Shown here piece after piece: positions 1 to 57,527 of a DNA stretch of 57,527 nucleotides; positions within the stretch are counted from its first letter, which is position 1; each line of letters begins with the position of its first letter. The position numbers were made by a program, and so were the translations under genes. Location of the stretch: positions 1 to 57,527 of IMG/VR virus record IMGVR_UViG_3300022752_000080. One strand, 5' to 3'. The stretch comes from a virus. The notes under the pieces are model-generated. The model searched no databases and had not been told where the DNA came from. It saw only the letters and a list, made by a program, of their open reading frames with translations.

Positions 1-3000
1 GTAATATCGCCACCATTAACTTCAATATCCGACTGGAATCTAAAGTCACCAGTAATTCTACCATTTCCAGAAACAACTAAAGTTCTATCAAGATCTGCGT
101 TGTTTACATTAATACCAACTCTACCGTTATTATTGGTAGAAATTCTTAAAGTAGCGGCAGCGGTGAGTGGGTTAGCACTATCGCCACCTACAACGAGTGC
201 GTCATCTCTATTTGTTTGCGTCTTGGTTGTTCCAGTTTCAGTGAGATACGAAAGAATCTTCTTGCCACTGATAAATGCTGTACCGACAACATCAAGGTTT
301 GCTCTTGGTGTTGTTTCAGCAGAAACAAATGCTGTTTGATAGGCGCTGTGAGCAGAACGTGCTACAGTGTTAATACCTAACTTATAATCACCAATTGTTT
401 CTGTTTCTGTTCTAATCGCTTCAGATCCAAGAACACCAAACTCTTTAAATGCTGCTTTCGATTTCTCGATTACAATATTTGGTTGTGCTACCGCATCAAC
501 TGGATATCCATTATTTGGAAGAGGAATGGCAGTGTAAAGTGGTAAGTTAGCATTAACAATAATATTAACAAAGTTATTAGTAGGAACAAATGGAATGCCA
601 ACCGTACTATAAACAGGCCATACACCGTTGAGAGGAGCAAGAGCACCCGTAGCACCAGTGATACGAATTTGTGAAGAAGAAGAAATTTGTAACGCTGTGT
701 TAGTAATACCAACATTCCACGTCAATCTAACAATAGTACCAGAAGCAGCGCCCTGAATACCAATTATCTGAGCGTTAAATCCACCACCAGAACGATTCTC
801 GATACGAATATAATCATTCGCATAGATCCAACCGAGAGAACCAGTGAATAATGTCTGATTGCCTTTTAGTTGAATTAGTCCTGATGCTAGAGGAAATTTA
901 GTACCAAAATTGGTGTTTTGTAACTGTGAAGGACCACTTGTGCTTATTCCAAAAGTATTAGCAAGGTCTGGCGTTCTATTCGATAGCGCCGTCATAATTT
1001 GATAATCTTGTAATCCTCTTGGATTTAAATCAACAACTGTTGTTTGTAGTCTTCCTTGATGTAGAATAATATCACCAGTTTTCTGCTGTGCGATATTTAC
1101 TTCGAGATATGGATCATACCCAACTACGGTTCCTTCACCAGTCACAATTTTGAGTGATGGGAAGTTTTCTACCGAACCAAAAGCAGTTGTGTTATTAATA
1201 ACAATTGGAGCATTGAAGAAACTTTCTGCTTTGCCTTCAGAACCATTGACTGTAATAATTTCGTTAAAGGTTACAGCAGTATCAAATGTAGTAACAAGAC
1301 CGCCAATTACGTCAGCTTCATCTGTAGACTCTACAAGTTTAGCAGACTCTAGGAATGTCTCTTCACCAGTGATAGCGTTGATCTTTCTGTTACCGATATA
1401 AAGATCACCGTTTGAGTTTAGACCAGTATAGAATACAATACCAGCATCTTGTTTCTTCGCTTGAGCGTAGAAGTCCTGAACATCAGTAAGAATGATTTCC
1501 TGTCTTGCTGGGAAACCAGTTGAGTAGTTACCTGGACCGAAACCAAGATATTCAAATGTGTGGTTACCAGAACGAGCAATAGATGGACGACGAAGTTCTA
1601 CATAAAGTTTTCCTTCTGTTGGATACTGAGAAGTTCCATTGATAGGAATTCTTCTACCTTCAGAACCAGCAGAAGCTGTACCAGACTGTGCTTGAATAGT
1701 AGATGTACCATTAAATGTATAACCACCAGTGCCTGAATCCTGAACGAAGTCAAGAACCATCTCTTTGGTCAAGCTATTCTTAGCATCGTTTACAGTTACT
1801 AGACCATGAATATAGTTGTCTGCGGTAGATACTGTTGGAGGTGGATCAGAAAGCGTTGTAGTTGTTAAATCTACACCCTTATACCATTCTGGATCGTTCT
1901 TATAGAACTCTGGATACAACTTAGAGATTGGTTGTGAGAACTTAAAGTTTCTAAAGTTTTCGCCAACACCCGAACCAGTTGGATATGGAGAAATATTACC
2001 TCTCACACAAGTCAAGTAATATACACCGTCTTGCTGACCAGGAATTCTTCTACGAATGGTATTAATATCAAAAATGTAGAAAGTATTCTCCATATCAGAA
2101 ACATCTTCCACACTAGCAATCGTGTAGGAAACACCATTGTCGTCATTTATTCTATCACCAGGAGTTAATGTATAAACGTTTGCTCCCTCAACAACATATG
2201 GATACTTAGTAGTATCTGATCTGCCATCGTTTGGTTCACTTATAAGTGTAGCAGTTACAGAACCTTGTGTAAAGACCGTAGGTGTTGTGCTGCTATAATC
2301 AAGCGTAGAATTACCAGTGAGATCCTTTAAGATCATGTAGTAATTATTATTATAAGCAAAATATCCATGTACATAACCACTACCAGAGCAGTTACCAGAC
2401 CAAGAAATTAAGTTAGTGCTGTTTGAATTAGGAATGCTTGAGACAAAGACACCATTACCACCTTCTGGTGAAGTAATTTTTACTGTAGTGAAAAGTTTTG
2501 TTTTGTAGGCTTCAGCATCAATTCCAATATCAAAAGCAGTTAATTGTAAATAATTTTTATTATTTACAGAAACTTTTCTTGCTGATTGAACGGTAAAAGC
2601 AACTTTTGAAGTTGTCTCAAGTCTCTTTGGATTGCCAAAGGCAGATGGATCATATGTAGATACAAAATTTGGATTCAGTACAAGTTGCTCAGCAGTTGTG
2701 AGTCCAAGTCTTTCTCCCGATACTGGAGCGAGTAACGTTGCTGTATCTGCTCCTGTTGATGTTGGTTTAAGAAGAATTCTTTGTGGTAATAGTCTTCTCT
2801 TTTCATCTGTACGAATCTTAAATACGAATCCTCTGATTGGATCACGAACTGTCTTGAGATTCTTAGGAATAACATAACGAAGACGATATACTCTATCTTC
2901 TTTGGTTCTGTTATCCTCAATTCTTTCGAAGTATGAATCAGTAGTTCTCAATCTACCAGCATAATCCGACTGCTTCATTCTAGGAATGATCGTGTTGCCA

Positions 3001-6000
3001 GCAGATAGAGTTTCTAGATACCAACATCCATCAGTAGCAGCCGCACCAATCTTAGGATCATATCTTAGAGGAGATCTACGCTTATTGGAGAACGTATAGA
3101 ATACCGCAGTACTTCCTGGTTGGAAAGAAATGGGAGCAATGTTATCACGAGCGTTCGCAAATGTTTCGTGAATAGTAAATCTTCTAGCATTTACATAACG
3201 AACGAAGTAAAGATTTTTGCCAGAAATAGTGGTTCCGCCAAACTGAGATGATAGTGTTGGTAGTGAAGATCCAGTAATATCAGACCCAACGCGGAAGAAT
3301 ACTAACTGTGGTTCTACGTTTGTTGATGGTCTGTCAAAAGCATGTGGTCTATCAGTTTCAAGAATTGTACTGGAACCAGCAGCGATTTTAGTTTGATATT
3401 GATGTAAATCGTAGTTAACATCAAGAACATACTGATATACATCAATTTCTACGTTGGCATCAATACCATCTGTTTCAGATGAGTAGATATAGATACCAGC
3501 AGCAGCATTTTCTTCGCTGGTTGCTAATAATAAATTTTGTTGATTAGATCCATTAAATGAACCAATTGTGGAATAATTAAATGGATCAGTGATTCTACCA
3601 GGAGCAATAGCATAGTATACGGTATTGGTATCAAATCCTTTTGGCAGACGAATTAATCGTTTGTCTACATTAACTCCAGACCTTGCTCTTGGAACAAGTC
3701 TAACGGGAGTTCCTGTCTCTAGCTGGTGTGGGTTGGATGTTGGCAATCCAGTGCTATCAGATTCTGTTAAAGTAAATAAAGTTGCCCTTTGTGCTAAAGC
3801 ACCTGTGTTAATAGAAGAACCAACTCTAGGAACAGTTCCAACACCACTATTAATGATAGTAGATAGAATCTGATAGAAGTTAACAATCGTACTTGCTGTA
3901 GAAGCACACTCTCCACCTGGAGCTCCTGTTGCTGGGTCTCCAGCAGTTAAATAGTTGTAATCTTGAATTACACTGGAGTCGGTGGATGGTGTTAGTGTAT
4001 TTGTCCAAACTCCCTGCGTAAATTCAACATAAAGATTGACATTTGTAGCAGTGGCAGTAGCATTTACTGTAGAACCAAAATTTAACTTACTACCTTGCGT
4101 TCCAAGTTGAATTTGATTTGATGCCAATCCATTAACACCATCGCCAATCTTTTTAATATATGCGGTTGATGGAATTGTTGTTGTATATGTTATTGTGCTG
4201 CTAGAAGAAGTTGGAATCGCATTAACACTGCGAACTCTCATACCAACAACAAGACCAACAGTGCTATTCACCGTAACGATTGGCGATCCAGATGTTGTGC
4301 TTGCGTTTGGAAGATATGTATTGTGATTTCTCATCGAAGAAATCGCCAAATCTCTCACATAACGATAAGCATCTAGAGTTTCTAATTTTTCATTTTCAAT
4401 GTAATCTAAATTATTTCCTGTATAATATGATTCTGCTGCGTTAATTGTATTAACGTTTCCGCCTAATCTTAGGTCAGAAGTGATAGCTTCTACAATGTAT
4501 CCAATATCACGCTTACACTTACTTGATTCACTTACCTGTGACCAAGGACCAAGATTTCTAACAGGAAGATTATTCAAATTACCAGCAAGAATAGTGCTAG
4601 TGATGATATTTGTTAGAGTATCAATCGTCTGTCTTACGTTAGCACAATCCCAATCTCCATTATCTACAGCAGGAAGACCAGAAATACTGCCCGCATTAAC
4701 AACGCTAGTAACAATTGAGAATAAAGAATCTACTGCTGATTGTACATCTGTACAAGTAGCACCGTTACCAGAGGCATTGTAGGAAACATTGCCACCAGAA
4801 CCACCAGCAGTTGCTGGACCAGTTGATAAAGCAAGATTCTTTGTGTAAAGTTGGTTAGTAAGAGCTCTCTTACACCAATCTCTTGCTTTGTTAAAAGCAA
4901 CAACAGATTCTGCCGATTCACCAACTAATCCATTAGAAATTGGTGTACCTGCTTGCGTGAAATACTCCCTAACAGCTCCAACAGTAAACTCGTTTCCACC
5001 CCAGAAAAGATCTTGAGCGATAGAATCAACAATATAACCAATATCACGCTTACACTTAAGTTCTCCCGCTGGAATAACAGTAGAAACTTGTTCAGCAACA
5101 AGATTTGTAATGTTTCCTGCGCTTAAATTAGAAGTAACAATAAAAGTGAGACTATCAATTGCTAATCTTACGTCAGCACACGAATTAGGACTTGTGTTTG
5201 GAATGTTACCACCAGTTCCTCTATAATTTGCTGGTCCAGAAGTAACAGTAGTATCTTTGATTGTTAATTGATTGGTCAACGCAGCCTTCATCAAATTACG
5301 TGCTTTTACAAAAGCAACGTTTGACTGATCAATTTCCCCTGCCAGTCCATTTGGAAGTAGTGTGGTGGCATTAGTGAAATATTGTTGAAGGAATTTACGT
5401 GTATATACGTTGCCAGCACCCTGAGAAATATCTAGAGAAACAGCATCAATAAAAAATTCAATATCACGCTTACACTTAACTGGATTTGGATTTGTGAAAC
5501 TAGGATACTGAATCGCAATTTCTGCGTATGCTCCGTCTACAATTTCTTGCTTATTCTGTTGAATTAGACGATAAGCATCTTTATAGCGAGAGATTGATGT
5601 TGTTTGTGGATCGCCAGGATAATAGAAATCGGGGAACTGAACAGCAATTTCAGCAGCTGCTTTATCAATAATTTCTTGACGATTAGCAGTAATTAGTTTG
5701 CTGCCATCTTTAAATCTGCCAACATTTGCGTCATCATTTACTGGGTCAATCGTAATTCTGGAGACGTAAATAGCACCAGTGGCATTTGTTACGCCAGGAG
5801 CTGTTGGTACGGTATATCTAAACTGAGTGCTTGTCAATCCAGCGGAAAGAACTTGAAACTTTCCATTAAATGCTGTTTGTGTAGCACCACCAACAGTTAC
5901 AGATTGATTTGGTTGTAGATTATGTGGTGTAAGAGTTGTTACAGTAATAGTAGTGCCAGAAGCAGAAAGTGTTGGGGAATTGAGAAGCGATGTATTTGTC

Positions 6001-8564
6001 AATAAGTTTGAAATCGCTTTCTTAGACCAATCTTTTGCTCTGTTGAATGCGAAAATAGACTGTGTTTCTTCGCCAGCAAGACCATTTGTAAGTGGTGTAC
6101 CTGTTGATGTGAAGTATGCCTTTGTGGCATCAATCATGTTTGAGTTGCCACCAGTGTATAAGTCATTAGCAATAGCATCTACAATAAAACCAATATCACG
6201 CTTACACTTTTCGTTCGCATTAACTCCACCAGGAACAGTAAACGCTGGGAAAGCGGTTTGCATTTGTGAAAACGCATAATCAATGATTTCTTGGCGATTT
6301 GCCTTGATTAGATTGCTTGCGTCTCTGTAACGACCAGTTTCTGCTGTAATATTTGGATTTACATAAGGAATATTTTGAAGATTTGGATATTTCTCTAAAA
6401 TGTATCCAAATGCTTCAGACTGAATAAATGTTTTATTAGAATCAATTAAATTAGCGGCGTCTTGTCTAAGATTATATTCAACCGTAAAACCAACACCAGT
6501 AGGATTTAAAGTAGATAGAGATGCTGTCCACTTCTTAAATCCAGAATGAATCAAATCTGCTGATTTAGCACCAGAAGCATCTAATTTTACAAAGATTTTT
6601 TCGTTTCGCTTAGCACCAAGTCTATAACCGTCAATAGAAGCTGCTGGACGGTCTTCGGGATTGCGAGCATCTTCTGCGCCCAAATAAAGTCTAGTTGAGT
6701 TTGGATTTAGCGAAGTGCCTCTTACTAGAGGTACATCAAATGTATAATATTGTTTTCTGATTGTCTTCAATGTAGACAACGATTTAGGTGGAATAATATC
6801 TGTAATGTATCCACCCTTGTCTTGGTTGAAAGCAAAACCTTTGTAACCAATCGCATGTAGAGAAGTGTTACCGAAGTTTGAGTTGGAGTTGGTGATAGAC
6901 ATATCACCGCCAGACTCCATCAGGAAGTGATCAGCAAAACCTACAGCGAAGATCGAAACGCACTGAATGAAGGAGTCATCAGATGCCTTAACGTGGAAGT
7001 TTCTCCAATCGTCTTTCCAGTATGCGTCACCTTTGATGTGATACGGAGTTGTAGCAAACGCATCAGTTAGGGGTGCCTGATTCCATGTGTTGCTGAACTC
7101 ATCGTAGCGAATGAACGCACGATCGTCTTTCTGTAGCGAAACACCCGTATACTGAGCGATAACCATGGATTTAAATCCAGTGGCTTTCTTACCATCCGCC
7201 CAGATACCACAAATACCCCAAGTAGAACGAATCGAAACGTTGAAGACGTATGGTGATGCTGATTCTACGCTATCCACCTCCGCCTGTACGGTGGCGTTAG
7301 TGTCAAGCGCAGGAGATGAAGCAGCTGTGTACGTTGTGCCGCTAACAAGTCCCAATCCAGTCGCTGTAGCGGGTACTCTGTAAGTAAATACTTTTGGATC
7401 TGTTGGACTGATTGAAGCAACTTGAAAAACACCATTCAAAGTGTCATTCAAACCATTATTAGTAATAGCAACATATTGACCAGGAAAAAATCCATGATTA
7501 ATTTTCGTGCGTACCGTTAATGTAGCAATACCAGCGGGAGAAGAATCATCAACTCTCACCTCATCAAGACGAATAGCATCCTGTAGAGGACCAACAATTC
7601 TATTTTCTTGTACTCTAAAATCAAATTCTCTATTACGAATAACCATCAACGTCCATTTATTTGGATTTGTTGATGGAACTGAATTTGTTGAAGATGAGGA
7701 AGCTTGATATGCTTGACCATTATAAAGAACTTTATCTCCAGCAGTATAAGTGGTAGTGGAAGACCAATACTCTGTTACAGGAAGAGTTTGACCTTCTACA
7801 TATACATCATCAATAGGTGGTTGAAAATCACTGAAAACATGCGAGATTTTTCTATAAAGAAGACCAAGATCCTGTCTATCAGCAAAAACAAAGTTTGTAA
7901 TCTTGTGGTGTGAAAACTCAGGAACGAGTTTAGTTACAGTGTCGTTTGGTTGAGTGTAAACTTTACCAATACCAGCAGTGGCATCGTAAAGAGGAGAATT
8001 AGAAGAAAGGTCGCCATCTTGAATGGTAAACTGCCAGAAATAGCAACCACCTGTTACGTTGAACAGAGCACAACGAGGAACATCTTTGTCAGCGGGATCA
8101 GGAACATAAAGTGGGCGTAGTTGAGTTCTACGCAAATCCATACCTACGAGAGATGTACCCCTAGGAATTGTAGCACCACCATCACGTCCATTAAACTTGT
8201 ATAAGATGTTGTTGGAATCGCTTAGATTAAAGCTTACATTACTGTTTGTTTCCCACTCTCCCAATGCTTGATTATACTGAAAAACAGGGAGATCTGCTAC
8301 GTTTTCTATGCCTGGGCGGTTGTCAATGTGGTGTACACCAGGAGACAACATGATCGTAAATTGATCGAAACGATCATTATCAATGCCTGGAGAATACGAG
8401 AATCTTGCTACTTCAAGAAAAGCTCTCTGAATGCTTACAAATGGTCTTGTTGGCGAATTTCCTCTGTTGTCTAACGCATCTGTAGCATTAAAGTCGTCAG
8501 GAGAAACATAAAGATACTTACCAGTTTTACTTGAAAGTAGATTATCTAATCTCGTTAATGGCAT
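1..8564 (-). CDS. Giant cyanophage virion structural protein (3' end outside window)
   Basis: The reading frame is open from ATG at 8564 to the left edge, more than 2,850 residues, and the last codons in the window still read as structural-protein sequence (GDFRFQSDIEVNGG). The N-terminus reads MPLTRLDNLLSSKTGKYLYV. A cysteine-containing motif, KCKRDIG(Y/F)IV(D/E)AI, recurs at about residues 786, 1030, 1170 and 1349, each followed by a block with GGN, a YFT-like segment and an 'FN(R/K)A+DW' segment, so the middle of the protein is built from diverged modules. Very large proteins with this motif are annotated as virion structural or fibre-like proteins in T4-like cyanophages; the exact position in the particle is not something the sequence shows. 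A TATAAATA late promoter lies 39 nt upstream. No frameshift is seen; the four repeats are all in the same frame. Confidence 0.88.
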   Translation of the reverse strand, partial: MPLTRLDNLLSSKTGKYLYVSPDDFNATDALDNRGNSPTRPFVSIQRAFLEVARFSYSPGIDNDRFDQFTIMLSPGVHHIDNRPGIENVADLPVFQYNQALGEWETNSNVSFNLSDSNNILYKFNGRDGGATIPRGTSLVGMDLRRTQLRPLYVPDPADKDVPRCALFNVTGGCYFWQFTIQDGDLSSNSPLYDATAGIGKVYTQPNDTVTKLVPEFSHHKITNFVFADRQDLGLLYRKISHVFSDFQPPIDDVYVEGQTLPVTEYWSSTTTYTAGDKVLYNGQAYQASSSSTNSVPSTNPNKWTLMVIRNREFDFRVQENRIVGPLQDAIRLDEVRVDDSSPAGIATLTVRTKINHGFFPGQYVAITNNGLNDTLNGVFQVASISPTDPKVFTYRVPATATGLGLVSGTTYTAASSPALDTNATVQAEVDSVESASPYVFNVSIRSTWGICGIWADGKKATGFKSMVIAQYTGVSLQKDDRAFIRYDEFSNTWNQAPLTDAFATTPYHIKGDAYWKDDWRNFHVKASDDSFIQCVSIFAVGFADHFLMESGGDMSITNSNSNFGNTSLHAIGYKGFAFNQDKGGYITDIIPPKSLSTLKTIRKQYYTFDVPLVRGTSLNPNSTRLYLGAEDARNPEDRPAASIDGYRLGAKRNEKIFVKLDASGAKSADLIHSGFKKWTASLSTLNPTGVGFTVEYNLRQDAANLIDSNKTFIQSEAFGYILEKYPNLQNIPYVNPNITAETGRYRDASNLIKANRQEIIDYAFSQMQTAFPAFTVPGGVNANEKCKRDIGFIVDAIANDLYTGGNSNMIDATKAYFTSTGTPLTNGLAGEETQSIFAFNRAKDWSKKAISNLLTNTSLLNSPTLSASGTTITVTTLTPHNLQPNQSVTVGGATQTAFNGKFQVLSAGLTSTQFRYTVPTAPGVTNATGAIYVSRITIDPVNDDANVGRFKDGSKLITANRQEIIDKAAAEIAVQFPDFYYPGDPQTTSISRYKDAYRLIQQNKQEIVDGAYAEIAIQYPSFTNPNPVKCKRDIEFFIDAVSLDISQGAGNVYTRKFLQQYFTNATTLLPNGLAGEIDQSNVAFVKARNLMKAALTNQLTIKDTTVTSGPANYRGTGGNIPNTSPNSCADVRLAIDSLTFIVTSNLSAGNITNLVAEQVSTVIPAGELKCKRDIGYIVDSIAQDLFWGGNEFTVGAVREYFTQAGTPISNGLVGESAESVVAFNKARDWCKRALTNQLYTKNLALSTGPATAGGSGGNVSYNASGNGATCTDVQSAVDSLFSIVTSVVNAGSISGLPAVDNGDWDCANVRQTIDTLTNIITSTILAGNLNNLPVRNLGPWSQVSESSKCKRDIGYIVEAITSDLRLGGNVNTINAAESYYTGNNLDYIENEKLETLDAYRYVRDLAISSMRNHNTYLPNASTTSGSPIVTVNSTVGLVVGMRVRSVNAIPTSSSSTITYTTTIPSTAYIKKIGDGVNGLASNQIQLGTQGSKLNFGSTVNATATATNVNLYVEFTQGVWTNTLTPSTDSSVIQDYNYLTAGDPATGAPGGECASTASTIVNFYQILSTIINSGVGTVPRVGSSINTGALAQRATLFTLTESDSTGLPTSNPHQLETGTPVRLVPRARSGVNVDKRLIRLPKGFDTNTVYYAIAPGRITDPFNYSTIGSFNGSNQQNLLLATSEENAAAGIYIYSSETDGIDANVEIDVYQYVLDVNYDLHQYQTKIAAGSSTILETDRPHAFDRPSTNVEPQLVFFRVGSDITGSSLPTLSSQFGGTTISGKNLYFVRYVNARRFTIHETFANARDNIAPISFQPGSTAVFYTFSNKRRSPLRYDPKIGAAATDGCWYLETLSAGNTIIPRMKQSDYAGRLRTTDSYFERIEDNRTKEDRVYRLRYVIPKNLKTVRDPIRGFVFKIRTDEKRRLLPQRILLKPTSTGADTATLLAPVSGERLGLTTAEQLVLNPNFVSTYDPSAFGNPKRLETTSKVAFTVQSARKVSVNNKNYLQLTAFDIGIDAEAYKTKLFTTVKITSPEGGNGVFVSSIPNSNSTNLISWSGNCSGSGYVHGYFAYNNNYYMILKDLTGNSTLDYSSTTPTVFTQGSVTATLISEPNDGRSDTTKYPYVVEGANVYTLTPGDRINDDNGVSYTIASVEDVSDMENTFYIFDINTIRRRIPGQQDGVYYLTCVRGNISPYPTGSGVGENFRNFKFSQPISKLYPEFYKNDPEWYKGVDLTTTTLSDPPPTVSTADNYIHGLVTVNDAKNSLTKEMVLDFVQDSGTGGYTFNGTSTIQAQSGTASAGSEGRRIPINGTSQYPTEGKLYVELRRPSIARSGNHTFEYLGFGPGNYSTGFPARQEIILTDVQDFYAQAKKQDAGIVFYTGLNSNGDLYIGNRKINAITGEETFLESAKLVESTDEADVIGGLVTTFDTAVTFNEIITVNGSEGKAESFFNAPIVINNTTAFGSVENFPSLKIVTGEGTVVGYDPYLEVNIAQQKTGDIILHQGRLQTTVVDLNPRGLQDYQIMTALSNRTPDLANTFGISTSGPSQLQNTNFGTKFPLASGLIQLKGNQTLFTGSLGWIYANDYIRIENRSGGGFNAQIIGIQGAASGTIVRLTWNVGITNTALQISSSSQIRITGATGALAPLNGVWPVYSTVGIPFVPTNNFVNIIVNANLPLYTAIPLPNNGYPVDAVAQPNIVIEKSKAAFKEFGVLGSEAIRTETETIGDYKLGINTVARSAHSAYQTAFVSAETTPRANLDVVGTAFISGKKILSYLTETGTTKTQTNRDDALVVGGDSANPLTAAATLRISTNNNGRVGINVNNADLDRTLVVSGNGRITGDFRFQSDIEVNGGDI

Positions 8565-8602
8565 TACTCAGTTACCCGTAACTATGGTTATTTCTTCTGA
8601 GT

Positions 8603-8610
8603 TATTTATA
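8603..8610 (-). promoter_or_regulatory. T4-type late promoter TATAAATA for the giant virion gene
   Basis: Exact T4 late promoter core on the minus strand, 39 nt before the ATG at 8564. It lies immediately downstream of the T-tract of the terminator at 8611-8640, so late transcription of the giant gene starts just after upstream early transcription would stop. Confidence 0.75.
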
Positions 8611-8640
8611 AGAAAAAACCTGAGGTCGGCCCTCAGGTTT
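8611..8640 (-). terminator. Rho-independent terminator
   Basis: On the minus strand a perfect 10-bp stem (AAACCTGAGG / CCTCAGGTTT, loop GCCGA) is followed by further Ts. It separates the promoter at 8682-8710 from the late promoter and the giant gene. Confidence 0.85.
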
Positions 8641-8675
8641 ATTAAAGCACAAAGCTCTTCGTTCACACGGAAGGA
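8612..8675 (-). ncRNA. Candidate small RNA (about 65 nt) between a sigma70 promoter and a terminator
   Basis: A consensus promoter (-10 at 8682-8687) predicts a start near 8675, and a strong terminator ends about 60 nt later. There is no ORF and no ribosome binding site in between. The 5' end contains UCUCCUUCC, which is complementary to AAGGAGA-type Shine-Dalgarno sequences used by several genes here (for example hli at 44615 and the gene at 46830). Alternatively this is only an attenuated leader of the giant gene. The transcript and its boundaries are inferred. Confidence 0.4.
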
Positions 8676-8681
8676 GATTTT

Positions 8682-8710
8682 ATTATAGCATTTTTACTTC
8701 CCCATGTCAA
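8682..8710 (-). promoter_or_regulatory. Consensus sigma70 promoter TTGACA-17-TATAAT
   Basis: -35 at 8705-8710 and -10 at 8682-8687 on the minus strand with a 17-bp spacer, both hexamers perfect. The only element before the terminator at 8611-8640 is the candidate small RNA. Confidence 0.85.
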
Positions 8711-8727
8711 GGTTTGAGAGTGAAAAA

Positions 8728-8799
8728 GCCCCCGCTCGGAATCGAACCGAGAATCTTCCGCTTACAAGGCGGATGCAGTAACCGTTATGCTACAAGGGC
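8728..8799 (-). tRNA. tRNA-Thr (UGU)
   Basis: Cloverleaf on the minus strand with a 7-bp acceptor (GCCCTTG/CGGGGGC, with G-U pairs), anticodon stem TCCGC/GCGGA and loop CTTGTAA giving UGU. The T-arm is CTCGG-TTCGATT-CCGAG. CCA is not encoded. The first 15 nt also encode the end of the HNH ORF that stops at 8785. Confidence 0.93.
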
Positions 8800-9120
8800 T
8801 TGTCTGTGATAATCTTTATTTGCTCTCTCTCGTCTGCCTACCCTACCATTACCTCTATTCTTACTTTTGTAAGTAGGAGTTTGAGAATGGCAATTTGGAC
8901 AGATAAATCTAAGATTGCTAGGACTATCATTATAAGGGTTACCATCTTCATGGTCAATTTCTAAACTGATTGGATTATTATTCCACTCAGTAATTCCACA
9001 GCATGAACATTTATAACCATGTGTTTTTGTCAAATATTCTCTCAATGCTATTTTGCCAGGTTTTTTACCTCCTGCCAACCACTCATCAATTCTAAGATTT
9101 GACGAACTGGAATTGCCCAT
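8785..9120 (-). CDS. HNH endonuclease, free-standing homing type
   Basis: 111 residues with a compact HNH/zinc fold: paired cysteines in CSCCGIT, the catalytic region LEIDHEDGN, then NLRFICPNCH with a second CxxC pair. It resembles the HNH protein at 9841-10308 through the CGIT, DH.GN.Y and CPNCHxQT.TY motifs, so the two are probably related homing endonucleases. Its ATG lies 29 nt inside the 3' end of cpeT, and its last five codons including the stop lie inside tRNA-Thr. Both overlaps fit an element that arrived by insertion and exploited neighbouring sequence. It would make a site-specific DNA break in a rival genome; the target is unknown. Confidence 0.85.
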   Translation of the reverse strand: MGNSSSSNLRIDEWLAGGKKPGKIALREYLTKTHGYKCSCCGITEWNNNPISLEIDHEDGNPYNDSPSNLRFICPNCHSQTPTYKSKNRGNGRVGRRERANKDYHRQALVA

Positions 9121-9559
9121 TAAAGCTACCCCATATATGTTCGTCAGTATTTACATCATATCCCTTATCAATTACATTGTAGTAATTGTTTCCGAGGATA
9201 CTTTGTGTTTGTAGATAAGTTTCTTTTCCCGACCAAGAGACAAAGCAGGTTTTACAAAGATTTTTGCCGTGAAATTCATCACCTATCAACTCAAATAGTA
9301 TATCACATCCAGAGAGATATGTCAAACCGTTTTCTTCTTTGTAATTTTTCACAAGAAGTGTTGACTCTTGAGGAATGACCTCAATAACTGATTTACGATA
9401 CGCTCGTTTATCAACATAATATTGTTGTGTACAGCGAAACTGGTTTTTACCAATTTTTTCGTGAATCATCTCAATCATAGCAAACTTTGTCGGATGAGAC
9501 ATTGCTTGCATACAATTGTTAAAATTACCCTCAAAGTATTCACAAAATTTGTCAATCAT
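9092..9559 (-). CDS. cpeT: CpeT/CpcT-family bilin lyase-like protein
   Basis: 155 residues resembling CpeT/CpcT chromophore lyases. The conserved C-terminal part is visible: LSGCDILFE, the GxxF/CF segment near KTCFVSWSGKETYL, and the family signature TDEHIWGSFNGQFQFVKS at the end. Cellular members attach phycobilins to phycobiliproteins. In cyanophages cpeT is a common auxiliary metabolic gene, probably acting on host light-harvesting pigments; chaperone-like bilin binding rather than catalysis is possible and cannot be decided from sequence. It starts within the 3' end of an unknown acidic ORF (8-nt overlap) and is followed by an HNH gene overlapping its last codons. Confidence 0.85.
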   Translation of the reverse strand: MIDKFCEYFEGNFNNCMQAMSHPTKFAMIEMIHEKIGKNQFRCTQQYYVDKRAYRKSVIEVIPQESTLLVKNYKEENGLTYLSGCDILFELIGDEFHGKNLCKTCFVSWSGKETYLQTQSILGNNYYNVIDKGYDVNTDEHIWGSFNGQFQFVKS

Positions 9560-9818
9560 CTTTAGGCAATAATTCTGGATTTTCTACTTCTATGTCAAAC
9601 ATCAATGGATGCATTTCTTCCATTATTAAATAATTGGAATAAACATACAAATCTTCATCATCATAATCACGATGAGAAAGAGCTTCTGTTTGAACTGATG
9701 GGTGGTCTTGTATAAGTTGAGGAAGTTCATCAAATGTATATGGAAGACCTTGAATGAAATACATACGAACAACCTCACCCATATAAAAACAATATGATTG
9801 AGAAAGTGTGTATTTCAT
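9552..9818 (-). CDS. Small acidic hypothetical protein upstream of cpeT
   Basis: 88 residues from the ATG at 9818, which is preceded by a GGGAAGAG ribosome binding site; the longer frame would need a GTG at 9866. Aromatic-rich N-terminus (MKYTLSQSYCFYMGEVVRMYF) and acidic C-terminus ending PELLPKDD. It overlaps the cpeT start, suggesting translational coupling. No family recognised. Confidence 0.65.
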   Translation of the reverse strand: MKYTLSQSYCFYMGEVVRMYFIQGLPYTFDELPQLIQDHPSVQTEALSHRDYDDEDLYVYSNYLIMEEMHPLMFDIEVENPELLPKDD

Positions 9819-9840
9819 TACTCTTCCCACTACACTGTAT

Positions 9841-10308
9841 TTAGTGGGTGTATGTATTTTTACCACGATAGGTATCTGTTTGGGCGTGGCAATTAGGGCA
9901 CAACAAACGAAGATTTTCTAAACGATTATCATAACGATTTCCGTTTATGTGATCTAACTCTATTGGAGCGATTTTACCATTCCAATGAGTAATACCACAT
10001 TCTTCACACTTATGCTCTTTTAATCCTTCCGAGATAAGACGTTTTTTCAAATTATTTGATTGAACGAGTTTTCCATCTACAAGATAGGATTCAATTGGTT
10101 GGCGTTTGGGAAGTTTTTTTCCTTTACTCCAAGCCATACCATGAAAGTGGGATGTGTCTAAATTTAGTTTTTTAATTCTATCTTTAGCACATTGATAGTT
10201 TCCACCAGCTTCTCTCAAATTAAGTTTTTGAAGAACTTGACGTATACTACCACTTTCTTTCACAGCCAAAGAAAACTCTTCGTCTGTATAGTTTCTGGAT
10301 TTTGACAT
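9841..10308 (-). CDS. HNH endonuclease with N-terminal DNA-binding region
   Basis: 155 residues from ATG 10308; an in-frame TTG at 10320 is less likely. Residues 1-60 form a helical region (YTDEEFSLAVKESGSIRQVL) typical of a DNA-binding module. The C-terminal half carries CEECGITHWN, IELDHINGN, NLRLLCPNCH and TYRGKN: an HNH motif within two CxxC zinc knuckles. A perfect late promoter TATAAATA lies 24 nt upstream. It sits on the far side of cpeT from the other HNH gene and next to tRNA-Leu, so the pair brackets a small auxiliary-gene cassette. A free-standing homing endonuclease is the best reading. Confidence 0.9.
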   Translation of the reverse strand: MSKSRNYTDEEFSLAVKESGSIRQVLQKLNLREAGGNYQCAKDRIKKLNLDTSHFHGMAWSKGKKLPKRQPIESYLVDGKLVQSNNLKKRLISEGLKEHKCEECGITHWNGKIAPIELDHINGNRYDNRLENLRLLCPNCHAQTDTYRGKNTYTH

Positions 10309-10331
10309 AACGGCAACCAATAACTAATAGT

Positions 10332-10339
10332 TATTTATA
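10332..10339 (-). promoter_or_regulatory. T4-type late promoter TATAAATA upstream of the HNH gene
   Basis: Exact late promoter core on the minus strand, 24 nt before ATG 10308. It would also transcribe the cpeT cassette. Confidence 0.7.
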
Positions 10340-10355
10340 ATAGTTTACCGTTAAT

Positions 10356-10440
10356 AGGCGAGGCGGGACTCGAACCCGCATGGGCGCAATGCCCGTCAGA
10401 TTTTAAGTCTGAGATGTCTAACCAATTTCATCACTCGCCC
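10356..10440 (-). tRNA. tRNA-Leu (UAA)
   Basis: 85-nt class II tRNA. Acceptor GGGCGAG/CTCGCCT, anticodon stem TCAGA/TCTGA with loop CTTAAAA (UAA), long variable arm GGGC..GCCC and T-arm GCGGG-TTCGAGT-CCCGC. It has its own sigma70 promoter 14 nt upstream. Confidence 0.95.
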
Positions 10441-10453
10441 GTGGTATGTGACA

Positions 10454-10482
10454 ATCGTAGCAGGTGGTGCTGAGACTGTCAA
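10454..10482 (-). promoter_or_regulatory. Sigma70 promoter TTGACA-17-TACGAT for tRNA-Leu
   Basis: -35 at 10477-10482 and -10 at 10454-10459 on the minus strand, 17-bp spacer. It lies in the short gap between tRNA-Met and tRNA-Leu. Confidence 0.8.
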
Positions 10483-10483
10483 G

Positions 10484-10558
10484 TGCTCGTTGGGGGAATC
10501 GAACCCAACCCTACGGCGAATTATGAGTTCGGTGCATTCACCAGATTGCTAAAGGAGC
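10484..10558 (-). tRNA. tRNA-Met (CAU), or Ile2 (CAU), with imperfect arms
   Basis: Anticodon stem CGAA/TTCG with loop CTCATAA gives CAU. The acceptor GCTCCTT/AACGAGC has one C-C mismatch, and the T-stem (TTGGG before TTCGATT, CCCCC after) pairs only at three positions. CAU could be methionine or, if lysidine-modified, AUA isoleucine. The gene starts one base after the upstream small ORF ends. Confidence 0.75.
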
Positions 10559-10747
10559 TCAACGATAAATGAAGTTATCCGATTTTAACAGTTTACCGCA
10601 TTTTTCCTTTAGTTCAACCAATTCGTTGATTGTAGCACATTTAAAAGTGATAATCGTTCCATCTTCACCTCGGATGACTACCTTTTTATTATAGAGGTCA
10701 ACCGAGATCTTGTCAAGAGCTGATTCGGAAGGATTTTGGAGATTCAT
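10559..10747 (-). CDS. Small hypothetical protein, early
   Basis: 62 residues (MNLQNPSESALDKISVDLYN start) with a beta-strand-like centre (KKVVIRGEDGTIITF) and a helical end. It has its own perfect sigma70 promoter and abuts tRNA-Met, so the tRNA is probably processed from its mRNA. No family recognised. Confidence 0.65.
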   Translation of the reverse strand: MNLQNPSESALDKISVDLYNKKVVIRGEDGTIITFKCATINELVELKEKCGKLLKSDNFIYR

Positions 10748-10777
10748 AAGACTCAGACCTCAAAGCGCCACATTGCT

Positions 10778-10806
10778 ATTATACGAGTATGTAGGCGTTC
10801 TGTCAA
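10778..10806 (-). promoter_or_regulatory. Consensus sigma70 promoter TTGACA-17-TATAAT
   Basis: -35 at 10801-10806 and -10 at 10778-10783, both perfect, 31 nt before ATG 10747. It drives the 62-residue ORF and tRNA-Met. Confidence 0.88.
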
Positions 10807-10886
10807 TCTCGACTTTTTTGACCAAAAATTTGCCGAGATTTTTTTTGCGACCTTTTGGTAATTAAAAGTCAATTTTGAAATCGCTA

Positions 10887-12419
10887 TTAATTTAAGAAAA
10901 TTGCTGGAGCAACTAAATTAATCTTAGCGGCTGTAATACCTATAGTTAGTGCGGTAGGTGGCGTTCCTGGTGTATATGGTCCCGCTGTCATGTAAACTGC
11001 TCCTTTGCCAAACATGGCAAGCGTAGAAGCATCTGAACCAACATACATTCCTGGTTTATTCATTTTAATTAGAGATGGTGCCAACGTTTTGTCTAGGATG
11101 GGTGTTACAATATCAGCTACAACACTCTTGGCATTTCCAGAAGCAAAGTTGCCCACCTTTGTACTAAACACTATGTCGCCTTTGGTGATGTTGAATGTGA
11201 CTCCACCATCAGCAGACAATTCATTCTCCACTAGCAACAATGGTTTGGTAATTTCTGGTGTTGAGGTTGTTGCTGGAGTAATATCTTTAAACTTATTGTT
11301 AATTGTATACGCCGCCTTCGCTGTTATCATTGGAGGAGTTGCTGATGCTGTTGCTATAACAGCTGCTAAAGCAGGGTTTGTATTTAAAACTGTAGTTGCT
11401 TTCTTGCCGCCAATTGTTTCAAGCATGTCACGAGCGACATTAATATCCAAGTCACCAGCAGAATTGATGTTCAAAGATGAAGCAGCGTTATCCATTTGAA
11501 TAGTGTATTCTCCATCCACTTTCATAAACTTAGCTGACTCTTGTGTAACCTTTGTTGATGCTGTATTATTATAGGAACCACATCGCATGTCAATCAATCC
11601 ACCATATTCCTCTCCTGGCTTTGCTGAACCTGTTTTTTCTCCTGGTCCACCACCAGCGAGTAATTTGATGTCAGAACCTTTTAACTCTAATGATTTTGCT
11701 GCTGCTAAAGTCAGGTTGCCAGCAGATTTAACCGCAACATTTCCACTTCTAACTTCTATTGCTAAGTCTCCATTTACAACCAACGAAAATGCTGTCCCCT
11801 TTACAGACGGATTCTCTGCTGCTAAGGCATCATTGTCATTGTTTACTTCAATAGCAAGATATTCGTTGATTTTAATTTGAGATGGTCCATCACTATGAAT
11901 GGACATGTTGCCCGTATTTGGATCGTTTGATGGATTTTTAACTGATGATAAAAGCAAAGAACCATTTGGTTCTACACGTACTCCAGCTCCTTGTGCTGTT
12001 CTCACTTGCCAGAACGCACCACCAGTTAACTCATTGTATCCTTCTTGCTTAATTAAATTACCACCTTGCGATGTTGTTGTTTCTAGTTTTGTTATGTCTG
12101 CTACTTTACTTGCTTGAACATCTGATTCTGGATTTAGTGAACCAGAACTTCCAAATCCTTGTAGTTCTGGTGGAATCCATGCTCCAATATCTTGAAGCAC
12201 TCCCATCACTTCAGAACCAAACTGGTCTATCTCATCTTGTATGTTTCCAAGAAAACTATTGACACCAGAAGTAGCATCTGCTAAACTTGGAAGACCTAAA
12301 TTAACATCTGGAGTAAAGTTTCTCAGTCCAGTACCGCACTTCCCGCTTACAGTAGGTCTAGGAAGACTACGTGCTCCTGTTCTTAAATCGTTCTGTAATT
12401 CTAACCAGTTCTTTGGCAT
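10887..12419 (-). CDS. gp5 needle-like beta-structured baseplate spike protein
   Basis: 510 residues, last gene of the tail operon, 12 nt after the OB-fold gp5-like gene. After an N-terminal region with a possible amphipathic helix (LGNIQDEIDQFGSEVMGVL), residues ~120-290 carry short repeated beta segments (GAFWQVRT, RVEPNGSLLLSS, QIKINEYLAIEV, LAIEVRSGNVAVKSAGNL, LELKGSDIKLLAGG) like the beta-prism/VgrG-type spike that ends T4 gp5. The end has strand-rich, Ala/Thr-rich sequence (INLVAPAIFLN). In T4 the OB fold, lysozyme and needle are one polypeptide; here the needle-like part appears as a separate gene. The assignment rests on repeat style and position. Confidence 0.65.
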   Translation of the reverse strand: MPKNWLELQNDLRTGARSLPRPTVSGKCGTGLRNFTPDVNLGLPSLADATSGVNSFLGNIQDEIDQFGSEVMGVLQDIGAWIPPELQGFGSSGSLNPESDVQASKVADITKLETTTSQGGNLIKQEGYNELTGGAFWQVRTAQGAGVRVEPNGSLLLSSVKNPSNDPNTGNMSIHSDGPSQIKINEYLAIEVNNDNDALAAENPSVKGTAFSLVVNGDLAIEVRSGNVAVKSAGNLTLAAAKSLELKGSDIKLLAGGGPGEKTGSAKPGEEYGGLIDMRCGSYNNTASTKVTQESAKFMKVDGEYTIQMDNAASSLNINSAGDLDINVARDMLETIGGKKATTVLNTNPALAAVIATASATPPMITAKAAYTINNKFKDITPATTSTPEITKPLLLVENELSADGGVTFNITKGDIVFSTKVGNFASGNAKSVVADIVTPILDKTLAPSLIKMNKPGMYVGSDASTLAMFGKGAVYMTAGPYTPGTPPTALTIGITAAKINLVAPAIFLN

Positions 12420-12431
12420 TTACTTCACCTC

Positions 12432-15074
12432 TTACACAGTACAATCATCACAATTGCCATCGGGACAATCAACAACTTCAGCCGTTCCGAATGGAGCGAT
12501 ACCTTGAGTATATCTATCAAACAATTCTTGCTCTAAGCAAGAGAAAGATGGAATTGCTAGTGCTCCATTGCCACCACCGCCAATGATTTCTATCGTAGGA
12601 AACTCATCGAAGGTTTTAATTTTATTTATTATCTTGATGTTACTCACATATCCATTTGTAATTTCTGCTTGTGCTACAGTTTTCTCACCATTTACATAGA
12701 TGATTGGAGATGAAGTATATCCATATCCTGGTCTGATGACAATGAATCCATCTATGAAACAGTTTGTACCTGATGGTTTATTAGGAACATAACCTGATCC
12801 AGGGCGTTCAACTTTAACCTTAACAATCTTCCCGTTTTCATCCACAACCGCAGATGCTGATGCTCCATTTCCCTCACCATAGATTCGTATGAATGGTGGT
12901 TTAATATAATTATCTCCTGAATCAATGATAGGAATATCAAGTATCCTTCCCATATCATCTACAATAGGTGGACCAAAAGTAGGTGGAATAAATTCTCTAT
13001 CTTCTGGAGTTTTGGGGGTGACTGGAGAATTATTATAGATTGTAAAGTCTACCGTCACGCCTGGTCCCAAAACACTAAACGTAACTACTTCTTCCGTGGA
13101 GATACTAATGTTTTCAGAAATTGTAACTGTAGTAACAGCAACGTTTCCGACCATTCTCATCTTTCCTACCGTTGTACCACCAACAAAATCACGACTCTCA
13201 ACATTACCGAAGAGTAAGAAATCATACTCAGTTCCATCAGGAACTGAACCAGAAGAAACAGCAAGAGTAAAAGCAATGTTTTCTTTTCTCGTTACTCTTG
13301 TCTTATTAGCGATTAAAGTAAACAACAGTGGAGCTGGTGTGCCAGTAGATACAGGAGAGAATACATTAGTTGATGAACCAGACAATATAATATCTTCTTC
13401 TCTTTTCAAATCAATAGAAACTCTAGCGTCTACATTTGTTTCTACTGTTGATACACCACTAATTACAATCGTATCAAATTCATCTTCCTCTACATTCACT
13501 GGAGGGAATACTGCCGCAGGCACTGTATCTGTTGGAGTGGGCGTTGTTGGTTCTACATACTCTGGCACCTCTGGGAATGGCGATGGTGGTTCTGGCTCTG
13601 GTGGTATGACGGGACCAGTTGGAGTGCCAGGAATACCCCCACCAGGAACTGCTGTAGTAGGTTCTGGGCAAGGCAAAGAATACGCTTCCTCACAAGTTGT
13701 CTGTAACTCAGAGACACCCTCAGAAGCAATCTTATCTATCAAGGCATCCAGTTTAGCAAAGTTATCTGCTCCAGGTTTTTTCTTTGCTCTTTTATTACAT
13801 GCGGATTTCAGTTGCTCTTCTGTTAAACATTTTTCTCCTGCTCCAGAGCAACTGATACCAAGGAGTTGAAAGATGAATTGTAGAGCTGCTCCAAGAATAT
13901 TCAATGGACTTGCTATGATTCCAAGCAACGCCTGTAAAGGACCGAGAATAGATGATACAATACTCTCTAAAAAACTTGAGATTTGACTTAAAATTTGTGA
14001 GATGATTCCTTCAATAACACATGTTGCTGCGTTAACTGCCTCAAGCAACAGATTCGTCAATAGATTGGTCAAGAAATCAAATAACTTTTCCTCAAGATCA
14101 GCAATCTGACAGTTTAGTTTTCCTAATTGTTCATTCAACCACTTGGTTAATTTACCAAGAACTCCTAACCTTCTCTTCTTAATAACTGTACCAGTCTTAG
14201 GGTCTTTGAGCGATTCTGGTGATGGAATACCAAGCAAAAATTTTACAACTGCTTTGACACCTTGCTTCAAAAGAGAATGTAACTTTGCTTTAGCTGCTTC
14301 AACATATGTTCTTGCGATGCCATTTATTCTACTGATATATCCCTGTGCTGTTCCAGCATAGTCAACTACAGTCCCTGTTGTACTACTCAACATTTGTGTG
14401 CCAATCTGCCCACCATTTTTCGAGACGCTACCCAAAAATTCTGTGAGCGTTTGCTCCATCTTTGTCTTAACTGTGTTTGTTTTCTTACACAGTGGGTCAG
14501 CAACACCAACACAGAAGTAAGAACCTGCTGGATTGCCTACAGTTTTTTCTCCATTTGTTCCAGCAGCAAGAGTTGATGGTGGTAGTTGTGTTGTGGCGGT
14601 TCCTGTTGTTTGATTCGCTGCTGCGTCTTGTGCTCCAGCTGGCAACGTTACGGATGGGTTTGTTGGTGGAACATAACGTTGATATGATAAACAAGCATCA
14701 GCAGGGACTGAAGTTTCAATTGATTTATTTTTTGAAGAATTATATACCTTTGCCATCTGCCCCATGATGACGGGGTGTTGTCCAGTAGCACCATCAAGAA
14801 AGAATCCCATTACCCAATCACCTTTCTGTAATCTTACAGGAGAATGATTACTCTTTCCTTCACTTGATGTGTGTGTCACTGGCATTAGCACAGTAGCCCA
14901 AGGCAAATCCTCATAGGGAACAGATGTACAACTCTTTAGATGTTGCCCTACGATTCTTACTTTATATCTAAAAGATGCCTTTGGGTCTTTGTCTGTTTCA
15001 ACTTGCCCAATCCACCAATAGAATCCATCTTTACCCGCAAATCCAATTGGTGTGTTTAATTCAGGTAACAGCAT
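12432..15074 (-). CDS. Baseplate hub protein with gp5 OB-fold
   Basis: 880 residues. Residues ~15-110 match the gp5/VgrG OB-fold domain (FYWWIGQVETDKDP, YKVRIVGQH, LPWATVLMP, KGDWVMGFFLDG, HPVIMGQ), which sits at the tip of the tail tube. The middle (about 250-450) is helical and hydrophobic with conserved cysteines, followed by a Pro/Thr-rich linker and beta-sandwich segments resembling Calx-beta repeats (RKENIAFTLAVSSGSVPDGT). No gp5 lysozyme signature is visible; lytic domains are in two other tail proteins of this operon. It begins 2 nt after the CP12-like gene and precedes the needle-like gene. Confidence 0.78.
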   Translation of the reverse strand: MLLPELNTPIGFAGKDGFYWWIGQVETDKDPKASFRYKVRIVGQHLKSCTSVPYEDLPWATVLMPVTHTSSEGKSNHSPVRLQKGDWVMGFFLDGATGQHPVIMGQMAKVYNSSKNKSIETSVPADACLSYQRYVPPTNPSVTLPAGAQDAAANQTTGTATTQLPPSTLAAGTNGEKTVGNPAGSYFCVGVADPLCKKTNTVKTKMEQTLTEFLGSVSKNGGQIGTQMLSSTTGTVVDYAGTAQGYISRINGIARTYVEAAKAKLHSLLKQGVKAVVKFLLGIPSPESLKDPKTGTVIKKRRLGVLGKLTKWLNEQLGKLNCQIADLEEKLFDFLTNLLTNLLLEAVNAATCVIEGIISQILSQISSFLESIVSSILGPLQALLGIIASPLNILGAALQFIFQLLGISCSGAGEKCLTEEQLKSACNKRAKKKPGADNFAKLDALIDKIASEGVSELQTTCEEAYSLPCPEPTTAVPGGGIPGTPTGPVIPPEPEPPSPFPEVPEYVEPTTPTPTDTVPAAVFPPVNVEEDEFDTIVISGVSTVETNVDARVSIDLKREEDIILSGSSTNVFSPVSTGTPAPLLFTLIANKTRVTRKENIAFTLAVSSGSVPDGTEYDFLLFGNVESRDFVGGTTVGKMRMVGNVAVTTVTISENISISTEEVVTFSVLGPGVTVDFTIYNNSPVTPKTPEDREFIPPTFGPPIVDDMGRILDIPIIDSGDNYIKPPFIRIYGEGNGASASAVVDENGKIVKVKVERPGSGYVPNKPSGTNCFIDGFIVIRPGYGYTSSPIIYVNGEKTVAQAEITNGYVSNIKIINKIKTFDEFPTIEIIGGGGNGALAIPSFSCLEQELFDRYTQGIAPFGTAEVVDCPDGNCDDCTV

Positions 15075-15076
15075 GA

Positions 15077-15289
15077 TTAGTTATCATAAATTCTACACTC
15101 TAAAGCATTTGGATTCTCATCGCAAAATAATTCAAGTGGGGTTGGGTCGTGCTGAGTTTCTGGGTGTCTCTCCAGAAATTTTTCTAGTGCTTCTAATTCT
15201 TCTTCAGCATGTCTTCTTGCTTGCGATGACACTAAAGCATCATCAATTATTTTTTTGTCGTGTTCAATATGTTTGTGAATGTTTTCCAT
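15077..15289 (-). CDS. CP12-like protein (Calvin-cycle regulator homologue)
   Basis: 70 residues, highly charged. The C-terminus, ELFCDENPNALECRIYDN, matches the C-terminal motif of CP12 (CDENP-x3-EC-R-x-YDN) with the same C-x8-C spacing; this part binds GAPDH in the GAPDH-CP12-PRK complex. The preceding helix (AEEELEALEKF) corresponds to the CP12 core helix, but the N-terminal cysteine pair is absent, as in some cyanobacterial and phage variants. CP12 would hold back the Calvin cycle and leave NADPH for nucleotide synthesis. It lies between the gp27-like and gp5-like genes with 1-2 nt gaps, so it would be expressed with late tail genes. A structural protein with a convergent C-terminus cannot be excluded. 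Confidence 0.7.
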   Translation of the reverse strand: MENIHKHIEHDKKIIDDALVSSQARRHAEEELEALEKFLERHPETQHDPTPLELFCDENPNALECRIYDN

Positions 15290-15290
15290 C

Positions 15291-16694
15291 TTAACTACCT
15301 AAGTTGTCTCGCATTAATTCCACATTTGAAACGGCAACAAGTCCTACGTTATTATCTCTTAGAACTTCATAAGATATTTTACTAATTAAATAAACTCCAC
15401 TATTAGCTTTATCAAAAAGTTCTTTCTCTCTTTCTGATGCGAGAGATTGATTTGGTAACTTAACTTTTAACTTATCGCCCGCTCTTAATTCTAAATTCAA
15501 TGGTATAGTAATATTTAGTACCTGATTTTTCATTATCATACTTCTGCTAATAGATTGTGCCATCCATTGTTTTTTGAAGTCTGGATATGGTGTTGCTTGC
15601 CCGCCAGAAGATTGTGTTGGGTCAGCGATACCAAAACCAGAATAGAATGTTTCATGATCATAGAACTGAAGCATTACTCTCGATGGGTATTGTGAAAAGT
15701 TTTTAATCTGATCAGGAATCTTTTCATCAGTGCCGAGGTGTTTCATCTGTTGATATTCTTTTTCCAAAGAAAATTTATACTCTTCGTATTCTAATGATGA
15801 TGGATTGAAGAAAGAAATTACAGAACCATACACACCATATCTCATTTTCTGTAAAATATTTTCTTGACTGCCGAAAGAATAATTTAGTATTTTGTAAGTG
15901 TTGTTTTCGGTATTTGACTCTGGTGTTTGAGCAATTGAATACGCATACTCTTTATGTTTTTCTGGGTCCGATACTAACTTATCAATAGATTTAAAAACGT
16001 ATCCATCATATGTTTCAAAGAACTTATATCCAGCACTTCCAGAAATTATCTTTGTTGTATCAGGAACATCGGATTTTATTGCTCCTGTATTATCTGTTTT
16101 AGTTGTTTTAGATGCAGCTGCTTTTTGTTGTGGATTAGCAGCACTTGATACACACTCGGGGAGTAAAGACGCTATCATGTCAAAAGGTCTTTTCATAGAT
16201 GGAATTTCTTTTGTCTTATATTTACAAGTTTCAAAGTTGGAAGATTTAATTTTAGACCCCGCTTCTAGATAATTTGTTAGTATATCTTTTACAATAGTAT
16301 CTCCAGTGCCTTCTACTTTTTTACCAATACGAAGGACTTCATTCTTAAGTGCTTCCATGGTAAACAAATCTAAGATATACATCTGAGTATTTCTAGAAAC
16401 AATTCTATTTCTTATGCCATAAATTACAAACTCATACTTGTATTCCGTTTTTGAAATTGCTGGAACTTGTATTTTTATGACAACTTTTTCTGTTCCTACA
16501 ATTGGTGCTGTAGCAATCAAGTTAGTCGCTGTATCAATTAATGTTAATTCTGCTGCCATGGTAGGCATATCAATTCCTTCATAGATACGAATGCTTTCAA
16601 TCTGAGCTGCTGGTTTTGAACCAGTAAGGATATACTTCTTACCTTTTAATCCTTCAATATATACTTCCTTTACTACCGCATTTAAATCGTTCAT
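15291..16694 (-). CDS. Baseplate hub protein, gp27-like
   Basis: 467 residues. N-terminal half strand-rich (ESIRIYEGIDMPTMAAELTL; VVIKIQVP; RIVSRNTQMYILDLFT), typical of gp27/gpD hub domains that mimic the tail tube. The C-terminus has LNITIPLNLELRAGDKLKVKLP and YLISKISYEVLRDNNVG, the usual hub ending, where phage hub proteins read '...Y.V..V.H...'. It directly precedes the CP12-like and gp5 genes, as gp27 and gp5 interact in T4. Assignment by fold-like motifs and context rather than strong identity. Confidence 0.65.
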   Translation of the reverse strand: MNDLNAVVKEVYIEGLKGKKYILTGSKPAAQIESIRIYEGIDMPTMAAELTLIDTATNLIATAPIVGTEKVVIKIQVPAISKTEYKYEFVIYGIRNRIVSRNTQMYILDLFTMEALKNEVLRIGKKVEGTGDTIVKDILTNYLEAGSKIKSSNFETCKYKTKEIPSMKRPFDMIASLLPECVSSAANPQQKAAASKTTKTDNTGAIKSDVPDTTKIISGSAGYKFFETYDGYVFKSIDKLVSDPEKHKEYAYSIAQTPESNTENNTYKILNYSFGSQENILQKMRYGVYGSVISFFNPSSLEYEEYKFSLEKEYQQMKHLGTDEKIPDQIKNFSQYPSRVMLQFYDHETFYSGFGIADPTQSSGGQATPYPDFKKQWMAQSISRSMIMKNQVLNITIPLNLELRAGDKLKVKLPNQSLASEREKELFDKANSGVYLISKISYEVLRDNNVGLVAVSNVELMRDNLGS

Positions 16695-16697
16695 TTT

Positions 16698-19154
16698 TTA
16701 ATTCCCCCAAGGATTAATTGTCAACACAGAAAAAGCTATTCCACTACCAAAAGCATCACCAACATAAGAACTTGTTGATTGCCCTTCATCATTTGATACT
16801 GGTATAATAGGAGCTGGTCCAGCTTGCTGATATAAATTTATAATGGTAGCAGTATCCAAACCATCAAATGGTTGTGCTGTTGGAGTAGGCACAGATTTGG
16901 CGGGAGATGATCGTGGTGCTACTGCCGTTGCTGTTGGTCGTGGAATCAAATCATTCCCAACAACAGCAGGTTGACCAGGAAATTCTTTATCGGTTCCTAA
17001 TAAGTTTCTTCCTTGTTGTCTCATTTGTGACGCAGTAATCATTCTCCTGATGTCACTAACATCATCTGCTACGCCCGATTGTTTTACTGATCCACCTTTC
17101 TCATAATTTCCGCCCAGCATTTCTTGTATAGCTTTATTTGTATTTGCTGTTCTATCAGCAAGTTTGCCCACTGGAGAATTGGAATAGATGCCAGTCTTTC
17201 CTTGTTCAACTGACTTCATACCTGTTACCCACCCCAAGAAATCCCACCAAGGTTTCTTGACAACGCCACCTTCTTTCATTGATGGTTTGATAGTTCCTCC
17301 CCTTTCTTGATCACCTCCAACTCTAGGAGTTTTTGCGTTGGAGATATCTGTTTCTGATATCCACTTGAAAGTATTTTTAGCACTCTCTGGCATATGAACC
17401 CGCATAAAAGCTCTGACTTCATTAAAAGCTTCCATAGCAATAGCATTGTTTTGTATATTGCCAGCACCATCTTTCTTTCCTTGGTAAACCATTTTCGGTG
17501 CCCAATTAAATATTCCTGGTTTTTCCCAAATTTCAAAAGACCCATTGCCACTGTTCAATAATATATGATGACTTCTATTCCATTTTGATTCTGGGCGGAA
17601 AGGTAAATAACTTTGTTTTACTTTCTTATTTTGTAAATTTTTTCCTTCTTCGACTGTTAGATTCGGTATAGCCGCACCTTCTTGACTCATTGGATCGGAA
17701 TATTTACCGTCCATTGGTTTTTGATTTCCATTTGAAGGTGGTGGAGATGCGGGATTATTAGATGGATTTGATTGTGGTGGAGATGCGGGATTATTAGATG
17801 GATTTGATTGTGGTGGAGTAACCCCTGTTGGGGGTGTAGTTACTGTGGGATTTGGATTTGGTGGTGTTACTTCTTGTTTTTCATCTTTTTTCTTAGCTCC
17901 CAATGCCTCCAACGATCCAGCAATCAGGTTCTCAAGAAACTTATCTCTGGTTTTTTTAGCACCAGCATCTTCTCTGAATCTACCACCACCAACTTTTATG
18001 TTTGGAAGTGTCTGAGACATACCAAATGTTCTTGCTAGGTTAGATACATCTGGTCCCAACGCCTGTGCTACTGGAGCACCCAATGGTCCCATGCCTTTGA
18101 TGAATTGATCAACTACGGCAAGCGTAGAGGCACCCGATGCTTGCATTCCAGGATCAGATTCTCCCTCAGGAGTAGCAGAAGGTTTCGCACTAAACATATC
18201 ACGAGCAGACCTTGAATTTAAATCTACAACTGCTTCTTTGCCTGCTTCTCCTATCATGCTATTCGTTCCACCAGTCATGCCACCAGCAGCATATTTAATT
18301 AAACCAGAACTTGCTGGTTTCAACATTCCAGTGGGAAGGGGTGCTCCTGGAACTGGATAATCATTACTAAATGGACCTTTGTATTTGTCTGAAGGAGTAT
18401 CTGTATATCTAATTGGCGCCGCTTCTCCTCGTTGTTCTTTAACTTTTTGTTCAATGTATTGTGGAGCCGCTTTATTAACACCAGTAACTTCGTTTGCTAA
18501 CCAAGATAATCCAAGAGTAGCGCCAATAAATCCAGTGACAGGATTGACTACAAGAGATCTAATAGCTCCCGTTACAGCAGCACCAACACCTATATCCCCA
18601 GCACGCTGTAGTAGAGCACCAGTAAGAGTGTTTTCGTCGTTACCACCACGCTTCCCACCACCACCGCCACCAACTGCTTTCGGTGCCTTACCAACACCAC
18701 CGCCAGGTCTCAATGATTTGACACCAGAAACTATAGAAGATTGATTTTCAAGTTGATCTGATAGAATACTTGTGATTGCTTGTACACCAGTAGCCGTGAA
18801 GGATTGTGCTTGTAACTGCTGATTTAAAATGTTGGTTATGGCAGCAAGACCACCAGCAAGACCAAGAGTATCTGCTGTAAGAGATCCAAATCCTTCAGTT
18901 AAAATTTTAGCAAGACCAGTAGCACCACCAGAAGTTCTTGGTTGTTTACTCTCTACCTCTTCTGCTTTTCCTTTGTCTGGTTTGAATAAATTAGTAACAG
19001 AAGATAGAGCACCCGTTAATAAATTATTTGACTGCTGTGGTGTATCTTTTTTGGATGTTTTCTTCTTGCTTCTATCTTTTTTCTTCGCCGCCTTTCTACT
19101 TTGAGTAGCTTTAGATAGTATAAAACCTGTTAAAGTATTATTTTCTGCTGGCAT
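16698..19154 (-). CDS. Tail tape-measure-like or hub-associated virion protein
   Basis: 818 residues. A Lys-rich N-terminus (KKKDRSKKKTSKK) precedes Gly/Ala-rich hydrophobic helices (LGLAGGLAAITNILNQQL; IGVGAAVTGAIRSLVVNPV) and the phrase GEAGKEAVVDL seen in many tape-measure proteins. A proline-rich linker near residues 440-480 contains a perfect 12-residue duplication encoded by two identical 36-bp tandem units. The C-terminal part has another Lys/Gly segment. Late expression may be boosted by a GATAAATA promoter 26 nt upstream. Exact role unknown. Confidence 0.6.
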   Translation of the reverse strand: MPAENNTLTGFILSKATQSRKAAKKKDRSKKKTSKKDTPQQSNNLLTGALSSVTNLFKPDKGKAEEVESKQPRTSGGATGLAKILTEGFGSLTADTLGLAGGLAAITNILNQQLQAQSFTATGVQAITSILSDQLENQSSIVSGVKSLRPGGGVGKAPKAVGGGGGGKRGGNDENTLTGALLQRAGDIGVGAAVTGAIRSLVVNPVTGFIGATLGLSWLANEVTGVNKAAPQYIEQKVKEQRGEAAPIRYTDTPSDKYKGPFSNDYPVPGAPLPTGMLKPASSGLIKYAAGGMTGGTNSMIGEAGKEAVVDLNSRSARDMFSAKPSATPEGESDPGMQASGASTLAVVDQFIKGMGPLGAPVAQALGPDVSNLARTFGMSQTLPNIKVGGGRFREDAGAKKTRDKFLENLIAGSLEALGAKKKDEKQEVTPPNPNPTVTTPPTGVTPPQSNPSNNPASPPQSNPSNNPASPPPSNGNQKPMDGKYSDPMSQEGAAIPNLTVEEGKNLQNKKVKQSYLPFRPESKWNRSHHILLNSGNGSFEIWEKPGIFNWAPKMVYQGKKDGAGNIQNNAIAMEAFNEVRAFMRVHMPESAKNTFKWISETDISNAKTPRVGGDQERGGTIKPSMKEGGVVKKPWWDFLGWVTGMKSVEQGKTGIYSNSPVGKLADRTANTNKAIQEMLGGNYEKGGSVKQSGVADDVSDIRRMITASQMRQQGRNLLGTDKEFPGQPAVVGNDLIPRPTATAVAPRSSPAKSVPTPTAQPFDGLDTATIINLYQQAGPAPIIPVSNDEGQSTSSYVGDAFGSGIAFSVLTINPWGN
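17740..17811 (-). repeat. Two perfect 36-bp tandem repeats in a Pro-rich linker
   Basis: Units 17740-17775 and 17776-17811 are identical and in frame, encoding two copies of a Pro/Ser/Asn-rich dodecapeptide (PPQSNPSNNPAS type). A length-variable linker is the likely consequence. Confidence 0.9.
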
Positions 19155-19179
19155 TTCTCTACAGGTCTCCTACTTGTTG

Positions 19180-19187
19180 TATTTATC
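19180..19187 (-). promoter_or_regulatory. Late promoter-like GATAAATA within the tail operon
   Basis: Seven of eight bases of the late promoter core, followed by CAAC, 26 nt before ATG 19154 and overlapping the end of the upstream gene. Confidence 0.5.
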
Positions 19188-21306
19188 GAGCACGTCTCAT
19201 TCCCAACTCTCTTTTTAACTTATGAGAATTAAAAACTAAATTGGGAATAAAGGTAATCGCACTCTGAACTTGCTGTACAAAATTTGGTTGACCAGAGGAA
19301 GACATATTGTTCACAATAATTTTGTTTGCTGGTTGTGACTGTGCGGAAGGTGTTCTTGTTTGAGATGATACCATCTTGGGAACTGGTGCTGGTTTAGATA
19401 ATTTCGCATCATAGAACCACCCATGAAAATTATATCTCGGTCCTCTCGTAACGTCTTCTGGTTTCATGTGTGGTTTTTGACTCTCTCCCTGAAAGTCTGT
19501 CCTACCACCAATAAATCTCTGTGCTTCTCTTTGTAATGATGGACTGGTAATAGATTGAGCAGCCATATCAACTTTCTGACCATTTCCAGCAGCAGCGATG
19601 GCAGATTTTCTATCTCGAATTGCTGCCCACACGCCAGCATTATAAAAAGTAGGTTCATACTGACCTGGAGCAGTAATAATAGCACCTATAGATTTGCCAC
19701 CAGGATATGATCCCAGAGCAGCACGATTATATAATGCTTGGGCTACATCAGCTTGACCTTGTGGATGTAAACTATCTTCTTTTGAAGCTAAAGCAGCAAT
19801 CTTCCAGAAATCAGCAGAACCACCCGCAGAAAAATCATCCACACGTTGAGTATTAGATCCCAAGGCAATTTGTTTCCATCTCTTAGAAACTCCAATGGGA
19901 TCTTTGAAAATATCATATCGTTTATTTTTAACAGGATATACCTGAAATCCTTCGCTACTTTCAACAACAATTTCAGAACCATGTAGTGTAACTGGCATCC
20001 CAAGAATTGTGGTATCATATCCACCATCTGGTCCAGTAATTAAATATGGTGTTCCTGGTGATATATTTTTACCTATACTTGCTCCTTCCTGTAGTTTATA
20101 TTTTTTCTTTTTCTCTTCTACATGTGCGTCTAAATCTGATCTAGTAATTTTTCCATCTTGGTTATAATCCAGACCAACGTTTGCTTCATAAAATTCTTCT
20201 CCCTTGACTGTCAAAACATCTTCTTTAATAAATGCTGGTAAAAATACTGCGGCATATATTTGCCCACCTGTAGCACCTTGCGGTAATTTATTATCAAAAT
20301 ATTTTTCCACATATTTCATTTGCTGCGCTCTAGTCATGCGAGCAAGTTCATCTGTAGATGTTCCCAATCCAGCTGCTGTAGAGGGAATGAATTGTATTAA
20401 CCCAGTTGCTCCGCTTTTAGGGTTTCTAATATCTGGTTTTAATGTTCCACCAGTTTCAACTAACATCACCGCAAGAAGATCATTGGCATTGATATTGAAT
20501 TTTTTTGCTACTCTGTTTAATTCTGCTGTAAATTCTGGATCATCCTTCCAGTTTGCTGGAACAAATCCTGGCGGTCTATTTGGATCGGTTGGATCTATTG
20601 TTCTATCAATAAACTTTTTAATAAAATCCCCATCACCTAAAAATTGCCCCCAAGTTTTACCGAAATCTCTTTGCTGTTGATTTAAATCAAGCATCGCAGC
20701 TTGTACAGGTCCACCCACCAAAGAATTAACAACACTATCAGTAATACCTAGAGCAACTGAAAATGGTTTTACAATACTATTCAGATACGGTTTGAAAAAT
20801 CCTCCCAAAGAACCAGATGATTTTATAAAATCACCGAGTACAGATAGAGCAGCAATACCAGATGCTTGTAATGGCAGTGATAATGTATCTGCGTATGGTT
20901 GTAATTGTTTTTCTTTTTTCTCTTGTTTTGTTTGTCCAGGAACCACACCACCACTTGCCATTTTTGTTGGAGGTGAAGGAGAAGACTGGGGTGATGGAGG
21001 AGGAATTAATTCTTCTGGTGTTTTCTTAGGAAACTTGGATAGTTTTTCTTCTACCTTAGCATAGAATAAATTTTCAAGCAACGAAGTTTTAGAAAACATT
21101 GCCGCAATAACACCAACCTTATTAGCAATCTCATTTTCTAATTCTACCGCCTCATTTCTCAAATCAATTTGCTCATTTATTCTCTCCAGATTTTCTTCTG
21201 TCTTCTCGCGCAAAGAATCGAATTCTATCTGTAAAGATTGTTCAAAACTTAGTGCTTCTTCTCTGTTTTGTTTTGCCTTAGCAGCAATGATATCATTTAG
21301 TGACAT
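19183..21306 (-). CDS. Tail protein with lysozyme-like (SLT) and SleB-like hydrolase domains
   Basis: 707 residues. The N-terminus is coiled coil (residues ~1-60, LREKTEENLERINEQIDL). Residues ~275-370 form a lytic transglycosylase-like domain: NDLLAVMLVETGG with candidate catalytic Glu284, then GATGLIQFIPSTA. A calcium-binding EF-hand/dockerin loop follows (DYNQDGKITRSDL). Residues ~500-620 look like the SleB/Hydrolase_2 fold: AALASKEDS with Glu510, QADVAQALYNRA, YPGGKSIGAIITAPGQYEP. Two peptidoglycan-cleaving domains in one tail protein suggest local wall digestion during DNA entry. It begins 1 nt after the M23 tail gene. Confidence 0.85.
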   Translation of the reverse strand: MSLNDIIAAKAKQNREEALSFEQSLQIEFDSLREKTEENLERINEQIDLRNEAVELENEIANKVGVIAAMFSKTSLLENLFYAKVEEKLSKFPKKTPEELIPPPSPQSSPSPPTKMASGGVVPGQTKQEKKEKQLQPYADTLSLPLQASGIAALSVLGDFIKSSGSLGGFFKPYLNSIVKPFSVALGITDSVVNSLVGGPVQAAMLDLNQQQRDFGKTWGQFLGDGDFIKKFIDRTIDPTDPNRPPGFVPANWKDDPEFTAELNRVAKKFNINANDLLAVMLVETGGTLKPDIRNPKSGATGLIQFIPSTAAGLGTSTDELARMTRAQQMKYVEKYFDNKLPQGATGGQIYAAVFLPAFIKEDVLTVKGEEFYEANVGLDYNQDGKITRSDLDAHVEEKKKKYKLQEGASIGKNISPGTPYLITGPDGGYDTTILGMPVTLHGSEIVVESSEGFQVYPVKNKRYDIFKDPIGVSKRWKQIALGSNTQRVDDFSAGGSADFWKIAALASKEDSLHPQGQADVAQALYNRAALGSYPGGKSIGAIITAPGQYEPTFYNAGVWAAIRDRKSAIAAAGNGQKVDMAAQSITSPSLQREAQRFIGGRTDFQGESQKPHMKPEDVTRGPRYNFHGWFYDAKLSKPAPVPKMVSSQTRTPSAQSQPANKIIVNNMSSSGQPNFVQQVQSAITFIPNLVFNSHKLKRELGMRRAR

Positions 21307-21307
21307 G

Positions 21308-23908
21308 TTATGCTATCCTCCTCATTTGAGTGCTAGACATAATAAAACTAGTTGGTATGTCTATAGAAACAAAAGCAATATCAGATTTAGATGATGATGA
21401 AATTATATTTGGTGTTGAATTGATAGATGGCAAAGTCATGGAAACCGTTTTTGGTTTTGCTTTGTTCTTTAAATTACCATAGATGTCTATGTTTTGATCC
21501 GCGCCTTTCATGCCAGCATTTCGCATTGCTTCACGTAACGCATCATAATTCTTTTGTTGTTTTATTGATGTTCTTGCCGCAGATTCTACCAATGGTTTGT
21601 AAGCACCTCCACCTGACATGTTGGTTATATCTCTAGCATTTTGTATAGCATTTCCCAACTGCTGATTATTTGTAGACGTGATAGCACCTTGAGGTCTAAC
21701 TTGTTGTTTGGTGTTTGGTGGTGTATACAACCCATGAATGCCTGGTAAATATCCTGAACCAAAATCTGTGGGAATAAAATACTTGCCAGTCTTTTCGTAG
21801 TATCTTCTATTTTCTTTTTGAGAATACTCACCCATATTTCCTTTGGGAAAAGAAGGTTTACCTAAAGGAATGCCAAGAAATTTATTCTGATAACCAGATA
21901 GAGTTTGTCTGATGCCTTGTATATCTTTTGGTCCACTACTCTTCGGTGCCATTACAGTACCAGTGCCAGGTAATACTCTACCCAAAGTATTTAAAATTCC
22001 ACCTTCAGAAAAACTTGGTTTGTTTTGATGTGTCCATTCTACTGGGTCTATTTGCCCACCGTATTTCTGTGTTCTTACTTCCCAATGTAGGTGAGGACCA
22101 GTAGACCTACCAGTATTTCCTAGTGTACCAATAACTTCACCTGCCTTAACTTTGGAACCTATTTGAAGACTAGCAGCTACGTCTTGTAAGTGTCCATAGT
22201 AAGTAAATATTTTTGGTTGATCATGTTCAATTCCAATTAAATTTCCATATCCACCACCACCATCAATAGGCCAGTTTCGATTTAAATCAAATACAATACC
22301 AGCGAATGGAGTGATGATTTTTATACCTGGATCGCCATCTAAATCAATACCACTATGCGGTCTTCCATCACGAAGACCAAATCCAGATACATATCCAATC
22401 TTTTTTGTATCTGCTTTAGAGAATGGTATCCAGGCAGGAAGTTTTCCTACGTTAGTTCCACCAACAAATCTTAAATCTTTCTCCGAAGAAATTGTTCCAA
22501 TGTCCTTTGCTATTTCTCCCGATGGTAATCCTGGCGGTCCACCAAATACTCCACTTGCCCCAGGAAAAAATAGACGATTGTTATTCATATAAATCCGCCA
22601 GGATTTATAGAAACGATTTAAATCAAATACATTTTCTTCTGTGCCAGCAGCGCCAGGACCGCCCAGCATTTCAATAACTTCGCTGCGCGACAATCCAAGA
22701 ATAGAAGAAATTAATTCTATATTCTTTGGAATGTTTACGTTAAAGTAACCAGCAAATGGTCCTAACGCACGAAGAACTGAACCAAATACTGATACCGCAG
22801 CACCAAGTAAAGCATTAATTGGTTTAGTTAATACGTCAGCGAGTGCTTGATTGTATTGTTGATTGTCATATTGATTGAGTATTTCCTTGCCGTAATTTCT
22901 ATTCAATGGAATTACAGCGGTTCCTGGTGCTAACTTACCGACCGTTGGATTATCATATATTCCTGGTGGTATAACTTTTCCTTGAGATGGAAGCGTTGAT
23001 ACTCCACCCTCTGCTAGTTTTGTAGTTGGTTGGGTGGATTGTTTCTTACTAGTAAATGGAGATGTTAATTTCTGGAAGAATTGTTTTCTTGCTTCTCTTT
23101 TTCTTTCTTCCGTTTCAATATCATCAAGTGCTTCTTGATAGTTCTCACTCATCTGCTCAAGTAAGAACTTAGCATCATCTAGGTCTTCATCTATTCTTCT
23201 TAGATAACCTAAACTTCTTTCTAATCTAAAGTTTTGTCTTGATAATTCATTACCTATTTTATCCAATACCATTCCATATTTTGTCATGGATCTCATGACA
23301 TTTGATGGCATTCTGTATGGAGAAATTAAATCCTCATCTCTCAGTGAAGTTGGTTTAGGTTTCTCTGGTTCTGGTTCGGCAACAGGTTCGGGTATTATAG
23401 GAATTAATTCTGCCGTAGTTTCTTCAGGAATATCTGGTATAAGATCTGGCGCAGGTTCTGGTTCTGGTGGTGGAGGAGTAGTTGGTGTAGGTATTAAAGG
23501 AGTAGTTGGTTTTACTTTTGATTCTCTTCTTTGATTAACTACACGATTAATCTCTGCTTCTTCTATCTTCGCATCTATTTTCTTGCGAAATGGTTTCTCA
23601 AGATATTCTTCTACCAACCACTCTTGATATTTCTGCTGCCTCTCCATCCACTGAACAGGAGTGCCACTCTCTTGATCTAAAGAAGGATAACCACGAGGAT
23701 CCTTCTTTAGATTTTCAATCAGTCTATCAGCATCTGCTTCTGTTAAATTTACATACGAAGAATAGTGCTCGCCATTTGTGGGTCTTCCAGTAAGGCGAGC
23801 CTTTAGAGTATTCCACAAAGGAGATTGTGATCTAACATAAGACCAAGGTATTTGAGGATCAAGTATCCCCTCGGGTGGTTGTGGTAAATCTAAATCTTCG
23901 GGATTCAT
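21308..23908 (-). CDS. Tail protein with M23 (LytM-type) endopeptidase domain
   Basis: 866 residues. After a Pro/Glu-rich linker (~residues 135-190) and coiled coil (~220-290), a helical hydrophobic region leads to a zinc peptidase domain at ~500-630: RPHSGIDLDGD (H518 and D522) and GPHLHWEVR (H606, H608) are the M23 metal ligands and active site. M23 enzymes cut peptidoglycan cross-bridges. The gene sits at the position where T4 has hub/tape-measure gene 29, but no overall similarity to gp29 is visible. Its ATG overlaps the stop of the gp51-like gene (ATGA). Confidence 0.87.
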   Translation of the reverse strand: MNPEDLDLPQPPEGILDPQIPWSYVRSQSPLWNTLKARLTGRPTNGEHYSSYVNLTEADADRLIENLKKDPRGYPSLDQESGTPVQWMERQQKYQEWLVEEYLEKPFRKKIDAKIEEAEINRVVNQRRESKVKPTTPLIPTPTTPPPPEPEPAPDLIPDIPEETTAELIPIIPEPVAEPEPEKPKPTSLRDEDLISPYRMPSNVMRSMTKYGMVLDKIGNELSRQNFRLERSLGYLRRIDEDLDDAKFLLEQMSENYQEALDDIETEERKREARKQFFQKLTSPFTSKKQSTQPTTKLAEGGVSTLPSQGKVIPPGIYDNPTVGKLAPGTAVIPLNRNYGKEILNQYDNQQYNQALADVLTKPINALLGAAVSVFGSVLRALGPFAGYFNVNIPKNIELISSILGLSRSEVIEMLGGPGAAGTEENVFDLNRFYKSWRIYMNNNRLFFPGASGVFGGPPGLPSGEIAKDIGTISSEKDLRFVGGTNVGKLPAWIPFSKADTKKIGYVSGFGLRDGRPHSGIDLDGDPGIKIITPFAGIVFDLNRNWPIDGGGGYGNLIGIEHDQPKIFTYYGHLQDVAASLQIGSKVKAGEVIGTLGNTGRSTGPHLHWEVRTQKYGGQIDPVEWTHQNKPSFSEGGILNTLGRVLPGTGTVMAPKSSGPKDIQGIRQTLSGYQNKFLGIPLGKPSFPKGNMGEYSQKENRRYYEKTGKYFIPTDFGSGYLPGIHGLYTPPNTKQQVRPQGAITSTNNQQLGNAIQNARDITNMSGGGAYKPLVESAARTSIKQQKNYDALREAMRNAGMKGADQNIDIYGNLKNKAKPKTVSMTLPSINSTPNIISSSSKSDIAFVSIDIPTSFIMSSTQMRRIA

Positions 23909-24072
23909 TGTTTGTTCTTACGATTCTGTTCTTCTATGTACTGATTTAACATAGTAACATAAACAATTCTTTCCCAAGGTAGCATGTTATCCAGTTCACT
24001 CAAAGAAAATTTATGAATGTACATTAGATTAAAATTTGACTGATAATGATTAGCCAAATTATCATGGAACAT
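23905..24072 (-). CDS. gp51-like baseplate hub assembly factor
   Basis: 55 residues starting MFHDNLANHYQSNFNLMYIH and ending EEQNRKNKQ. The LPWERIVYVTMLNQYIEEQ segment is of the type seen in small tail-assembly factors encoded beside gp26 in T4-like phages. It lies 2 nt after gp26 and overlaps the next gene by ATGA, so it is translationally coupled. The gp51 label is by size, motif and position. Confidence 0.65.
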   Translation of the reverse strand: MFHDNLANHYQSNFNLMYIHKFSLSELDNMLPWERIVYVTMLNQYIEEQNRKNKQ

Positions 24073-24074
24073 GC

Positions 24075-24791
24075 TCACCCGAAAAAATTTACAAGACCCT
24101 CAATGGTGTACTCAGATTCAACTTCAGTCTTTGGATTTTTAACAGTGAATGTATGAGATAACTTTGGCATCGTAGCAAAGAAGTCTTTGACTTTTTCAAA
24201 CTGCTTTGATGTAAGACCACCAATCCATTCTTCTATTTCTTTCTTGGAAGTATTCTTTGCTTCATATACATCTTCGCCAACAAAAATTTGATCTACAGAG
24301 TCAACAATGATATCAAAAACTTCTTCCGCATTCAAACTCTTCATCATGATTTGTGTCTTGATGAACTGATCCATTCCAGGATATTTCATGATTAATCCAG
24401 TAGTATCATCAAGCAAAATTGTGTTTGTATGTTCTGGTGTTTTCTGTACCTTAACTTCGTTTAAATCTAAAGTATAATTTACTTGAGTCTCATTATCATC
24501 ACTACAAGTAATCTTCATCTGAACTTCTTCACCAACAGACTTAGCGCGGATGTTAAGAAACAAATATTCAATATCAAACGATGCCAAATCTGATACTTTA
24601 ATGCCTCTAGTAAGTACACAAGACTTCACGATGTTAACTACAGCATCTTGTATTTGCTTTTCGTCTTCCGATTCCATTGCCATCAGCAAAACTTTTTCTT
24701 CACTGACTAAAAATGGTCTGAACTTAACTGGTTTTTCTGTTGATGGTAGTTCCAATTCATACGTTGGGACTGGTGGTTTTGGTAAAGCCAT
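24075..24791 (-). CDS. Baseplate hub subunit gp26-like
   Basis: 238 residues with the N-terminus typical of T4-like gp26 (PTYELELPSTEKPVKFRPFL, VSEEKVLLMAMES) and a C-terminal helix region (LTSKQFEKVKDFFATMPKL). gp26 belongs to the central hub assembly module of the baseplate. Followed by the gp51-like gene and preceded by gp54-like, as a hub cluster. Confidence 0.8.
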   Translation of the reverse strand: MALPKPPVPTYELELPSTEKPVKFRPFLVSEEKVLLMAMESEDEKQIQDAVVNIVKSCVLTRGIKVSDLASFDIEYLFLNIRAKSVGEEVQMKITCSDDNETQVNYTLDLNEVKVQKTPEHTNTILLDDTTGLIMKYPGMDQFIKTQIMMKSLNAEEVFDIIVDSVDQIFVGEDVYEAKNTSKKEIEEWIGGLTSKQFEKVKDFFATMPKLSHTFTVKNPKTEVESEYTIEGLVNFFG

Positions 24792-24827
24792 GATTACTCC
24801 AAAAGAAATAATATTATTACATTTTAT

Positions 24828-25538
24828 TTAGCGTCTAGCAAGAGCAGCGCGATTAGGCCAAGGTAATCCTTTTTCTTGAATACGTTTTCTATCCCAAGAA
24901 GTGTAATAAAAATTAGCAGTACATTTCACTAATTGTGATGATCCATATGATAAAGGAATAGCGTCAACAGAGTAAGGCCAAGCATTATTTAAAATATATT
25001 CCATCGTGGTTACGCCAATTTCACTTACATCATTTCTTTCACGTTTTTGTATATGTAATTCACATTGGTAATTTTCTGGGTATTTTAATTTTCTTACCTT
25101 TTCTCCTTTTCTTATACCACCCGCAGTTGTTTTATCTGCTTCTGAACTATTTGTAGTATTGTAAATAAACTCATGCCAATCTAACAAAAATTTAAATGCC
25201 TGCATTTCGGCATCACACATAAATGATAACTGTAAATCGGTATAAATTGGAGAAGTAGGATAATAAATTGGTCCTTGTCCTTGATATCTACCAGTGATCG
25301 AACCAGTGTTTGATTGAACGCCTGGCAAAGAAACTTCGTCACACATCAATAAAATTCTTTGACCAACTTCGTATGCCTCGTTGTTGCCTTTATGTGGAGC
25401 ATTAATCTTTCCCCCACGCCCCCTGTCATCCATATATGTTTGTAAAGTTGGAGGCAAAACAAAGTATACAGCATAGGTGTTGCTCCTAGCCATACCTCTT
25501 CCATTAGTAATGGCAGCGAGGTAACTTTTGACTCCCAT
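24828..25538 (-). CDS. Baseplate tail-tube initiator gp54-like
   Basis: 236 residues with features of the gp19/gp54 tail-tube fold: RSNTYAVYFVLPP, the conserved ILLMCDEVSLPGVQ, and a terminal strand region YGSSQLVKCTANFYYTSW. T4 gp54 caps the baseplate and nucleates the tail tube together with gp48, which is encoded divergently nearby. First gene of the leftward late operon, behind a TATAAATA promoter. Confidence 0.78.
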   Translation of the reverse strand: MGVKSYLAAITNGRGMARSNTYAVYFVLPPTLQTYMDDRGRGGKINAPHKGNNEAYEVGQRILLMCDEVSLPGVQSNTGSITGRYQGQGPIYYPTSPIYTDLQLSFMCDAEMQAFKFLLDWHEFIYNTTNSSEADKTTAGGIRKGEKVRKLKYPENYQCELHIQKRERNDVSEIGVTTMEYILNNAWPYSVDAIPLSYGSSQLVKCTANFYYTSWDRKRIQEKGLPWPNRAALARR

Positions 25539-25539
25539 C

Positions 25540-25547
25540 TATAAATA
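25540..25547 (+). promoter_or_regulatory. T4-type late promoter TATAAATA for gp4-gp53
   Basis: Exact late promoter core on the plus strand, 27 nt before ATG 25575. It faces the minus-strand late promoter 16 bp away. Confidence 0.75.
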
Positions 25548-25563
25548 CCTTTGAGTAGTTTTA

Positions 25564-25571
25564 TATTTATA
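25564..25571 (-). promoter_or_regulatory. T4-type late promoter TATAAATA for the leftward tail operon
   Basis: Exact core on the minus strand, 26 nt before ATG 25538. It lies between the plus-strand promoter and the gp4 start codon, so the two transcripts would overlap by a few bases at their 5' ends. Confidence 0.75.
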
Positions 25572-25574
25572 TTT

Positions 25575-26009
25575 ATGGCGTACTCGGGATTTTATCGCCC
25601 AATAAATCCCACGAAATATAGGGGCAACCCTATGAATATAATCTATCGCTCGTTATGGGAAAGGAAATTTATGATTTTCTGTGATAGAAATAATAGTGTG
25701 ATTGAATGGGGCAGTGAGGAAGTTGTGATACCCTATCGTTCCCCAGTGGATGGTAGAGTACACAGATACTATGTGGACTTCTATATTAAAGTTCGTACCA
25801 AAACAAATGAAATTAAAAAGTATCTTGTTGAAATCAAACCAAAGAATCAAACATCTCCTCCACCCCCAGCAAAGAAACAAACTAAATTATACAAAAATAA
25901 AGTCCTGACGTTTCTAAAGAACCAAGCGAAATGGGAAGCCGCAAGTGACTGGTGTGAGGATAGACAGATGCAGTTCCTTATTCTCACAGAAGATCACTTG
26001 GGGGTATAG
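25575..26009 (+). CDS. Head completion protein gp4 (TnsA-like nuclease fold)
   Basis: 144 residues from ATG 25575; an upstream TTG at 25551 is in frame but lies inside the promoter/leader. The N-terminus GFYRPINPTKYRGNP and SLWERKFM are typical of T4-like gp4. A PD-(D/E)XK core is visible: the WERKF Glu, YYVDFYI (Asp) and YLVEIKPK (ExK). gp4 is needed to complete DNA-filled heads before tail joining. Confidence 0.85.
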   Translation: MAYSGFYRPINPTKYRGNPMNIIYRSLWERKFMIFCDRNNSVIEWGSEEVVIPYRSPVDGRVHRYYVDFYIKVRTKTNEIKKYLVEIKPKNQTSPPPPAKKQTKLYKNKVLTFLKNQAKWEAASDWCEDRQMQFLILTEDHLGV

Positions 26010-26012
26010 CGC

Positions 26013-26690
26013 ATGGCAAAAGGATTCAAAAAAGAATCAAAAGGAAAATCAAAAGGATATCAAACATTATTTGAAAGAGTAAAAGAAAAAACTGATGGAG
26101 AAGAACAGTCTTTGCAGTGGTATAGAAAGACTGTTCGTTCGATGGCACTTGAATACAAACAGAATCCAGACAAAACAATAAGAGATGAACGCAGAGATAG
26201 AAATGATGATGAGGAAACTCAAGATCAAAATAGACTAAGAAGATACGCAAGACAAGGTAGACTATTCCTCTTCGAATACAAAGCAAAGATAAAGTATCTT
26301 CCTTACTATGATACATTTCCTCTCGTATATGTTATCAAAGCAAACACAGATCATTTTTTTGGATTCAATCTTCACTACCTAGAACCAAGAAAAAGAGTCA
26401 TAGCAATACAAAAGTTAAAAGACGATAGAATTGATTTACCTCGATCATGTCTTCATAAATATATTTTAGACCATGTAGATGGATTCCTTTTGGATCTTTC
26501 TATCAATGAATGGGATACTGCTATTACACTACCAGTAGAACACTTTGTTAGAGAAAGAAGTGGAGTACTAATTCCATATAAATCATCTGATGTGTGGAAA
26601 GAAACCAACGAAAAATATAATGATCGCATTAAAGCCAAGCGTATCATAAAAGGATACGGAAGACCAGAAGATATTACAGACGTAACGTAA
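26013..26690 (+). CDS. Conserved unknown protein between gp4 and gp48
   Basis: 225 residues, strongly basic with a Lys-rich start (GFKKESKGKSKG). A central beta-rich segment (RLFLFEYKAKIKYLPYYDTF; LVYVIKANTDHFFGFNLHYL) is followed by more charged helices. Co-transcribed with gp4, gp48 and gp53, spacing 3 nt, so a virion assembly role is likely. In T4 gene 2 (DNA end protector) neighbours gene 4, but no specific similarity to gp2 could be confirmed by eye. Confidence 0.75.
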   Translation: MAKGFKKESKGKSKGYQTLFERVKEKTDGEEQSLQWYRKTVRSMALEYKQNPDKTIRDERRDRNDDEETQDQNRLRRYARQGRLFLFEYKAKIKYLPYYDTFPLVYVIKANTDHFFGFNLHYLEPRKRVIAIQKLKDDRIDLPRSCLHKYILDHVDGFLLDLSINEWDTAITLPVEHFVRERSGVLIPYKSSDVWKETNEKYNDRIKAKRIIKGYGRPEDITDVT

Positions 26691-27578
26691 ATGGGAATTT
26701 TAAAGTATCCAGAAAATATTAATGGTAGTTCTGACTATATAAAATTTAAATTTTTTGAATACAAGGCACCATATAGTGAGGGAGCGATTACTGGTCCTGC
26801 TTCTGGTCCATTATACAATAGAAGCGCAACCGCATTATCTCCTTCTAAACTTGATGAAATAATAATAACTATGCCAAATGATATTGGCAGTTCTATTGTT
26901 GGAACCTGGGGAGATAGATCTTTTTCTGGACTAGCAGCTGCTGCTATTGGTGCGGTTGGTGGCATTACCAATTTAGACAAAGTAGGAAACAACATTGGAG
27001 AGTTTGTAAAGAAAATGACAGCAGGTGCTGCTACAGGCGTGCTGGAAGATGCATTAAAACTAGCAGCAGAAAAATTATCAACTGCTCCAGGAGTTGGTTC
27101 AAATCTACAACTCAACGATTATCTAGGACTTGTTAGTGGATACATTACAAATCCAAATACAGAATTGTTATATCAAGGTACTCAACTAAGAAATCATGGT
27201 TACACATTTAAGATGATTGCTCAAACTGAAACAGAAGCAAAAGCGATAGATAAAATTGCTACAGTATTTAAACAAGCAACAGCACCAAAAGGGAATACTG
27301 CTAAAATTTTAAATGCCAATGTAAGAAACTTTATTGGCATTCCTAATGTGTGTAGAGTTTCTTTTCACCAAGGAGGAGAAACATCAGAAGAACATCCTTA
27401 TCTTCCAAGATTTAAAACATCTGCCATAACAAGTGTAAGTGTTGATTATATTACCGAGGGACAATACATGACATTTGAAGATGGAAGACCAATAGGACTA
27501 GGACTACAAGTTAATTTCAAAGAACTCAAACTACTCTTTGCTGATGAAATTGGCGAAGGTAACGAAAAATTTAGATAA
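26691..27578 (+). CDS. Baseplate tail tube cap gp48-like
   Basis: 295 residues. The segment NPNTELLYQGTQLRNHGYTF with following QTETEAKAI and the C-terminal strand pair (SAITSVSVDYITEGQYMTF; GLGLQVNFKEL) match T4-like gp48, which caps the baseplate and binds the first tube ring with gp54. A Gly/Ala-rich region near residues 75-125 is probably a flexible insert. ATG follows the previous stop directly. Confidence 0.8.
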   Translation: MGILKYPENINGSSDYIKFKFFEYKAPYSEGAITGPASGPLYNRSATALSPSKLDEIIITMPNDIGSSIVGTWGDRSFSGLAAAAIGAVGGITNLDKVGNNIGEFVKKMTAGAATGVLEDALKLAAEKLSTAPGVGSNLQLNDYLGLVSGYITNPNTELLYQGTQLRNHGYTFKMIAQTETEAKAIDKIATVFKQATAPKGNTAKILNANVRNFIGIPNVCRVSFHQGGETSEEHPYLPRFKTSAITSVSVDYITEGQYMTFEDGRPIGLGLQVNFKELKLLFADEIGEGNEKFR

Positions 27579-27580
27579 AC

Positions 27581-28285
27581 ATGGCATACTTTAACAGACT
27601 ACCCAACGTAGAGTACGACAAAAAACCTTTGACGTTTCCATATTCGGAAACAGAATATGTTCTTATCAAAAATTTCTTTCGTCGTTACAAGTTATCTGAA
27701 TCATCTTTTAACTACAATACTTTATTCAATAAGTATGCCATGATTGATACCGACAGGTTAGATATTTTAGCAGATAAATTTTATGGGAATTCAGAGTATG
27801 ATTGGATTATCGCTATCACCAACAACATCTTAAATACTTATTCTGATTTACCAAAACCAGAAACAAGGCTATATGATATGGTAAACGAAACATACAAAGA
27901 TGCTCCTGGCAATCAATCTACACTTCCTGCTGATAGAATTCATCACTACGAAACAAGAGAAGTAAAAGATAGTACTGGTAGAGTTGTGTTACAAGCTGGA
28001 TTAAAAGTTGAATCTACTTTCTCTAACAGTCCGCTTAAACCTAGCGATGGAAAATTCTATTATTATGATAGCGGATCAGGTGCTACTATGAAAGTAAATG
28101 GTAGTAGTGTCATCACGGCAATCACGAACTATGAATATGAGTTGAAATTAAACGACGCAAAGAGAGAAATTTATATTTTAAAACCTCAATTCGTTCAAGA
28201 ATTTATTTCGCAATTTGAATCTGGCATGGAATACTCTAGATCATCAGCTTACGTTGACAAAACAACAAAACTTTCGGGTAAATAA
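27581..28285 (+). CDS. Baseplate wedge gp53-like
   Basis: 234 residues. ILADKFYGNSEYDWIIAITN corresponds to the gp53/LysM-like signature (YGNPQLYW... in T4), and the C-terminal KREIYILKPQFVQEFISQFE helix is the usual ending. gp53 joins wedges round the hub. Last gene of the plus-strand operon; convergent with gp32. Confidence 0.82.
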   Translation: MAYFNRLPNVEYDKKPLTFPYSETEYVLIKNFFRRYKLSESSFNYNTLFNKYAMIDTDRLDILADKFYGNSEYDWIIAITNNILNTYSDLPKPETRLYDMVNETYKDAPGNQSTLPADRIHHYETREVKDSTGRVVLQAGLKVESTFSNSPLKPSDGKFYYYDSGSGATMKVNGSSVITAITNYEYELKLNDAKREIYILKPQFVQEFISQFESGMEYSRSSAYVDKTTKLSGK

Positions 28286-28304
28286 AAAGGGGGCAGATGC
28301 CCCC
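28283..28304 (-). terminator. Terminator between gp32 and gp53
   Basis: GGGGGC-AGAT-GCCCCC stem with a T-run (TTTTTATTT) on the minus strand, directly after the gp32 stop. The stem may also serve the converging plus transcript. Confidence 0.85.
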
Positions 28305-28310
28305 AACTTA

Positions 28311-29231
28311 TCAGTCTTCTTCAGCGAGACGAGCAAAGTAACTTAGAGCATCGTCATCATCATCGTCAGTTCCAGCAGCAACTGCTACCTTAGGAAGGGC
28401 AGGTTCACGGCGAGCAACGGGAGCGGGAGCAGAGAACTCTTCATCCTCTTCCTCATCCATCACGCGAGTCACCTGAGCGGCGCGGGCAGCAGCAGGAGTT
28501 TGGGTGATACCCAGCACCAGATTCAGACGCTCCTCCAGTTCTTCATAGCTCTTGAAGTTATCAGGAGACACGAATGCTTGGAGAGAGTATGCCTGCTTCC
28601 AGATAGATTCTAGTTTAGAATCATCGGCAGCGAGAGCAGAAGGAGCAGCAAACTCAGACTTATCGTAATTCCAGTAACCAGCAACGTTAGTGATTTTCAG
28701 TTTGAAGTTGGCACCTTCCCACAGATCGAAAGGATTCACGGGAGTTTCATCTTCAAACTCAGGTTGCATAGCGGCAGTAATCTTGTCAAAGATTTTCTTG
28801 CCGAACTTATACAGGAATACTTTACCTTCATTCTCAGGGTTTGCTTTGTCGCTCACCACATAGATGTTGGCGTAATAAGTCAGTTTACGCTTCTGCTTGC
28901 GAGCAGTTTCTTTATCAGCATCACGACCACTATTCCACAGGCGGCGGTTCACCTCACCCACAGGATCTTTCTGACCCAGAGTGGTGAGAGAGTTCTCGAT
29001 ATACCAACCACCATCACCTTGGAAGGCATGGGAATAGAGTTTCACGAACGGAATTTCCTCGCCATCAGGAGCGGGGAGAAAACGAATAACAGCAAAACCA
29101 TTGCCAGCGGCGTCAACGCTAGGTTTCCAGAAGCGGTCATCGCTAGTGGAAGTAGAGTTTGCTTTCTCAAGTTCTTTAGTCAGTGTAGCAAAAGAGTTTT
29201 GAGATTTACGCTTAAGATCAGCGAAAGACAT
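28311..29231 (-). CDS. Single-stranded DNA-binding protein gp32
   Basis: 306 residues. The N-terminal basic region (MSFADLKRKS) is the cooperativity domain. The core has FAVIRFLPAPDGEEIPFVKL, RRLWNSG and LTYYANIYVVSD, followed by NPFDLWEGANFKLKI, typical of the cyanophage gp32 family. The C-terminus is acidic (VMDEEEDEEF, TDDDDDDALSYF), as needed for binding replication partners. It has a strong sigma70 promoter and its own terminator, consistent with high expression. GC content is visibly higher than in the flanking genes. Confidence 0.93.
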   Translation of the reverse strand: MSFADLKRKSQNSFATLTKELEKANSTSTSDDRFWKPSVDAAGNGFAVIRFLPAPDGEEIPFVKLYSHAFQGDGGWYIENSLTTLGQKDPVGEVNRRLWNSGRDADKETARKQKRKLTYYANIYVVSDKANPENEGKVFLYKFGKKIFDKITAAMQPEFEDETPVNPFDLWEGANFKLKITNVAGYWNYDKSEFAAPSALAADDSKLESIWKQAYSLQAFVSPDNFKSYEELEERLNLVLGITQTPAAARAAQVTRVMDEEEDEEFSAPAPVARREPALPKVAVAAGTDDDDDDALSYFARLAEED

Positions 29232-29286
29232 AGGATTACCTCGGATTAATTTGGATTTGGTTTATGTGACACCTCATCACTTAGTC

Positions 29287-29315
29287 ATCATACCACGGGC
29301 AGAGGTCGGTGTCAA
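29287..29315 (-). promoter_or_regulatory. Sigma70 promoter TTGACA-17-TATGAT for gp32
   Basis: -35 at 29310-29315 and -10 at 29287-29292 on the minus strand. The -35 overlaps the stop region of the DUF1825 gene. Confidence 0.85.
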
Positions 29316-29656
29316 CCCTCTGCCTCGATTTCTTTTTCGAATTCGTCAAGTTTTTCTAACATGTTACGCATAAGAGTCATAACATTTTTAGTTTCCCACC
29401 AACCATACAACATCTTAGCACCTTGTTCAATCTGCTCACACATTTCTACTGCGCGAGGATCATCAGAAAGTTTGAGACGAGTGTAAAAGATTTGTTGTTT
29501 TTCAACTAGAGAACGAACAACATTAATATATTCAAGTTGATCTTCTCTGCTGCCCTTCATAGGAGCAGCAAGGGTGAGTTCCATTGCTTTCATTTGTAGA
29601 AACTCCATTTCTTTCGCCTCGTTACGGACGATATCTGAATCAAAGAAGTCGCTCAT
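29312..29656 (-). CDS. DUF1825-family protein
   Basis: 114 residues, mainly helical. The start MSDFFDSDIVRNEAKEMEFL and the region RSLVEKQQIFYTRLKLSDD match the cyanobacterial/cyanophage DUF1825 family (FFDSE.V..EAK..., ..EK..IF..R..LS.D). Function unknown. Its start overlaps the gp33 stop (ATGA), so the two are coupled. Confidence 0.78.
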   Translation of the reverse strand: MSDFFDSDIVRNEAKEMEFLQMKAMELTLAAPMKGSREDQLEYINVVRSLVEKQQIFYTRLKLSDDPRAVEMCEQIEQGAKMLYGWWETKNVMTLMRNMLEKLDEFEKEIEAEG

Positions 29657-29901
29657 ACTAACATTAATTTTGCTCTAGATGTTTTTTTGATGAAGTTTAA
29701 TTGTTGAGCTTCATGTTTTAGTTTTTCTTTTAGTGGTTTTGAAATCAACTTGGGCACAGTCTCCAACTCAATATCATTGATATCACAATAATGAATGATA
29801 GCATCAATATAGCTCATTGAATCACTGTTCACAAGCGTCTCCACTTCTGAAGAGAATCTTGCAACTGTCATAAATTTTTCCTGTAGTATATTATCCTCCA
29901 T
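29653..29901 (-). CDS. Late transcription coactivator gp33-like
   Basis: 82 residues. MSYIDAIIHYCDINDIELET followed by PKLISKPLKEKLKHEAQ aligns with T4 gp33 (MSYLEATTAFLEEN... KFIPSGIIEKIQSEA). gp33 bridges host RNA polymerase to the sliding clamp and activates late promoters of the ATAAATA type found throughout this window. It overlaps the nuclease gene by 11 nt. Confidence 0.8.
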   Translation of the reverse strand: MEDNILQEKFMTVARFSSEVETLVNSDSMSYIDAIIHYCDINDIELETVPKLISKPLKEKLKHEAQQLNFIKKTSRAKLMLV

Positions 29902-30601
29902 AGATTTCCTGGTAGAGTGCGCGTAGTTCGATTAGTCTATCGAGATATTCTTTTTTTGGTTGCTTGATAACAACTTGCGTATTGCCATCTTCGCAAGCAA
30001 CGATAGTTACAAGTTGTTTGATGCGTGTATTATATAGTTCGTAAAACATACAACCATATGCTGTTTCTTGAATATAATAATCTTCCATCCATTCTTCACG
30101 CTTCTCTTCCTTTGAGGTTTTGAAGTCAATGATGGATGGAATACCATCAAACTCACCGATACAATCAACTCGCCCAGCTACTTCTAGGTGATCTGAGTAT
30201 AATGCTGCTTCTTGTAAATAGACCTTAGTGATTCTATTGAGTGTTGGAAGAGCATTTTTAAACATCATAAGGGGGAGGGGTTGCCCTTTGAAGTTGTTCT
30301 CATTATAGCAGTTATTGAGCAAATCTTCAACCATCTTATGAAAGTTTGTGCCACGGGTAGCAGCACGGGTTGAGATTGCTTGTGCTTTATCATAACCGAC
30401 ACGCTGTTTCCATTCATTTAGTTTCTTTTTCTTCTTTGGGCACACCCCAAGAACAGTTGTAATAGATGGATACTTACCACCCGAAGGTGTAGGATAAATC
30501 CTACGACCGTCTACCGTAATAGGCTCAAGTTCAATAGGAGTGAATAACGAAGAATGAACAAAATGATGTTGCCCATGAATACGGTACATTTCTAGTAGCA
30601 T
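29891..30601 (-). CDS. PD-(D/E)XK nuclease, MGME1/RecB-like
   Basis: 236 residues. PSITTVLG near the start, RGTNFHKMVED (the H of the fold), LEVAGRVDCIGEFDG (catalytic Asp), PSIIDFKTSKEEK (DxK) and QETAYGCMFYEL are the successive motifs of RecB/MGME1-type exonucleases. Likely an exonuclease acting with gp32 and recombination proteins. Starts right after phoH. Confidence 0.85.
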   Translation of the reverse strand: MLLEMYRIHGQHHFVHSSLFTPIELEPITVDGRRIYPTPSGGKYPSITTVLGVCPKKKKKLNEWKQRVGYDKAQAISTRAATRGTNFHKMVEDLLNNCYNENNFKGQPLPLMMFKNALPTLNRITKVYLQEAALYSDHLEVAGRVDCIGEFDGIPSIIDFKTSKEEKREEWMEDYYIQETAYGCMFYELYNTRIKQLVTIVACEDGNTQVVIKQPKKEYLDRLIELRALYQEIYGG

Positions 30602-31360
30602 TTAGAATCCCAAATTAATTTTACTAATCAGATAAGAACGAACAAGTCCAGAACGAACAATGTCTTGAACACCAAACTCAACAGAAGCAAACTCTTCCAT
30701 TGTACTAATAATACGCTGAAAGTCAAGAATACCATTTCGTTCGTTGGTGCGAACTAAGTCAGTCTGTTGAACGTCACCAGAGAAGATGATCTTACAATCC
30801 TGACCAACACGAGTAATGATAGAGTCAAGTTCGTGGAAGTTTAGATTCTGCATTTCGTCAACAAGAATAATACAATTATCCATTGTGGTTCCACGAAGGA
30901 ATGATGTAGACCAGAAGCTAATAGTTCCCTGAGTTTTTAGATTACCATACAGTAATTCAAACTCCTCATCAGTGGAAAGTTCAAACATATACTTCACCAT
31001 ATTCTTATAAGGAATTTGGTAAAGCGATGACTTGTCTTCATGGTCTCCAGGTAGGAAACCAATCTCGCGGGTTGCTACAAGAGAGCGAACAATGTATACT
31101 TTTTCGTATGGAGTATTCTCATTGAGAACATCCTTGAGTGCTAGGTAAAGTGCCACAAATGTTTTACCAGTTCCAGCAGCACCATAAGCAAATAGATGCT
31201 TATCATTTTCCCACTCTTCAAACATCTTGCGTTGTGCTTCAGTAAGTGGTTCAATATCCTTAGCGAAATAATCCATGTTTAATGGTTTCTTGCGCTTTAT
31301 TTGTTTGACGCTCATTCCCGATGGAACAGCTTGCTTTGTTTTACGAGTTCTTACGGGCAT
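30602..31360 (-). CDS. phoH: PhoH-like ATPase
   Basis: 252 residues. Walker A FAYGAAGTGKTFVALYLALK, Walker B NCIILVDEMQNLN, and IIFSGDVQQTD downstream are diagnostic of PhoH. PhoH ATPases are among the commonest auxiliary genes in marine phages; the activity is probably RNA-linked and the phosphate-stress link is uncertain. No clear Pho box was recognised upstream. Confidence 0.93.
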   Translation of the reverse strand: MPVRTRKTKQAVPSGMSVKQIKRKKPLNMDYFAKDIEPLTEAQRKMFEEWENDKHLFAYGAAGTGKTFVALYLALKDVLNENTPYEKVYIVRSLVATREIGFLPGDHEDKSSLYQIPYKNMVKYMFELSTDEEFELLYGNLKTQGTISFWSTSFLRGTTMDNCIILVDEMQNLNFHELDSIITRVGQDCKIIFSGDVQQTDLVRTNERNGILDFQRIISTMEEFASVEFGVQDIVRSGLVRSYLISKINLGF

Positions 31361-31361
31361 A

Positions 31362-31592
31362 TTAGAGACGGTTAATGTTAGATCCAGGTGTATCTGCAGC
31401 GCGATTGATAATGTGTTTCCAATCGCTATCAGTTTTGTTTTGCCAGTTTCCTACTTCAGATACCGCGTGTAGTATAGTGGGCAGTTGAGTAATATGAGGA
31501 TTAGCTTCAAGATAAGGTTCTCTTTCTGCCATCATCATCCACTTTTCAAACTCTTCACCTGTATTATTATCTTTGAATTTGTAAGTTGGCAT
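31362..31592 (-). CDS. Small conserved protein with FmdB-like start but no cysteines
   Basis: 76 residues from ATG 31592. MPTYKFKDNNTGEEFEKWM resembles the start of FmdB regulatory zinc ribbons (MPxYxYxCxxC...) but the zinc-binding cysteines are absent. Begins 26 nt inside the end of the upstream gene. Function unknown; an alternative start at 31640 gives 92 residues. Confidence 0.65.
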   Translation of the reverse strand: MPTYKFKDNNTGEEFEKWMMMAEREPYLEANPHITQLPTILHAVSEVGNWQNKTDSDWKHIINRAADTPGSNINRL

Positions 31593-32130
31593 CTTCAATA
31601 AACCATGATGGAGTGGTGGAAGGAGATTTCCATTTCGCAAACGAAATTTTATCTCCGATATAATAGTTACGATATGACTGAATGGTATCTTCAGGCACTT
31701 TATATTTATCTGGCATTGCGAGGGGTGGATCTACCCATCCTGCTTCTAGCATGTTAAATGGAGCAACCCAAAGGTAACTAATTAAACTTTCGGTGCTGTG
31801 ATAGTTTTTATAGCGACGTGTATACTCTACACAACAGTGCTGAAACAAATCAAATAACCAACGATAGTGTGAGCGAGATTGTCTAACCCACACAGCAGAT
31901 GGATGGTTGATGTGACAAGCTTTGTAAAGCACATCTTCCCTAGGTGATGGCAACATGTAGCGTAAAACTGTTTTACCTTTGGGAGATTTCTGCTTATAAG
32001 GAGTGCCGTCGAGCACACGATGAGCGGTAGAAAGAAGTTGAGCGTACTCAACGATCATCTTACACACATGCTTATCACAATGCTCGGCGGCACAAGTGCG
32101 AGGGTCGTAACTGAGATAGAAAATATTCAT
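31567..32130 (-). CDS. Conserved phage protein of unknown function
   Basis: 187 residues starting MNIFYLSYDPRTCAAEHCDKHV, with HVCKMIVEYAQLLSTAHRVLDG and INHPSAVWVRQSRSHYRW. This His/Cys-rich N-terminal pattern is widespread in T4-like and other phages. The conserved histidines and aspartate suggest an enzyme, but no reaction is established. Downstream of thyX in a compact early/middle operon. Confidence 0.8.
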   Translation of the reverse strand: MNIFYLSYDPRTCAAEHCDKHVCKMIVEYAQLLSTAHRVLDGTPYKQKSPKGKTVLRYMLPSPREDVLYKACHINHPSAVWVRQSRSHYRWLFDLFQHCCVEYTRRYKNYHSTESLISYLWVAPFNMLEAGWVDPPLAMPDKYKVPEDTIQSYRNYYIGDKISFAKWKSPSTTPSWFIEDANLQIQR

Positions 32131-32157
32131 AGAGTCTCTGTTGTTGACCCTATTATA

Positions 32158-32790
32158 TCACCATTCCATGGCTTCCGCAACTGCTGGGAACTGCTGCTTA
32201 AAGATTTCTCTACATTGCTCAGCGATGATCATGTGTTCTTTCTGGGTGCCATGGGCAGAGCGAAGATCAATGTAGTGTGCCCACGAGCGCACTGAGCCTG
32301 TCATGTAGATGCGCGTAGGGACTGCTAGAGGCAGCACGAAGCGGGCACACTCCTTGGCAACTCCCGCCTCTAGGAGTCGCTTGTAGAGGTCATTCGCAGC
32401 GATGAAATGCTCCGAGATGGCAGACTCCAAGAAGACTTTTTGCATCGGGTCTAAGTCATCAGTGGAGTTCTGACGATTCTTTTCATCCTGCCTACGAAGT
32501 TCTGGCACAGGAATATCTGCTGCTAAAAGATTGGCATCGGCATAGCGTTGTGAAAACTCTTGGAATGTAAACGAACGGTGGCGCAGGATTTGAGCTGCGA
32601 TGCCACGAGTTGTTTCAATCTCAAGTGTCATATGTGCCTGCTCAAATACAGACCAATGATTATGCTTAATACAATAACGAAGTAACCCCTCATAGTTTTC
32701 GTTATCTTGATTACTAGGGTTAGACACTCTAGCAATATATGCCATTGTCTTTTCCGCATCTGGTGTCACCGAAATAAGTTTAACTGTCAT
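32158..32790 (-). CDS. thyX: Flavin-dependent thymidylate synthase ThyX
   Basis: 210 residues from ATG 32790, chosen because AAGGA lies 8 nt upstream; ATG 32799 has no room for a ribosome binding site. The ThyX motif RHR-SFTFQEFS is intact, preceded by HNHWSVFEQAHMTLEIE and followed by CARFVLPLAVPTRIYMTGSVRSW. Makes dTMP using methylene-tetrahydrofolate, FAD and NADPH. Overlaps the preceding small gene. Confidence 0.96.
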   Translation of the reverse strand: MTVKLISVTPDAEKTMAYIARVSNPSNQDNENYEGLLRYCIKHNHWSVFEQAHMTLEIETTRGIAAQILRHRSFTFQEFSQRYADANLLAADIPVPELRRQDEKNRQNSTDDLDPMQKVFLESAISEHFIAANDLYKRLLEAGVAKECARFVLPLAVPTRIYMTGSVRSWAHYIDLRSAHGTQKEHMIIAEQCREIFKQQFPAVAEAMEW

Positions 32791-33046
32791 TAGATTCATC
32801 CTTCACTTGTTGTTTTAAGTCCATCATTTGTATTTGAAATAATGAATTTTTTTCTAGGCGACGAAGACGTTTTACAGACTCGCGTATTTGTAGATACTTT
32901 CTTTTATCAATTTCTGAAGCATCTGGCGGCGGTGGTTTCAACGCATCATTAGCATAGAACATATTTCTTTGTACAATAGGAGACTCGTAGTTCTCATCGT
33001 TTAAAATTTCTTCTTCACTATTCAATTCAATATTATCTTCATTCAT
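32780..33046 (-). CDS. Small acidic hypothetical protein upstream of thyX
   Basis: 88 residues with an acidic N-terminus (NEDNIELNSEEEILNDENYE), a Pro-rich turn (KPPPPDASEIDKRKYLQIRE) and a coiled-coil-like C-terminus (VKRLRRLEKNSLFQIQMMDL). Overlaps thyX by 11 nt. No family recognised. Confidence 0.7.
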   Translation of the reverse strand: MNEDNIELNSEEEILNDENYESPIVQRNMFYANDALKPPPPDASEIDKRKYLQIRESVKRLRRLEKNSLFQIQMMDLKQQVKDESNDS

Positions 33047-33049
33047 ATA

Positions 33050-33445
33050 TCAAGTAAGACGTAAGGATAAAGTTACTGAAATGACATCACCACTGGTCTG
33101 AACATTGTATGGACCAGTAGCAAATTTTTCTGCCAAGAGTAAAATACCAGAAGCATTAGTTACATAGTAACCATAGATATTTCCTTTTGGTGCTGTAAAT
33201 GTCCAAGTTTGTTGTGGATATGAAGCTGAAGGAGGGGGACCAGCACTAACCGTCCACGAAGAACCTGTCAATACTTTAGGAGTATACCCATCTCCAGTAG
33301 TAACTTCAGTTACAGAAGCAACAACAGTACTATCAGTGATAGCAGCGTTATTAGAAAACAACCTTAGTGTTAATGCCTCTACGGTTGTATCACTTCCAAC
33401 AAGATAAGACAACGCTTGTGTCTTTGCTGATTGATTAATAATCAT
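33050..33445 (-). CDS. Putative virion decoration/structural protein
   Basis: 131 residues, strand-rich and low in charge: LTLRLFSNNAAITDSTVVAS, SSWTVSAG...YPQQTWTFTAPKG, YYVTNASGILLLAEKF, SVTLSLRLT. This beta-sandwich style (LRLF.N, TE.T.G.GY, Q.WTFT) is found in small phage virion proteins. Placement among metabolic genes is unusual for a structural protein. Confidence 0.6.
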   Translation of the reverse strand: MIINQSAKTQALSYLVGSDTTVEALTLRLFSNNAAITDSTVVASVTEVTTGDGYTPKVLTGSSWTVSAGPPPSASYPQQTWTFTAPKGNIYGYYVTNASGILLLAEKFATGPYNVQTSGDVISVTLSLRLT

Positions 33446-33446
33446 T

Positions 33447-33701
33447 TTACCTCTTTTTCTTTTGTTCTTTTGACGGGGAATCCCAAAGCTTTGGATTAAC
33501 TCTACCTTCAGATTGTTTCCAACTCCTCAACCCCGCTCTATATCTATCCCAGTAATAATCAAAAATTTCGATTTGTTTATCTGAAATAATTAAATCATAT
33601 GCAAGTGCTCCATCAATTTCATAGGTAACTAGATAAGCATTATAAGGTAAACCACGATCTTTGGCAATACTAGGATCACAGTTTTGATGGAGAATTTTCA
33701 T
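33447..33701 (-). CDS. Conserved cyanophage-type small protein
   Basis: 84 residues: NAYLVTYEIDGALAYDLII, EIFDYYWDRYRAGLRSWKQS, basic C-terminus ending SPSKEQKKKR. Shares the ATG/TAA junction with the next gene. Function unknown. Confidence 0.75.
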   Translation of the reverse strand: MKILHQNCDPSIAKDRGLPYNAYLVTYEIDGALAYDLIISDKQIEIFDYYWDRYRAGLRSWKQSEGRVNPKLWDSPSKEQKKKR

Positions 33702-34150
33702 TAACTACGTCCTCCCCATTGAATTTGTGGGAATGTTTCTTGTACTAATGCTTTTGAAATTCTATTGTATTTTGTTTGAAGCTTCTTATCTTTCACCAAG
33801 CAAAGAATTTCTGCTTCATCAGGATGAAGATTTTCAAGCATACCCAAAAAGATTTGTTCTCTTTTGCTCTGAGTAATATCAGATCCACCCTTCACAAAAT
33901 GAAACATCTTCTTGCCTTCGTTTTCGAGCAATAGATGATCAGTTCCTTCTGGGGCTGGATTAGTTACATATGGAACTTCTCCTTCAGGTAGCATAGAAAC
34001 TACACTATCATCAAAGTTCCAAATAAAAAGTGAACGAAGAACTTGTGAGTTGTTCTCTAGTAAAATCCTTTTCTTTTCTTCTTTAGTCTTTGCGTTGTTT
34101 GCTTTACGCAGCACCTCTGAAATTAGAGGGCGATATGTTTTAGTTGCCAT
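33701..34150 (-). CDS. DUF6433-like conserved phage protein
   Basis: 149 residues. TYRPLISEVLRKANNAKTKEEK, LRSLFIWNFDDSVVSMLPEGEVPY and MFHFVKGGSDI recur in many T4-like phages under a domain of unknown function. All-helical with a conserved WNFDDSV. Followed 1 nt later by a small gene and preceded by rnh. Confidence 0.78.
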   Translation of the reverse strand: MATKTYRPLISEVLRKANNAKTKEEKKRILLENNSQVLRSLFIWNFDDSVVSMLPEGEVPYVTNPAPEGTDHLLLENEGKKMFHFVKGGSDITQSKREQIFLGMLENLHPDEAEILCLVKDKKLQTKYNRISKALVQETFPQIQWGGRS

Positions 34151-34156
34151 GTCAAT

Positions 34157-35047
34157 TCAAAACGGTTGTGTGTTACGAAATACAAATTCTTCCATCAACT
34201 TAGTAAGTTGATATTCTTGAAAGTATTCCAATGGAACTTTCCTTTCGTTGCTATTTAGTGACTTGTAATAATTCACAATCTCTGTAGCAAGATGTTCAGG
34301 AATACAAGAAAGATCGATTAATTTCCGATTACGTTCGTAATTTTCTCTTGCTTGTTGATCTAAACAGAATACAGATGGATCTTGATTGACCCACTTTTCT
34401 AAGTTTTTCTTACTTATAGGTTTCTGTCTTTTACCTACCACAAATGTATCAGCATCAGATAGGAAGTTAGGTATGCCATCTGACTTATCTCCCTTAATGA
34501 TATGCTCTCTAGCATATGCTTTTGGGTCTGCATGTTTAATCTCCTTTTTTAAAATAGGATTGTATTGCTTCACAAAAGGATATTTTTGTAGTTGAATAAA
34601 ATCTTTGTCACCAGACAAGATTAAAACTTGTTCAGCATCTTCTCCTGCTTTCTGGAGTTTAATATTACGATAGGCTTGATAGGTGGTGAGAGTACTGATA
34701 ACATCATCAGCCTCAGCTCCATATACCTCAACAACTTTATACGGAAAAAAGTTTTTAATTTCATCGCGTATCTTATTCAAGACTTCGAAGATAGCATTCC
34801 AATCTAGATCAGATGCTTCTCGGTCTTTCTTTCTATTCTGTTTGTAATAAGGGAATGCTTCCTTTCGCCAGTAGTGCTTACTGTCATACGCAAGAACAAC
34901 CTCACCATACTTAGGAGAGTATTGTTTTTCAAATGCGCGAAGGGCAGTAAGCACCATATGACGAACAAGATTTTCATTCAAAGCATCGCCTTTCAGTTGC
35001 ACCATCAGATTACTAATCATAATCTGATTCATATCAATTAGAATCAT
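34157..35047 (-). CDS. rnh: RNase H / 5'-3' exonuclease (FEN family)
   Basis: 296 residues. T4 RNase H-type flap nuclease: MILIDMNQIMI (first Asp), VVLAYDSKHYWRKEAFPYYKQNR (Asp and Arg/Lys-rich helix), VYGAEADDVISTL (acidic cluster), VLILSGDKDFIQLQ (Asp pair) and GDKSDGIPNFL (H2TH-type end). Removes RNA primers and flaps on the lagging strand with gp32. ATG immediately after the previous TAA. Confidence 0.93.
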   Translation of the reverse strand: MILIDMNQIMISNLMVQLKGDALNENLVRHMVLTALRAFEKQYSPKYGEVVLAYDSKHYWRKEAFPYYKQNRKKDREASDLDWNAIFEVLNKIRDEIKNFFPYKVVEVYGAEADDVISTLTTYQAYRNIKLQKAGEDAEQVLILSGDKDFIQLQKYPFVKQYNPILKKEIKHADPKAYAREHIIKGDKSDGIPNFLSDADTFVVGKRQKPISKKNLEKWVNQDPSVFCLDQQARENYERNRKLIDLSCIPEHLATEIVNYYKSLNSNERKVPLEYFQEYQLTKLMEEFVFRNTQPF

Positions 35048-35290
35048 TTAATCCTCTTCGTCGTACTCCTCAAAATCTTCAGAATTCTCAAAGCGAACCG
35101 CTACGATCTCATCAGGAATCAGTTGACCATTTTCATCAAACATTTCAGGATGCATGGGAACAATCCTGTTCTTGTTTAAAAATGCATAGATGATATCGTT
35201 GCCGAACCATCCGATCATCAGTCCAATCATAAAAGACCCTACGATACCTATTCCACTAAAGAATAAGATATATGGTGTTGCTGACTCCAT
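35048..35290 (-). CDS. Small membrane protein
   Basis: 80 residues from ATG 35290, with AGGGAG 8 nt upstream. One long transmembrane segment (PYILFFSGIGIVGSFMIGLM and following IGWFG) and an acidic cytosolic tail ending EDFEEYDEED. Adjacent to rnh by TAAATG. Function unknown. Confidence 0.75.
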   Translation of the reverse strand: MESATPYILFFSGIGIVGSFMIGLMIGWFGNDIIYAFLNKNRIVPMHPEMFDENGQLIPDEIVAVRFENSEDFEEYDEED

Positions 35291-35353
35291 CTTACTACTC
35301 CCTTGTTGGTTTGTCAACCTCCCAAGAGAACTCCAGATGAAAATGGAATGTTC

Positions 35354-35425
35354 TGCGTAGGAGGTGAAAAGTGTTACTTAAATTAAATCCATGCTTAGGT
35401 TTGACTTTATCAACCCTCCTACGCA
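35354..35425 (-). promoter_or_regulatory. Long inverted repeat in the leader of the membrane-protein gene
   Basis: A perfect 11-bp inverted repeat (TGCGTAGGAGG at 35354-35364 and its complement at 35415-35425) encloses 50 nt. On the minus-strand transcript the 5' arm contains AGGAGG followed 3 nt later by TTG, opening an 11-codon frame; pairing would hide this Shine-Dalgarno. Lies in an otherwise gene-free 150-bp gap. Confidence 0.6.
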
Positions 35426-35442
35426 ACATGAATTCTATACCT

Positions 35443-35802
35443 TTATTTATTTGAAGTTTTTGGTTTTCTTCCAGGTCGTTTTGATTTCTCATATTGTTTA
35501 GCATCTTCAATAATTTGATTCAAATAATCTCTGGTTTTAATTACTTTTGGTTCGCCCATCCATTCATAAGCTTCTTTTAATAACGTGCTATCTTTGTCTT
35601 TTTTTAAAAACAAATTTAATTCATCAACTTGATCAACAAGAGATGTATACAAATACGAATTCATAAATTTCTTTATATCATTTCTTGATATTTTTTGTGT
35701 TGACAGATATGAAAAAAAGTTTAAATCATATTTGTCTTCAGAAAAAACAAGATTGATTGCCTCATTTACTATATCATATAATGTTTCAATTGCTGCTGTC
35801 AT
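35443..35802 (-). CDS. Hypothetical protein, helical
   Basis: 119 residues: helical N-terminus (MTAAIETLYDIVNEAINLVF), KFMNSYLYTSLVDQVDELNL, and a basic Lys/Arg/Pro tail (SKRPGRKPKTSNK) that could bind nucleic acid. Overlaps the glutaredoxin gene by 17 nt. No family recognised. Confidence 0.72.
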   Translation of the reverse strand: MTAAIETLYDIVNEAINLVFSEDKYDLNFFSYLSTQKISRNDIKKFMNSYLYTSLVDQVDELNLFLKKDKDSTLLKEAYEWMGEPKVIKTRDYLNQIIEDAKQYEKSKRPGRKPKTSNK

Positions 35803-36055
35803 TTTTATTCTTGGAACTCGTCACCAATCCTTCCTTTACGAATAACTTAACAGCATCAACAAGTCCTCCAATTTGTTTCCCATCTACAACAACAAACGGA
35901 AACATGTTAACTCCTGGGAATAATGATTCAAATTCATCTAAAGACATGTCTCTTTTAACAACTACCTCAGTGTAATCGGTTTTTGCCCTTTTAAAAAGTT
36001 CTTTGAGTGTCTTACAATGAGAACATCCAGGCAAAGTATATGCTACTATCTCCAT
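35786..36055 (-). CDS. Glutaredoxin-like protein (CSHC)
   Basis: 89 residues from ATG 36055, which shares its A with the speD TGA. MEIVAYTLPGCSHCKTLKEL carries a CxxC dithiol, MFPFVVVDGKQIGG the cis-Pro region and GG motif of the thioredoxin fold. Probably reduces ribonucleotide reductase or other phage enzymes. A second one is encoded at 48281-48553. Confidence 0.85.
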   Translation of the reverse strand: MEIVAYTLPGCSHCKTLKELFKRAKTDYTEVVVKRDMSLDEFESLFPGVNMFPFVVVDGKQIGGLVDAVKLFVKEGLVTSSKNKNDSSN

Positions 36056-36402
36056 CAAATACCCCGCAAAAATATGTTTATGTTTGGTTTCGTACATTCT
36101 AGCACCTTTACCATGTATTCGCAAGCCTTGTGAGGCATAGTATGATCACCACAGGTAAAGATATCTACAGCAGCATATCCTTTCTCAGGCCACGTATGAA
36201 TACTGATGTGACTTTCTGATAGTAAGCAAACAGCAGTGATTCCCTGTGGCGTGAATTCGTATTTGATTTCTTCTAACAACGTTGCGTTAGCATGTTCTAC
36301 TGCTTGCCTAAGGGAAGTGCTGATGAATGCTGAGTCATTTAAAAGGTCTGCATTACATTCGCATAACTCTGCGATGTGATGAACCCCAAGCACTTCATCC
36401 AT
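36055..36402 (-). CDS. speD: S-adenosylmethionine decarboxylase proenzyme
   Basis: 115 residues from ATG 36402 with GGAG 8 nt upstream; an in-frame TTG precedes it. LLSESHISIHTWPEKGYAAV contains the self-cleavage Glu-Ser that forms the pyruvoyl group and the conserved His; DIFTCGDH carries the catalytic Cys. Makes decarboxylated SAM for spermidine, which may help DNA packaging or stabilise PSII. Length normal for the bacterial short class. Confidence 0.95.
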   Translation of the reverse strand: MDEVLGVHHIAELCECNADLLNDSAFISTSLRQAVEHANATLLEEIKYEFTPQGITAVCLLSESHISIHTWPEKGYAAVDIFTCGDHTMPHKACEYMVKVLECTKPNINIFLRGI

Positions 36403-36435
36403 CAACGTATCTCCAAATAACGCTGTATAACGTTA

Positions 36436-36443
36436 TATTTATT
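36436..36443 (-). promoter_or_regulatory. Late promoter-like AATAAATA upstream of speD
   Basis: Seven of eight core bases followed by TAACG, 34 nt before ATG 36402, downstream of the psbA terminator. Confidence 0.4.
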
Positions 36444-36445
36444 AC

Positions 36446-36473
36446 AAAAAAACCACCCCCTAAAGAGTGGTTT
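36446..36473 (-). terminator. psbA terminator
   Basis: AAACCAC/GTGGTTT stem extended by a weaker internal pairing, followed by seven Ts on the minus strand, about 45 nt after the psbA stop. Confidence 0.8.
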
Positions 36474-36515
36474 AGTTGTTTTTCCGATAAATGTCAATTA
36501 TCGAGAATCCAAGTA

Positions 36516-37598
36516 TCAACCGATAGCAGGTGCTGTAAGAGCAACGGGTGTCATATCAGCAGCGGCAAGATCCAGAGGAAAATTGTGAGCATTCCTTTCG
36601 TGCATCACTTCAAAACCGAGACCAGCACGGTTGAGAATATCAGCCCAAGTGTTAATAACGCGACCGTTATTATCGAGCAGAGACTGGTTAAAGTTGAAAC
36701 CGTTGAGGTTGAATGCCATCGTGCTAACTCCCAGAGCAGCAAACCAGATGCCAATTACAGGCCAAGCAGCGAGGAAGAAGTGCAGCGAGCGGGAGTTATT
36801 GAAGGAAGCATATTGGAAAATAAGGCGACCAAAATAACCGTGAGCAGCTACAATGTTGTAGGTTTCTTCTTCTTGACCGAACTTGTATCCATAGTTTTGG
36901 GATTCAGTTTCGGTTGTTTCACGAACGAGTGAAGAAGTGACCAGAGATCCATGCATAGCAGAGAAAAGAGAACCGCCAAATACACCAGCCACCCCAAGCA
37001 TATGGAAGGGGTGCATGAGGATATTATGCTCCGCCTGAAAAACAAGCATGTAGTTAAATGTTCCACTAATGCCGAGCGGCATACCATCAGAGAAGGAACC
37101 TTGTCCAAAGGGATACACGAGGAAAACTGCAGTAGCAGCAGCAACGGGTGCGCTGTAGGCAACACAAATCCAAGGACGCATACCAAGTCGGTAAGAAAGT
37201 TCCCATTCACGACCCATGTAACAGAAGACACCGATAAGAAAGTGGAAGACCACTAATTGATAAGGACCACCATTATATAGCCACTCATCGAGTGACATTG
37301 CATTCCAGATGGGATAGAAGTGAAGACCGATTGCGTTGCTTGAAGGAACAACAGCACCAGAGATGATGTTGTTACCATACATAAGCGAACCAGCAACGGG
37401 TTCACGAATGCCGTCGATATCGACGGGAGGTGCAGCGATAAAAGCGACGATGAAACAAATGGTTGCTGCAAGCAGGGTAGGAATCATAAGAGTTCCAAAC
37501 CATCCAACATAAAGACGATTGTTGGTAGAGGTAACCCACTCGCAGAAGTTTTGCCAAATGTTTTCACCACCGCGACGTTGTGCGATAGTTGCAGTCAT
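36516..37598 (-). CDS. psbA: Photosystem II reaction-centre protein D1
   Basis: 360 residues, full length, five-helix D1. Visible landmarks: [47 protein letters not shown], redox-active Tyr162 in [14 protein letters not shown] (TyrZ, one residue later than standard numbering), the Mn ligand Asp in the same segment, and [23 protein letters not shown] with metal-binding histidines. Position 131 (130 in standard numbering) is Glu, as in the high-light D1:2 form. The C-terminal extension after NFPLDLA would be removed by host CtpA. It replaces damaged host D1 during infection. Own sigma70 promoter and terminator make it a single-gene unit. Confidence 0.98.
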
Positions 37599-37663
37599 TG
37601 AAATACTCCGAGTAGTTGAGGTAAGTATTGTGAAGAAATGTTTTCATTTCTTAACATTTATTT

Positions 37664-37692
37664 ATGTTAGCACGGGTTGCCATACCTGTCAA
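37664..37692 (-). promoter_or_regulatory. Sigma70 promoter TTGACA-17-TAACAT for psbA
   Basis: -35 at 37687-37692, -10 at 37664-37669, about 66 nt upstream of the psbA ATG. Confidence 0.8.
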
Positions 37693-37711
37693 GCCCCCAT
37701 GCCGCAGGAAT

Positions 37712-37719
37712 TATAAATA
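37712..37719 (+). promoter_or_regulatory. T4-type late promoter TATAAATA for the fibre-protease operon
   Basis: Exact late core on the plus strand, 32 nt before ATG 37752. Divergent from the psbA promoter, so the 153-bp gap separates early-type leftward and late rightward transcription. Confidence 0.75.
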
Positions 37720-37751
37720 TAACTAAATAGGGAACTCATTGTAGGTTACGA

Positions 37752-39872
37752 ATGGCAAATAGATACCCATTAATTGCCAACGCTGTTACAAGACAATTAG
37801 AAGAAGTTAAAATAGGTGATAATTTAAATCTTACACAAACTGGAATTTTTGATGGAACCAGCACAGGATTATCTGGTTATATTTTAACTTCAACTGGTTC
37901 AACTGTATCATGGCAGGCACCATTATCAACAGAACAAGTCCAAGATATTATTGGAGACATGGTTTCTGTAAATACAGAGACTAATATCTCAGTAACTTAC
38001 GATGACTCTAATGGAAAATTAAATTTTTCTGTTCCAATAGCAACGACAACAATCGCTGGAGCAGTAAAACCAGATGGTTCAACACTAAGTATAGCTCCAG
38101 ATGGAACTCTCACTGTAATTGGGGGAGGTGGCAGCAACGTAACAAACTTAGATAGTCTATCTGATGTTCAAATCGGTGGTGTAATCACTGGTCAAACTCT
38201 ACGTTACAATGGCACACAGTTTGTAAACGTAAATCTGTCTTATAATGATTTGTCAAACAGACCAGCATTATCTACAGTAGCGACATCTGGTTCTTACAAC
38301 GATCTAACATTCAAACCTTTTATTCCATCTCTTATCAATGACCTCAGCGATGTAGAAGGAACTCCATCAGTAGGTCAAGTTTTAAAATGGAACGGTACTG
38401 TATGGGCTCCCGCAGCAGACTTAACAGGTGGTGGCGGTGGTGGCGGTGGCATCACCTTATCAGATCTTTCGGTAACAACAGGAACCGCGGCTGGCGGTGG
38501 TTCATTGTCATATGACAACAATAATGGCACATTCACGTTCACCCCACCAAATCTTTCTGTTTATTTGACAAGTGAAACAAATGCCGATTGGAATGCTACA
38601 ACTGGTGTTGCTCAAATTTTAAACAAACCAACACTTGCTGCTGTAGCAACATCTGGTTCATACAATGATCTTTCAAATACACCAACAATCCCAGCAGCAC
38701 AAGTTCCATCGGATTGGACAGCAACGACAGGTGTTACACGCATCTTAAATAAACCAACTCTTGCTACTGTAGCAACATCTGGTTCATATAATGATTTAAC
38801 GAATAGACCAAGTTTAGCAACCGTAGCAACTAGCGGTGAATACGCTGACTTAGCAAACAGACCAAGCTTAGCATCCGTTGCTATCTCAGCATCATATAAT
38901 GATCTCGTAGATCAACCTGTTATTCCCGCAGCACAAGTTGCTTCTGATTGGAATGCCACTACTGGCATATCAAGAATCTTAAACAAACCAACACTATCAA
39001 CCGTTGCCACAACAGGAAATTATTTTGATCTAGCAAATCGCCCAACGCTATCTACTGTATCGGCAACTGGTTCATACAATGATCTATTAAACAGACCAAC
39101 ATTATCAACTGTTGCTATCACTGGTTCTTATAATGATCTGACAAATAGACCAACATTAGTTACTGCTCTCAGTGCTCTAACAGATGTTACACTAACATCC
39201 CCAATATCAAATCAAACAATTCGCTACAATGGAACACGTTGGGTAAACGTAACCGACAACTTCATTGGAAGAGATGGAGTATCTGTATCAACCGCAACTG
39301 CTTCTGGCGGTGGAAGTTTATCTTACAATAATACAAATGGTGTTTTCACTTTCACTCCACCTAACTTAAGTAGTTACCTCACTGGTATCGGAAATCTTTC
39401 TATTGATGCTTTATCAGACGTTGCTATTGGTACACCACAAGTTGGGCAAACTCTAAAATGGAACGGTAGTAATTGGTCTCCAGCAGACTCTGCTGGCGGA
39501 AGATCAACCGCATTTGCTTCTACTTCTTCAATAGCGAATGGAGCAGCAGAAAATGTAACGATAGTTGGATTCAAATCCTATGCTTTATTAAAGATTCAAA
39601 CTTCGACAGCAGCATGGGTAACACTTTATTCAGATACTGGCAGTAGATTATCTGATTCTTCGCGTTTAGAAAATACAGATCCCGCACCAGGAGCAGGCAT
39701 TATCGCTGAAGTTATTCATACCGCAGCACAAACAACAATCATAACACCAGGAACAATCGGATGGAATAATGACGCTGTTCCATCAACAAACATCTATGCT
39801 AAAGTTGTGAACAAGAGTGGATCCGCCGCAGCAATTACAGTAACACTAACAGTTCTACAATTAGAAACCTAA
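37752..39872 (+). CDS. Tail-fibre-like virion protein with short tandem repeats
   Basis: 706 residues. N-terminus MANRYPLIANAVTRQLEEVK is a common attachment region of cyanophage fibre-like proteins. Residues ~160-460 contain about nine diverged repeats of the form A-x-S-G-SYNDLxNRPTL-S-T-V, with WNATTG(V/I)xxILNKPTL spacers. Two matching blocks (ITLSDLSVTTGTAAGGGSLS... and a later copy with VSTATASGGGSLSY) frame the repeats, and the end (from FASTSSIANGAAENVTI) looks like a compact beta head domain. Likely recognises the host surface or the adjoining protein. Followed 1 nt later by the protease gene. Confidence 0.8.
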   Translation: MANRYPLIANAVTRQLEEVKIGDNLNLTQTGIFDGTSTGLSGYILTSTGSTVSWQAPLSTEQVQDIIGDMVSVNTETNISVTYDDSNGKLNFSVPIATTTIAGAVKPDGSTLSIAPDGTLTVIGGGGSNVTNLDSLSDVQIGGVITGQTLRYNGTQFVNVNLSYNDLSNRPALSTVATSGSYNDLTFKPFIPSLINDLSDVEGTPSVGQVLKWNGTVWAPAADLTGGGGGGGGITLSDLSVTTGTAAGGGSLSYDNNNGTFTFTPPNLSVYLTSETNADWNATTGVAQILNKPTLAAVATSGSYNDLSNTPTIPAAQVPSDWTATTGVTRILNKPTLATVATSGSYNDLTNRPSLATVATSGEYADLANRPSLASVAISASYNDLVDQPVIPAAQVASDWNATTGISRILNKPTLSTVATTGNYFDLANRPTLSTVSATGSYNDLLNRPTLSTVAITGSYNDLTNRPTLVTALSALTDVTLTSPISNQTIRYNGTRWVNVTDNFIGRDGVSVSTATASGGGSLSYNNTNGVFTFTPPNLSSYLTGIGNLSIDALSDVAIGTPQVGQTLKWNGSNWSPADSAGGRSTAFASTSSIANGAAENVTIVGFKSYALLKIQTSTAAWVTLYSDTGSRLSDSSRLENTDPAPGAGIIAEVIHTAAQTTIITPGTIGWNNDAVPSTNIYAKVVNKSGSAAAITVTLTVLQLET

Positions 39873-39873
39873 T

Positions 39874-42800
39874 ATGAACTTAGAAGATATTCTTTCAGGA
39901 AGAGAATCAAAAGAAAAAAATTTAAATACCGAAATTATTTCTTGTTACACAAAAGAACAAGATAACGGTTGTGGGTTGAGAGAATATGTCGTTACATTAC
40001 ATAACTTTGAAGACTTAGATAATTTTTATGATGAAATGCAAAGTGATAATGGAGATGATTATATTCCAGATAGGTCCGTAGAACGAACAAATAAAAGACC
40101 TTTAAGTAGAAATACTCATTATATATTAACAAAAGAAGAAGCAGAAAAATTAAAAGAAGATCCAAGAGTATGGGATGTAGATCTCACAATGGAAGAGAAA
40201 GGAATTGTAGCAGTCCCTCTGGGATCAACATCAATAAACAATGGAGTGTTCGCAAGAAAGTCTGCGGGTTTTTTAAACACTGATATAAACTGGGGATTAC
40301 TAGCACACTCAAATCCTACAGCAGTTTCGATATTAGATCAAGCTGGAACAGACTTTTTAAATAGTTTAGGGCAAGCAAAGTATTCTACATGGGGAAGTGA
40401 CAGAACAGGAAACGCAACTGCTTCAACTAAAATACCTTTTAATGGAGAAAATGTTGATGTTGTTATTGTTGATGATGAAATACCTGTAAATCATCCCGAA
40501 TTCGCAGTAAATTCTGATGGCACTGGTGGTAGCAGAGTAAATGAAATCAACTGGTGGAGTTTATACAGATCAGTTGTTCAGAGTATTGACAACGATGTAG
40601 TAGACGCATCTGTTCCATCAACGTATAATTATGGCAACTATGGTGACCACGGAACTCATGTTGCTGGTATATGTGCTGGCAACAGGCTGGGGTGGGCAAG
40701 AAAAGCAAACATCTATAGTTTATATGCTTATGATACCACAAAAGTTCCTCCATCATTAATGTATGATTTGCTAAGAGCATTTCATTTAAACAAACCAGTT
40801 AATGGTACAACTGGAAGAAGAAATCCAACTATAACGAATCATAGTTACGGTTATGTTACACTACTTCCCATCACTCAAATAACGCAAGTTAGATATAGAG
40901 GATCAAATATAAACGTTTCTTTCACAAATAATCAATCAGATTTAAATATTTTAAGAGGAACGTATGGTCTTAGTGGAGGATTGTTTACTACTTTTATCTA
41001 CAACAACTACCCAACAACCTCATCACAATGGTGCGTTCAACTACCTATTAGAGGAGGAATAGCACAACAAGCAGATATTGAAGATGCGATATCAAATGGC
41101 ATTGTTTTCGTATCTGCTGCTGGAAATTACGGTGATACCAGCGTGAGTTCTACACACCCAGATTATAATAATTCGTTAGTTTATAATTACCAAAGTCAAA
41201 ATAGCACCCAAGTCTATACTGGATTTATAGATTTTTATAAGAGAGGAACAGATCCCGCCGCTGTTCCAGCAGGAATAACCGTAGGAAATATAGATTCAGT
41301 TGCTGCTCTAAAAATGAGCACATCATCTTCAGACACAGAACAAGTTTGGATAGAATTTAAAGTCAACAGTTCATCTCACGGCAACACATGTGATGTTTGG
41401 GCGGCTGGAACAAACATCCTATCCTCAGTATATACCTCACAAACACTGAAAGATCCAAGGAACAATTCATTCTCATTGAATGTGTTGAGTGGAACAAGCA
41501 TGGCATCACCACAAGTAGCTGGTATGATTGCTTGTCTAGCAGAAAGATATCCAAGATTTAAACAATCAGACTTTTTGAGCTTGTTAAGATACTATGGTTA
41601 CACAGGACCAAATTATAATTATTCAAGAACGTTTCCTGGTTTTTATCACAAACATTATGTCACAAATACAGGATCTACTTCATATGAATTTACATCAAAC
41701 GCAGATAGATTGTTTAGCAGGAATGGCAGCAACCAAAACTTCGATATAAGAATTGGCGAGATCGTGGAGTTTTCAATCAACACTCCTGGTCAACCATTTT
41801 GGATCAAGACTTTACAAATTACTGGAACTGGTAACGCGGTCACAACTGGCATCACAAACAACGGAGCAACGTCAGGTAGTATCATTTGGGATACTACTAA
41901 CGTTGCTCCTGGTACTTATTACTATATTTCTCAGAACTCTTCTATCATGACAGGAACTATCACGTTGAAATATTCTCAACTTGATAGAGCTTACACTGCT
42001 GTTGATGCCAGAACACAACCTTACGTTTTATTCCCAACTACACTGAGAAAAACAACTGGGTATATATCCTCAGATGTAGCAGAATCTCCTAGACCAGCAA
42101 GCGGATTAACTTTTCCGAGAAAAAGAATTTGGCAAACTGGAACTGTTGGTGGACAATCTTCTTCCGTATCCACAATACAAACATATAGTATTACACCTTC
42201 CACTACTACTATTAGTGAAGGATCTACAGTGACTTTTAATGTTACAACAAATAACGTACCAAATGGCACTACACTATATTGGACTACCGTTTCAACAGGT
42301 GGAAATCTGAACTCAGATGATTTTATTGATTTGCGTGTTGATAGTTCTTTTTTAATTAATAATGGAAACGCCACGATATCTAGAACATTATTCAATGATA
42401 CTTTGACTGAAGGAGTAGAATCTTTTTATCTAGAAATAAGAACAAATTCAATTACTGGACCAGTAGTTGCTACTAGTCCTAGTATATCAATCAATGATAC
42501 CTCCATAACACCAACACCAACTTATAACATATCACAAGATAGAACATCTGTCAATGAAGGATCTTCAATTGTATTTACACTCACAACAACAAATGTACCA
42601 AATGGCACTACATTGTATTGGACAATAGGAGGAAATGTATCAAATACAGATTTCACAGATTTTCTTTCTAGTTCATCGTTTCTAACCACAAACAACTCAA
42701 CAACAATAACAAGAACTTTAAGAAACGATATCACCACTGAAGGAGCAGAAATATTTAATTTACAAATAAGAACAGGTTCTATTTCTGGACCTGTTGTTGC

Positions 42801-43836
42801 AACAAGTTCCACCATAACTGTCAATGATACTTCCACTTCCCCAACATACAATATATCCCCATCAACTACTTTCGTTAACGAAGGATCTTCAGTATTCTTC
42901 ACCATAACAACAACTAACGTGCCCGATGGTACAACATTATCATGGAGAATTGCTGCTATTTCTGGAAATATAAATTCAAATGATTTTACCAGTGGAGTGT
43001 CAAGTGGCACTCTGGGTATTAGTAGTAATACAGGTAGTGTAACAATATCAGTTGGAAACGATTTATCTACCGAAGGAAATGAATCATTTGTTTTAGAAAT
43101 TCTTTCTAATGGTGTCGTAGTTGCTACAAGTTCAACCATAACAATTAATGACACTTCACTAACGCCAACACCAGCACCGACCGTAACATTATCAGCTTCT
43201 CCATCTACAATTACCAGAAATAATCCAGAAGCAGTAAGTAGTTCAGTATTATCGTGGAATTCTACAAATGCTACTGATGTAATTTCATCAAACTTCGGGG
43301 CAACTTCGGTTACTGGAAGTACAACAGTTAGTCCATTCAGTACAACAAATTATTCAATTTCGGTTTCTGGTCCTGGTGGAACGGCAAACTCAAATACAAC
43401 AGTAAACGTCAATACTTGCGTGGTTCCATCTGGCACTTCGACATATGGATCTGGTTTCTCTGGTTATCTATGGTATGGAAATGGAGAAAAAGTGGTAGCA
43501 CCAAACGGAAGTTCCTTGTTTATAAATTCAATCAATTCTTTATATGGTTCTGTAACGTCACCAATCACTACTGCTGGTGGGGTTGTTACAACATACACTC
43601 AAGTGGCTAATGTTATTATTAATCATTACACTTCTGTTTTAAGTAGATATCCAGAAAGTTTAGGATTTGATTATTGGTTTTATGATTTTCTAAATTTCCC
43701 TGGATACACAAGTTTTAATAGTCTCATAATTAGCATAACAACTTCATACAATCAATCTGGAGGAGAAAGAGATCTCAGAGCATCCAAAGGAGGATTGATA
43801 GGAAACTATGATAGTTGTAATAATAGAAGAGTTTAA
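39874..43836 (+). CDS. Subtilisin-fold (S8) protease with Calx-beta repeats, probable virion protein
   Basis: 1,320 residues. An I9-like prodomain region (~35-110: REYVVTLHNFEDLDNFYDEM) leads to a subtilase domain with all three catalytic residues in their usual contexts: Asp200 (VDVVIVDDEI), His259 (GDHGTHVAGICAG) and Ser542 (SGTSMASPQVAGM). A beta-domain follows, then three Calx-beta-like repeats beginning at ~770 (EGSTVTFNVTTNNVPNGTTL and relatives), a PKD/Ig-like segment (SASPSTITRNNPE) and a DUF4214-like end (YTSVLSRYPESLGFDYWFYD). No signal peptide is seen, fitting a virion-borne rather than secreted enzyme. Shares a late promoter with the fibre gene. Confidence 0.85.
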   Translation: MNLEDILSGRESKEKNLNTEIISCYTKEQDNGCGLREYVVTLHNFEDLDNFYDEMQSDNGDDYIPDRSVERTNKRPLSRNTHYILTKEEAEKLKEDPRVWDVDLTMEEKGIVAVPLGSTSINNGVFARKSAGFLNTDINWGLLAHSNPTAVSILDQAGTDFLNSLGQAKYSTWGSDRTGNATASTKIPFNGENVDVVIVDDEIPVNHPEFAVNSDGTGGSRVNEINWWSLYRSVVQSIDNDVVDASVPSTYNYGNYGDHGTHVAGICAGNRLGWARKANIYSLYAYDTTKVPPSLMYDLLRAFHLNKPVNGTTGRRNPTITNHSYGYVTLLPITQITQVRYRGSNINVSFTNNQSDLNILRGTYGLSGGLFTTFIYNNYPTTSSQWCVQLPIRGGIAQQADIEDAISNGIVFVSAAGNYGDTSVSSTHPDYNNSLVYNYQSQNSTQVYTGFIDFYKRGTDPAAVPAGITVGNIDSVAALKMSTSSSDTEQVWIEFKVNSSSHGNTCDVWAAGTNILSSVYTSQTLKDPRNNSFSLNVLSGTSMASPQVAGMIACLAERYPRFKQSDFLSLLRYYGYTGPNYNYSRTFPGFYHKHYVTNTGSTSYEFTSNADRLFSRNGSNQNFDIRIGEIVEFSINTPGQPFWIKTLQITGTGNAVTTGITNNGATSGSIIWDTTNVAPGTYYYISQNSSIMTGTITLKYSQLDRAYTAVDARTQPYVLFPTTLRKTTGYISSDVAESPRPASGLTFPRKRIWQTGTVGGQSSSVSTIQTYSITPSTTTISEGSTVTFNVTTNNVPNGTTLYWTTVSTGGNLNSDDFIDLRVDSSFLINNGNATISRTLFNDTLTEGVESFYLEIRTNSITGPVVATSPSISINDTSITPTPTYNISQDRTSVNEGSSIVFTLTTTNVPNGTTLYWTIGGNVSNTDFTDFLSSSSFLTTNNSTTITRTLRNDITTEGAEIFNLQIRTGSISGPVVATSSTITVNDTSTSPTYNISPSTTFVNEGSSVFFTITTTNVPDGTTLSWRIAAISGNINSNDFTSGVSSGTLGISSNTGSVTISVGNDLSTEGNESFVLEILSNGVVVATSSTITINDTSLTPTPAPTVTLSASPSTITRNNPEAVSSSVLSWNSTNATDVISSNFGATSVTGSTTVSPFSTTNYSISVSGPGGTANSNTTVNVNTCVVPSGTSTYGSGFSGYLWYGNGEKVVAPNGSSLFINSINSLYGSVTSPITTAGGVVTTYTQVANVIINHYTSVLSRYPESLGFDYWFYDFLNFPGYTSFNSLIISITTSYNQSGGERDLRASKGGLIGNYDSCNNRRV

Positions 43837-44432
43837 AACATCACATTAAATGCAATAGATATTTTTTCTTCTTCAGATTCTCTTCTAGGATTTCCATGTA
43901 ATAAATTACTGTTCCAAATCATTAAAGTTCCTGAAATACAACTATATGTTGCACAATCACTACTATAATTATTTTTATTCTCCGACAATAAAGTAGTACT
44001 AATTAATCGTTGTGCGTTATAAAACAAAATTTTATCATCTTCAGAACATTGAACATAATAAACTCCAGATAAAATACTGCCAGCATGTGTATGGGGAAAT
44101 AAAAATCCTCCCGCCTGAGAAGTATTACACCACATTTGAATCTGAAGTATTTTATCGTTAACTTCGTATCCCATCTTGTTTAAGTAAATCAAAGAATGGT
44201 AATTAATAAATTGTTTGAGAGCAGAAAATGGATATTCTTCTAATGTTTCAAAGGAAGTATGTGTAGAATTTACATAGAAAACATCCGTTTTTAAAGAATA
44301 TTTTTCAACTTCTTGTTTTACAGAAATTTTCAGATCATTAATTAAAAAATTACAACAATTTTTCACCATATAGATAGTAGTTGGAAATAACTCTTCTATA
44401 GTATAATTGACGTTTACATATGTATCAAGCAT
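43833..44432 (-). CDS. 2OG-Fe(II) oxygenase, family like PF13759
   Basis: 199 residues. FPHTHAGSILSGVYYVQ (metal-binding His with the usual GS.LSGVYYV), and GTLMIWNSNLLHGNPRRE (distal His and 2-oxoglutarate Arg) are the hallmarks of this cyanophage-abundant dioxygenase group. The substrate is unknown; protein or small-molecule hydroxylation is possible. Converges with the protease gene (4-nt overlap at TTAA). Confidence 0.85.
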   Translation of the reverse strand: MLDTYVNVNYTIEELFPTTIYMVKNCCNFLINDLKISVKQEVEKYSLKTDVFYVNSTHTSFETLEEYPFSALKQFINYHSLIYLNKMGYEVNDKILQIQMWCNTSQAGGFLFPHTHAGSILSGVYYVQCSEDDKILFYNAQRLISTTLLSENKNNYSSDCATYSCISGTLMIWNSNLLHGNPRRESEEEKISIAFNVMF

Positions 44433-44436
44433 TCAA

Positions 44437-44467
44437 ATAAAAAAAGATGTAAGTTCACTTACATCTT
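44437..44467 (-). terminator. Terminator after the hli pair
   Basis: Perfect 10-bp stem AAGATGTAAG/CTTACATCTT with a 4-nt loop, followed by a T-run on the minus strand. The oxygenase gene begins immediately downstream. Confidence 0.88.
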
Positions 44468-44495
44468 ATCAAAAATCTTTTATTTTGTCAAGATG

Positions 44496-44615
44496 TCACA
44501 AAACACCAGGAATAATCTGTCCTGTAGTAAGATAAGTTCCAACAGCAATGATAAAACCAAGCATAGCCAGACGAGCGTTGAGGATTTCTGCCTCAGGTGT
44601 GAATCCGAATTTCAT
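44496..44615 (-). CDS. hli: High-light-inducible protein, short form
   Basis: 39 residues starting MKFGFTPEAEILNARLAMLG: the chlorophyll-binding signature (E-x-x-N-x-R-x-A-M-x-G) of Hlip/LHC proteins followed by one membrane helix (FIIAVGTYLTTGQII). Protects PSII and binds pigments under stress. AAAGGAG ribosome binding site 8 nt upstream. Second of a tandem pair. Confidence 0.93.
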   Translation of the reverse strand: MKFGFTPEAEILNARLAMLGFIIAVGTYLTTGQIIPGVL

Positions 44616-44642
44616 AGTTGTTCTCCTTTAGTAATAATTTAA

Positions 44643-44846
44643 TCAGAAGATGCCGAAGAAGAGTTTGCCAGTGCTAATATAAGAAATAGCGCCAGCAATA
44701 ATGCCGACCATGGCCCAGCGTCCATTGTACATCTCCGTGGTTTGCATAGGAGTCATAAGACCCTTGCGATTGTATTCTTGGTAAACCATAGTAGGCTCTT
44801 TAGCCCACATGTTCTGTTGACCGCGATCGTTCGTTGTTACAGTCAT
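44643..44846 (-). CDS. hli: High-light-inducible protein
   Basis: 67 residues with a longer N-terminal extension; TEMYNGRWAMVGIIAGAISY carries the Hlip chlorophyll-binding motif (E-x-x-N-G-R-x-A-M-x-G) and the single membrane helix. Directly downstream of a strong sigma70 promoter; co-transcribed with the shorter hli up to the terminator at 44437. Confidence 0.95.
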   Translation of the reverse strand: MTVTTNDRGQQNMWAKEPTMVYQEYNRKGLMTPMQTTEMYNGRWAMVGIIAGAISYISTGKLFFGIF

Positions 44847-44873
44847 GTTACATTATGTTATAAATGTTTACAT

Positions 44874-44902
44874 AGTATATAGCATCCTTGCCCACCTGTC
44901 AA
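44874..44902 (-). promoter_or_regulatory. Sigma70 promoter TTGACA-17-TATACT for the hli pair
   Basis: -35 at 44897-44902 and -10 at 44874-44879, 28 nt upstream of the hli ATG. Confidence 0.85.
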
Positions 44903-44936
44903 GCCCCTCGTTTGTCAGCAAATCTTAATAAGTATA

Positions 44937-44964
44937 TTGCCCCATCTAAATAGCTCGCTATACT
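44937..44964 (+). promoter_or_regulatory. Probable sigma70 promoter TTGCCC-16-TATACT for the microprotein genes
   Basis: -35-like TTGCCC at 44937-44942 and TATACT at 44959-44964. Divergent from the hli promoter. Confidence 0.55.
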
Positions 44965-44972
44965 AAAGGTGT

Positions 44973-45098
44973 ATGAGATACATTCATATCTGCCTCTTAC
45001 TTTGGAATGGAAAAATTGAATGGAGAGTGATACCTTGGGGCAAAAAACACCTTGATTTTCATAGAAAATATGGCGACATAATAATGTATAAAGAGTAA
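44973..45098 (+). CDS. 41-residue hypothetical microprotein
   Basis: MRYIHICLLLWNGKIEWRVI start, basic C-terminus ending DIIMYKE. First ORF after a plus-strand promoter whose predicted start is at most a few nt before the ATG, so it could be translated from a leaderless or very short-leader mRNA. Its TAA lies 4 nt before the next ATG. No family recognised. Confidence 0.5.
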   Translation: MRYIHICLLLWNGKIEWRVIPWGKKHLDFHRKYGDIIMYKE

Positions 45099-45102
45099 AC
45101 TT

Positions 45103-45312
45103 ATGTATAACCTATCAAGCAGAGATGTTAATCGCATCATCACAGCATGTAAACATTATGCACACCATGAAACTGGTAGTGAATGGATGCATGATGAATA
45201 TATGAAAATTATCGAGAAACTTTGTGTCTACTTAGATCAAAACTTTGACGCAGAAACACAAAAACCTTTAGAATGTTACATACACAAAATCCATGACACA
45301 GATTATGAGTAA
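45103..45312 (+). CDS. Small hypothetical protein
   Basis: 69 residues: MYNLSSRDVNRIITACKHYA, HHETGSEWMHDEYMKIIEKL, acidic end HDTDYE. Helical, resembling many small cyanophage early proteins. Overlaps the next ORF by 8 nt. Confidence 0.65.
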   Translation: MYNLSSRDVNRIITACKHYAHHETGSEWMHDEYMKIIEKLCVYLDQNFDAETQKPLECYIHKIHDTDYE

Positions 45313-45433
45313 CTTACCTTGGGGAGTGTTTATTATTCTTGGAATAGGATTGACAGGAACCATTTGGTCTATTTATTATATACTACGCTTAGCATACGAG
45401 GAAATGAAAGATGAACCACCCAGTTCTCACTAG
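45305..45433 (+). CDS. 42-residue single-span membrane microprotein
   Basis: MSNLPWGVFIILGIGLTGTI followed by WSIYYILRLAYEEM: one hydrophobic helix with a charged C-terminal end. Overlaps both neighbours, typical of compact phage early genes. Confidence 0.55.
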   Translation: MSNLPWGVFIILGIGLTGTIWSIYYILRLAYEEMKDEPPSSH

Positions 45434-45500
45434 TATTTGTTTGTTTGGTTCAATCGGATTGTTTATTTACTGGGGATTGACTCACGCATATCCACATTAA
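45411..45500 (+). CDS. 29-residue single-span membrane microprotein
   Basis: MNHPVLTSICLFGSIGLFIY with WGLTHAYPH to the end: a single hydrophobic helix with almost no soluble part. The first 23 nt overlap the preceding ORF in another frame. The size resembles small photosystem-type membrane subunits, but no homologue can be named. Confidence 0.45.
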   Translation: MNHPVLTSICLFGSIGLFIYWGLTHAYPH

Positions 45501-45502
45501 AA

Positions 45503-45576
45503 TGGGAAATCCAAGACTTGAACTTGGCACCTCACGATTATCAGTCGTGCGCTCTAACCAACTGAGCTAATCTCCC
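45503..45576 (-). tRNA. tRNA-Ile (GAU)
   Basis: Acceptor GGGAGAT/ATTTCCC, anticodon stem CACGA../TCGTG with loop CTGATAA giving GAU, T-arm CCAAG-TTCAAGT-CTTGG. Confidence 0.94.
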
Positions 45577-45580
45577 AAAC

Positions 45581-45652
45581 TGGGGCGGCAGGGATCGAAC
45601 CTGCGACCTAGATGTTAACAGCATCCCGCTACTACCGCTGAGCTACACCCCA
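45581..45652 (-). tRNA. tRNA-Asn (GUU)
   Basis: Acceptor TGGGGTG/CGCCCCA, anticodon stem GATG/CATC with loop CTGTTAA giving GUU, T-arm GCAGG-TTCGATC-CCTGC. Confidence 0.94.
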
Positions 45653-45699
45653 ATGAAATTAGGATTGCTTACAATCCATTTATTATCCTCAAGGATAAG

Positions 45700-45771
45700 A
45701 GCGGAGTATCGGATTCGAACCGACGACATCTAACTTGGAAGGATAGCGTTCTACCACTGAACTAACTCCGC
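45700..45771 (-). tRNA. tRNA-Gly (UCC)
   Basis: Acceptor GCGGAGT/ACTCCGC, loop CTTCCAA giving UCC, T-arm TCGG-TTCGAAT-CCGA. The anticodon stem CTATC/GTTAG has one T-T mismatch. Confidence 0.9.
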
Positions 45772-45774
45772 AAA

Positions 45775-45855
45775 TGTCGCTGAAAGGACTTGAACCTTCA
45801 CGTTAAAAACACTGGAACCTAAACCCAGCGCGTCTACCAATTCCGCCACAGCGAC
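45775..45855 (-). tRNA. tRNA-Leu (UAG)
   Basis: Class II tRNA. Acceptor GTCGCTG/CAGCGAC, anticodon stem CTGGG/TCCAG with loop TTTAGGT giving UAG, variable arm, T-arm GAAGG-TTCAAGT-CCTTT. First tRNA after the promoter at 45866-45894. Confidence 0.93.
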
Positions 45856-45865
45856 TTACTCATAT

Positions 45866-45894
45866 ACTATACCAGAAAGGAAAGGGGGTGCCAA
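45866..45894 (-). promoter_or_regulatory. Sigma70 promoter TTGGCA-17-TATAGT for the Leu-Gly-Asn-Ile tRNAs
   Basis: -35 at 45889-45894 and -10 at 45866-45871. The -35 lies in the loop and one arm of the hairpin 45884-45899. Confidence 0.75.
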
Positions 45895-45988
45895 CCCCCA
45901 GTCAGGCTCGCCACCTGCCCTTTGACCAGAGGCAGGAAACTGGGCGGGAGTAACCCCATCCGCACCACCAATTCTTTTAGGAAATTGG
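45884..45988 (-). ncRNA. Structured RNA region with competing hairpins
   Basis: Three consecutive inverted repeats on the minus-strand transcript: CCAATT/AATTGG (45968-45988); CCCAGT/ACTGGG (45897-45944) enclosing CCTGCC/GGCAGG; and GGGGGT/ACCCCC (45884-45899) followed by TTTCCTTT. The last two share three Gs (45897-45899), so they cannot form at the same time, as in attenuators. The region is much more GC-rich than its surroundings and has no ORF. Function inferred only. Confidence 0.45.
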
Positions 45989-45992
45989 AAAC

Positions 45993-46202
45993 CTACTTTG
46001 TCTCGGAAACAAAGTTGTTGATGACTTCTGCTTGTTGAAGAACATCTTCCAGTGATGGATATTTTTCAGCAAAATCTGCCGAGATCAAACCATCTGGATT
46101 TTGTCGCTGTGCTACTTCAAACTCCATGGCGTAGTTATCTTGTAGCATATTATATGCTTGCTTGAAAATTTCAAAGCGAAGCTCGTAAGGTGTTTTGGAC
46201 AT
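45993..46202 (-). CDS. Small hypothetical protein
   Basis: 69 residues: TPYELRFEIFKQAYNMLQDN, EKYPSLEDVLQQAEVINNFV. Helical; AGGAG ribosome binding site 9 nt upstream. Similar small proteins are common in T4-like cyanophages; no function known. Confidence 0.75.
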   Translation of the reverse strand: MSKTPYELRFEIFKQAYNMLQDNYAMEFEVAQRQNPDGLISADFAEKYPSLEDVLQQAEVINNFVSETK

Positions 46203-46228
46203 TTTGTATCTCCTGTGTGTATGTGTGT

Positions 46229-46256
46229 GTTATCGAGGGGGGCCCGACCAGGGCAA
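46229..46256 (-). promoter_or_regulatory. Weak sigma70-like promoter TTGCCC-16-GATAAC
   Basis: -35-like element at 46251-46256 and -10-like at 46229-46234, upstream of the gene starting at 46202. Each hexamer matches at four of six positions. Confidence 0.35.
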
Positions 46257-46264
46257 GTTTAGTG

Positions 46265-46459
46265 TCATTCCGAGACTGGTTGAGGAATTAAATCCTCGTA
46301 TGCGGATTGAACAGCATCATCAAAATCGTCGTATGGACCATGGTTGACTTCATTATACACATAGTAAAACTTTTTGTCAATCATAGAGACATCAAAGTAA
46401 GTGATGACTTCATCTCCATTATCAAGTTTTTCAACAATTCTCATCTTAACAGGATTCAT
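46265..46459 (-). CDS. Small hypothetical protein
   Basis: 64 residues from ATG 46459 (an in-frame TTG at 46468 overlaps the previous gene). MRIVEKLDNGDEVITYFDV, NHGPYDDFDDAVQSAYEDL: mixed alpha/beta, acidic. No family recognised. Confidence 0.65.
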   Translation of the reverse strand: MNPVKMRIVEKLDNGDEVITYFDVSMIDKKFYYVYNEVNHGPYDDFDDAVQSAYEDLIPQPVSE

Positions 46460-46464
46460 AGCAT

Positions 46465-46830
46465 TCAAAGGGTAACGTTGACTCCACCAGTGCTGTTATA
46501 GTCCATCCGTGACTGATAATAATATGTATTAGGAGCAAATACTTTCATATGTTTGTCAAACTTTACAGGAGTGCTGGCATATTTAAAATCATACTGCACT
46601 TTACCATCTTCTCTTTCTGTTTTATCAACAGAAATCAACCCCTCAACTGCTGGGTCTCCAGCAGCTGCTTCAATACGCTCAGCAAACATAGTGTTGTCAA
46701 TCTCAATCAATGCTTTAGAAATAGCAGAGATTACATAAACACTTTCTTTATCAGCAAACTTTAGTGCTGTGCGTAGAGCATCTTCTGCTCTCTCAAGTTG
46801 ATACTTAACTGAATCATTCATCTTCATCAT
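46465..46830 (-). CDS. Hypothetical protein
   Basis: 121 residues from ATG 46830, chosen because AAAGGAG lies 7 nt upstream. YQLERAEDALRTALKFAD, ISKALIEIDNTMFAERIEAA, YASTPVKFDKHMKVFAPNTY. Overlaps the previous gene's end by 17 nt. Function unknown. Confidence 0.7.
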   Translation of the reverse strand: MMKMNDSVKYQLERAEDALRTALKFADKESVYVISAISKALIEIDNTMFAERIEAAAGDPAVEGLISVDKTEREDGKVQYDFKYASTPVKFDKHMKVFAPNTYYYQSRMDYNSTGGVNVTL

Positions 46831-47071
46831 TGTCGTCTCCTTTAATGTAACATGGAACTGTATCTGGATCAAGCCACTTGGTATACTCAAAGTCTTCAAT
46901 TGCTGTCATGAATTGCATTTCATTGTCACAAAGATACATGTCACGATAGCGACCAGTATACGAATCCACTTTTTGAATACGGCAGTCGGGTTTGCCGTTA
47001 ATTTCAAGGATGCCAACCTGTACATAACGATAAGGAAAGCGGTCAAGAATCACTTTGGGTTTGGTTGCCAT
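46814..47071 (-). CDS. Small hypothetical protein
   Basis: 85 residues from ATG 47071 (MATKPKVILDRFPYRYVQVG); the longer frame starts upstream of the promoter at 47093-47121 and is therefore unlikely. Strand-rich middle (CRIQKVDSYTGRYRDMYLCD) and acidic tail (KGDDNDEDE). No obvious ribosome binding site. Function unknown. Confidence 0.65.
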   Translation of the reverse strand: MATKPKVILDRFPYRYVQVGILEINGKPDCRIQKVDSYTGRYRDMYLCDNEMQFMTAIEDFEYTKWLDPDTVPCYIKGDDNDEDE

Positions 47072-47092
47072 AGAGAATTTGAAACTGAAAGT

Positions 47093-47121
47093 ATTGTAGC
47101 AGGGCCAGTGCCATTTGTCAA
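47093..47121 (-). promoter_or_regulatory. Sigma70 promoter TTGACA-17-TACAAT
   Basis: -35 at 47116-47121 and -10 at 47093-47098, overlapping the stop codon of the upstream gene and 22 nt before ATG 47071. Confidence 0.8.
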
Positions 47122-47708
47122 TCCCACCACCAGCAGAGGTTTGTGAGCGTTGAGAGAAACTGCTCATGATAGACCGTGCGGCTCGGATTAGGTTTGCCAT
47201 CTTTCATGTCTTGGAGATACTGTATTATACCACGAACTACTGGTGTGTCTTGGAAGTATTCGTGCATTCGGTAACAATCAAACTTCTCATTGTATTCAAT
47301 AAAGTCATGAAGTGGATCCATGTTGCGACGGTATCCCCAGATGAATACATCTTCATCTTTGATACCATGTTTGTTGATGATATCTAATGGATAGAACTTC
47401 TGTCCATCCTCATCTTCTACAGCATCCTCTTCTCGTTCTTCAGTATCAAACTTAAAGTGAAGACCATCGTAATACTTATCGTGTAACTCTTCGTCTGGTG
47501 CCACACGAACTCTTTCATTCTCTTGCATGATATATTCCATGCGACGTTTAGCATCCTCGTTAGTCAGACGGAATACAATATTGCCGATGTAGTAATGTAC
47601 GGGACCACCATAGAGGTGGGAAGATTCTCGTCTCCTGAATGACAGATGAGTAATCTCAAATCCAGAATCTTCGTTTTCTTCTTCTACCAATCCTTGAGTT
47701 AAAACCAT
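47118..47708 (-). CDS. Conserved hypothetical protein
   Basis: 196 residues, rich in Asp/Glu and aromatic residues: FEITHLSFRRRESSHLYGGP, HYYIGNIVFRLTNEDAKRRM, KDEDVFIWGYRRNMDPLHDF, ending TNLCWWWD. Probably a soluble early protein. Overlaps the preceding ORF by 10 nt. Confidence 0.72.
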   Translation of the reverse strand: MVLTQGLVEEENEDSGFEITHLSFRRRESSHLYGGPVHYYIGNIVFRLTNEDAKRRMEYIMQENERVRVAPDEELHDKYYDGLHFKFDTEEREEDAVEDEDGQKFYPLDIINKHGIKDEDVFIWGYRRNMDPLHDFIEYNEKFDCYRMHEYFQDTPVVRGIIQYLQDMKDGKPNPSRTVYHEQFLSTLTNLCWWWD

Positions 47709-47947
47709 GACCCTTTAAGTGATTTGTGTGATTGCTTCATTGCCTTATAGAGTTTTTTAATCTCTTGATAGGCATCTTCAGCAGTCATCTTACCACCGAT
47801 TGCCATATTCGTCAAGTAAGAGACGTGATGCGAAAAGTTATTCAGGTTGTTAATCGTAGCAATATCCAGAAAACTCATATCAGCATTTGGATTCATTGGA
47901 GGAGTTGGATATAAAAACTCCTCTTTTGCTTGTTTTGATGTTGTCAT
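47699..47947 (-). CDS. Small hypothetical protein
   Basis: 82 residues: NADMSFLDIATINNLNNFSH, NMAIGGKMTAEDAYQEIKKL, basic end. Helical. Lies directly after the class II tRNA at 47965 and overlaps the next gene. No family recognised. Confidence 0.68.
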   Translation of the reverse strand: MTTSKQAKEEFLYPTPPMNPNADMSFLDIATINNLNNFSHHVSYLTNMAIGGKMTAEDAYQEIKKLYKAMKQSHKSLKGSWF

Positions 47948-47964
47948 AATAATTTATTGTAGGA

Positions 47965-48057
47965 TAGGGGCGGAGGGACTCGAACCCCCAACCGCACGGT
48001 AATCTGCCGTATACGAAAGGTATAAGCTTTCCGCTCTGCCAATTGAGCTACACCCCC
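47965..48057 (-). tRNA. tRNA with UAU anticodon and a long variable arm (Ile-type codon AUA)
   Basis: 93 nt. Acceptor GGGGGTG/CGCCCCT, D-arm GCTC/GAGC, anticodon stem GAAAG/CTTTC with loop CTTATAC giving UAU, a ~25-nt variable region that folds as ACGG/CCGT, and T-arm GGGGG-TTCGAGT-CCCTC. The arms are good, but a class II variable arm with an isoleucine-type anticodon is unusual. Confidence 0.8.
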
Positions 48058-48064
48058 GTAAGCA

Positions 48065-48137
48065 TGGAGAATAGCGGACTCGAACCGCTGACATTCGCCT
48101 TGCAAAGGCGCTACTCTACCAACTGAGTTAATTCCCC
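48065..48137 (-). tRNA. tRNA-Ala (UGC)
   Basis: Acceptor GGGGAAT/ATTCTCC, anticodon stem CGCC/GGCG with loop TTTGCAA giving UGC, T-arm AGCGG-TTCGAGT-CCGCT. Its first 27 nt are shared with the end of the Phd-like gene. Confidence 0.94.
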
Positions 48138-48284
48138 TTGTATTCGTTCATAGTAATCATATGGTAAAAGCACTACATCAGAACCACTAGCAGTGGTAAT
48201 GATAAACATTTCTTTATTGAGCATTACAGCATCCATGATTTCATCAAAATCGTGGCAAAAAGTTTCTTCTGTAATCGTTTTCAT
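48111..48284 (-). CDS. Solitary Phd/YefM antitoxin-like protein
   Basis: 57 residues from ATG 48284, whose ATGA overlaps the glutaredoxin stop. MKTITEETFCHDFDEIMDAV followed by MFIITTASGSDVVLLPYDYY follows the Phd/YefM fold: an N-terminal helix that would mark DNA-binding/dimerisation, then the beta-hairpin (ITT..G..VVLLP..YYERI). The C-terminal toxin-binding part is short, and no toxin gene is nearby. It may neutralise a host toxin or act as a regulator. Its last 27 nt lie inside tRNA-Ala. Confidence 0.6.
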   Translation of the reverse strand: MKTITEETFCHDFDEIMDAVMLNKEMFIITTASGSDVVLLPYDYYERIQGELTQLVE

Positions 48285-48553
48285 ACCATACACTCCATGT
48301 CTTTTTCTTCTTGTAGGCAACCAATGCTGGTTAAATATTCGATGGTTTCGTTACATCCTCCCATCAGATGACCATCAAGAGTCACACGAGGAAAGGTAGC
48401 ACCTTCACCAAACATCATATAAAATTCATCTCTAGAAAAATCTTCATCAAGTTTAAATTGAATATACTTAACAGTAAAACTATCAAGAATTACTTTAAGT
48501 TTGCGACAATATTCGCAGTTATCTCTAGTGTAAATAGCAAGTTGCGAAATCAT
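48281..48553 (-). CDS. Glutaredoxin
   Basis: 90 residues. AIYTRDNCEYCRKLKVILDS has the CxxC active site, ATFPRVTLDGHLMGGCNETI the cis-Pro and the GG motif. Role: electron donor for NrdA/NrdB. AGGAG ribosome binding site 8 nt upstream. Translationally coupled to the Phd-like gene. Confidence 0.92.
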   Translation of the reverse strand: MISQLAIYTRDNCEYCRKLKVILDSFTVKYIQFKLDEDFSRDEFYMMFGEGATFPRVTLDGHLMGGCNETIEYLTSIGCLQEEKDMECMV

Positions 48554-48574
48554 TAATGTCTCCTGTAAGAAGAA

Positions 48575-48648
48575 TCGGCGTGGCAGGATTTGAACCTGCG
48601 ACCTTCTGCTCCCAAAGCAGTTGCGCTACCAAGCTGCGCTACACACCG
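48575..48648 (-). tRNA. tRNA-Pro (UGG)
   Basis: Acceptor CGGTGTG/CACGCCG, anticodon stem ACTGC/GCAGA with loop TTTGGGA giving UGG, T-arm GCAGG-TTCAAAT-CCTGC. Confidence 0.93.
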
Positions 48649-48772
48649 TTGATGGAGTAAGCGTAATATACCTCAAGGATATAACAGAGGCTTACCCTCT
48701 ATCTACGACTCTACGGAAGATACCCGTAGTAGAAGTTGGCGTCTACTTAGTTAATCGCTAAGGACTACCAAG
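48649..48772 (-). other. 124-bp gap between tRNA-Pro and tRNA-Ser
   Basis: Contains a short perfect inverted repeat CTACGG/CCGTAG with a 7-nt loop, but no cloverleaf, no promoter with two good hexamers and no plausible ORF. Probably spacer RNA in the polycistronic tRNA transcript. Confidence 0.4.
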
Positions 48773-48857
48773 CGGAAGTGGTAGGATTCGAACCCACGAT
48801 GGCTTTCACCATGCTTGTTTTCAAGACAAGTTCCTTCAACCACTCGGACACACTTCC
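48773..48857 (-). tRNA. tRNA-Ser (UGA)
   Basis: Class II tRNA. Acceptor GGAAGTG/CACTTCC, anticodon stem CTTGT/ACAAG with loop CTTGAAA giving UGA, variable arm ATGGTGAAAGCCAT, T-arm GTGGG-TTCGAAT-CCTAC. Confidence 0.95.
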
Positions 48858-48873
48858 ATTTGTTGACCTCCAT

Positions 48874-48902
48874 ATTATATGGGAGGTCTGGGGGTCTGTC
48901 AA
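48874..48902 (-). promoter_or_regulatory. Consensus sigma70 promoter TTGACA-17-TATAAT for the Ser-Pro-Ala tRNA region
   Basis: -35 at 48897-48902 and -10 at 48874-48879, both perfect, 17 nt before tRNA-Ser(UGA). Confidence 0.88.
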
Positions 48903-48939
48903 CCCCCCACGGTCATCAGCTGATGCCCGTAATGGGCAA

Positions 48940-49030
48940 CGGAAGTGGTTGGATTTGAACCAACGGATGCCTATTATAAAGCATCGGCGGTTTAGCAAAC
49001 CGCTGCATTAAGCCACTCTGCCACACTTCC
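48940..49030 (-). tRNA. tRNA-Ser (GCU)
   Basis: Class II tRNA. Acceptor GGAAGTG/CACTTCC, identical to that of tRNA-Ser(UGA); anticodon stem GCGGT/ACCGC with loop TTGCTAA giving GCU; long variable arm GATGC/GCATC; T-arm GTTGG-TTCAAAT-CCAAC. Confidence 0.95.
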
Positions 49031-49032
49031 AA

Positions 49033-49374
49033 TTACTCAATCACTTCAACATCAACTTGGTCAATTGATTCATCGAAGTCTTGAACAAACTCGGATGGAG
49101 AGAGATCAACAAATTCTTGTTTTAATTTTCTTTCTTCAATTTCTTTTGCTGCTTTATCAATTGCATCCCAATCAAAGAGATCTTTTTGAACATCAGAAGA
49201 AGCAACGTCATACTTAACAACTTCCATGTTGTTACCGCTGTCAACTATAACTTGTGCTTCTTCTGTTGTATCAAAGAGTTGCGAATCGGTAATATTAGTA
49301 GACCAACATTTTCCTGGTTCTGTATCACCAGTCCAATAAGCATTGTAACCAACTACACGAACAATATATGACAT
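49033..49374 (-). CDS. Small acidic protein, paralogue of the upstream gene
   Basis: 113 residues. The start MSYIVRVVGYNAYWTGDTEP parallels MAYLIKVGEKPSYWSG of the neighbouring gene, so the two look like a tandem duplication. The C-terminus is acidic (DFDESIDQVDVEVIE). Immediately upstream of tRNA-Ser(GCU). Function unknown. Confidence 0.72.
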   Translation of the reverse strand: MSYIVRVVGYNAYWTGDTEPGKCWSTNITDSQLFDTTEEAQVIVDSGNNMEVVKYDVASSDVQKDLFDWDAIDKAAKEIEERKLKQEFVDLSPSEFVQDFDESIDQVDVEVIE

Positions 49375-49390
49375 AATAAATCACTCCTTA

Positions 49391-49681
49391 TCAAGAATGC
49401 ATTCTTCTAAGATCTTCTGCGGTTAGTGAAGGATCAACTACAGGTGCTACTTCTTCGCCTTCTTCCGCTTCAACAACTGGGCGCTCAACTGAAGGAGCAT
49501 CTTCAGACTTTACTGCGTTAAGAACTGAGTAACCCCATACTTCAGCAATTTCTTTAATGTCCTTTTCTGCTTCTTTTTTAGTAGCATACTCTTTTGCTTC
49601 TGCTGCTTGATCAACTAAAACAGCATCTTCTCTACCAGACCAGTAAGATGGTTTTTCTCCTACTTTAATTAGATAAGCCAT
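49391..49681 (-). CDS. Small acidic protein, paralogue of the downstream gene
   Basis: 96 residues: MAYLIKVGEKPSYWSGREDA, a helical Lys/Glu segment (KEYATKKEAEKDIKEIAEVW), acidic linker (EAEEGEEVAPVVDPS). Both a sigma70 promoter (49765-49793) and a perfect late promoter (49714-49721) precede it, so it may be made throughout infection. Confidence 0.72.
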   Translation of the reverse strand: MAYLIKVGEKPSYWSGREDAVLVDQAAEAKEYATKKEAEKDIKEIAEVWGYSVLNAVKSEDAPSVERPVVEAEEGEEVAPVVDPSLTAEDLRRMHS

Positions 49682-49713
49682 ATCTTTTAGTAAACAATAC
49701 GTTTATTCTATCC

Positions 49714-49721
49714 TATTTATA
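49714..49721 (-). promoter_or_regulatory. T4-type late promoter TATAAATA
   Basis: Exact core, 32 nt before ATG 49681, downstream of an early promoter for the same gene. Confidence 0.65.
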
Positions 49722-49725
49722 CCAA

Positions 49726-49983
49726 TCAACGAATTTCGAAATCCAGTTTTCTTGGTATCCTTTTAGTATACCCCGAACTTAAAGATATGTCAAGCTTTTT
49801 TTCTTTCGGTTTTCCGATCCCGTTAATAGCAGTTACTGATGAAAGGTCGTTACTTGTAATAATAGGAAGACCATTCCTATCTAGCCTTAAAAGCGTGTGA
49901 TTATCACAACCACACGACTTACTTTTATTTGCTTGAGTTACTTCTATTTCTACGCCACATGCGTTACATCTGATCTTTGCCAT
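49726..49983 (-). CDS. Small zinc-ribbon protein
   Basis: 85 residues. IRCNACGVEI and SKSCGCDNHT give two cysteine pairs of a zinc ribbon at the N-terminus; the rest (LLRLDRNGLPIITSNDLSSV and a basic end) is strand-rich. Its 3' part contains the sigma70 promoter of the next gene. Confidence 0.72.
   Translation of the reverse strand: MAKIRCNACGVEIEVTQANKSKSCGCDNHTLLRLDRNGLPIITSNDLSSVTAINGIGKPKEKKLDISLSSGYTKRIPRKLDFEIR
49765..49793 (-). promoter_or_regulatory. Sigma70 promoter TTGACA-17-TATACT inside the zinc-ribbon gene
   Basis: -35 at 49788-49793 and -10 at 49765-49770, wholly within coding sequence and facing the gene at 49681. Confidence 0.7.
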
Positions 49984-50191
49984 TTTCTTTTAACCATTCC
50001 ACCATTTCTTTTTGCATTTTTTTTGATTCTTTGTCAAGTTGTCGTTTCATATTCCTTGCCATGTTCCAACGAATGAAATTAATATGAAATAATTTTAATC
50101 TGAGATTAATATACTCTGGAACATTTGGATCCTGCCAGATAACATAAATTATCGCGCAGAAAATTATTAGGGAGATATAATATGTATTCAT
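49964..50191 (-). CDS. Small membrane-anchored basic protein
   Basis: 75 residues with an N-terminal membrane helix (YYISLIIFCAIIYVIW) and a basic/helical soluble part (NMKRQLDKESKKMQKEMVEW). Overlaps the zinc-ribbon gene by 20 nt. Function unknown. Confidence 0.68.
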   Translation of the reverse strand: MNTYYISLIIFCAIIYVIWQDPNVPEYINLRLKLFHINFIRWNMARNMKRQLDKESKKMQKEMVEWLKENGKDQM

Positions 50192-50199
50192 AGTTTATA

Positions 50200-50271
50200 T
50201 GGGAAATATCGGATTCGAACCAATGACCGTCTGCGTGTAAAGCAGCTGCGCTACCGCTGCGCCAATCTCCC
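50200..50271 (-). tRNA. tRNA-Val (UAC)
   Basis: Acceptor GGGAGAT/ATTTCCC, anticodon stem GCTGC/GCAGA with loop TTTACAC giving UAC, T-arm TTGG-TTCGAAT-CCGA. Confidence 0.9.
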
Positions 50272-50275
50272 TAGG

Positions 50276-50349
50276 CGCTTCAGGTTGGATTCGAACCAAC
50301 GACTCACGCTTTAGAAGAGCGTTACTCTATTCCACTGAGTTACTGAAGC
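50276..50349 (-). tRNA. tRNA-Arg (UCU)
   Basis: Acceptor GCTTCAG/CTGAAGC, anticodon stem ACGCT/AGCGT with loop CTTCTAA giving UCU, T-arm GTTGG-TTCGAAT-CCAAC. Precedes tRNA-Val by 4 nt. Confidence 0.95.
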
Positions 50350-50357
50350 ATGTAAGT

Positions 50358-50386
50358 ATTATATCACTGCTTCGGGCAGGTGTCAA
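50358..50386 (-). promoter_or_regulatory. Consensus sigma70 promoter TTGACA-17-TATAAT for tRNA-Arg and tRNA-Val
   Basis: -35 at 50381-50386 and -10 at 50358-50363. Overlaps the last codons of the upstream ORF. Confidence 0.87.
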
Positions 50387-50774
50387 TCCATGGGGCACAA
50401 AGTCTTATTGGAGGAGCGAGTGCTTTGCACTCATCACTGTAGCATAATGATTCATCGTTGTCTTCTTCTATATAGCGAGGTTTGTATTGTTTGTCTGCTT
50501 CTTGTATGATTCTATCATACTCTGGCGTAACTTGTTTGATTGCTTTGTCTACGTCTCTTTCAACTCGACGGTTTAGTTTGTCTGGGTCTTGTATGATTAC
50601 CCTATTGATAGTTGTCTGTGGGAAATATTTTCTTTGAATCTCATCAAGTAAATCCCAAAGATTGTTTTCATGAATTCCAGTACATTGTGAAAGTGCTGCA
50701 ATAATAGAAGATAATACTATACTGGTTGTTATAATAGTTTTTTTAGAGGGTTTGCCAATGTGAAAATTAAACAT
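50364..50774 (-). CDS. Membrane-anchored hypothetical protein
   Basis: 136 residues from ATG 50774. N-terminal helix (KTIITTSIVLSSIIAALSQC) could be a membrane anchor or lipoprotein-like signal (SQC). The rest is soluble, with acidic/basic alternation (DKLNRRVERDVDKAIKQVTP) and four conserved-looking cysteines near the end (SLCYSDEC, RLCAPWIDTC). A 6-bp GGGGAG/CTCCCC hairpin immediately precedes the ATG and may hide or form its ribosome binding site. Unknown function, near lysis-type genes. Confidence 0.65.
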   Translation of the reverse strand: MFNFHIGKPSKKTIITTSIVLSSIIAALSQCTGIHENNLWDLLDEIQRKYFPQTTINRVIIQDPDKLNRRVERDVDKAIKQVTPEYDRIIQEADKQYKPRYIEEDNDESLCYSDECKALAPPIRLCAPWIDTCPKQ

Positions 50775-50801
50775 AAAGGGGAGGTCTGCAGCACTCCCCA
50801 A

Positions 50802-50809
50802 TATTTATT
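50802..50809 (-). promoter_or_regulatory. Late promoter-like AATAAATA
   Basis: Seven of eight core bases, 27 nt before ATG 50774, in the 15-bp gap after the RlpA-like gene. Confidence 0.4.
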
Positions 50810-50816
50810 CAGTTAT

Positions 50817-51179
50817 TCAAACCCTTGCATAGCAGACGCTTGTAACGCCTTGACTGGGTGAAGCAATAGAAGAGAAAGCACCATACGACAAGTCAAGGTC
50901 TCGCCCACCAACGTAGGGACCGCGATCATTTACACGCACAACCACTGACTTGCCATTTTGCTGATTTGTAACTCTTAATCTAGTTCCAAAAGGAAGCCAT
51001 TTATGTGCGACTGATTTACCATAAGCATTGTATCTTTCGCCGTTTGCAGTCGTCTGCCCATGATATCCGTCACCAACTCCATAATGTGATGCGAGGGAAC
51101 ATCCGCTCGCTGCCTTTGCTGTTACGGGTGCCAATCCGACAAGACCAAAGGCAAGAATTGAAAGTGATTTAAGAAGCAT
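50817..51179 (-). CDS. Secreted RlpA-like double-psi beta-barrel protein
   Basis: 120 residues from ATG 51179. A signal peptide is obvious: LLKSLSILAFGLVGLAP followed by AKAA. The mature part is an RlpA/DPBB domain: ASHYG.....G.TTANGE(R/K), LPFGTRLRVTNQQNGKSVVV, RVNDRGPYVGGRDLDLSYGA. Cellular RlpA cuts denuded glycan strands of peptidoglycan; the catalytic Asp of the ND-RG segment is present. An exported wall enzyme in a phage points to lysis or wall remodelling. It has a strong promoter and an unusually long (~120-nt) leader. Confidence 0.88.
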   Translation of the reverse strand: MLLKSLSILAFGLVGLAPVTAKAASGCSLASHYGVGDGYHGQTTANGERYNAYGKSVAHKWLPFGTRLRVTNQQNGKSVVVRVNDRGPYVGGRDLDLSYGAFSSIASPSQGVTSVCYARV

Positions 51180-51224
51180 TAATTTACATTGAACTCTACA
51201 TCCCAATAGAAAAAGCGCACTTCC

Positions 51225-51279
51225 CCTTTCTCAAGGGGCAATTTCCTGGACTCTAATTTTCATTCACGTTATAATAACG
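51225..51279 (-). promoter_or_regulatory. Leader structure of the RlpA-like gene: CGTTAT dyad and CCCCTT hairpin
   Basis: A perfect 13-bp dyad (CGTTAT-T-ATAACG, 51267-51279) and a CCCCTT-GAGA-AAGGGG hairpin (51223-51238) lie between promoter and ATG. They could be an operator and a translation-control element; no regulator is identified. Confidence 0.45.
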
Positions 51280-51306
51280 AGTGATCCCCAATTATGAGGA
51301 AAACAT

Positions 51307-51335
51307 AATATAACAGTTATTTAGGATTTTGTCAA
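51307..51335 (-). promoter_or_regulatory. Sigma70 promoter TTGACA-17-TATATT for the RlpA-like gene
   Basis: -35 at 51330-51335 and -10 at 51307-51312, about 125 nt upstream of ATG 51179. Confidence 0.82.
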
Positions 51336-51342
51336 GCCCCCT

Positions 51343-51350
51343 CATAAATA
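51343..51350 (+). promoter_or_regulatory. Late promoter CATAAATA
   Basis: Late core with C at the first position, followed by CC as at 25548, 25 nt before ATG 51376 on the plus strand. Confidence 0.55.
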
Positions 51351-51375
51351 CCAGTGGTGTCGGGAAACCGAATGT

Positions 51376-51567
51376 ATGCCAAGAGAGTGGAATACTCCAA
51401 TCAGGGAGCCATGGAATGCTCCTATTCATAATACCTTAAAAGCAATAGACAATCACACTCAAGAGTATATCAAGAGTGGTGACATTTGGCATCTAGAAAA
51501 AGCAGATCAACTCAGGCAATATTTGCACGAGTTGAAAACTTGGATACACAGACAGGAGGGACGATGA
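51376..51567 (+). CDS. Small hypothetical protein upstream of a possible holin
   Basis: 63 residues: MPREWNTPIREPWNAPIHNT, HLEKADQLRQYLHELKTWIH. Helical, Trp-rich, Pro-rich start. Its TGA overlaps the next ATG (ATGA). Function unknown. Confidence 0.6.
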   Translation: MPREWNTPIREPWNAPIHNTLKAIDNHTQEYIKSGDIWHLEKADQLRQYLHELKTWIHRQEGR

Positions 51568-51803
51568 AACTCAATCTAAGCAAACTCATCTTTATCGTTT
51601 GTATATCAGCAGTTGGATTTGTTGGATTGAATTTTGTTGCCTGTAACTTTATGATACCAGGATCTATCATTAGTGCTAATGTATTGGGTGGATTAAAAAA
51701 TCCTCCTCCCTTGGATTGTAAAGAATCCGAGAGAAGAGGATATGAAACTTTATTGGCAATTCTAACAACAGTGATTGCTCTAAGAACGAAGGTAGAAGAT
51801 TAA
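51564..51803 (+). CDS. Small two-span membrane protein, possible holin
   Basis: 79 residues from ATG 51564 with AGGAGGG 4 nt upstream. First helix KLIFIVCISAVGFVGLNFVA; second less hydrophobic (ETLLAILTTVIAL). It could be a pinholin, holin or spanin component: it lies next to the endolysin genes and its end overlaps the lysozyme ORF convergently (4 nt, TTAA). The lysis role is inferred only from size, topology and position. Confidence 0.45.
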   Translation: MKLNLSKLIFIVCISAVGFVGLNFVACNFMIPGSIISANVLGGLKNPPPLDCKESERRGYETLLAILTTVIALRTKVED

Positions 51804-52258
51804 GAAACCCAGAGTTTACCTTCTGCTTTACGTCTTCTAAGTAATCCTGCTTCAACACTACTGCCAGGATTACGATACATCTCTAATGTTTTTGGGATGA
51901 ATCCCCAATTCTTTTCACGAAGATGGCGAGAGATGGTGCCGAAATTATTTGAATTGTAAAACCCAGCACCGAGATTATAAGCAAAGGATAAAAGTGCTCC
52001 GCGTTGGTTGTCATTCATTTCGCTCCAATAAGGTATCTTAGACAGTGTAGGAATAAACTCACGCTTGATTTGACTGACGAGCAAATCATCAGCAACCTTT
52101 TGTGAAATCTTATCTCCAATTTTAAATGGTTTGCCAAGAAAATCTTTGGTGCTACCCCAACCAATAGTGATGGGTAGATTACCTGTATGTGGATCTGGGT
52201 ATGCTATCAGTTCACAACCTTCAAACTCTTTGATTAACTCTACTCCCTTTACAGGCAC
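51800..52258 (-). CDS. GH24 lysozyme ORF, probable second domain of a frameshift endolysin
   Basis: As a stand-alone ORF it would need GTG 52258 and has no ribosome binding site. The enzyme domain is complete: IKEFEGCELIAYPDPHTGN (catalytic Glu13 and Asp22 by the T4 lysozyme scheme), LPITIGWGST (Thr31), NQRGALLSFAYNLGAG. The open frame actually starts just before the slippery site at 52291 and encodes a Ser/Thr-rich linker (VDNSTSTSKYDV) in front of the domain. So the natural product may be a 396-residue fusion with the upstream peptidase. Cuts the glycan strand of peptidoglycan. Confidence 0.9.
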   Translation of the reverse strand: MPVKGVELIKEFEGCELIAYPDPHTGNLPITIGWGSTKDFLGKPFKIGDKISQKVADDLLVSQIKREFIPTLSKIPYWSEMNDNQRGALLSFAYNLGAGFYNSNNFGTISRHLREKNWGFIPKTLEMYRNPGSSVEAGLLRRRKAEGKLWVS

Positions 52259-52287
52259 ATCATATTTGCTTGTAGAAGTAGAGTTGT

Positions 52288-52989
52288 CTACTTTTTTACA
52301 TCAAAAATTCTCCCCCATCCATCGTTACCAGCAGGGCACCATCTACAAGCAAGGTCACTACGCTTATACACAGCACCTCTACCGTTACCCACAGCGCCCG
52401 TATAACCGTCGTTAAGACTGCCGTAAGGGTCATTGACGACATAATCACCTGTAGGTGTCTTGCCGATGATTACAACCATGTGCCCCCCAGTAGGAGCAGA
52501 TAGAGAGCCGCGATGAAGAATGCCAGCGACCACGGGTTTCCCAGCAGCAAGCTCACGGTCAAGGTCATTAAAAGATAAACCGTAACTAAAGTGTGACTGT
52601 ATACCATAAGACGCCAAAACTTTGGTTTGAACCAAGTGATCAGTCGTGTCACCAACCTCAAATACTTTCTGGACATAAGCATCATCACCTTTTGCCCCTT
52701 TGAGTGTGCCTGGCTTAAAATATTCTAACACCATAGCACAGGAAGATGAGTTACAAGTGCGATTAGCATCTCTGTAGTTATCTGTCTGAGGAAAGAAAGG
52801 GACATCAAGAATATTTGATTTTGGTTTTTCTGGTTGTGCTCTAAATGTTTTAACCCAACCAGAAGAATCTTCCATTTCTTCTGGTGTTTTTTTATTGAGA
52901 GCATCTTCAAAATATCCAACAGCTTCTACATGCTTTGGATTTTTTTCGTCGTAATATTTAAAAAAGTTGTGTAAATCAATCTTTGCCAT
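52288..52989 (-). CDS. C39-like cysteine peptidase, probable first domain of an endolysin
   Basis: 233 residues. ILDVPFFPQTDNYRD supplies the oxyanion Gln68, RTCNSSSCAMVLEYF the Cys79 of the CGPxxLAM-type motif (here CNSSSCAMVL), GGHMVVIIGKT His170, YVVNDPYGS Asp187: a peptidase-C39-like active site as found in phage cell-wall peptidases. The N-terminal 55 residues are a charged helical domain. The ORF ends ...FDVKK-stop at a canonical slippery heptamer, with the lysozyme in the -1 frame. Its ATG overlaps the end of the endonuclease gene by 14 nt. Confidence 0.85.
   Translation of the reverse strand: MAKIDLHNFFKYYDEKNPKHVEAVGYFEDALNKKTPEEMEDSSGWVKTFRAQPEKPKSNILDVPFFPQTDNYRDANRTCNSSSCAMVLEYFKPGTLKGAKGDDAYVQKVFEVGDTTDHLVQTKVLASYGIQSHFSYGLSFNDLDRELAAGKPVVAGILHRGSLSAPTGGHMVVIIGKTPTGDYVVNDPYGSLNDGYTGAVGNGRGAVYKRSDLACRWCPAGNDGWGRIFDVKK
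52291..52316 (-). promoter_or_regulatory. Predicted programmed -1 frameshift site A_AAA_AAG with upstream Shine-Dalgarno-like stimulator
   Basis: Heptamer at 52291-52297 in the peptidase frame, followed directly by TAG (52288-52290). GGGGGAG at 52310-52316 lies 12 nt upstream, close to the spacing in bacterial dnaX. A small GTAGA/TCTAC hairpin begins at the heptamer's last base. The -1 frame is open to the lysozyme stop at 51800. Confidence 0.75.
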
Positions 52990-53323
52990 CTTTGTCTCCG
53001 AATAGTTGAATGTAATACTCTGCGTCTACTACGACCAGTGGTTTTTTGCCATTCTTTTTCATGACAACAATAGGCTCATAGTCACCACAGTTGGCAGATG
53101 CTTGCTCGTAAGCATCCCATATATTTAGCTTCTCTACATTTTTACATTCAATACTATGAGGAAACTTTAATCTGGCAGCACGAGCCATGATAAGGTCTTC
53201 TCCGCCTGCTCCCATGCTACGAGATTCAATATCTTCTGGATGAATATCAAGTGCTTCAATAAGTTTATCTCTGACCCATTTTTGGAGAACTCTTCCTTTA
53301 TTTTTAGCTGATTGTGGTTTCAT
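52976..53323 (-). CDS. PD-(D/E)XK / Holliday-junction resolvase-like endonuclease
   Basis: 115 residues. NKGRVLQKWVRDKLIEALDI (N-terminal helix with Arg), ESRSMGAGGEDLIMARAARL (the ED catalytic region) and FPHSIECKN (ECK, ExK motif) form the nuclease core; PIVVMKKNGKKPLVVVDAEY gives the closing strands. The same domain layout is seen in phage resolvase-like nucleases. Preceded by a terminator and a GATAAATA late promoter. Confidence 0.75.
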   Translation of the reverse strand: MKPQSAKNKGRVLQKWVRDKLIEALDIHPEDIESRSMGAGGEDLIMARAARLKFPHSIECKNVEKLNIWDAYEQASANCGDYEPIVVMKKNGKKPLVVVDAEYYIQLFGDKDGKD

Positions 53324-53324
53324 A

Positions 53325-53350
53325 ATAAAAAAACCTCCATGATGGAGGTA
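53325..53350 (-). terminator. Terminator after the nrdA-nrdB operon
   Basis: ACCTCCA/TGGAGGT stem followed by TTTTTTT on the minus strand, directly after the 49-residue ORF. Confidence 0.85.
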
Positions 53351-53356
53351 TTTATC
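53349..53356 (-). promoter_or_regulatory. Late promoter-like GATAAATA upstream of the endonuclease-peptidase-lysozyme genes
   Basis: Seven of eight core bases, followed by CC as in other late promoters here; 26 nt before ATG 53323 and overlapping the terminator. Confidence 0.5.
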
Positions 53357-53505
53357 TATTCAATTGAACCAGGGGTCTGGTATTTTCTTTTCATTGCTCC
53401 CAGAAACCATGCTTCTGACAGAGCTTTCGGACCCTCTTTGAGTATTCGTTTGTTGTGCTCTGTCAGTTTCTCGTATTTGAGTGCTTTCTCTTTCCAGTCT
53501 TCCAT
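53356..53505 (-). CDS. 49-residue hypothetical protein
   Basis: MEDWKEKALKYEKLTEHNKR, then GPKALSEAWFLGAMKRKYQT: a basic helical microprotein. Its ATG shares the A of the nrdB TAA (TAATG), so it is translationally coupled to nrdB. Last gene before the terminator. Confidence 0.7.
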   Translation of the reverse strand: MEDWKEKALKYEKLTEHNKRILKEGPKALSEAWFLGAMKRKYQTPGSIE

Positions 53506-54686
53506 TACAGTTTAAAACCAGCGAAAGTATCTTTCTTAACATCTTGTTTAATGCCTCCGATGACATAGGATTCCACTTCTGTTTCTTGTGGAGCAACTTG
53601 TAGACCCTTAGAAGACAACCAGTGCTGAGTCCAAGGCAATGGATTGTTTGACATAGGAGTATCAAACACAGGCTTCAAACCAATCGCTCTCATGCGACGA
53701 TTGGCAATATACTCAACATAGGAGTTGAGCAACTTATCATTCAATCCAATGATGCTACCATCCTTGAATAGATATTGAGCCCATGCTTTCTCTTCATCAA
53801 CAGTCTTTTTAAACTGCTCTACTGTCCACGCTTCTTCTTCTTTAGCGATTTGAAGAATGTCTGAGTCATCTCCATTAATCCAGTTCTTGATAATGTTTTG
53901 CGTAAGGACAAGATGTTGGCTTTCGTCTCTGGCGATGAGAGAGATAATTTTAGCGGATCCCTCCATAAGTTTAAGTTCGCCAAAAGCGAACGAGCACGCG
54001 AACGAAACATAGAATCTAATCCCCTCTAAGATGTTAACGTTGATTACAGCACGATAGAGTTTACGCTTCAATTCATAGAGAGTTTCTTTAGCAGCAGGCA
54101 CACCTTCAAGTTGATGTTGCCACTGATTACCCGATGAGTAATCTTGTGCTGCTTGAATGAAATCATCATATGCTTCAGTTACACTCTTTGCTCTATCAAG
54201 GATATTCTGGTCATCAAGGATAGTATCAAATACTTCTGATGGATCAGAATAGATATTCTTTATAATATATGTATATGAGCGGGAGTGAATCATCTCCATC
54301 GTTTCCCAGATAGTCATCGCTGACTCCAACTCTGGGAGGGAGCAGTAAGGAATAAATGCCAGGCCAGGCCCACGACCCTGCACAGAGTCAAGCATAATCT
54401 GATACTTCAAATTAGAAGTATAGATATGCTTTTGCTCTGGGCGAAGAGTAGCATAATCAGCACGATCCTTCTGAAGAGAAACCTCTTCAGGTCTCCAAAA
54501 GTATCCGAGCTGCTGTTGAGTTAACTTGTCGAAGATAGGATACTTGTAAGAATCGTATCTTTGAATTCCCAAAGGAGCACCGAAAAACATCGGTTGCTTT
54601 TTAATATCAACATGTTTGGTGTTGAATACTGTCATGCCTTCTACTGTTGGTGAGTTTTCGGTTAATTTAAATTTTGCAACTGTCAC
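53505..54686 (-). CDS. nrdB: Ribonucleotide reductase class I beta subunit
   Basis: 393 residues. GTG 54686 is preceded by AGGAGGAAGATT, a near-perfect ribosome binding site inside nrdA; ATG 54632 (FNTKHVDIKKQPMFFG) would be the alternative. Di-iron ligands: the first Glu pair near PELESAMTIWETMEMIHSRSY (E, E...H) and a second set near ARDESQHLVLTQNI (E..H). The conserved FYVSFACSFAFGE is present. C-terminal DTFAGFKL binds NrdA. Makes the tyrosyl or metal-radical centre for dNTP synthesis. Confidence 0.95.
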   Translation of the reverse strand: MTVAKFKLTENSPTVEGMTVFNTKHVDIKKQPMFFGAPLGIQRYDSYKYPIFDKLTQQQLGYFWRPEEVSLQKDRADYATLRPEQKHIYTSNLKYQIMLDSVQGRGPGLAFIPYCSLPELESAMTIWETMEMIHSRSYTYIIKNIYSDPSEVFDTILDDQNILDRAKSVTEAYDDFIQAAQDYSSGNQWQHQLEGVPAAKETLYELKRKLYRAVINVNILEGIRFYVSFACSFAFGELKLMEGSAKIISLIARDESQHLVLTQNIIKNWINGDDSDILQIAKEEEAWTVEQFKKTVDEEKAWAQYLFKDGSIIGLNDKLLNSYVEYIANRRMRAIGLKPVFDTPMSNNPLPWTQHWLSSKGLQVAPQETEVESYVIGGIKQDVKKDTFAGFKL

Positions 54687-56982
54687 AATCTTCCTCCTCT
54701 TGTGCTCCTTCTAGAATTGAATTAAGTAAACTTTCTACTGACTTTTTCTTTTCTTCATCATCAACATCATCTTTCTTAATATCATATGTGTTCTGATAAT
54801 AAGAAGTCTTCCATCCATATTTGTAAGTGTTGAGAAGATCTTGTGCCATTACGCTAACAGGGACTTCATTATCTGGATAATGCTCTGGATTATACGACCA
54901 GTTACCCGAGATTGCCTGATCAAAGAACTTTTGCATAACAGCAACAATATTGATATAACCAGTATTGTCAGGCATATCCCAAAGAAGCGTATAATAATTC
55001 TTAAGAGTTTGATACTGGGGGACAATCTGCTTAAGAACTCCTTTCTTGGACTTCTTAACGGACAAAAATGCACGGGGAGGTTCGATTCCATTTGTCTCGT
55101 TTGACACAACAGAACTGCTCTCCGATGGCATCTGTGCCGATAATGTTGAGTTCCTAAGACCGTGTTGTTTGATAGATTCCCTGAGTGATTCCCAATCATA
55201 GTGGAGAGTATTAGGTACGATTTCGTCTACATCTTTCTTATATGTATCAATAGGAAGAATACCATCAGCATATTTGGTGCGATCAAAGTAACCACACTTG
55301 CCTTTTTCGATAGCAAGTTTATTAGACGCTTTCAGTAGATAATACTGAAATGCTTCGGTCAGACCATACACAAGATGAGCAGCAGCTTCGTCTGAATACT
55401 TAACCTGATGCTTGGCAAGAAAATGAGCAAGACCAATATATCCAATACCCAGCGAGCGGCGGTTACGGGTGGATGCTTCAGCAGCGACTACAGGATACTC
55501 TTGATAATCAATCAACTCATCCAGCGCCCTCACAGAGAGGTCACAGAGCTCTTCTAGATCATCGAGGTGCTTAATCTTGCCTACGTTAACAGCAGACAGA
55601 ATACACAGGGCAATCTCACCATTGATGTCATCAATATGCTGTAGAGGATTAGTAGGTAGTGTAATCTCTTGGCAGAGGTTACTCATCCAAATTTTATCTT
55701 TAAACGAAGAATGCTCGTTGCAGTGGTCAATATTCATGATATAGATACGACCAGTCTCTGCTCTCTCTTTCAGTAGTGAAAGAAATAATTCTTGAGCTCC
55801 GATAGTTTTTCTTGGAATAGACTCATCTCGTTCATAAACATTGTATAACTCATCAAATCCAGCAAGCCCAAAAGCATCAGAAAGGTCAGGAACGTCGTGG
55901 GGAGAGAAGAGAGAAATGTTTTCGTTACGGATGAATCTTTCATAGAAGAGTTTGGAAATTTGAATACTGTAGTCTAACTTACGAACTCGGTTATCTTCAG
56001 TTCCTTTGTTATTTTTTAATACAATGATATCTTCTATTTCTCTGTGCCAGATTGGAAAATGGACCGTAGCACTTCCACCACGAATCCCGTTTTGTGTACA
56101 GCATCTGACAGTTGATTCAAACTTTTTGAGGAATGGGATAATCCCTGTATGAGAAACTTCTCCCCCTCTGATTTTACTATTGAGAGCACGGATTCTACCT
56201 GCGTTGATACCGATGCCTGCGCGTTGTGCAACATAACGACCAATAGCCATGTCACTACTAAAAATACTGTCGAGGGTGTCATCACTATCAACAAGAACAC
56301 AAGACGCAAATTGTCTAAGTGGTGTTCTAACTCCTGCGAGGATGGGTGTTGGCACGTTGATTTTGTGTTTGCTGATTGCGTCGTAGTATCGTTTGACATA
56401 AGATAGACGATTTACCTGAGGGTAGTTTGCAAAGATGGTTGCAGCAACCAACATATAAGCGTATTGTGGTGTCTCAAAAACACTTCCACTGCTTCTATCT
56501 TGCACCAGATATTTATCTACTACCTGACGAAGGCCAGCATATGTAAAAAGATAATCACGATCGTGGTCAATAAAACTATTAATTTTATTCCACTCTTCAT
56601 GAGTATATTTGGAAGGAAGATGCATATCATAGATACCACTACAAGCACCGTGGTATACGTGATCTTTTATTGTAGGGAAACCGTTCTTCCAATTATTTCC
56701 AAAGACTTGCTTATATAGACCAAACAAAAGGAGACGAGCAGCAACATACTGATAATTTGGAGTGTCAAGGTCAATGAGGTCACTAGCCGACCTAATAAGG
56801 ATTTCTTGGATTTCATTGGTGCTAATGCCATCATAAAATTGAATACCAGAGTTAATTTCTACTTGCGATGGAGATACCCCAGCGAGACCACCACAAGCAC
56901 ATTCTACCATATTATGAATCTTATCAAGATTAAGAGATTCTGTAGACCCATCACGCTTTTTAACTTTGATTCCGTTGCTCAT
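54667..56982 (-). CDS. nrdA: Ribonucleotide reductase class I alpha subunit
   Basis: 771 residues from ATG 56982, whose ATGA overlaps the gp61 stop; an in-frame TTG at 56994 is an unlikely start. An ATP-cone-like N-terminus, RQFASCVLVDSDDTLDSIFS (first redox Cys), RAGIGINAGRIRALNSKIRG, IRGGSATVHFPIWHREIEDI, SNLCQEITLPTNPLQ (Asn, thiyl Cys, Glu) and MPSESSSVVSNETNGIEPPR are in canonical order. The end, CDSCKI, is the C-terminal CxxC shuttle reduced by glutaredoxin. No intein or intron interrupts it. Confidence 0.97.
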   Translation of the reverse strand: MSNGIKVKKRDGSTESLNLDKIHNMVECACGGLAGVSPSQVEINSGIQFYDGISTNEIQEILIRSASDLIDLDTPNYQYVAARLLLFGLYKQVFGNNWKNGFPTIKDHVYHGACSGIYDMHLPSKYTHEEWNKINSFIDHDRDYLFTYAGLRQVVDKYLVQDRSSGSVFETPQYAYMLVAATIFANYPQVNRLSYVKRYYDAISKHKINVPTPILAGVRTPLRQFASCVLVDSDDTLDSIFSSDMAIGRYVAQRAGIGINAGRIRALNSKIRGGEVSHTGIIPFLKKFESTVRCCTQNGIRGGSATVHFPIWHREIEDIIVLKNNKGTEDNRVRKLDYSIQISKLFYERFIRNENISLFSPHDVPDLSDAFGLAGFDELYNVYERDESIPRKTIGAQELFLSLLKERAETGRIYIMNIDHCNEHSSFKDKIWMSNLCQEITLPTNPLQHIDDINGEIALCILSAVNVGKIKHLDDLEELCDLSVRALDELIDYQEYPVVAAEASTRNRRSLGIGYIGLAHFLAKHQVKYSDEAAAHLVYGLTEAFQYYLLKASNKLAIEKGKCGYFDRTKYADGILPIDTYKKDVDEIVPNTLHYDWESLRESIKQHGLRNSTLSAQMPSESSSVVSNETNGIEPPRAFLSVKKSKKGVLKQIVPQYQTLKNYYTLLWDMPDNTGYINIVAVMQKFFDQAISGNWSYNPEHYPDNEVPVSVMAQDLLNTYKYGWKTSYYQNTYDIKKDDVDDEEKKKSVESLLNSILEGAQEEEDCDSCKI

Positions 56983-57527
56983 ATTTTCTTCCAAAGACTA
57001 AGTTTTACTTTTGCTTCTAAACCAGAATAGGTGTTACATTCTACCATGGATTGTACGTCATGTCCAGTCAAGACCATATCGTTGATATCTTTTTCCTTAA
57101 CTGACTCTGGCCAAATTACAATGCTCTCTCCTTTGTCAATACACCTTTCGTATCGTTCAACGATTTGTTTGTTTCTTGGTTCGTTGTCGTAAACAAATGT
57201 CCGACTAGGATAACGTACCCCGTCAAGTACAACATCAGCGCCACACATCGCCAGTCCATTAGACAAGAAAAGAGAGTCGAACGGACCCTCTGTAACGTAG
57301 ATATTTTCATTTGTGTTTATACGATCAAGTCCAAATAGTTTAGGATATTGCTTATCCAAGATGGTAGTGATATAGCGAAGGTTTGAATTTTTGTTAAGAG
57401 ACCTTGCTTGATATCCGAATACATTTCCATCTTCCGAAATTAGTGGGAGTATAATTCTAGATTCTTTAATTGTATTTTTATTATTCTCCCAAGCGTTGAA
57501 ATCCTCTGCGTAATAGAAGTTTGAGAA
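56979..57527 (-). CDS. DNA primase gp61, C-terminal part (5' end outside window)
   Basis: The frame is open to the right edge (about 182 residues visible). RIILPLISEDGNVFGYQARS is the usual gp61 lead-in, YVTEGPFDSLF and FVYDNEPRNKQIV are the TOPRIM acidic motifs, ending with GESIVIWPESVKEKDINDM. With the gp41 helicase it primes lagging-strand synthesis. Stops inside the nrdA ATG. Confidence 0.92.
   Translation of the reverse strand, partial: FSNFYYAEDFNAWENNKNTIKESRIILPLISEDGNVFGYQARSLNKNSNLRYITTILDKQYPKLFGLDRINTNENIYVTEGPFDSLFLSNGLAMCGADVVLDGVRYPSRTFVYDNEPRNKQIVERYERCIDKGESIVIWPESVKEKDINDMVLTGHDVQSMVECNTYSGLEAKVKLSLWKKI

Follow-up and report, generated by a model that had tools for sequence, protein, structure and literature searches.

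In the DNA of a T4-like cyanophage, the gene of a subtilisin-like protease directly follows a tail-fibre gene, and in its relatives this protease is nearly obligately paired with one and the same C-terminal fibre tip domain. The best explanation, to which we give a probability of about 50%, is a catalytically competent subtilase mounted on the fibre tip, which would cut a host surface protein during adsorption. Sequence comparison and structural models together bring out a conserved enzyme signature and a prodomain; they also show that the pairing with the tip is near-obligate and that a second gene family can take the place of the protease behind that tip. The strict pairing and the partner exchange appear to be new, whereas the protease itself is of an already annotated kind. 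T4-like cyanophages are important killers of marine Synechococcus, yet their adsorption is little understood; the firm link between a protease and a fibre-tip domain would point to a defined adsorption module that acts on a surface protein.

The window, by which we mean the whole 57.5-kb stretch of the IMG/VR record, is T4-like cyanophage DNA, as judged by its nearest phage records (cyanophages without exception), by the taxonomically assigned relatives of its protease (nearly all Kyanoviridae), and by the nearby psbA and tRNA genes. The matches of a DNA-level phage search were confined to short pieces such as hli and tRNA, and none came from the fibre-protease pair. The tail-fibre gene, an ORF call at 37752..39872 on the + strand, encodes 706 aa with a repetitive stem and a C-terminal tip domain; it matches PHROG_9627 and 9729 (“tail fiber protein”), and its dN/dS against the close relative L013 is 0.086. 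The protease ORF (39874..43836, + strand, 1320 aa) starts one base past the fibre stop. On the other side, a 2OG-Fe(II) oxygenase gene (43833-44432, - strand) is convergent with the protease gene and abuts it, and a similar ORF occupies the same position in L011 and L013. A wcaG RNA (Rfam RF01761, 91.9 bits) was also seen at 45900-45996 (- strand), adjoining the tRNA gene cluster.

The original prediction had both genes transcribed from a late promoter. A candidate T4-type late promoter, TATAAATA (37712..37719, + strand), lies 40 bases 5' of the fibre start codon and is retained at the same site upstream of the fibre in three close relatives (L013, L014, and L027); several other relatives carry xATAAATA 30-36 bases upstream of the fibre, and L005 has none. 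Across the window, however, the motif as a whole occurs at chance frequency (19 found, 18 expected).

The window protease and its family

Membership of the window protein in the S8 family is firm. Pfam Peptidase_S8 (PF00082) matches residues 191-566 at an E-value of 1.9e-22 and 80.3 bits (cut-off 21.8), and PHROG_9158 matches at 1.7e-108. The catalytic domain (residues 191-581; 40444..41616, + strand) contains the triad D200 (VDVVIVDDE), H259 (GDHGTHVAG), and S542 (SGTSMASP), exactly as numbered in the original prediction, together with an oxyanion asparagine, N418 (SAAGN). The reading of this ORF as a subtilisin with a full triad is thus confirmed by Pfam, by a check of the residues, and by conservation. 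In an alignment of isolates and IMG/VR contigs, all four residues are kept in 84 of the 84 distinct homologues, a count in which the Asp lay in one search seed and the His and Ser in none, and in which the Asp position of S-CAM1, the most divergent member, was aligned uncertainly. Loss of the triad in homologues had been named beforehand as the result that would speak against an active protease, and no such loss occurred. When the window protease is compared with those of three close relatives, dN/dS comes to 0.10-0.15. In an AlphaFold2 model the prodomain and the greater part of the catalytic domain have a pLDDT of ~90, and confidence is poor past residue 579; a fold search with the catalytic domain gave Z values of about 30 for keratinase, aqualysin, and proteinase K (for keratinase 5wsl, Z 30.9, rmsd 3.0, 273 residues). 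It is well supported, by alignment and model, that the window encodes an active-site-competent subtilase tied to a fibre. A pseudoenzyme acting as a scaffold is the reading to which we give almost no credence: we found no point in its favour, and it was rejected on the active-site residues of the 84 homologues, with a dN/dS of about 0.10 likewise against it.

The gene is a member of a widespread Kyanoviridae family that is already annotated as subtilase (P-SSM2 gp297, PHROG_9158). Related proteins are found in 58 phage records, almost entirely of cyanophages and with a few matching accessory domains only, as well as in no fewer than 480 IMG/VR stretches. Several genomes carry prior annotations as subtilisin-like protease or peptidase, and P-SSM2 carries a PF00082 note. 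A limited literature search on cyanophage subtilases found no study of the family, and such work may exist. The typical member has about 550 aa, and many short ones stop soon past a G-x-x-[FY]-P-R motif. In L048 (4186-8542), two subtilases stand in tandem behind a single fibre-tip gene.

Ahead of the catalytic domain lies an I9-like prodomain (residues about 35-106; 39976..40191, + strand). The fold predicted for it stood up: residues 36-105 are modelled at a pLDDT of about 90, and pro-subtilisin chains align from residue 34 on, over about 340 residues at Z about 30. A Pfam sequence match to I9 was not obtained, however, when residues 34-109 were searched at E-values up to 5. The prodomain contains an SRNTHY motif that is conserved across the family. 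The N-terminal sequence, MNLEDILSGRESKEKN, read without a predictor, has no evident signal peptide, which agrees with what was noticed at the outset. In the close relative L014 (6001-9123), a domain of ~300 aa with a nucleophile-elbow-like GHSQG lies between the prodomain and the catalytic domain; Pfam and PDB sequence searches gave it no identity, and with its esterase-like look it is possibly a second hydrolase.

Behind the catalytic domain, the original prediction had overlooked a cupredoxin-like domain (residues about 597-700; 41662..41973, + strand) and a conserved SGLTFPR motif. The former is modelled with low confidence and was identified by alignment to the C-terminal domain of S-H9-1 and ACG-2014e, itself a weak match to plastocyanin/rusticyanin. 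Its copper ligands are replaced: the His, Cys, and His of S-H9-1 (GHPFYLKT, CQFHSGM) are Gln, Ser, and Asn in the window (GQPFWIKT, SQNSSIM). Cupredoxin-like domains on probable phage virion proteins are seen both here and in L004 (6663-6998), and the ligands of S-H9-1 look intact. The motif, SGLTFPRKR in the window (residues 736-744; 42079..42105, + strand), is the point shortly past which many short relatives terminate. The three Calx-beta-like repeats that had been proposed lay below the cut-off for PF03160 in a whole-protein Pfam search and are supported when residues 760-1169 are searched alone (28.8 bits, cut-off 27), as about three repeats near residues 772-1090 (42187..43128, + strand, for residues about 772-1085). 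They lie within a 560-aa extension that L011 and L013, the closest relatives at 756 aa each, do not have. The Calx-beta tail is a property of the window phage alone and not of the family. An AGS_C Pfam match above its cut-off at residues 776-812 was dismissed as a repeat/composition match. The DUF4214-like end found no support, with PF13946 reaching 12.4 bits against a cut-off of 23.2 (E 0.18).

Pairing of the fibre tip with the protease

Within the main branch, BLAST comparisons of isolates often showed the fibres upstream of the protease to be alike in a C-terminal stretch only. This stretch, the tip domain, was defined from a 62-sequence alignment and comprises about 122 aa at the extreme C-terminus of the window fibre (residues 585-706; 39504..39869, + strand). 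It is modelled by AlphaFold2 as a beta jelly roll with a mean pLDDT of 92, and in 178 of 187 fibre ORFs at most one residue separates its end from the stop codon. It has no match among PDB sequences, and a fold search of solved structures gave generic jelly-roll matches only (best Z 7.5, none specific); Tk-SP subtilisin, through its C-terminal jelly roll, showed a weak likeness (Z 6.6). Among predicted viral structures, the proteins that match it closely are cyanophage fibres.

The same gene pair was sought in other phages, as proposed with the original prediction. Eighty viral loci were retrieved with the protease alignment alone, and in every one of the 79 that were new the protease ORF comes directly after the end of a tip domain. 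In the reverse retrieval, with the tip domain alone as the query, 82 tips had downstream sequence: 78 are followed by an S8 gene, four by one other family, and none by anything else, the first figure being biased upward by a query built from protease-linked fibres. The loci are not fully independent, some contigs being in both sets; the distinct tip-protease pairs numbered 139 overall. Isolates that carry the exact pair include S-H38, S-WAM2, and S-CREM1. The fibre stems are variable, with detectable similarity in 934 of 7381 stem pairs, and the tip fibres range from about 150 to 1577 aa. Three prodomain-bearing hits in bacterial/archaeal bins are probably phage contigs, because the tip domain lies upstream in all three.

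The pairing has its limits within the family. The proteases of P-SSM2 and S-SCSM1 are preceded by fibres that share a different C-terminal domain, and no tip domain is detectable upstream of the proteases of S-T4 and Sf-CH8. The siphoviruses PSS2, S-CBS2, and S-CRES2 have tip-like domains with different neighbours.

These data bear on the main rival explanation, fibre maturation, in which the protease would cleave the adjoining fibre, for example to release or trim the tip in assembly, and would have no need to stay in the virion. The genes are one base apart and co-inherited, the tip domain sits at the extreme C-terminus of the fibre, as do the cleaved C-terminal chaperone domains of other phages, and the arginine immediately N-terminal of the tip domain is nearly invariant. 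However, the same arginine is found in most fibres with a non-protease partner and is hence not protease-specific, and a homologue, gp144 of S-SCSM1, is tagged as a virion protein. The rival is weakened above all because the same tip serves non-protease partners (S-BM3, Sf-CH1b, S-SCSM1, and AG-345-F15), with no S8 relative among the matches listed for Sf-CH1b. We regard maturation as rather unlikely.

Alternative partners and the proposed place of the protease on the virion

In the four phages just named, a non-S8 family starts 1-4 bases past the stop of the tip fibre. Its proteins have 608-929 aa; most have a start of the GNTGW type and finish near PCPYYLPDDF, and those members that were scanned with Pfam showed no enzyme domain. 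Genes of this family stand behind the same tip domain at L015:5371-7197, L016:6374-8671, L021:5379-7349, L004:1572-3875, and L017:6365-9154. Their product, at present annotated as hypothetical or virion protein, is a candidate cyanophage tip adhesin. Some genomes hold both kinds of cargo: S-H9-1, AG-345-P14, and L037 have two tip fibres each, one per partner kind. A comparison of the subtilase with the alternative partner by hhalign, looking for a common docking domain, gave only a 21-column cupredoxin-like piece.

A second rival explanation is an assembly factor or tip cap, in which the window protein would mainly fold or cap the fibre (compare the T4 gp38 chaperone) or act as an adhesin, and proteolysis would serve self-maturation only. 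The absence of a recognised enzyme domain from the alternative family fits this idea, as do the adhesion-type extra domains that differ from member to member, such as the Calx-beta-like repeats of the window, LamG in S-SCSM1, and the cupredoxin-like domain of S-H9-1 and ACG-2014e (the accessory domain in L014 is the GHSQG insert). The four intact active-site residues in all 84 homologues fit continued cutting, even if they might equally be kept for self-processing, and we hold the tip cap to be unlikely.

For the location of the protease, the most useful record is that of S-SCSM1, in which the tag “virion protein” is attached to both members of two pairs, gp144 (protease) with gp145 (its fibre) and gp141 (tip fibre) with gp140 (its partner). 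The entire record has 47 such tags by our count, and the paper gives 45 proteins detected by virion mass spectrometry, including NMNAT and a D-Ala-D-Ala carboxypeptidase; the available part of its mass-spectrometry text does not single out the protease (PMC9602691). The tag appears to record detection, because the NMNAT and carboxypeptidase reported in the paper both carry it. It applies to the window by analogy only, because the S-SCSM1 protease branch has a different upstream fibre end. In S-CREM1, where the exact pair is present, just 14 virion proteins were detected, and the protease goes unnamed in the text. The virion-borne protease of the original prediction is therefore backed indirectly, by the tags on a divergent S8 protein and its fibre and by the mass spectrometry of that phage. 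A free enzyme, whose targets would be host or phage proteins of the cytoplasm or which would act after lysis, would suit the lack of an evident signal peptide and the ordinary operon, with psbA and a 2OG-Fe(II) oxygenase as neighbours, but it leaves both the strict fibre-tip pairing and the S-SCSM1 tag unexplained, and we consider it very improbable.

In the preferred reading, that of a tip-mounted subtilase, the fibre would form a trimer ending in the jelly-roll tip domain, and the protease would be translated right after the fibre from the same message, dock onto the fibre tip, and travel with the virion. The prodomain may assist folding and prevent activity in the cytoplasm before assembly, and the tip-borne protease would then cut a host surface protein in adsorption. 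Trimming of the host surface, maturation of the fibre, and self-cleavage had all been suggested earlier; among these three roles, the cutting of a host surface protein, a presumed substrate, fits best, because the same tip domain also precedes a non-protease family. Of the earlier interpretation, the coupling of an active-site-competent subtilase to a fibre has stood, the virion location has gained indirect backing, and the DUF4214 end has found no support.

More tentatively, and with odds that we put a little short of even, this may be a general cyanophage tip cartridge, in which a jelly-roll tip carries an exchangeable next-gene cargo, either a protease or a non-enzyme binder. If so, the cyanobacterial surface would be breached by proteolysis instead of, or besides, polysaccharide cleavage. 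The pairing rule can also be used at the sequence level to pick out fibre tips and candidate receptor-binding proteins in cyanophage genomes, in which a large share of such genes is currently called hypothetical.

Comparison with known systems

The closest known proteins are the cyanophage S8 subtilases (P-SSM2 gp297 / T4-GC 292, PHROG_9158), which share the prodomain, the catalytic core, and the placement behind a fibre-type gene; the “subtilisin-like serine protease” of S-H38, S-H9-1, and S-WAM2 is of the same kind. They are mostly about 550 aa, whereas the window protein has 1320 aa with Calx-beta-like repeats, and the P-SSM2 and S-SCSM1 subtilases have an upstream fibre end other than the window's tip domain. 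The secreted pro-subtilisins (subtilisin E, Tk-subtilisin) and mature aqualysin/keratinase share an I9-type prodomain and the S8 fold (Z about 30); in contrast to the secreted enzymes, the window protease is phage-encoded and fibre-linked, with no evident signal peptide.

Phage depolymerase tailspikes are likewise virion enzymes presumed to act on the surface, but they cut polysaccharide, whereas the window enzyme is a protease. A 2018 review of the barrier enzymes of tailed phages does not mention protease or subtilisin (PMC6116005).

In the T-even phages the gp37 fibre gene is followed by gp38, and the arrangement seen here, a fibre with a conserved C-terminal tip and its partner gene directly downstream, resembles that pair. 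T2-type gp38 sits on the gp37 trimer as a tip protein that varies between phages (PMC12892980). The likeness, drawn without a claim of sequence relation, lies in the cyanophage combination of a tip that stays constant, stems that vary, and a next-gene partner that can be exchanged; the partner in the window is a protease, which may be the enzymatic counterpart of the T-even gp38 tip adhesin.
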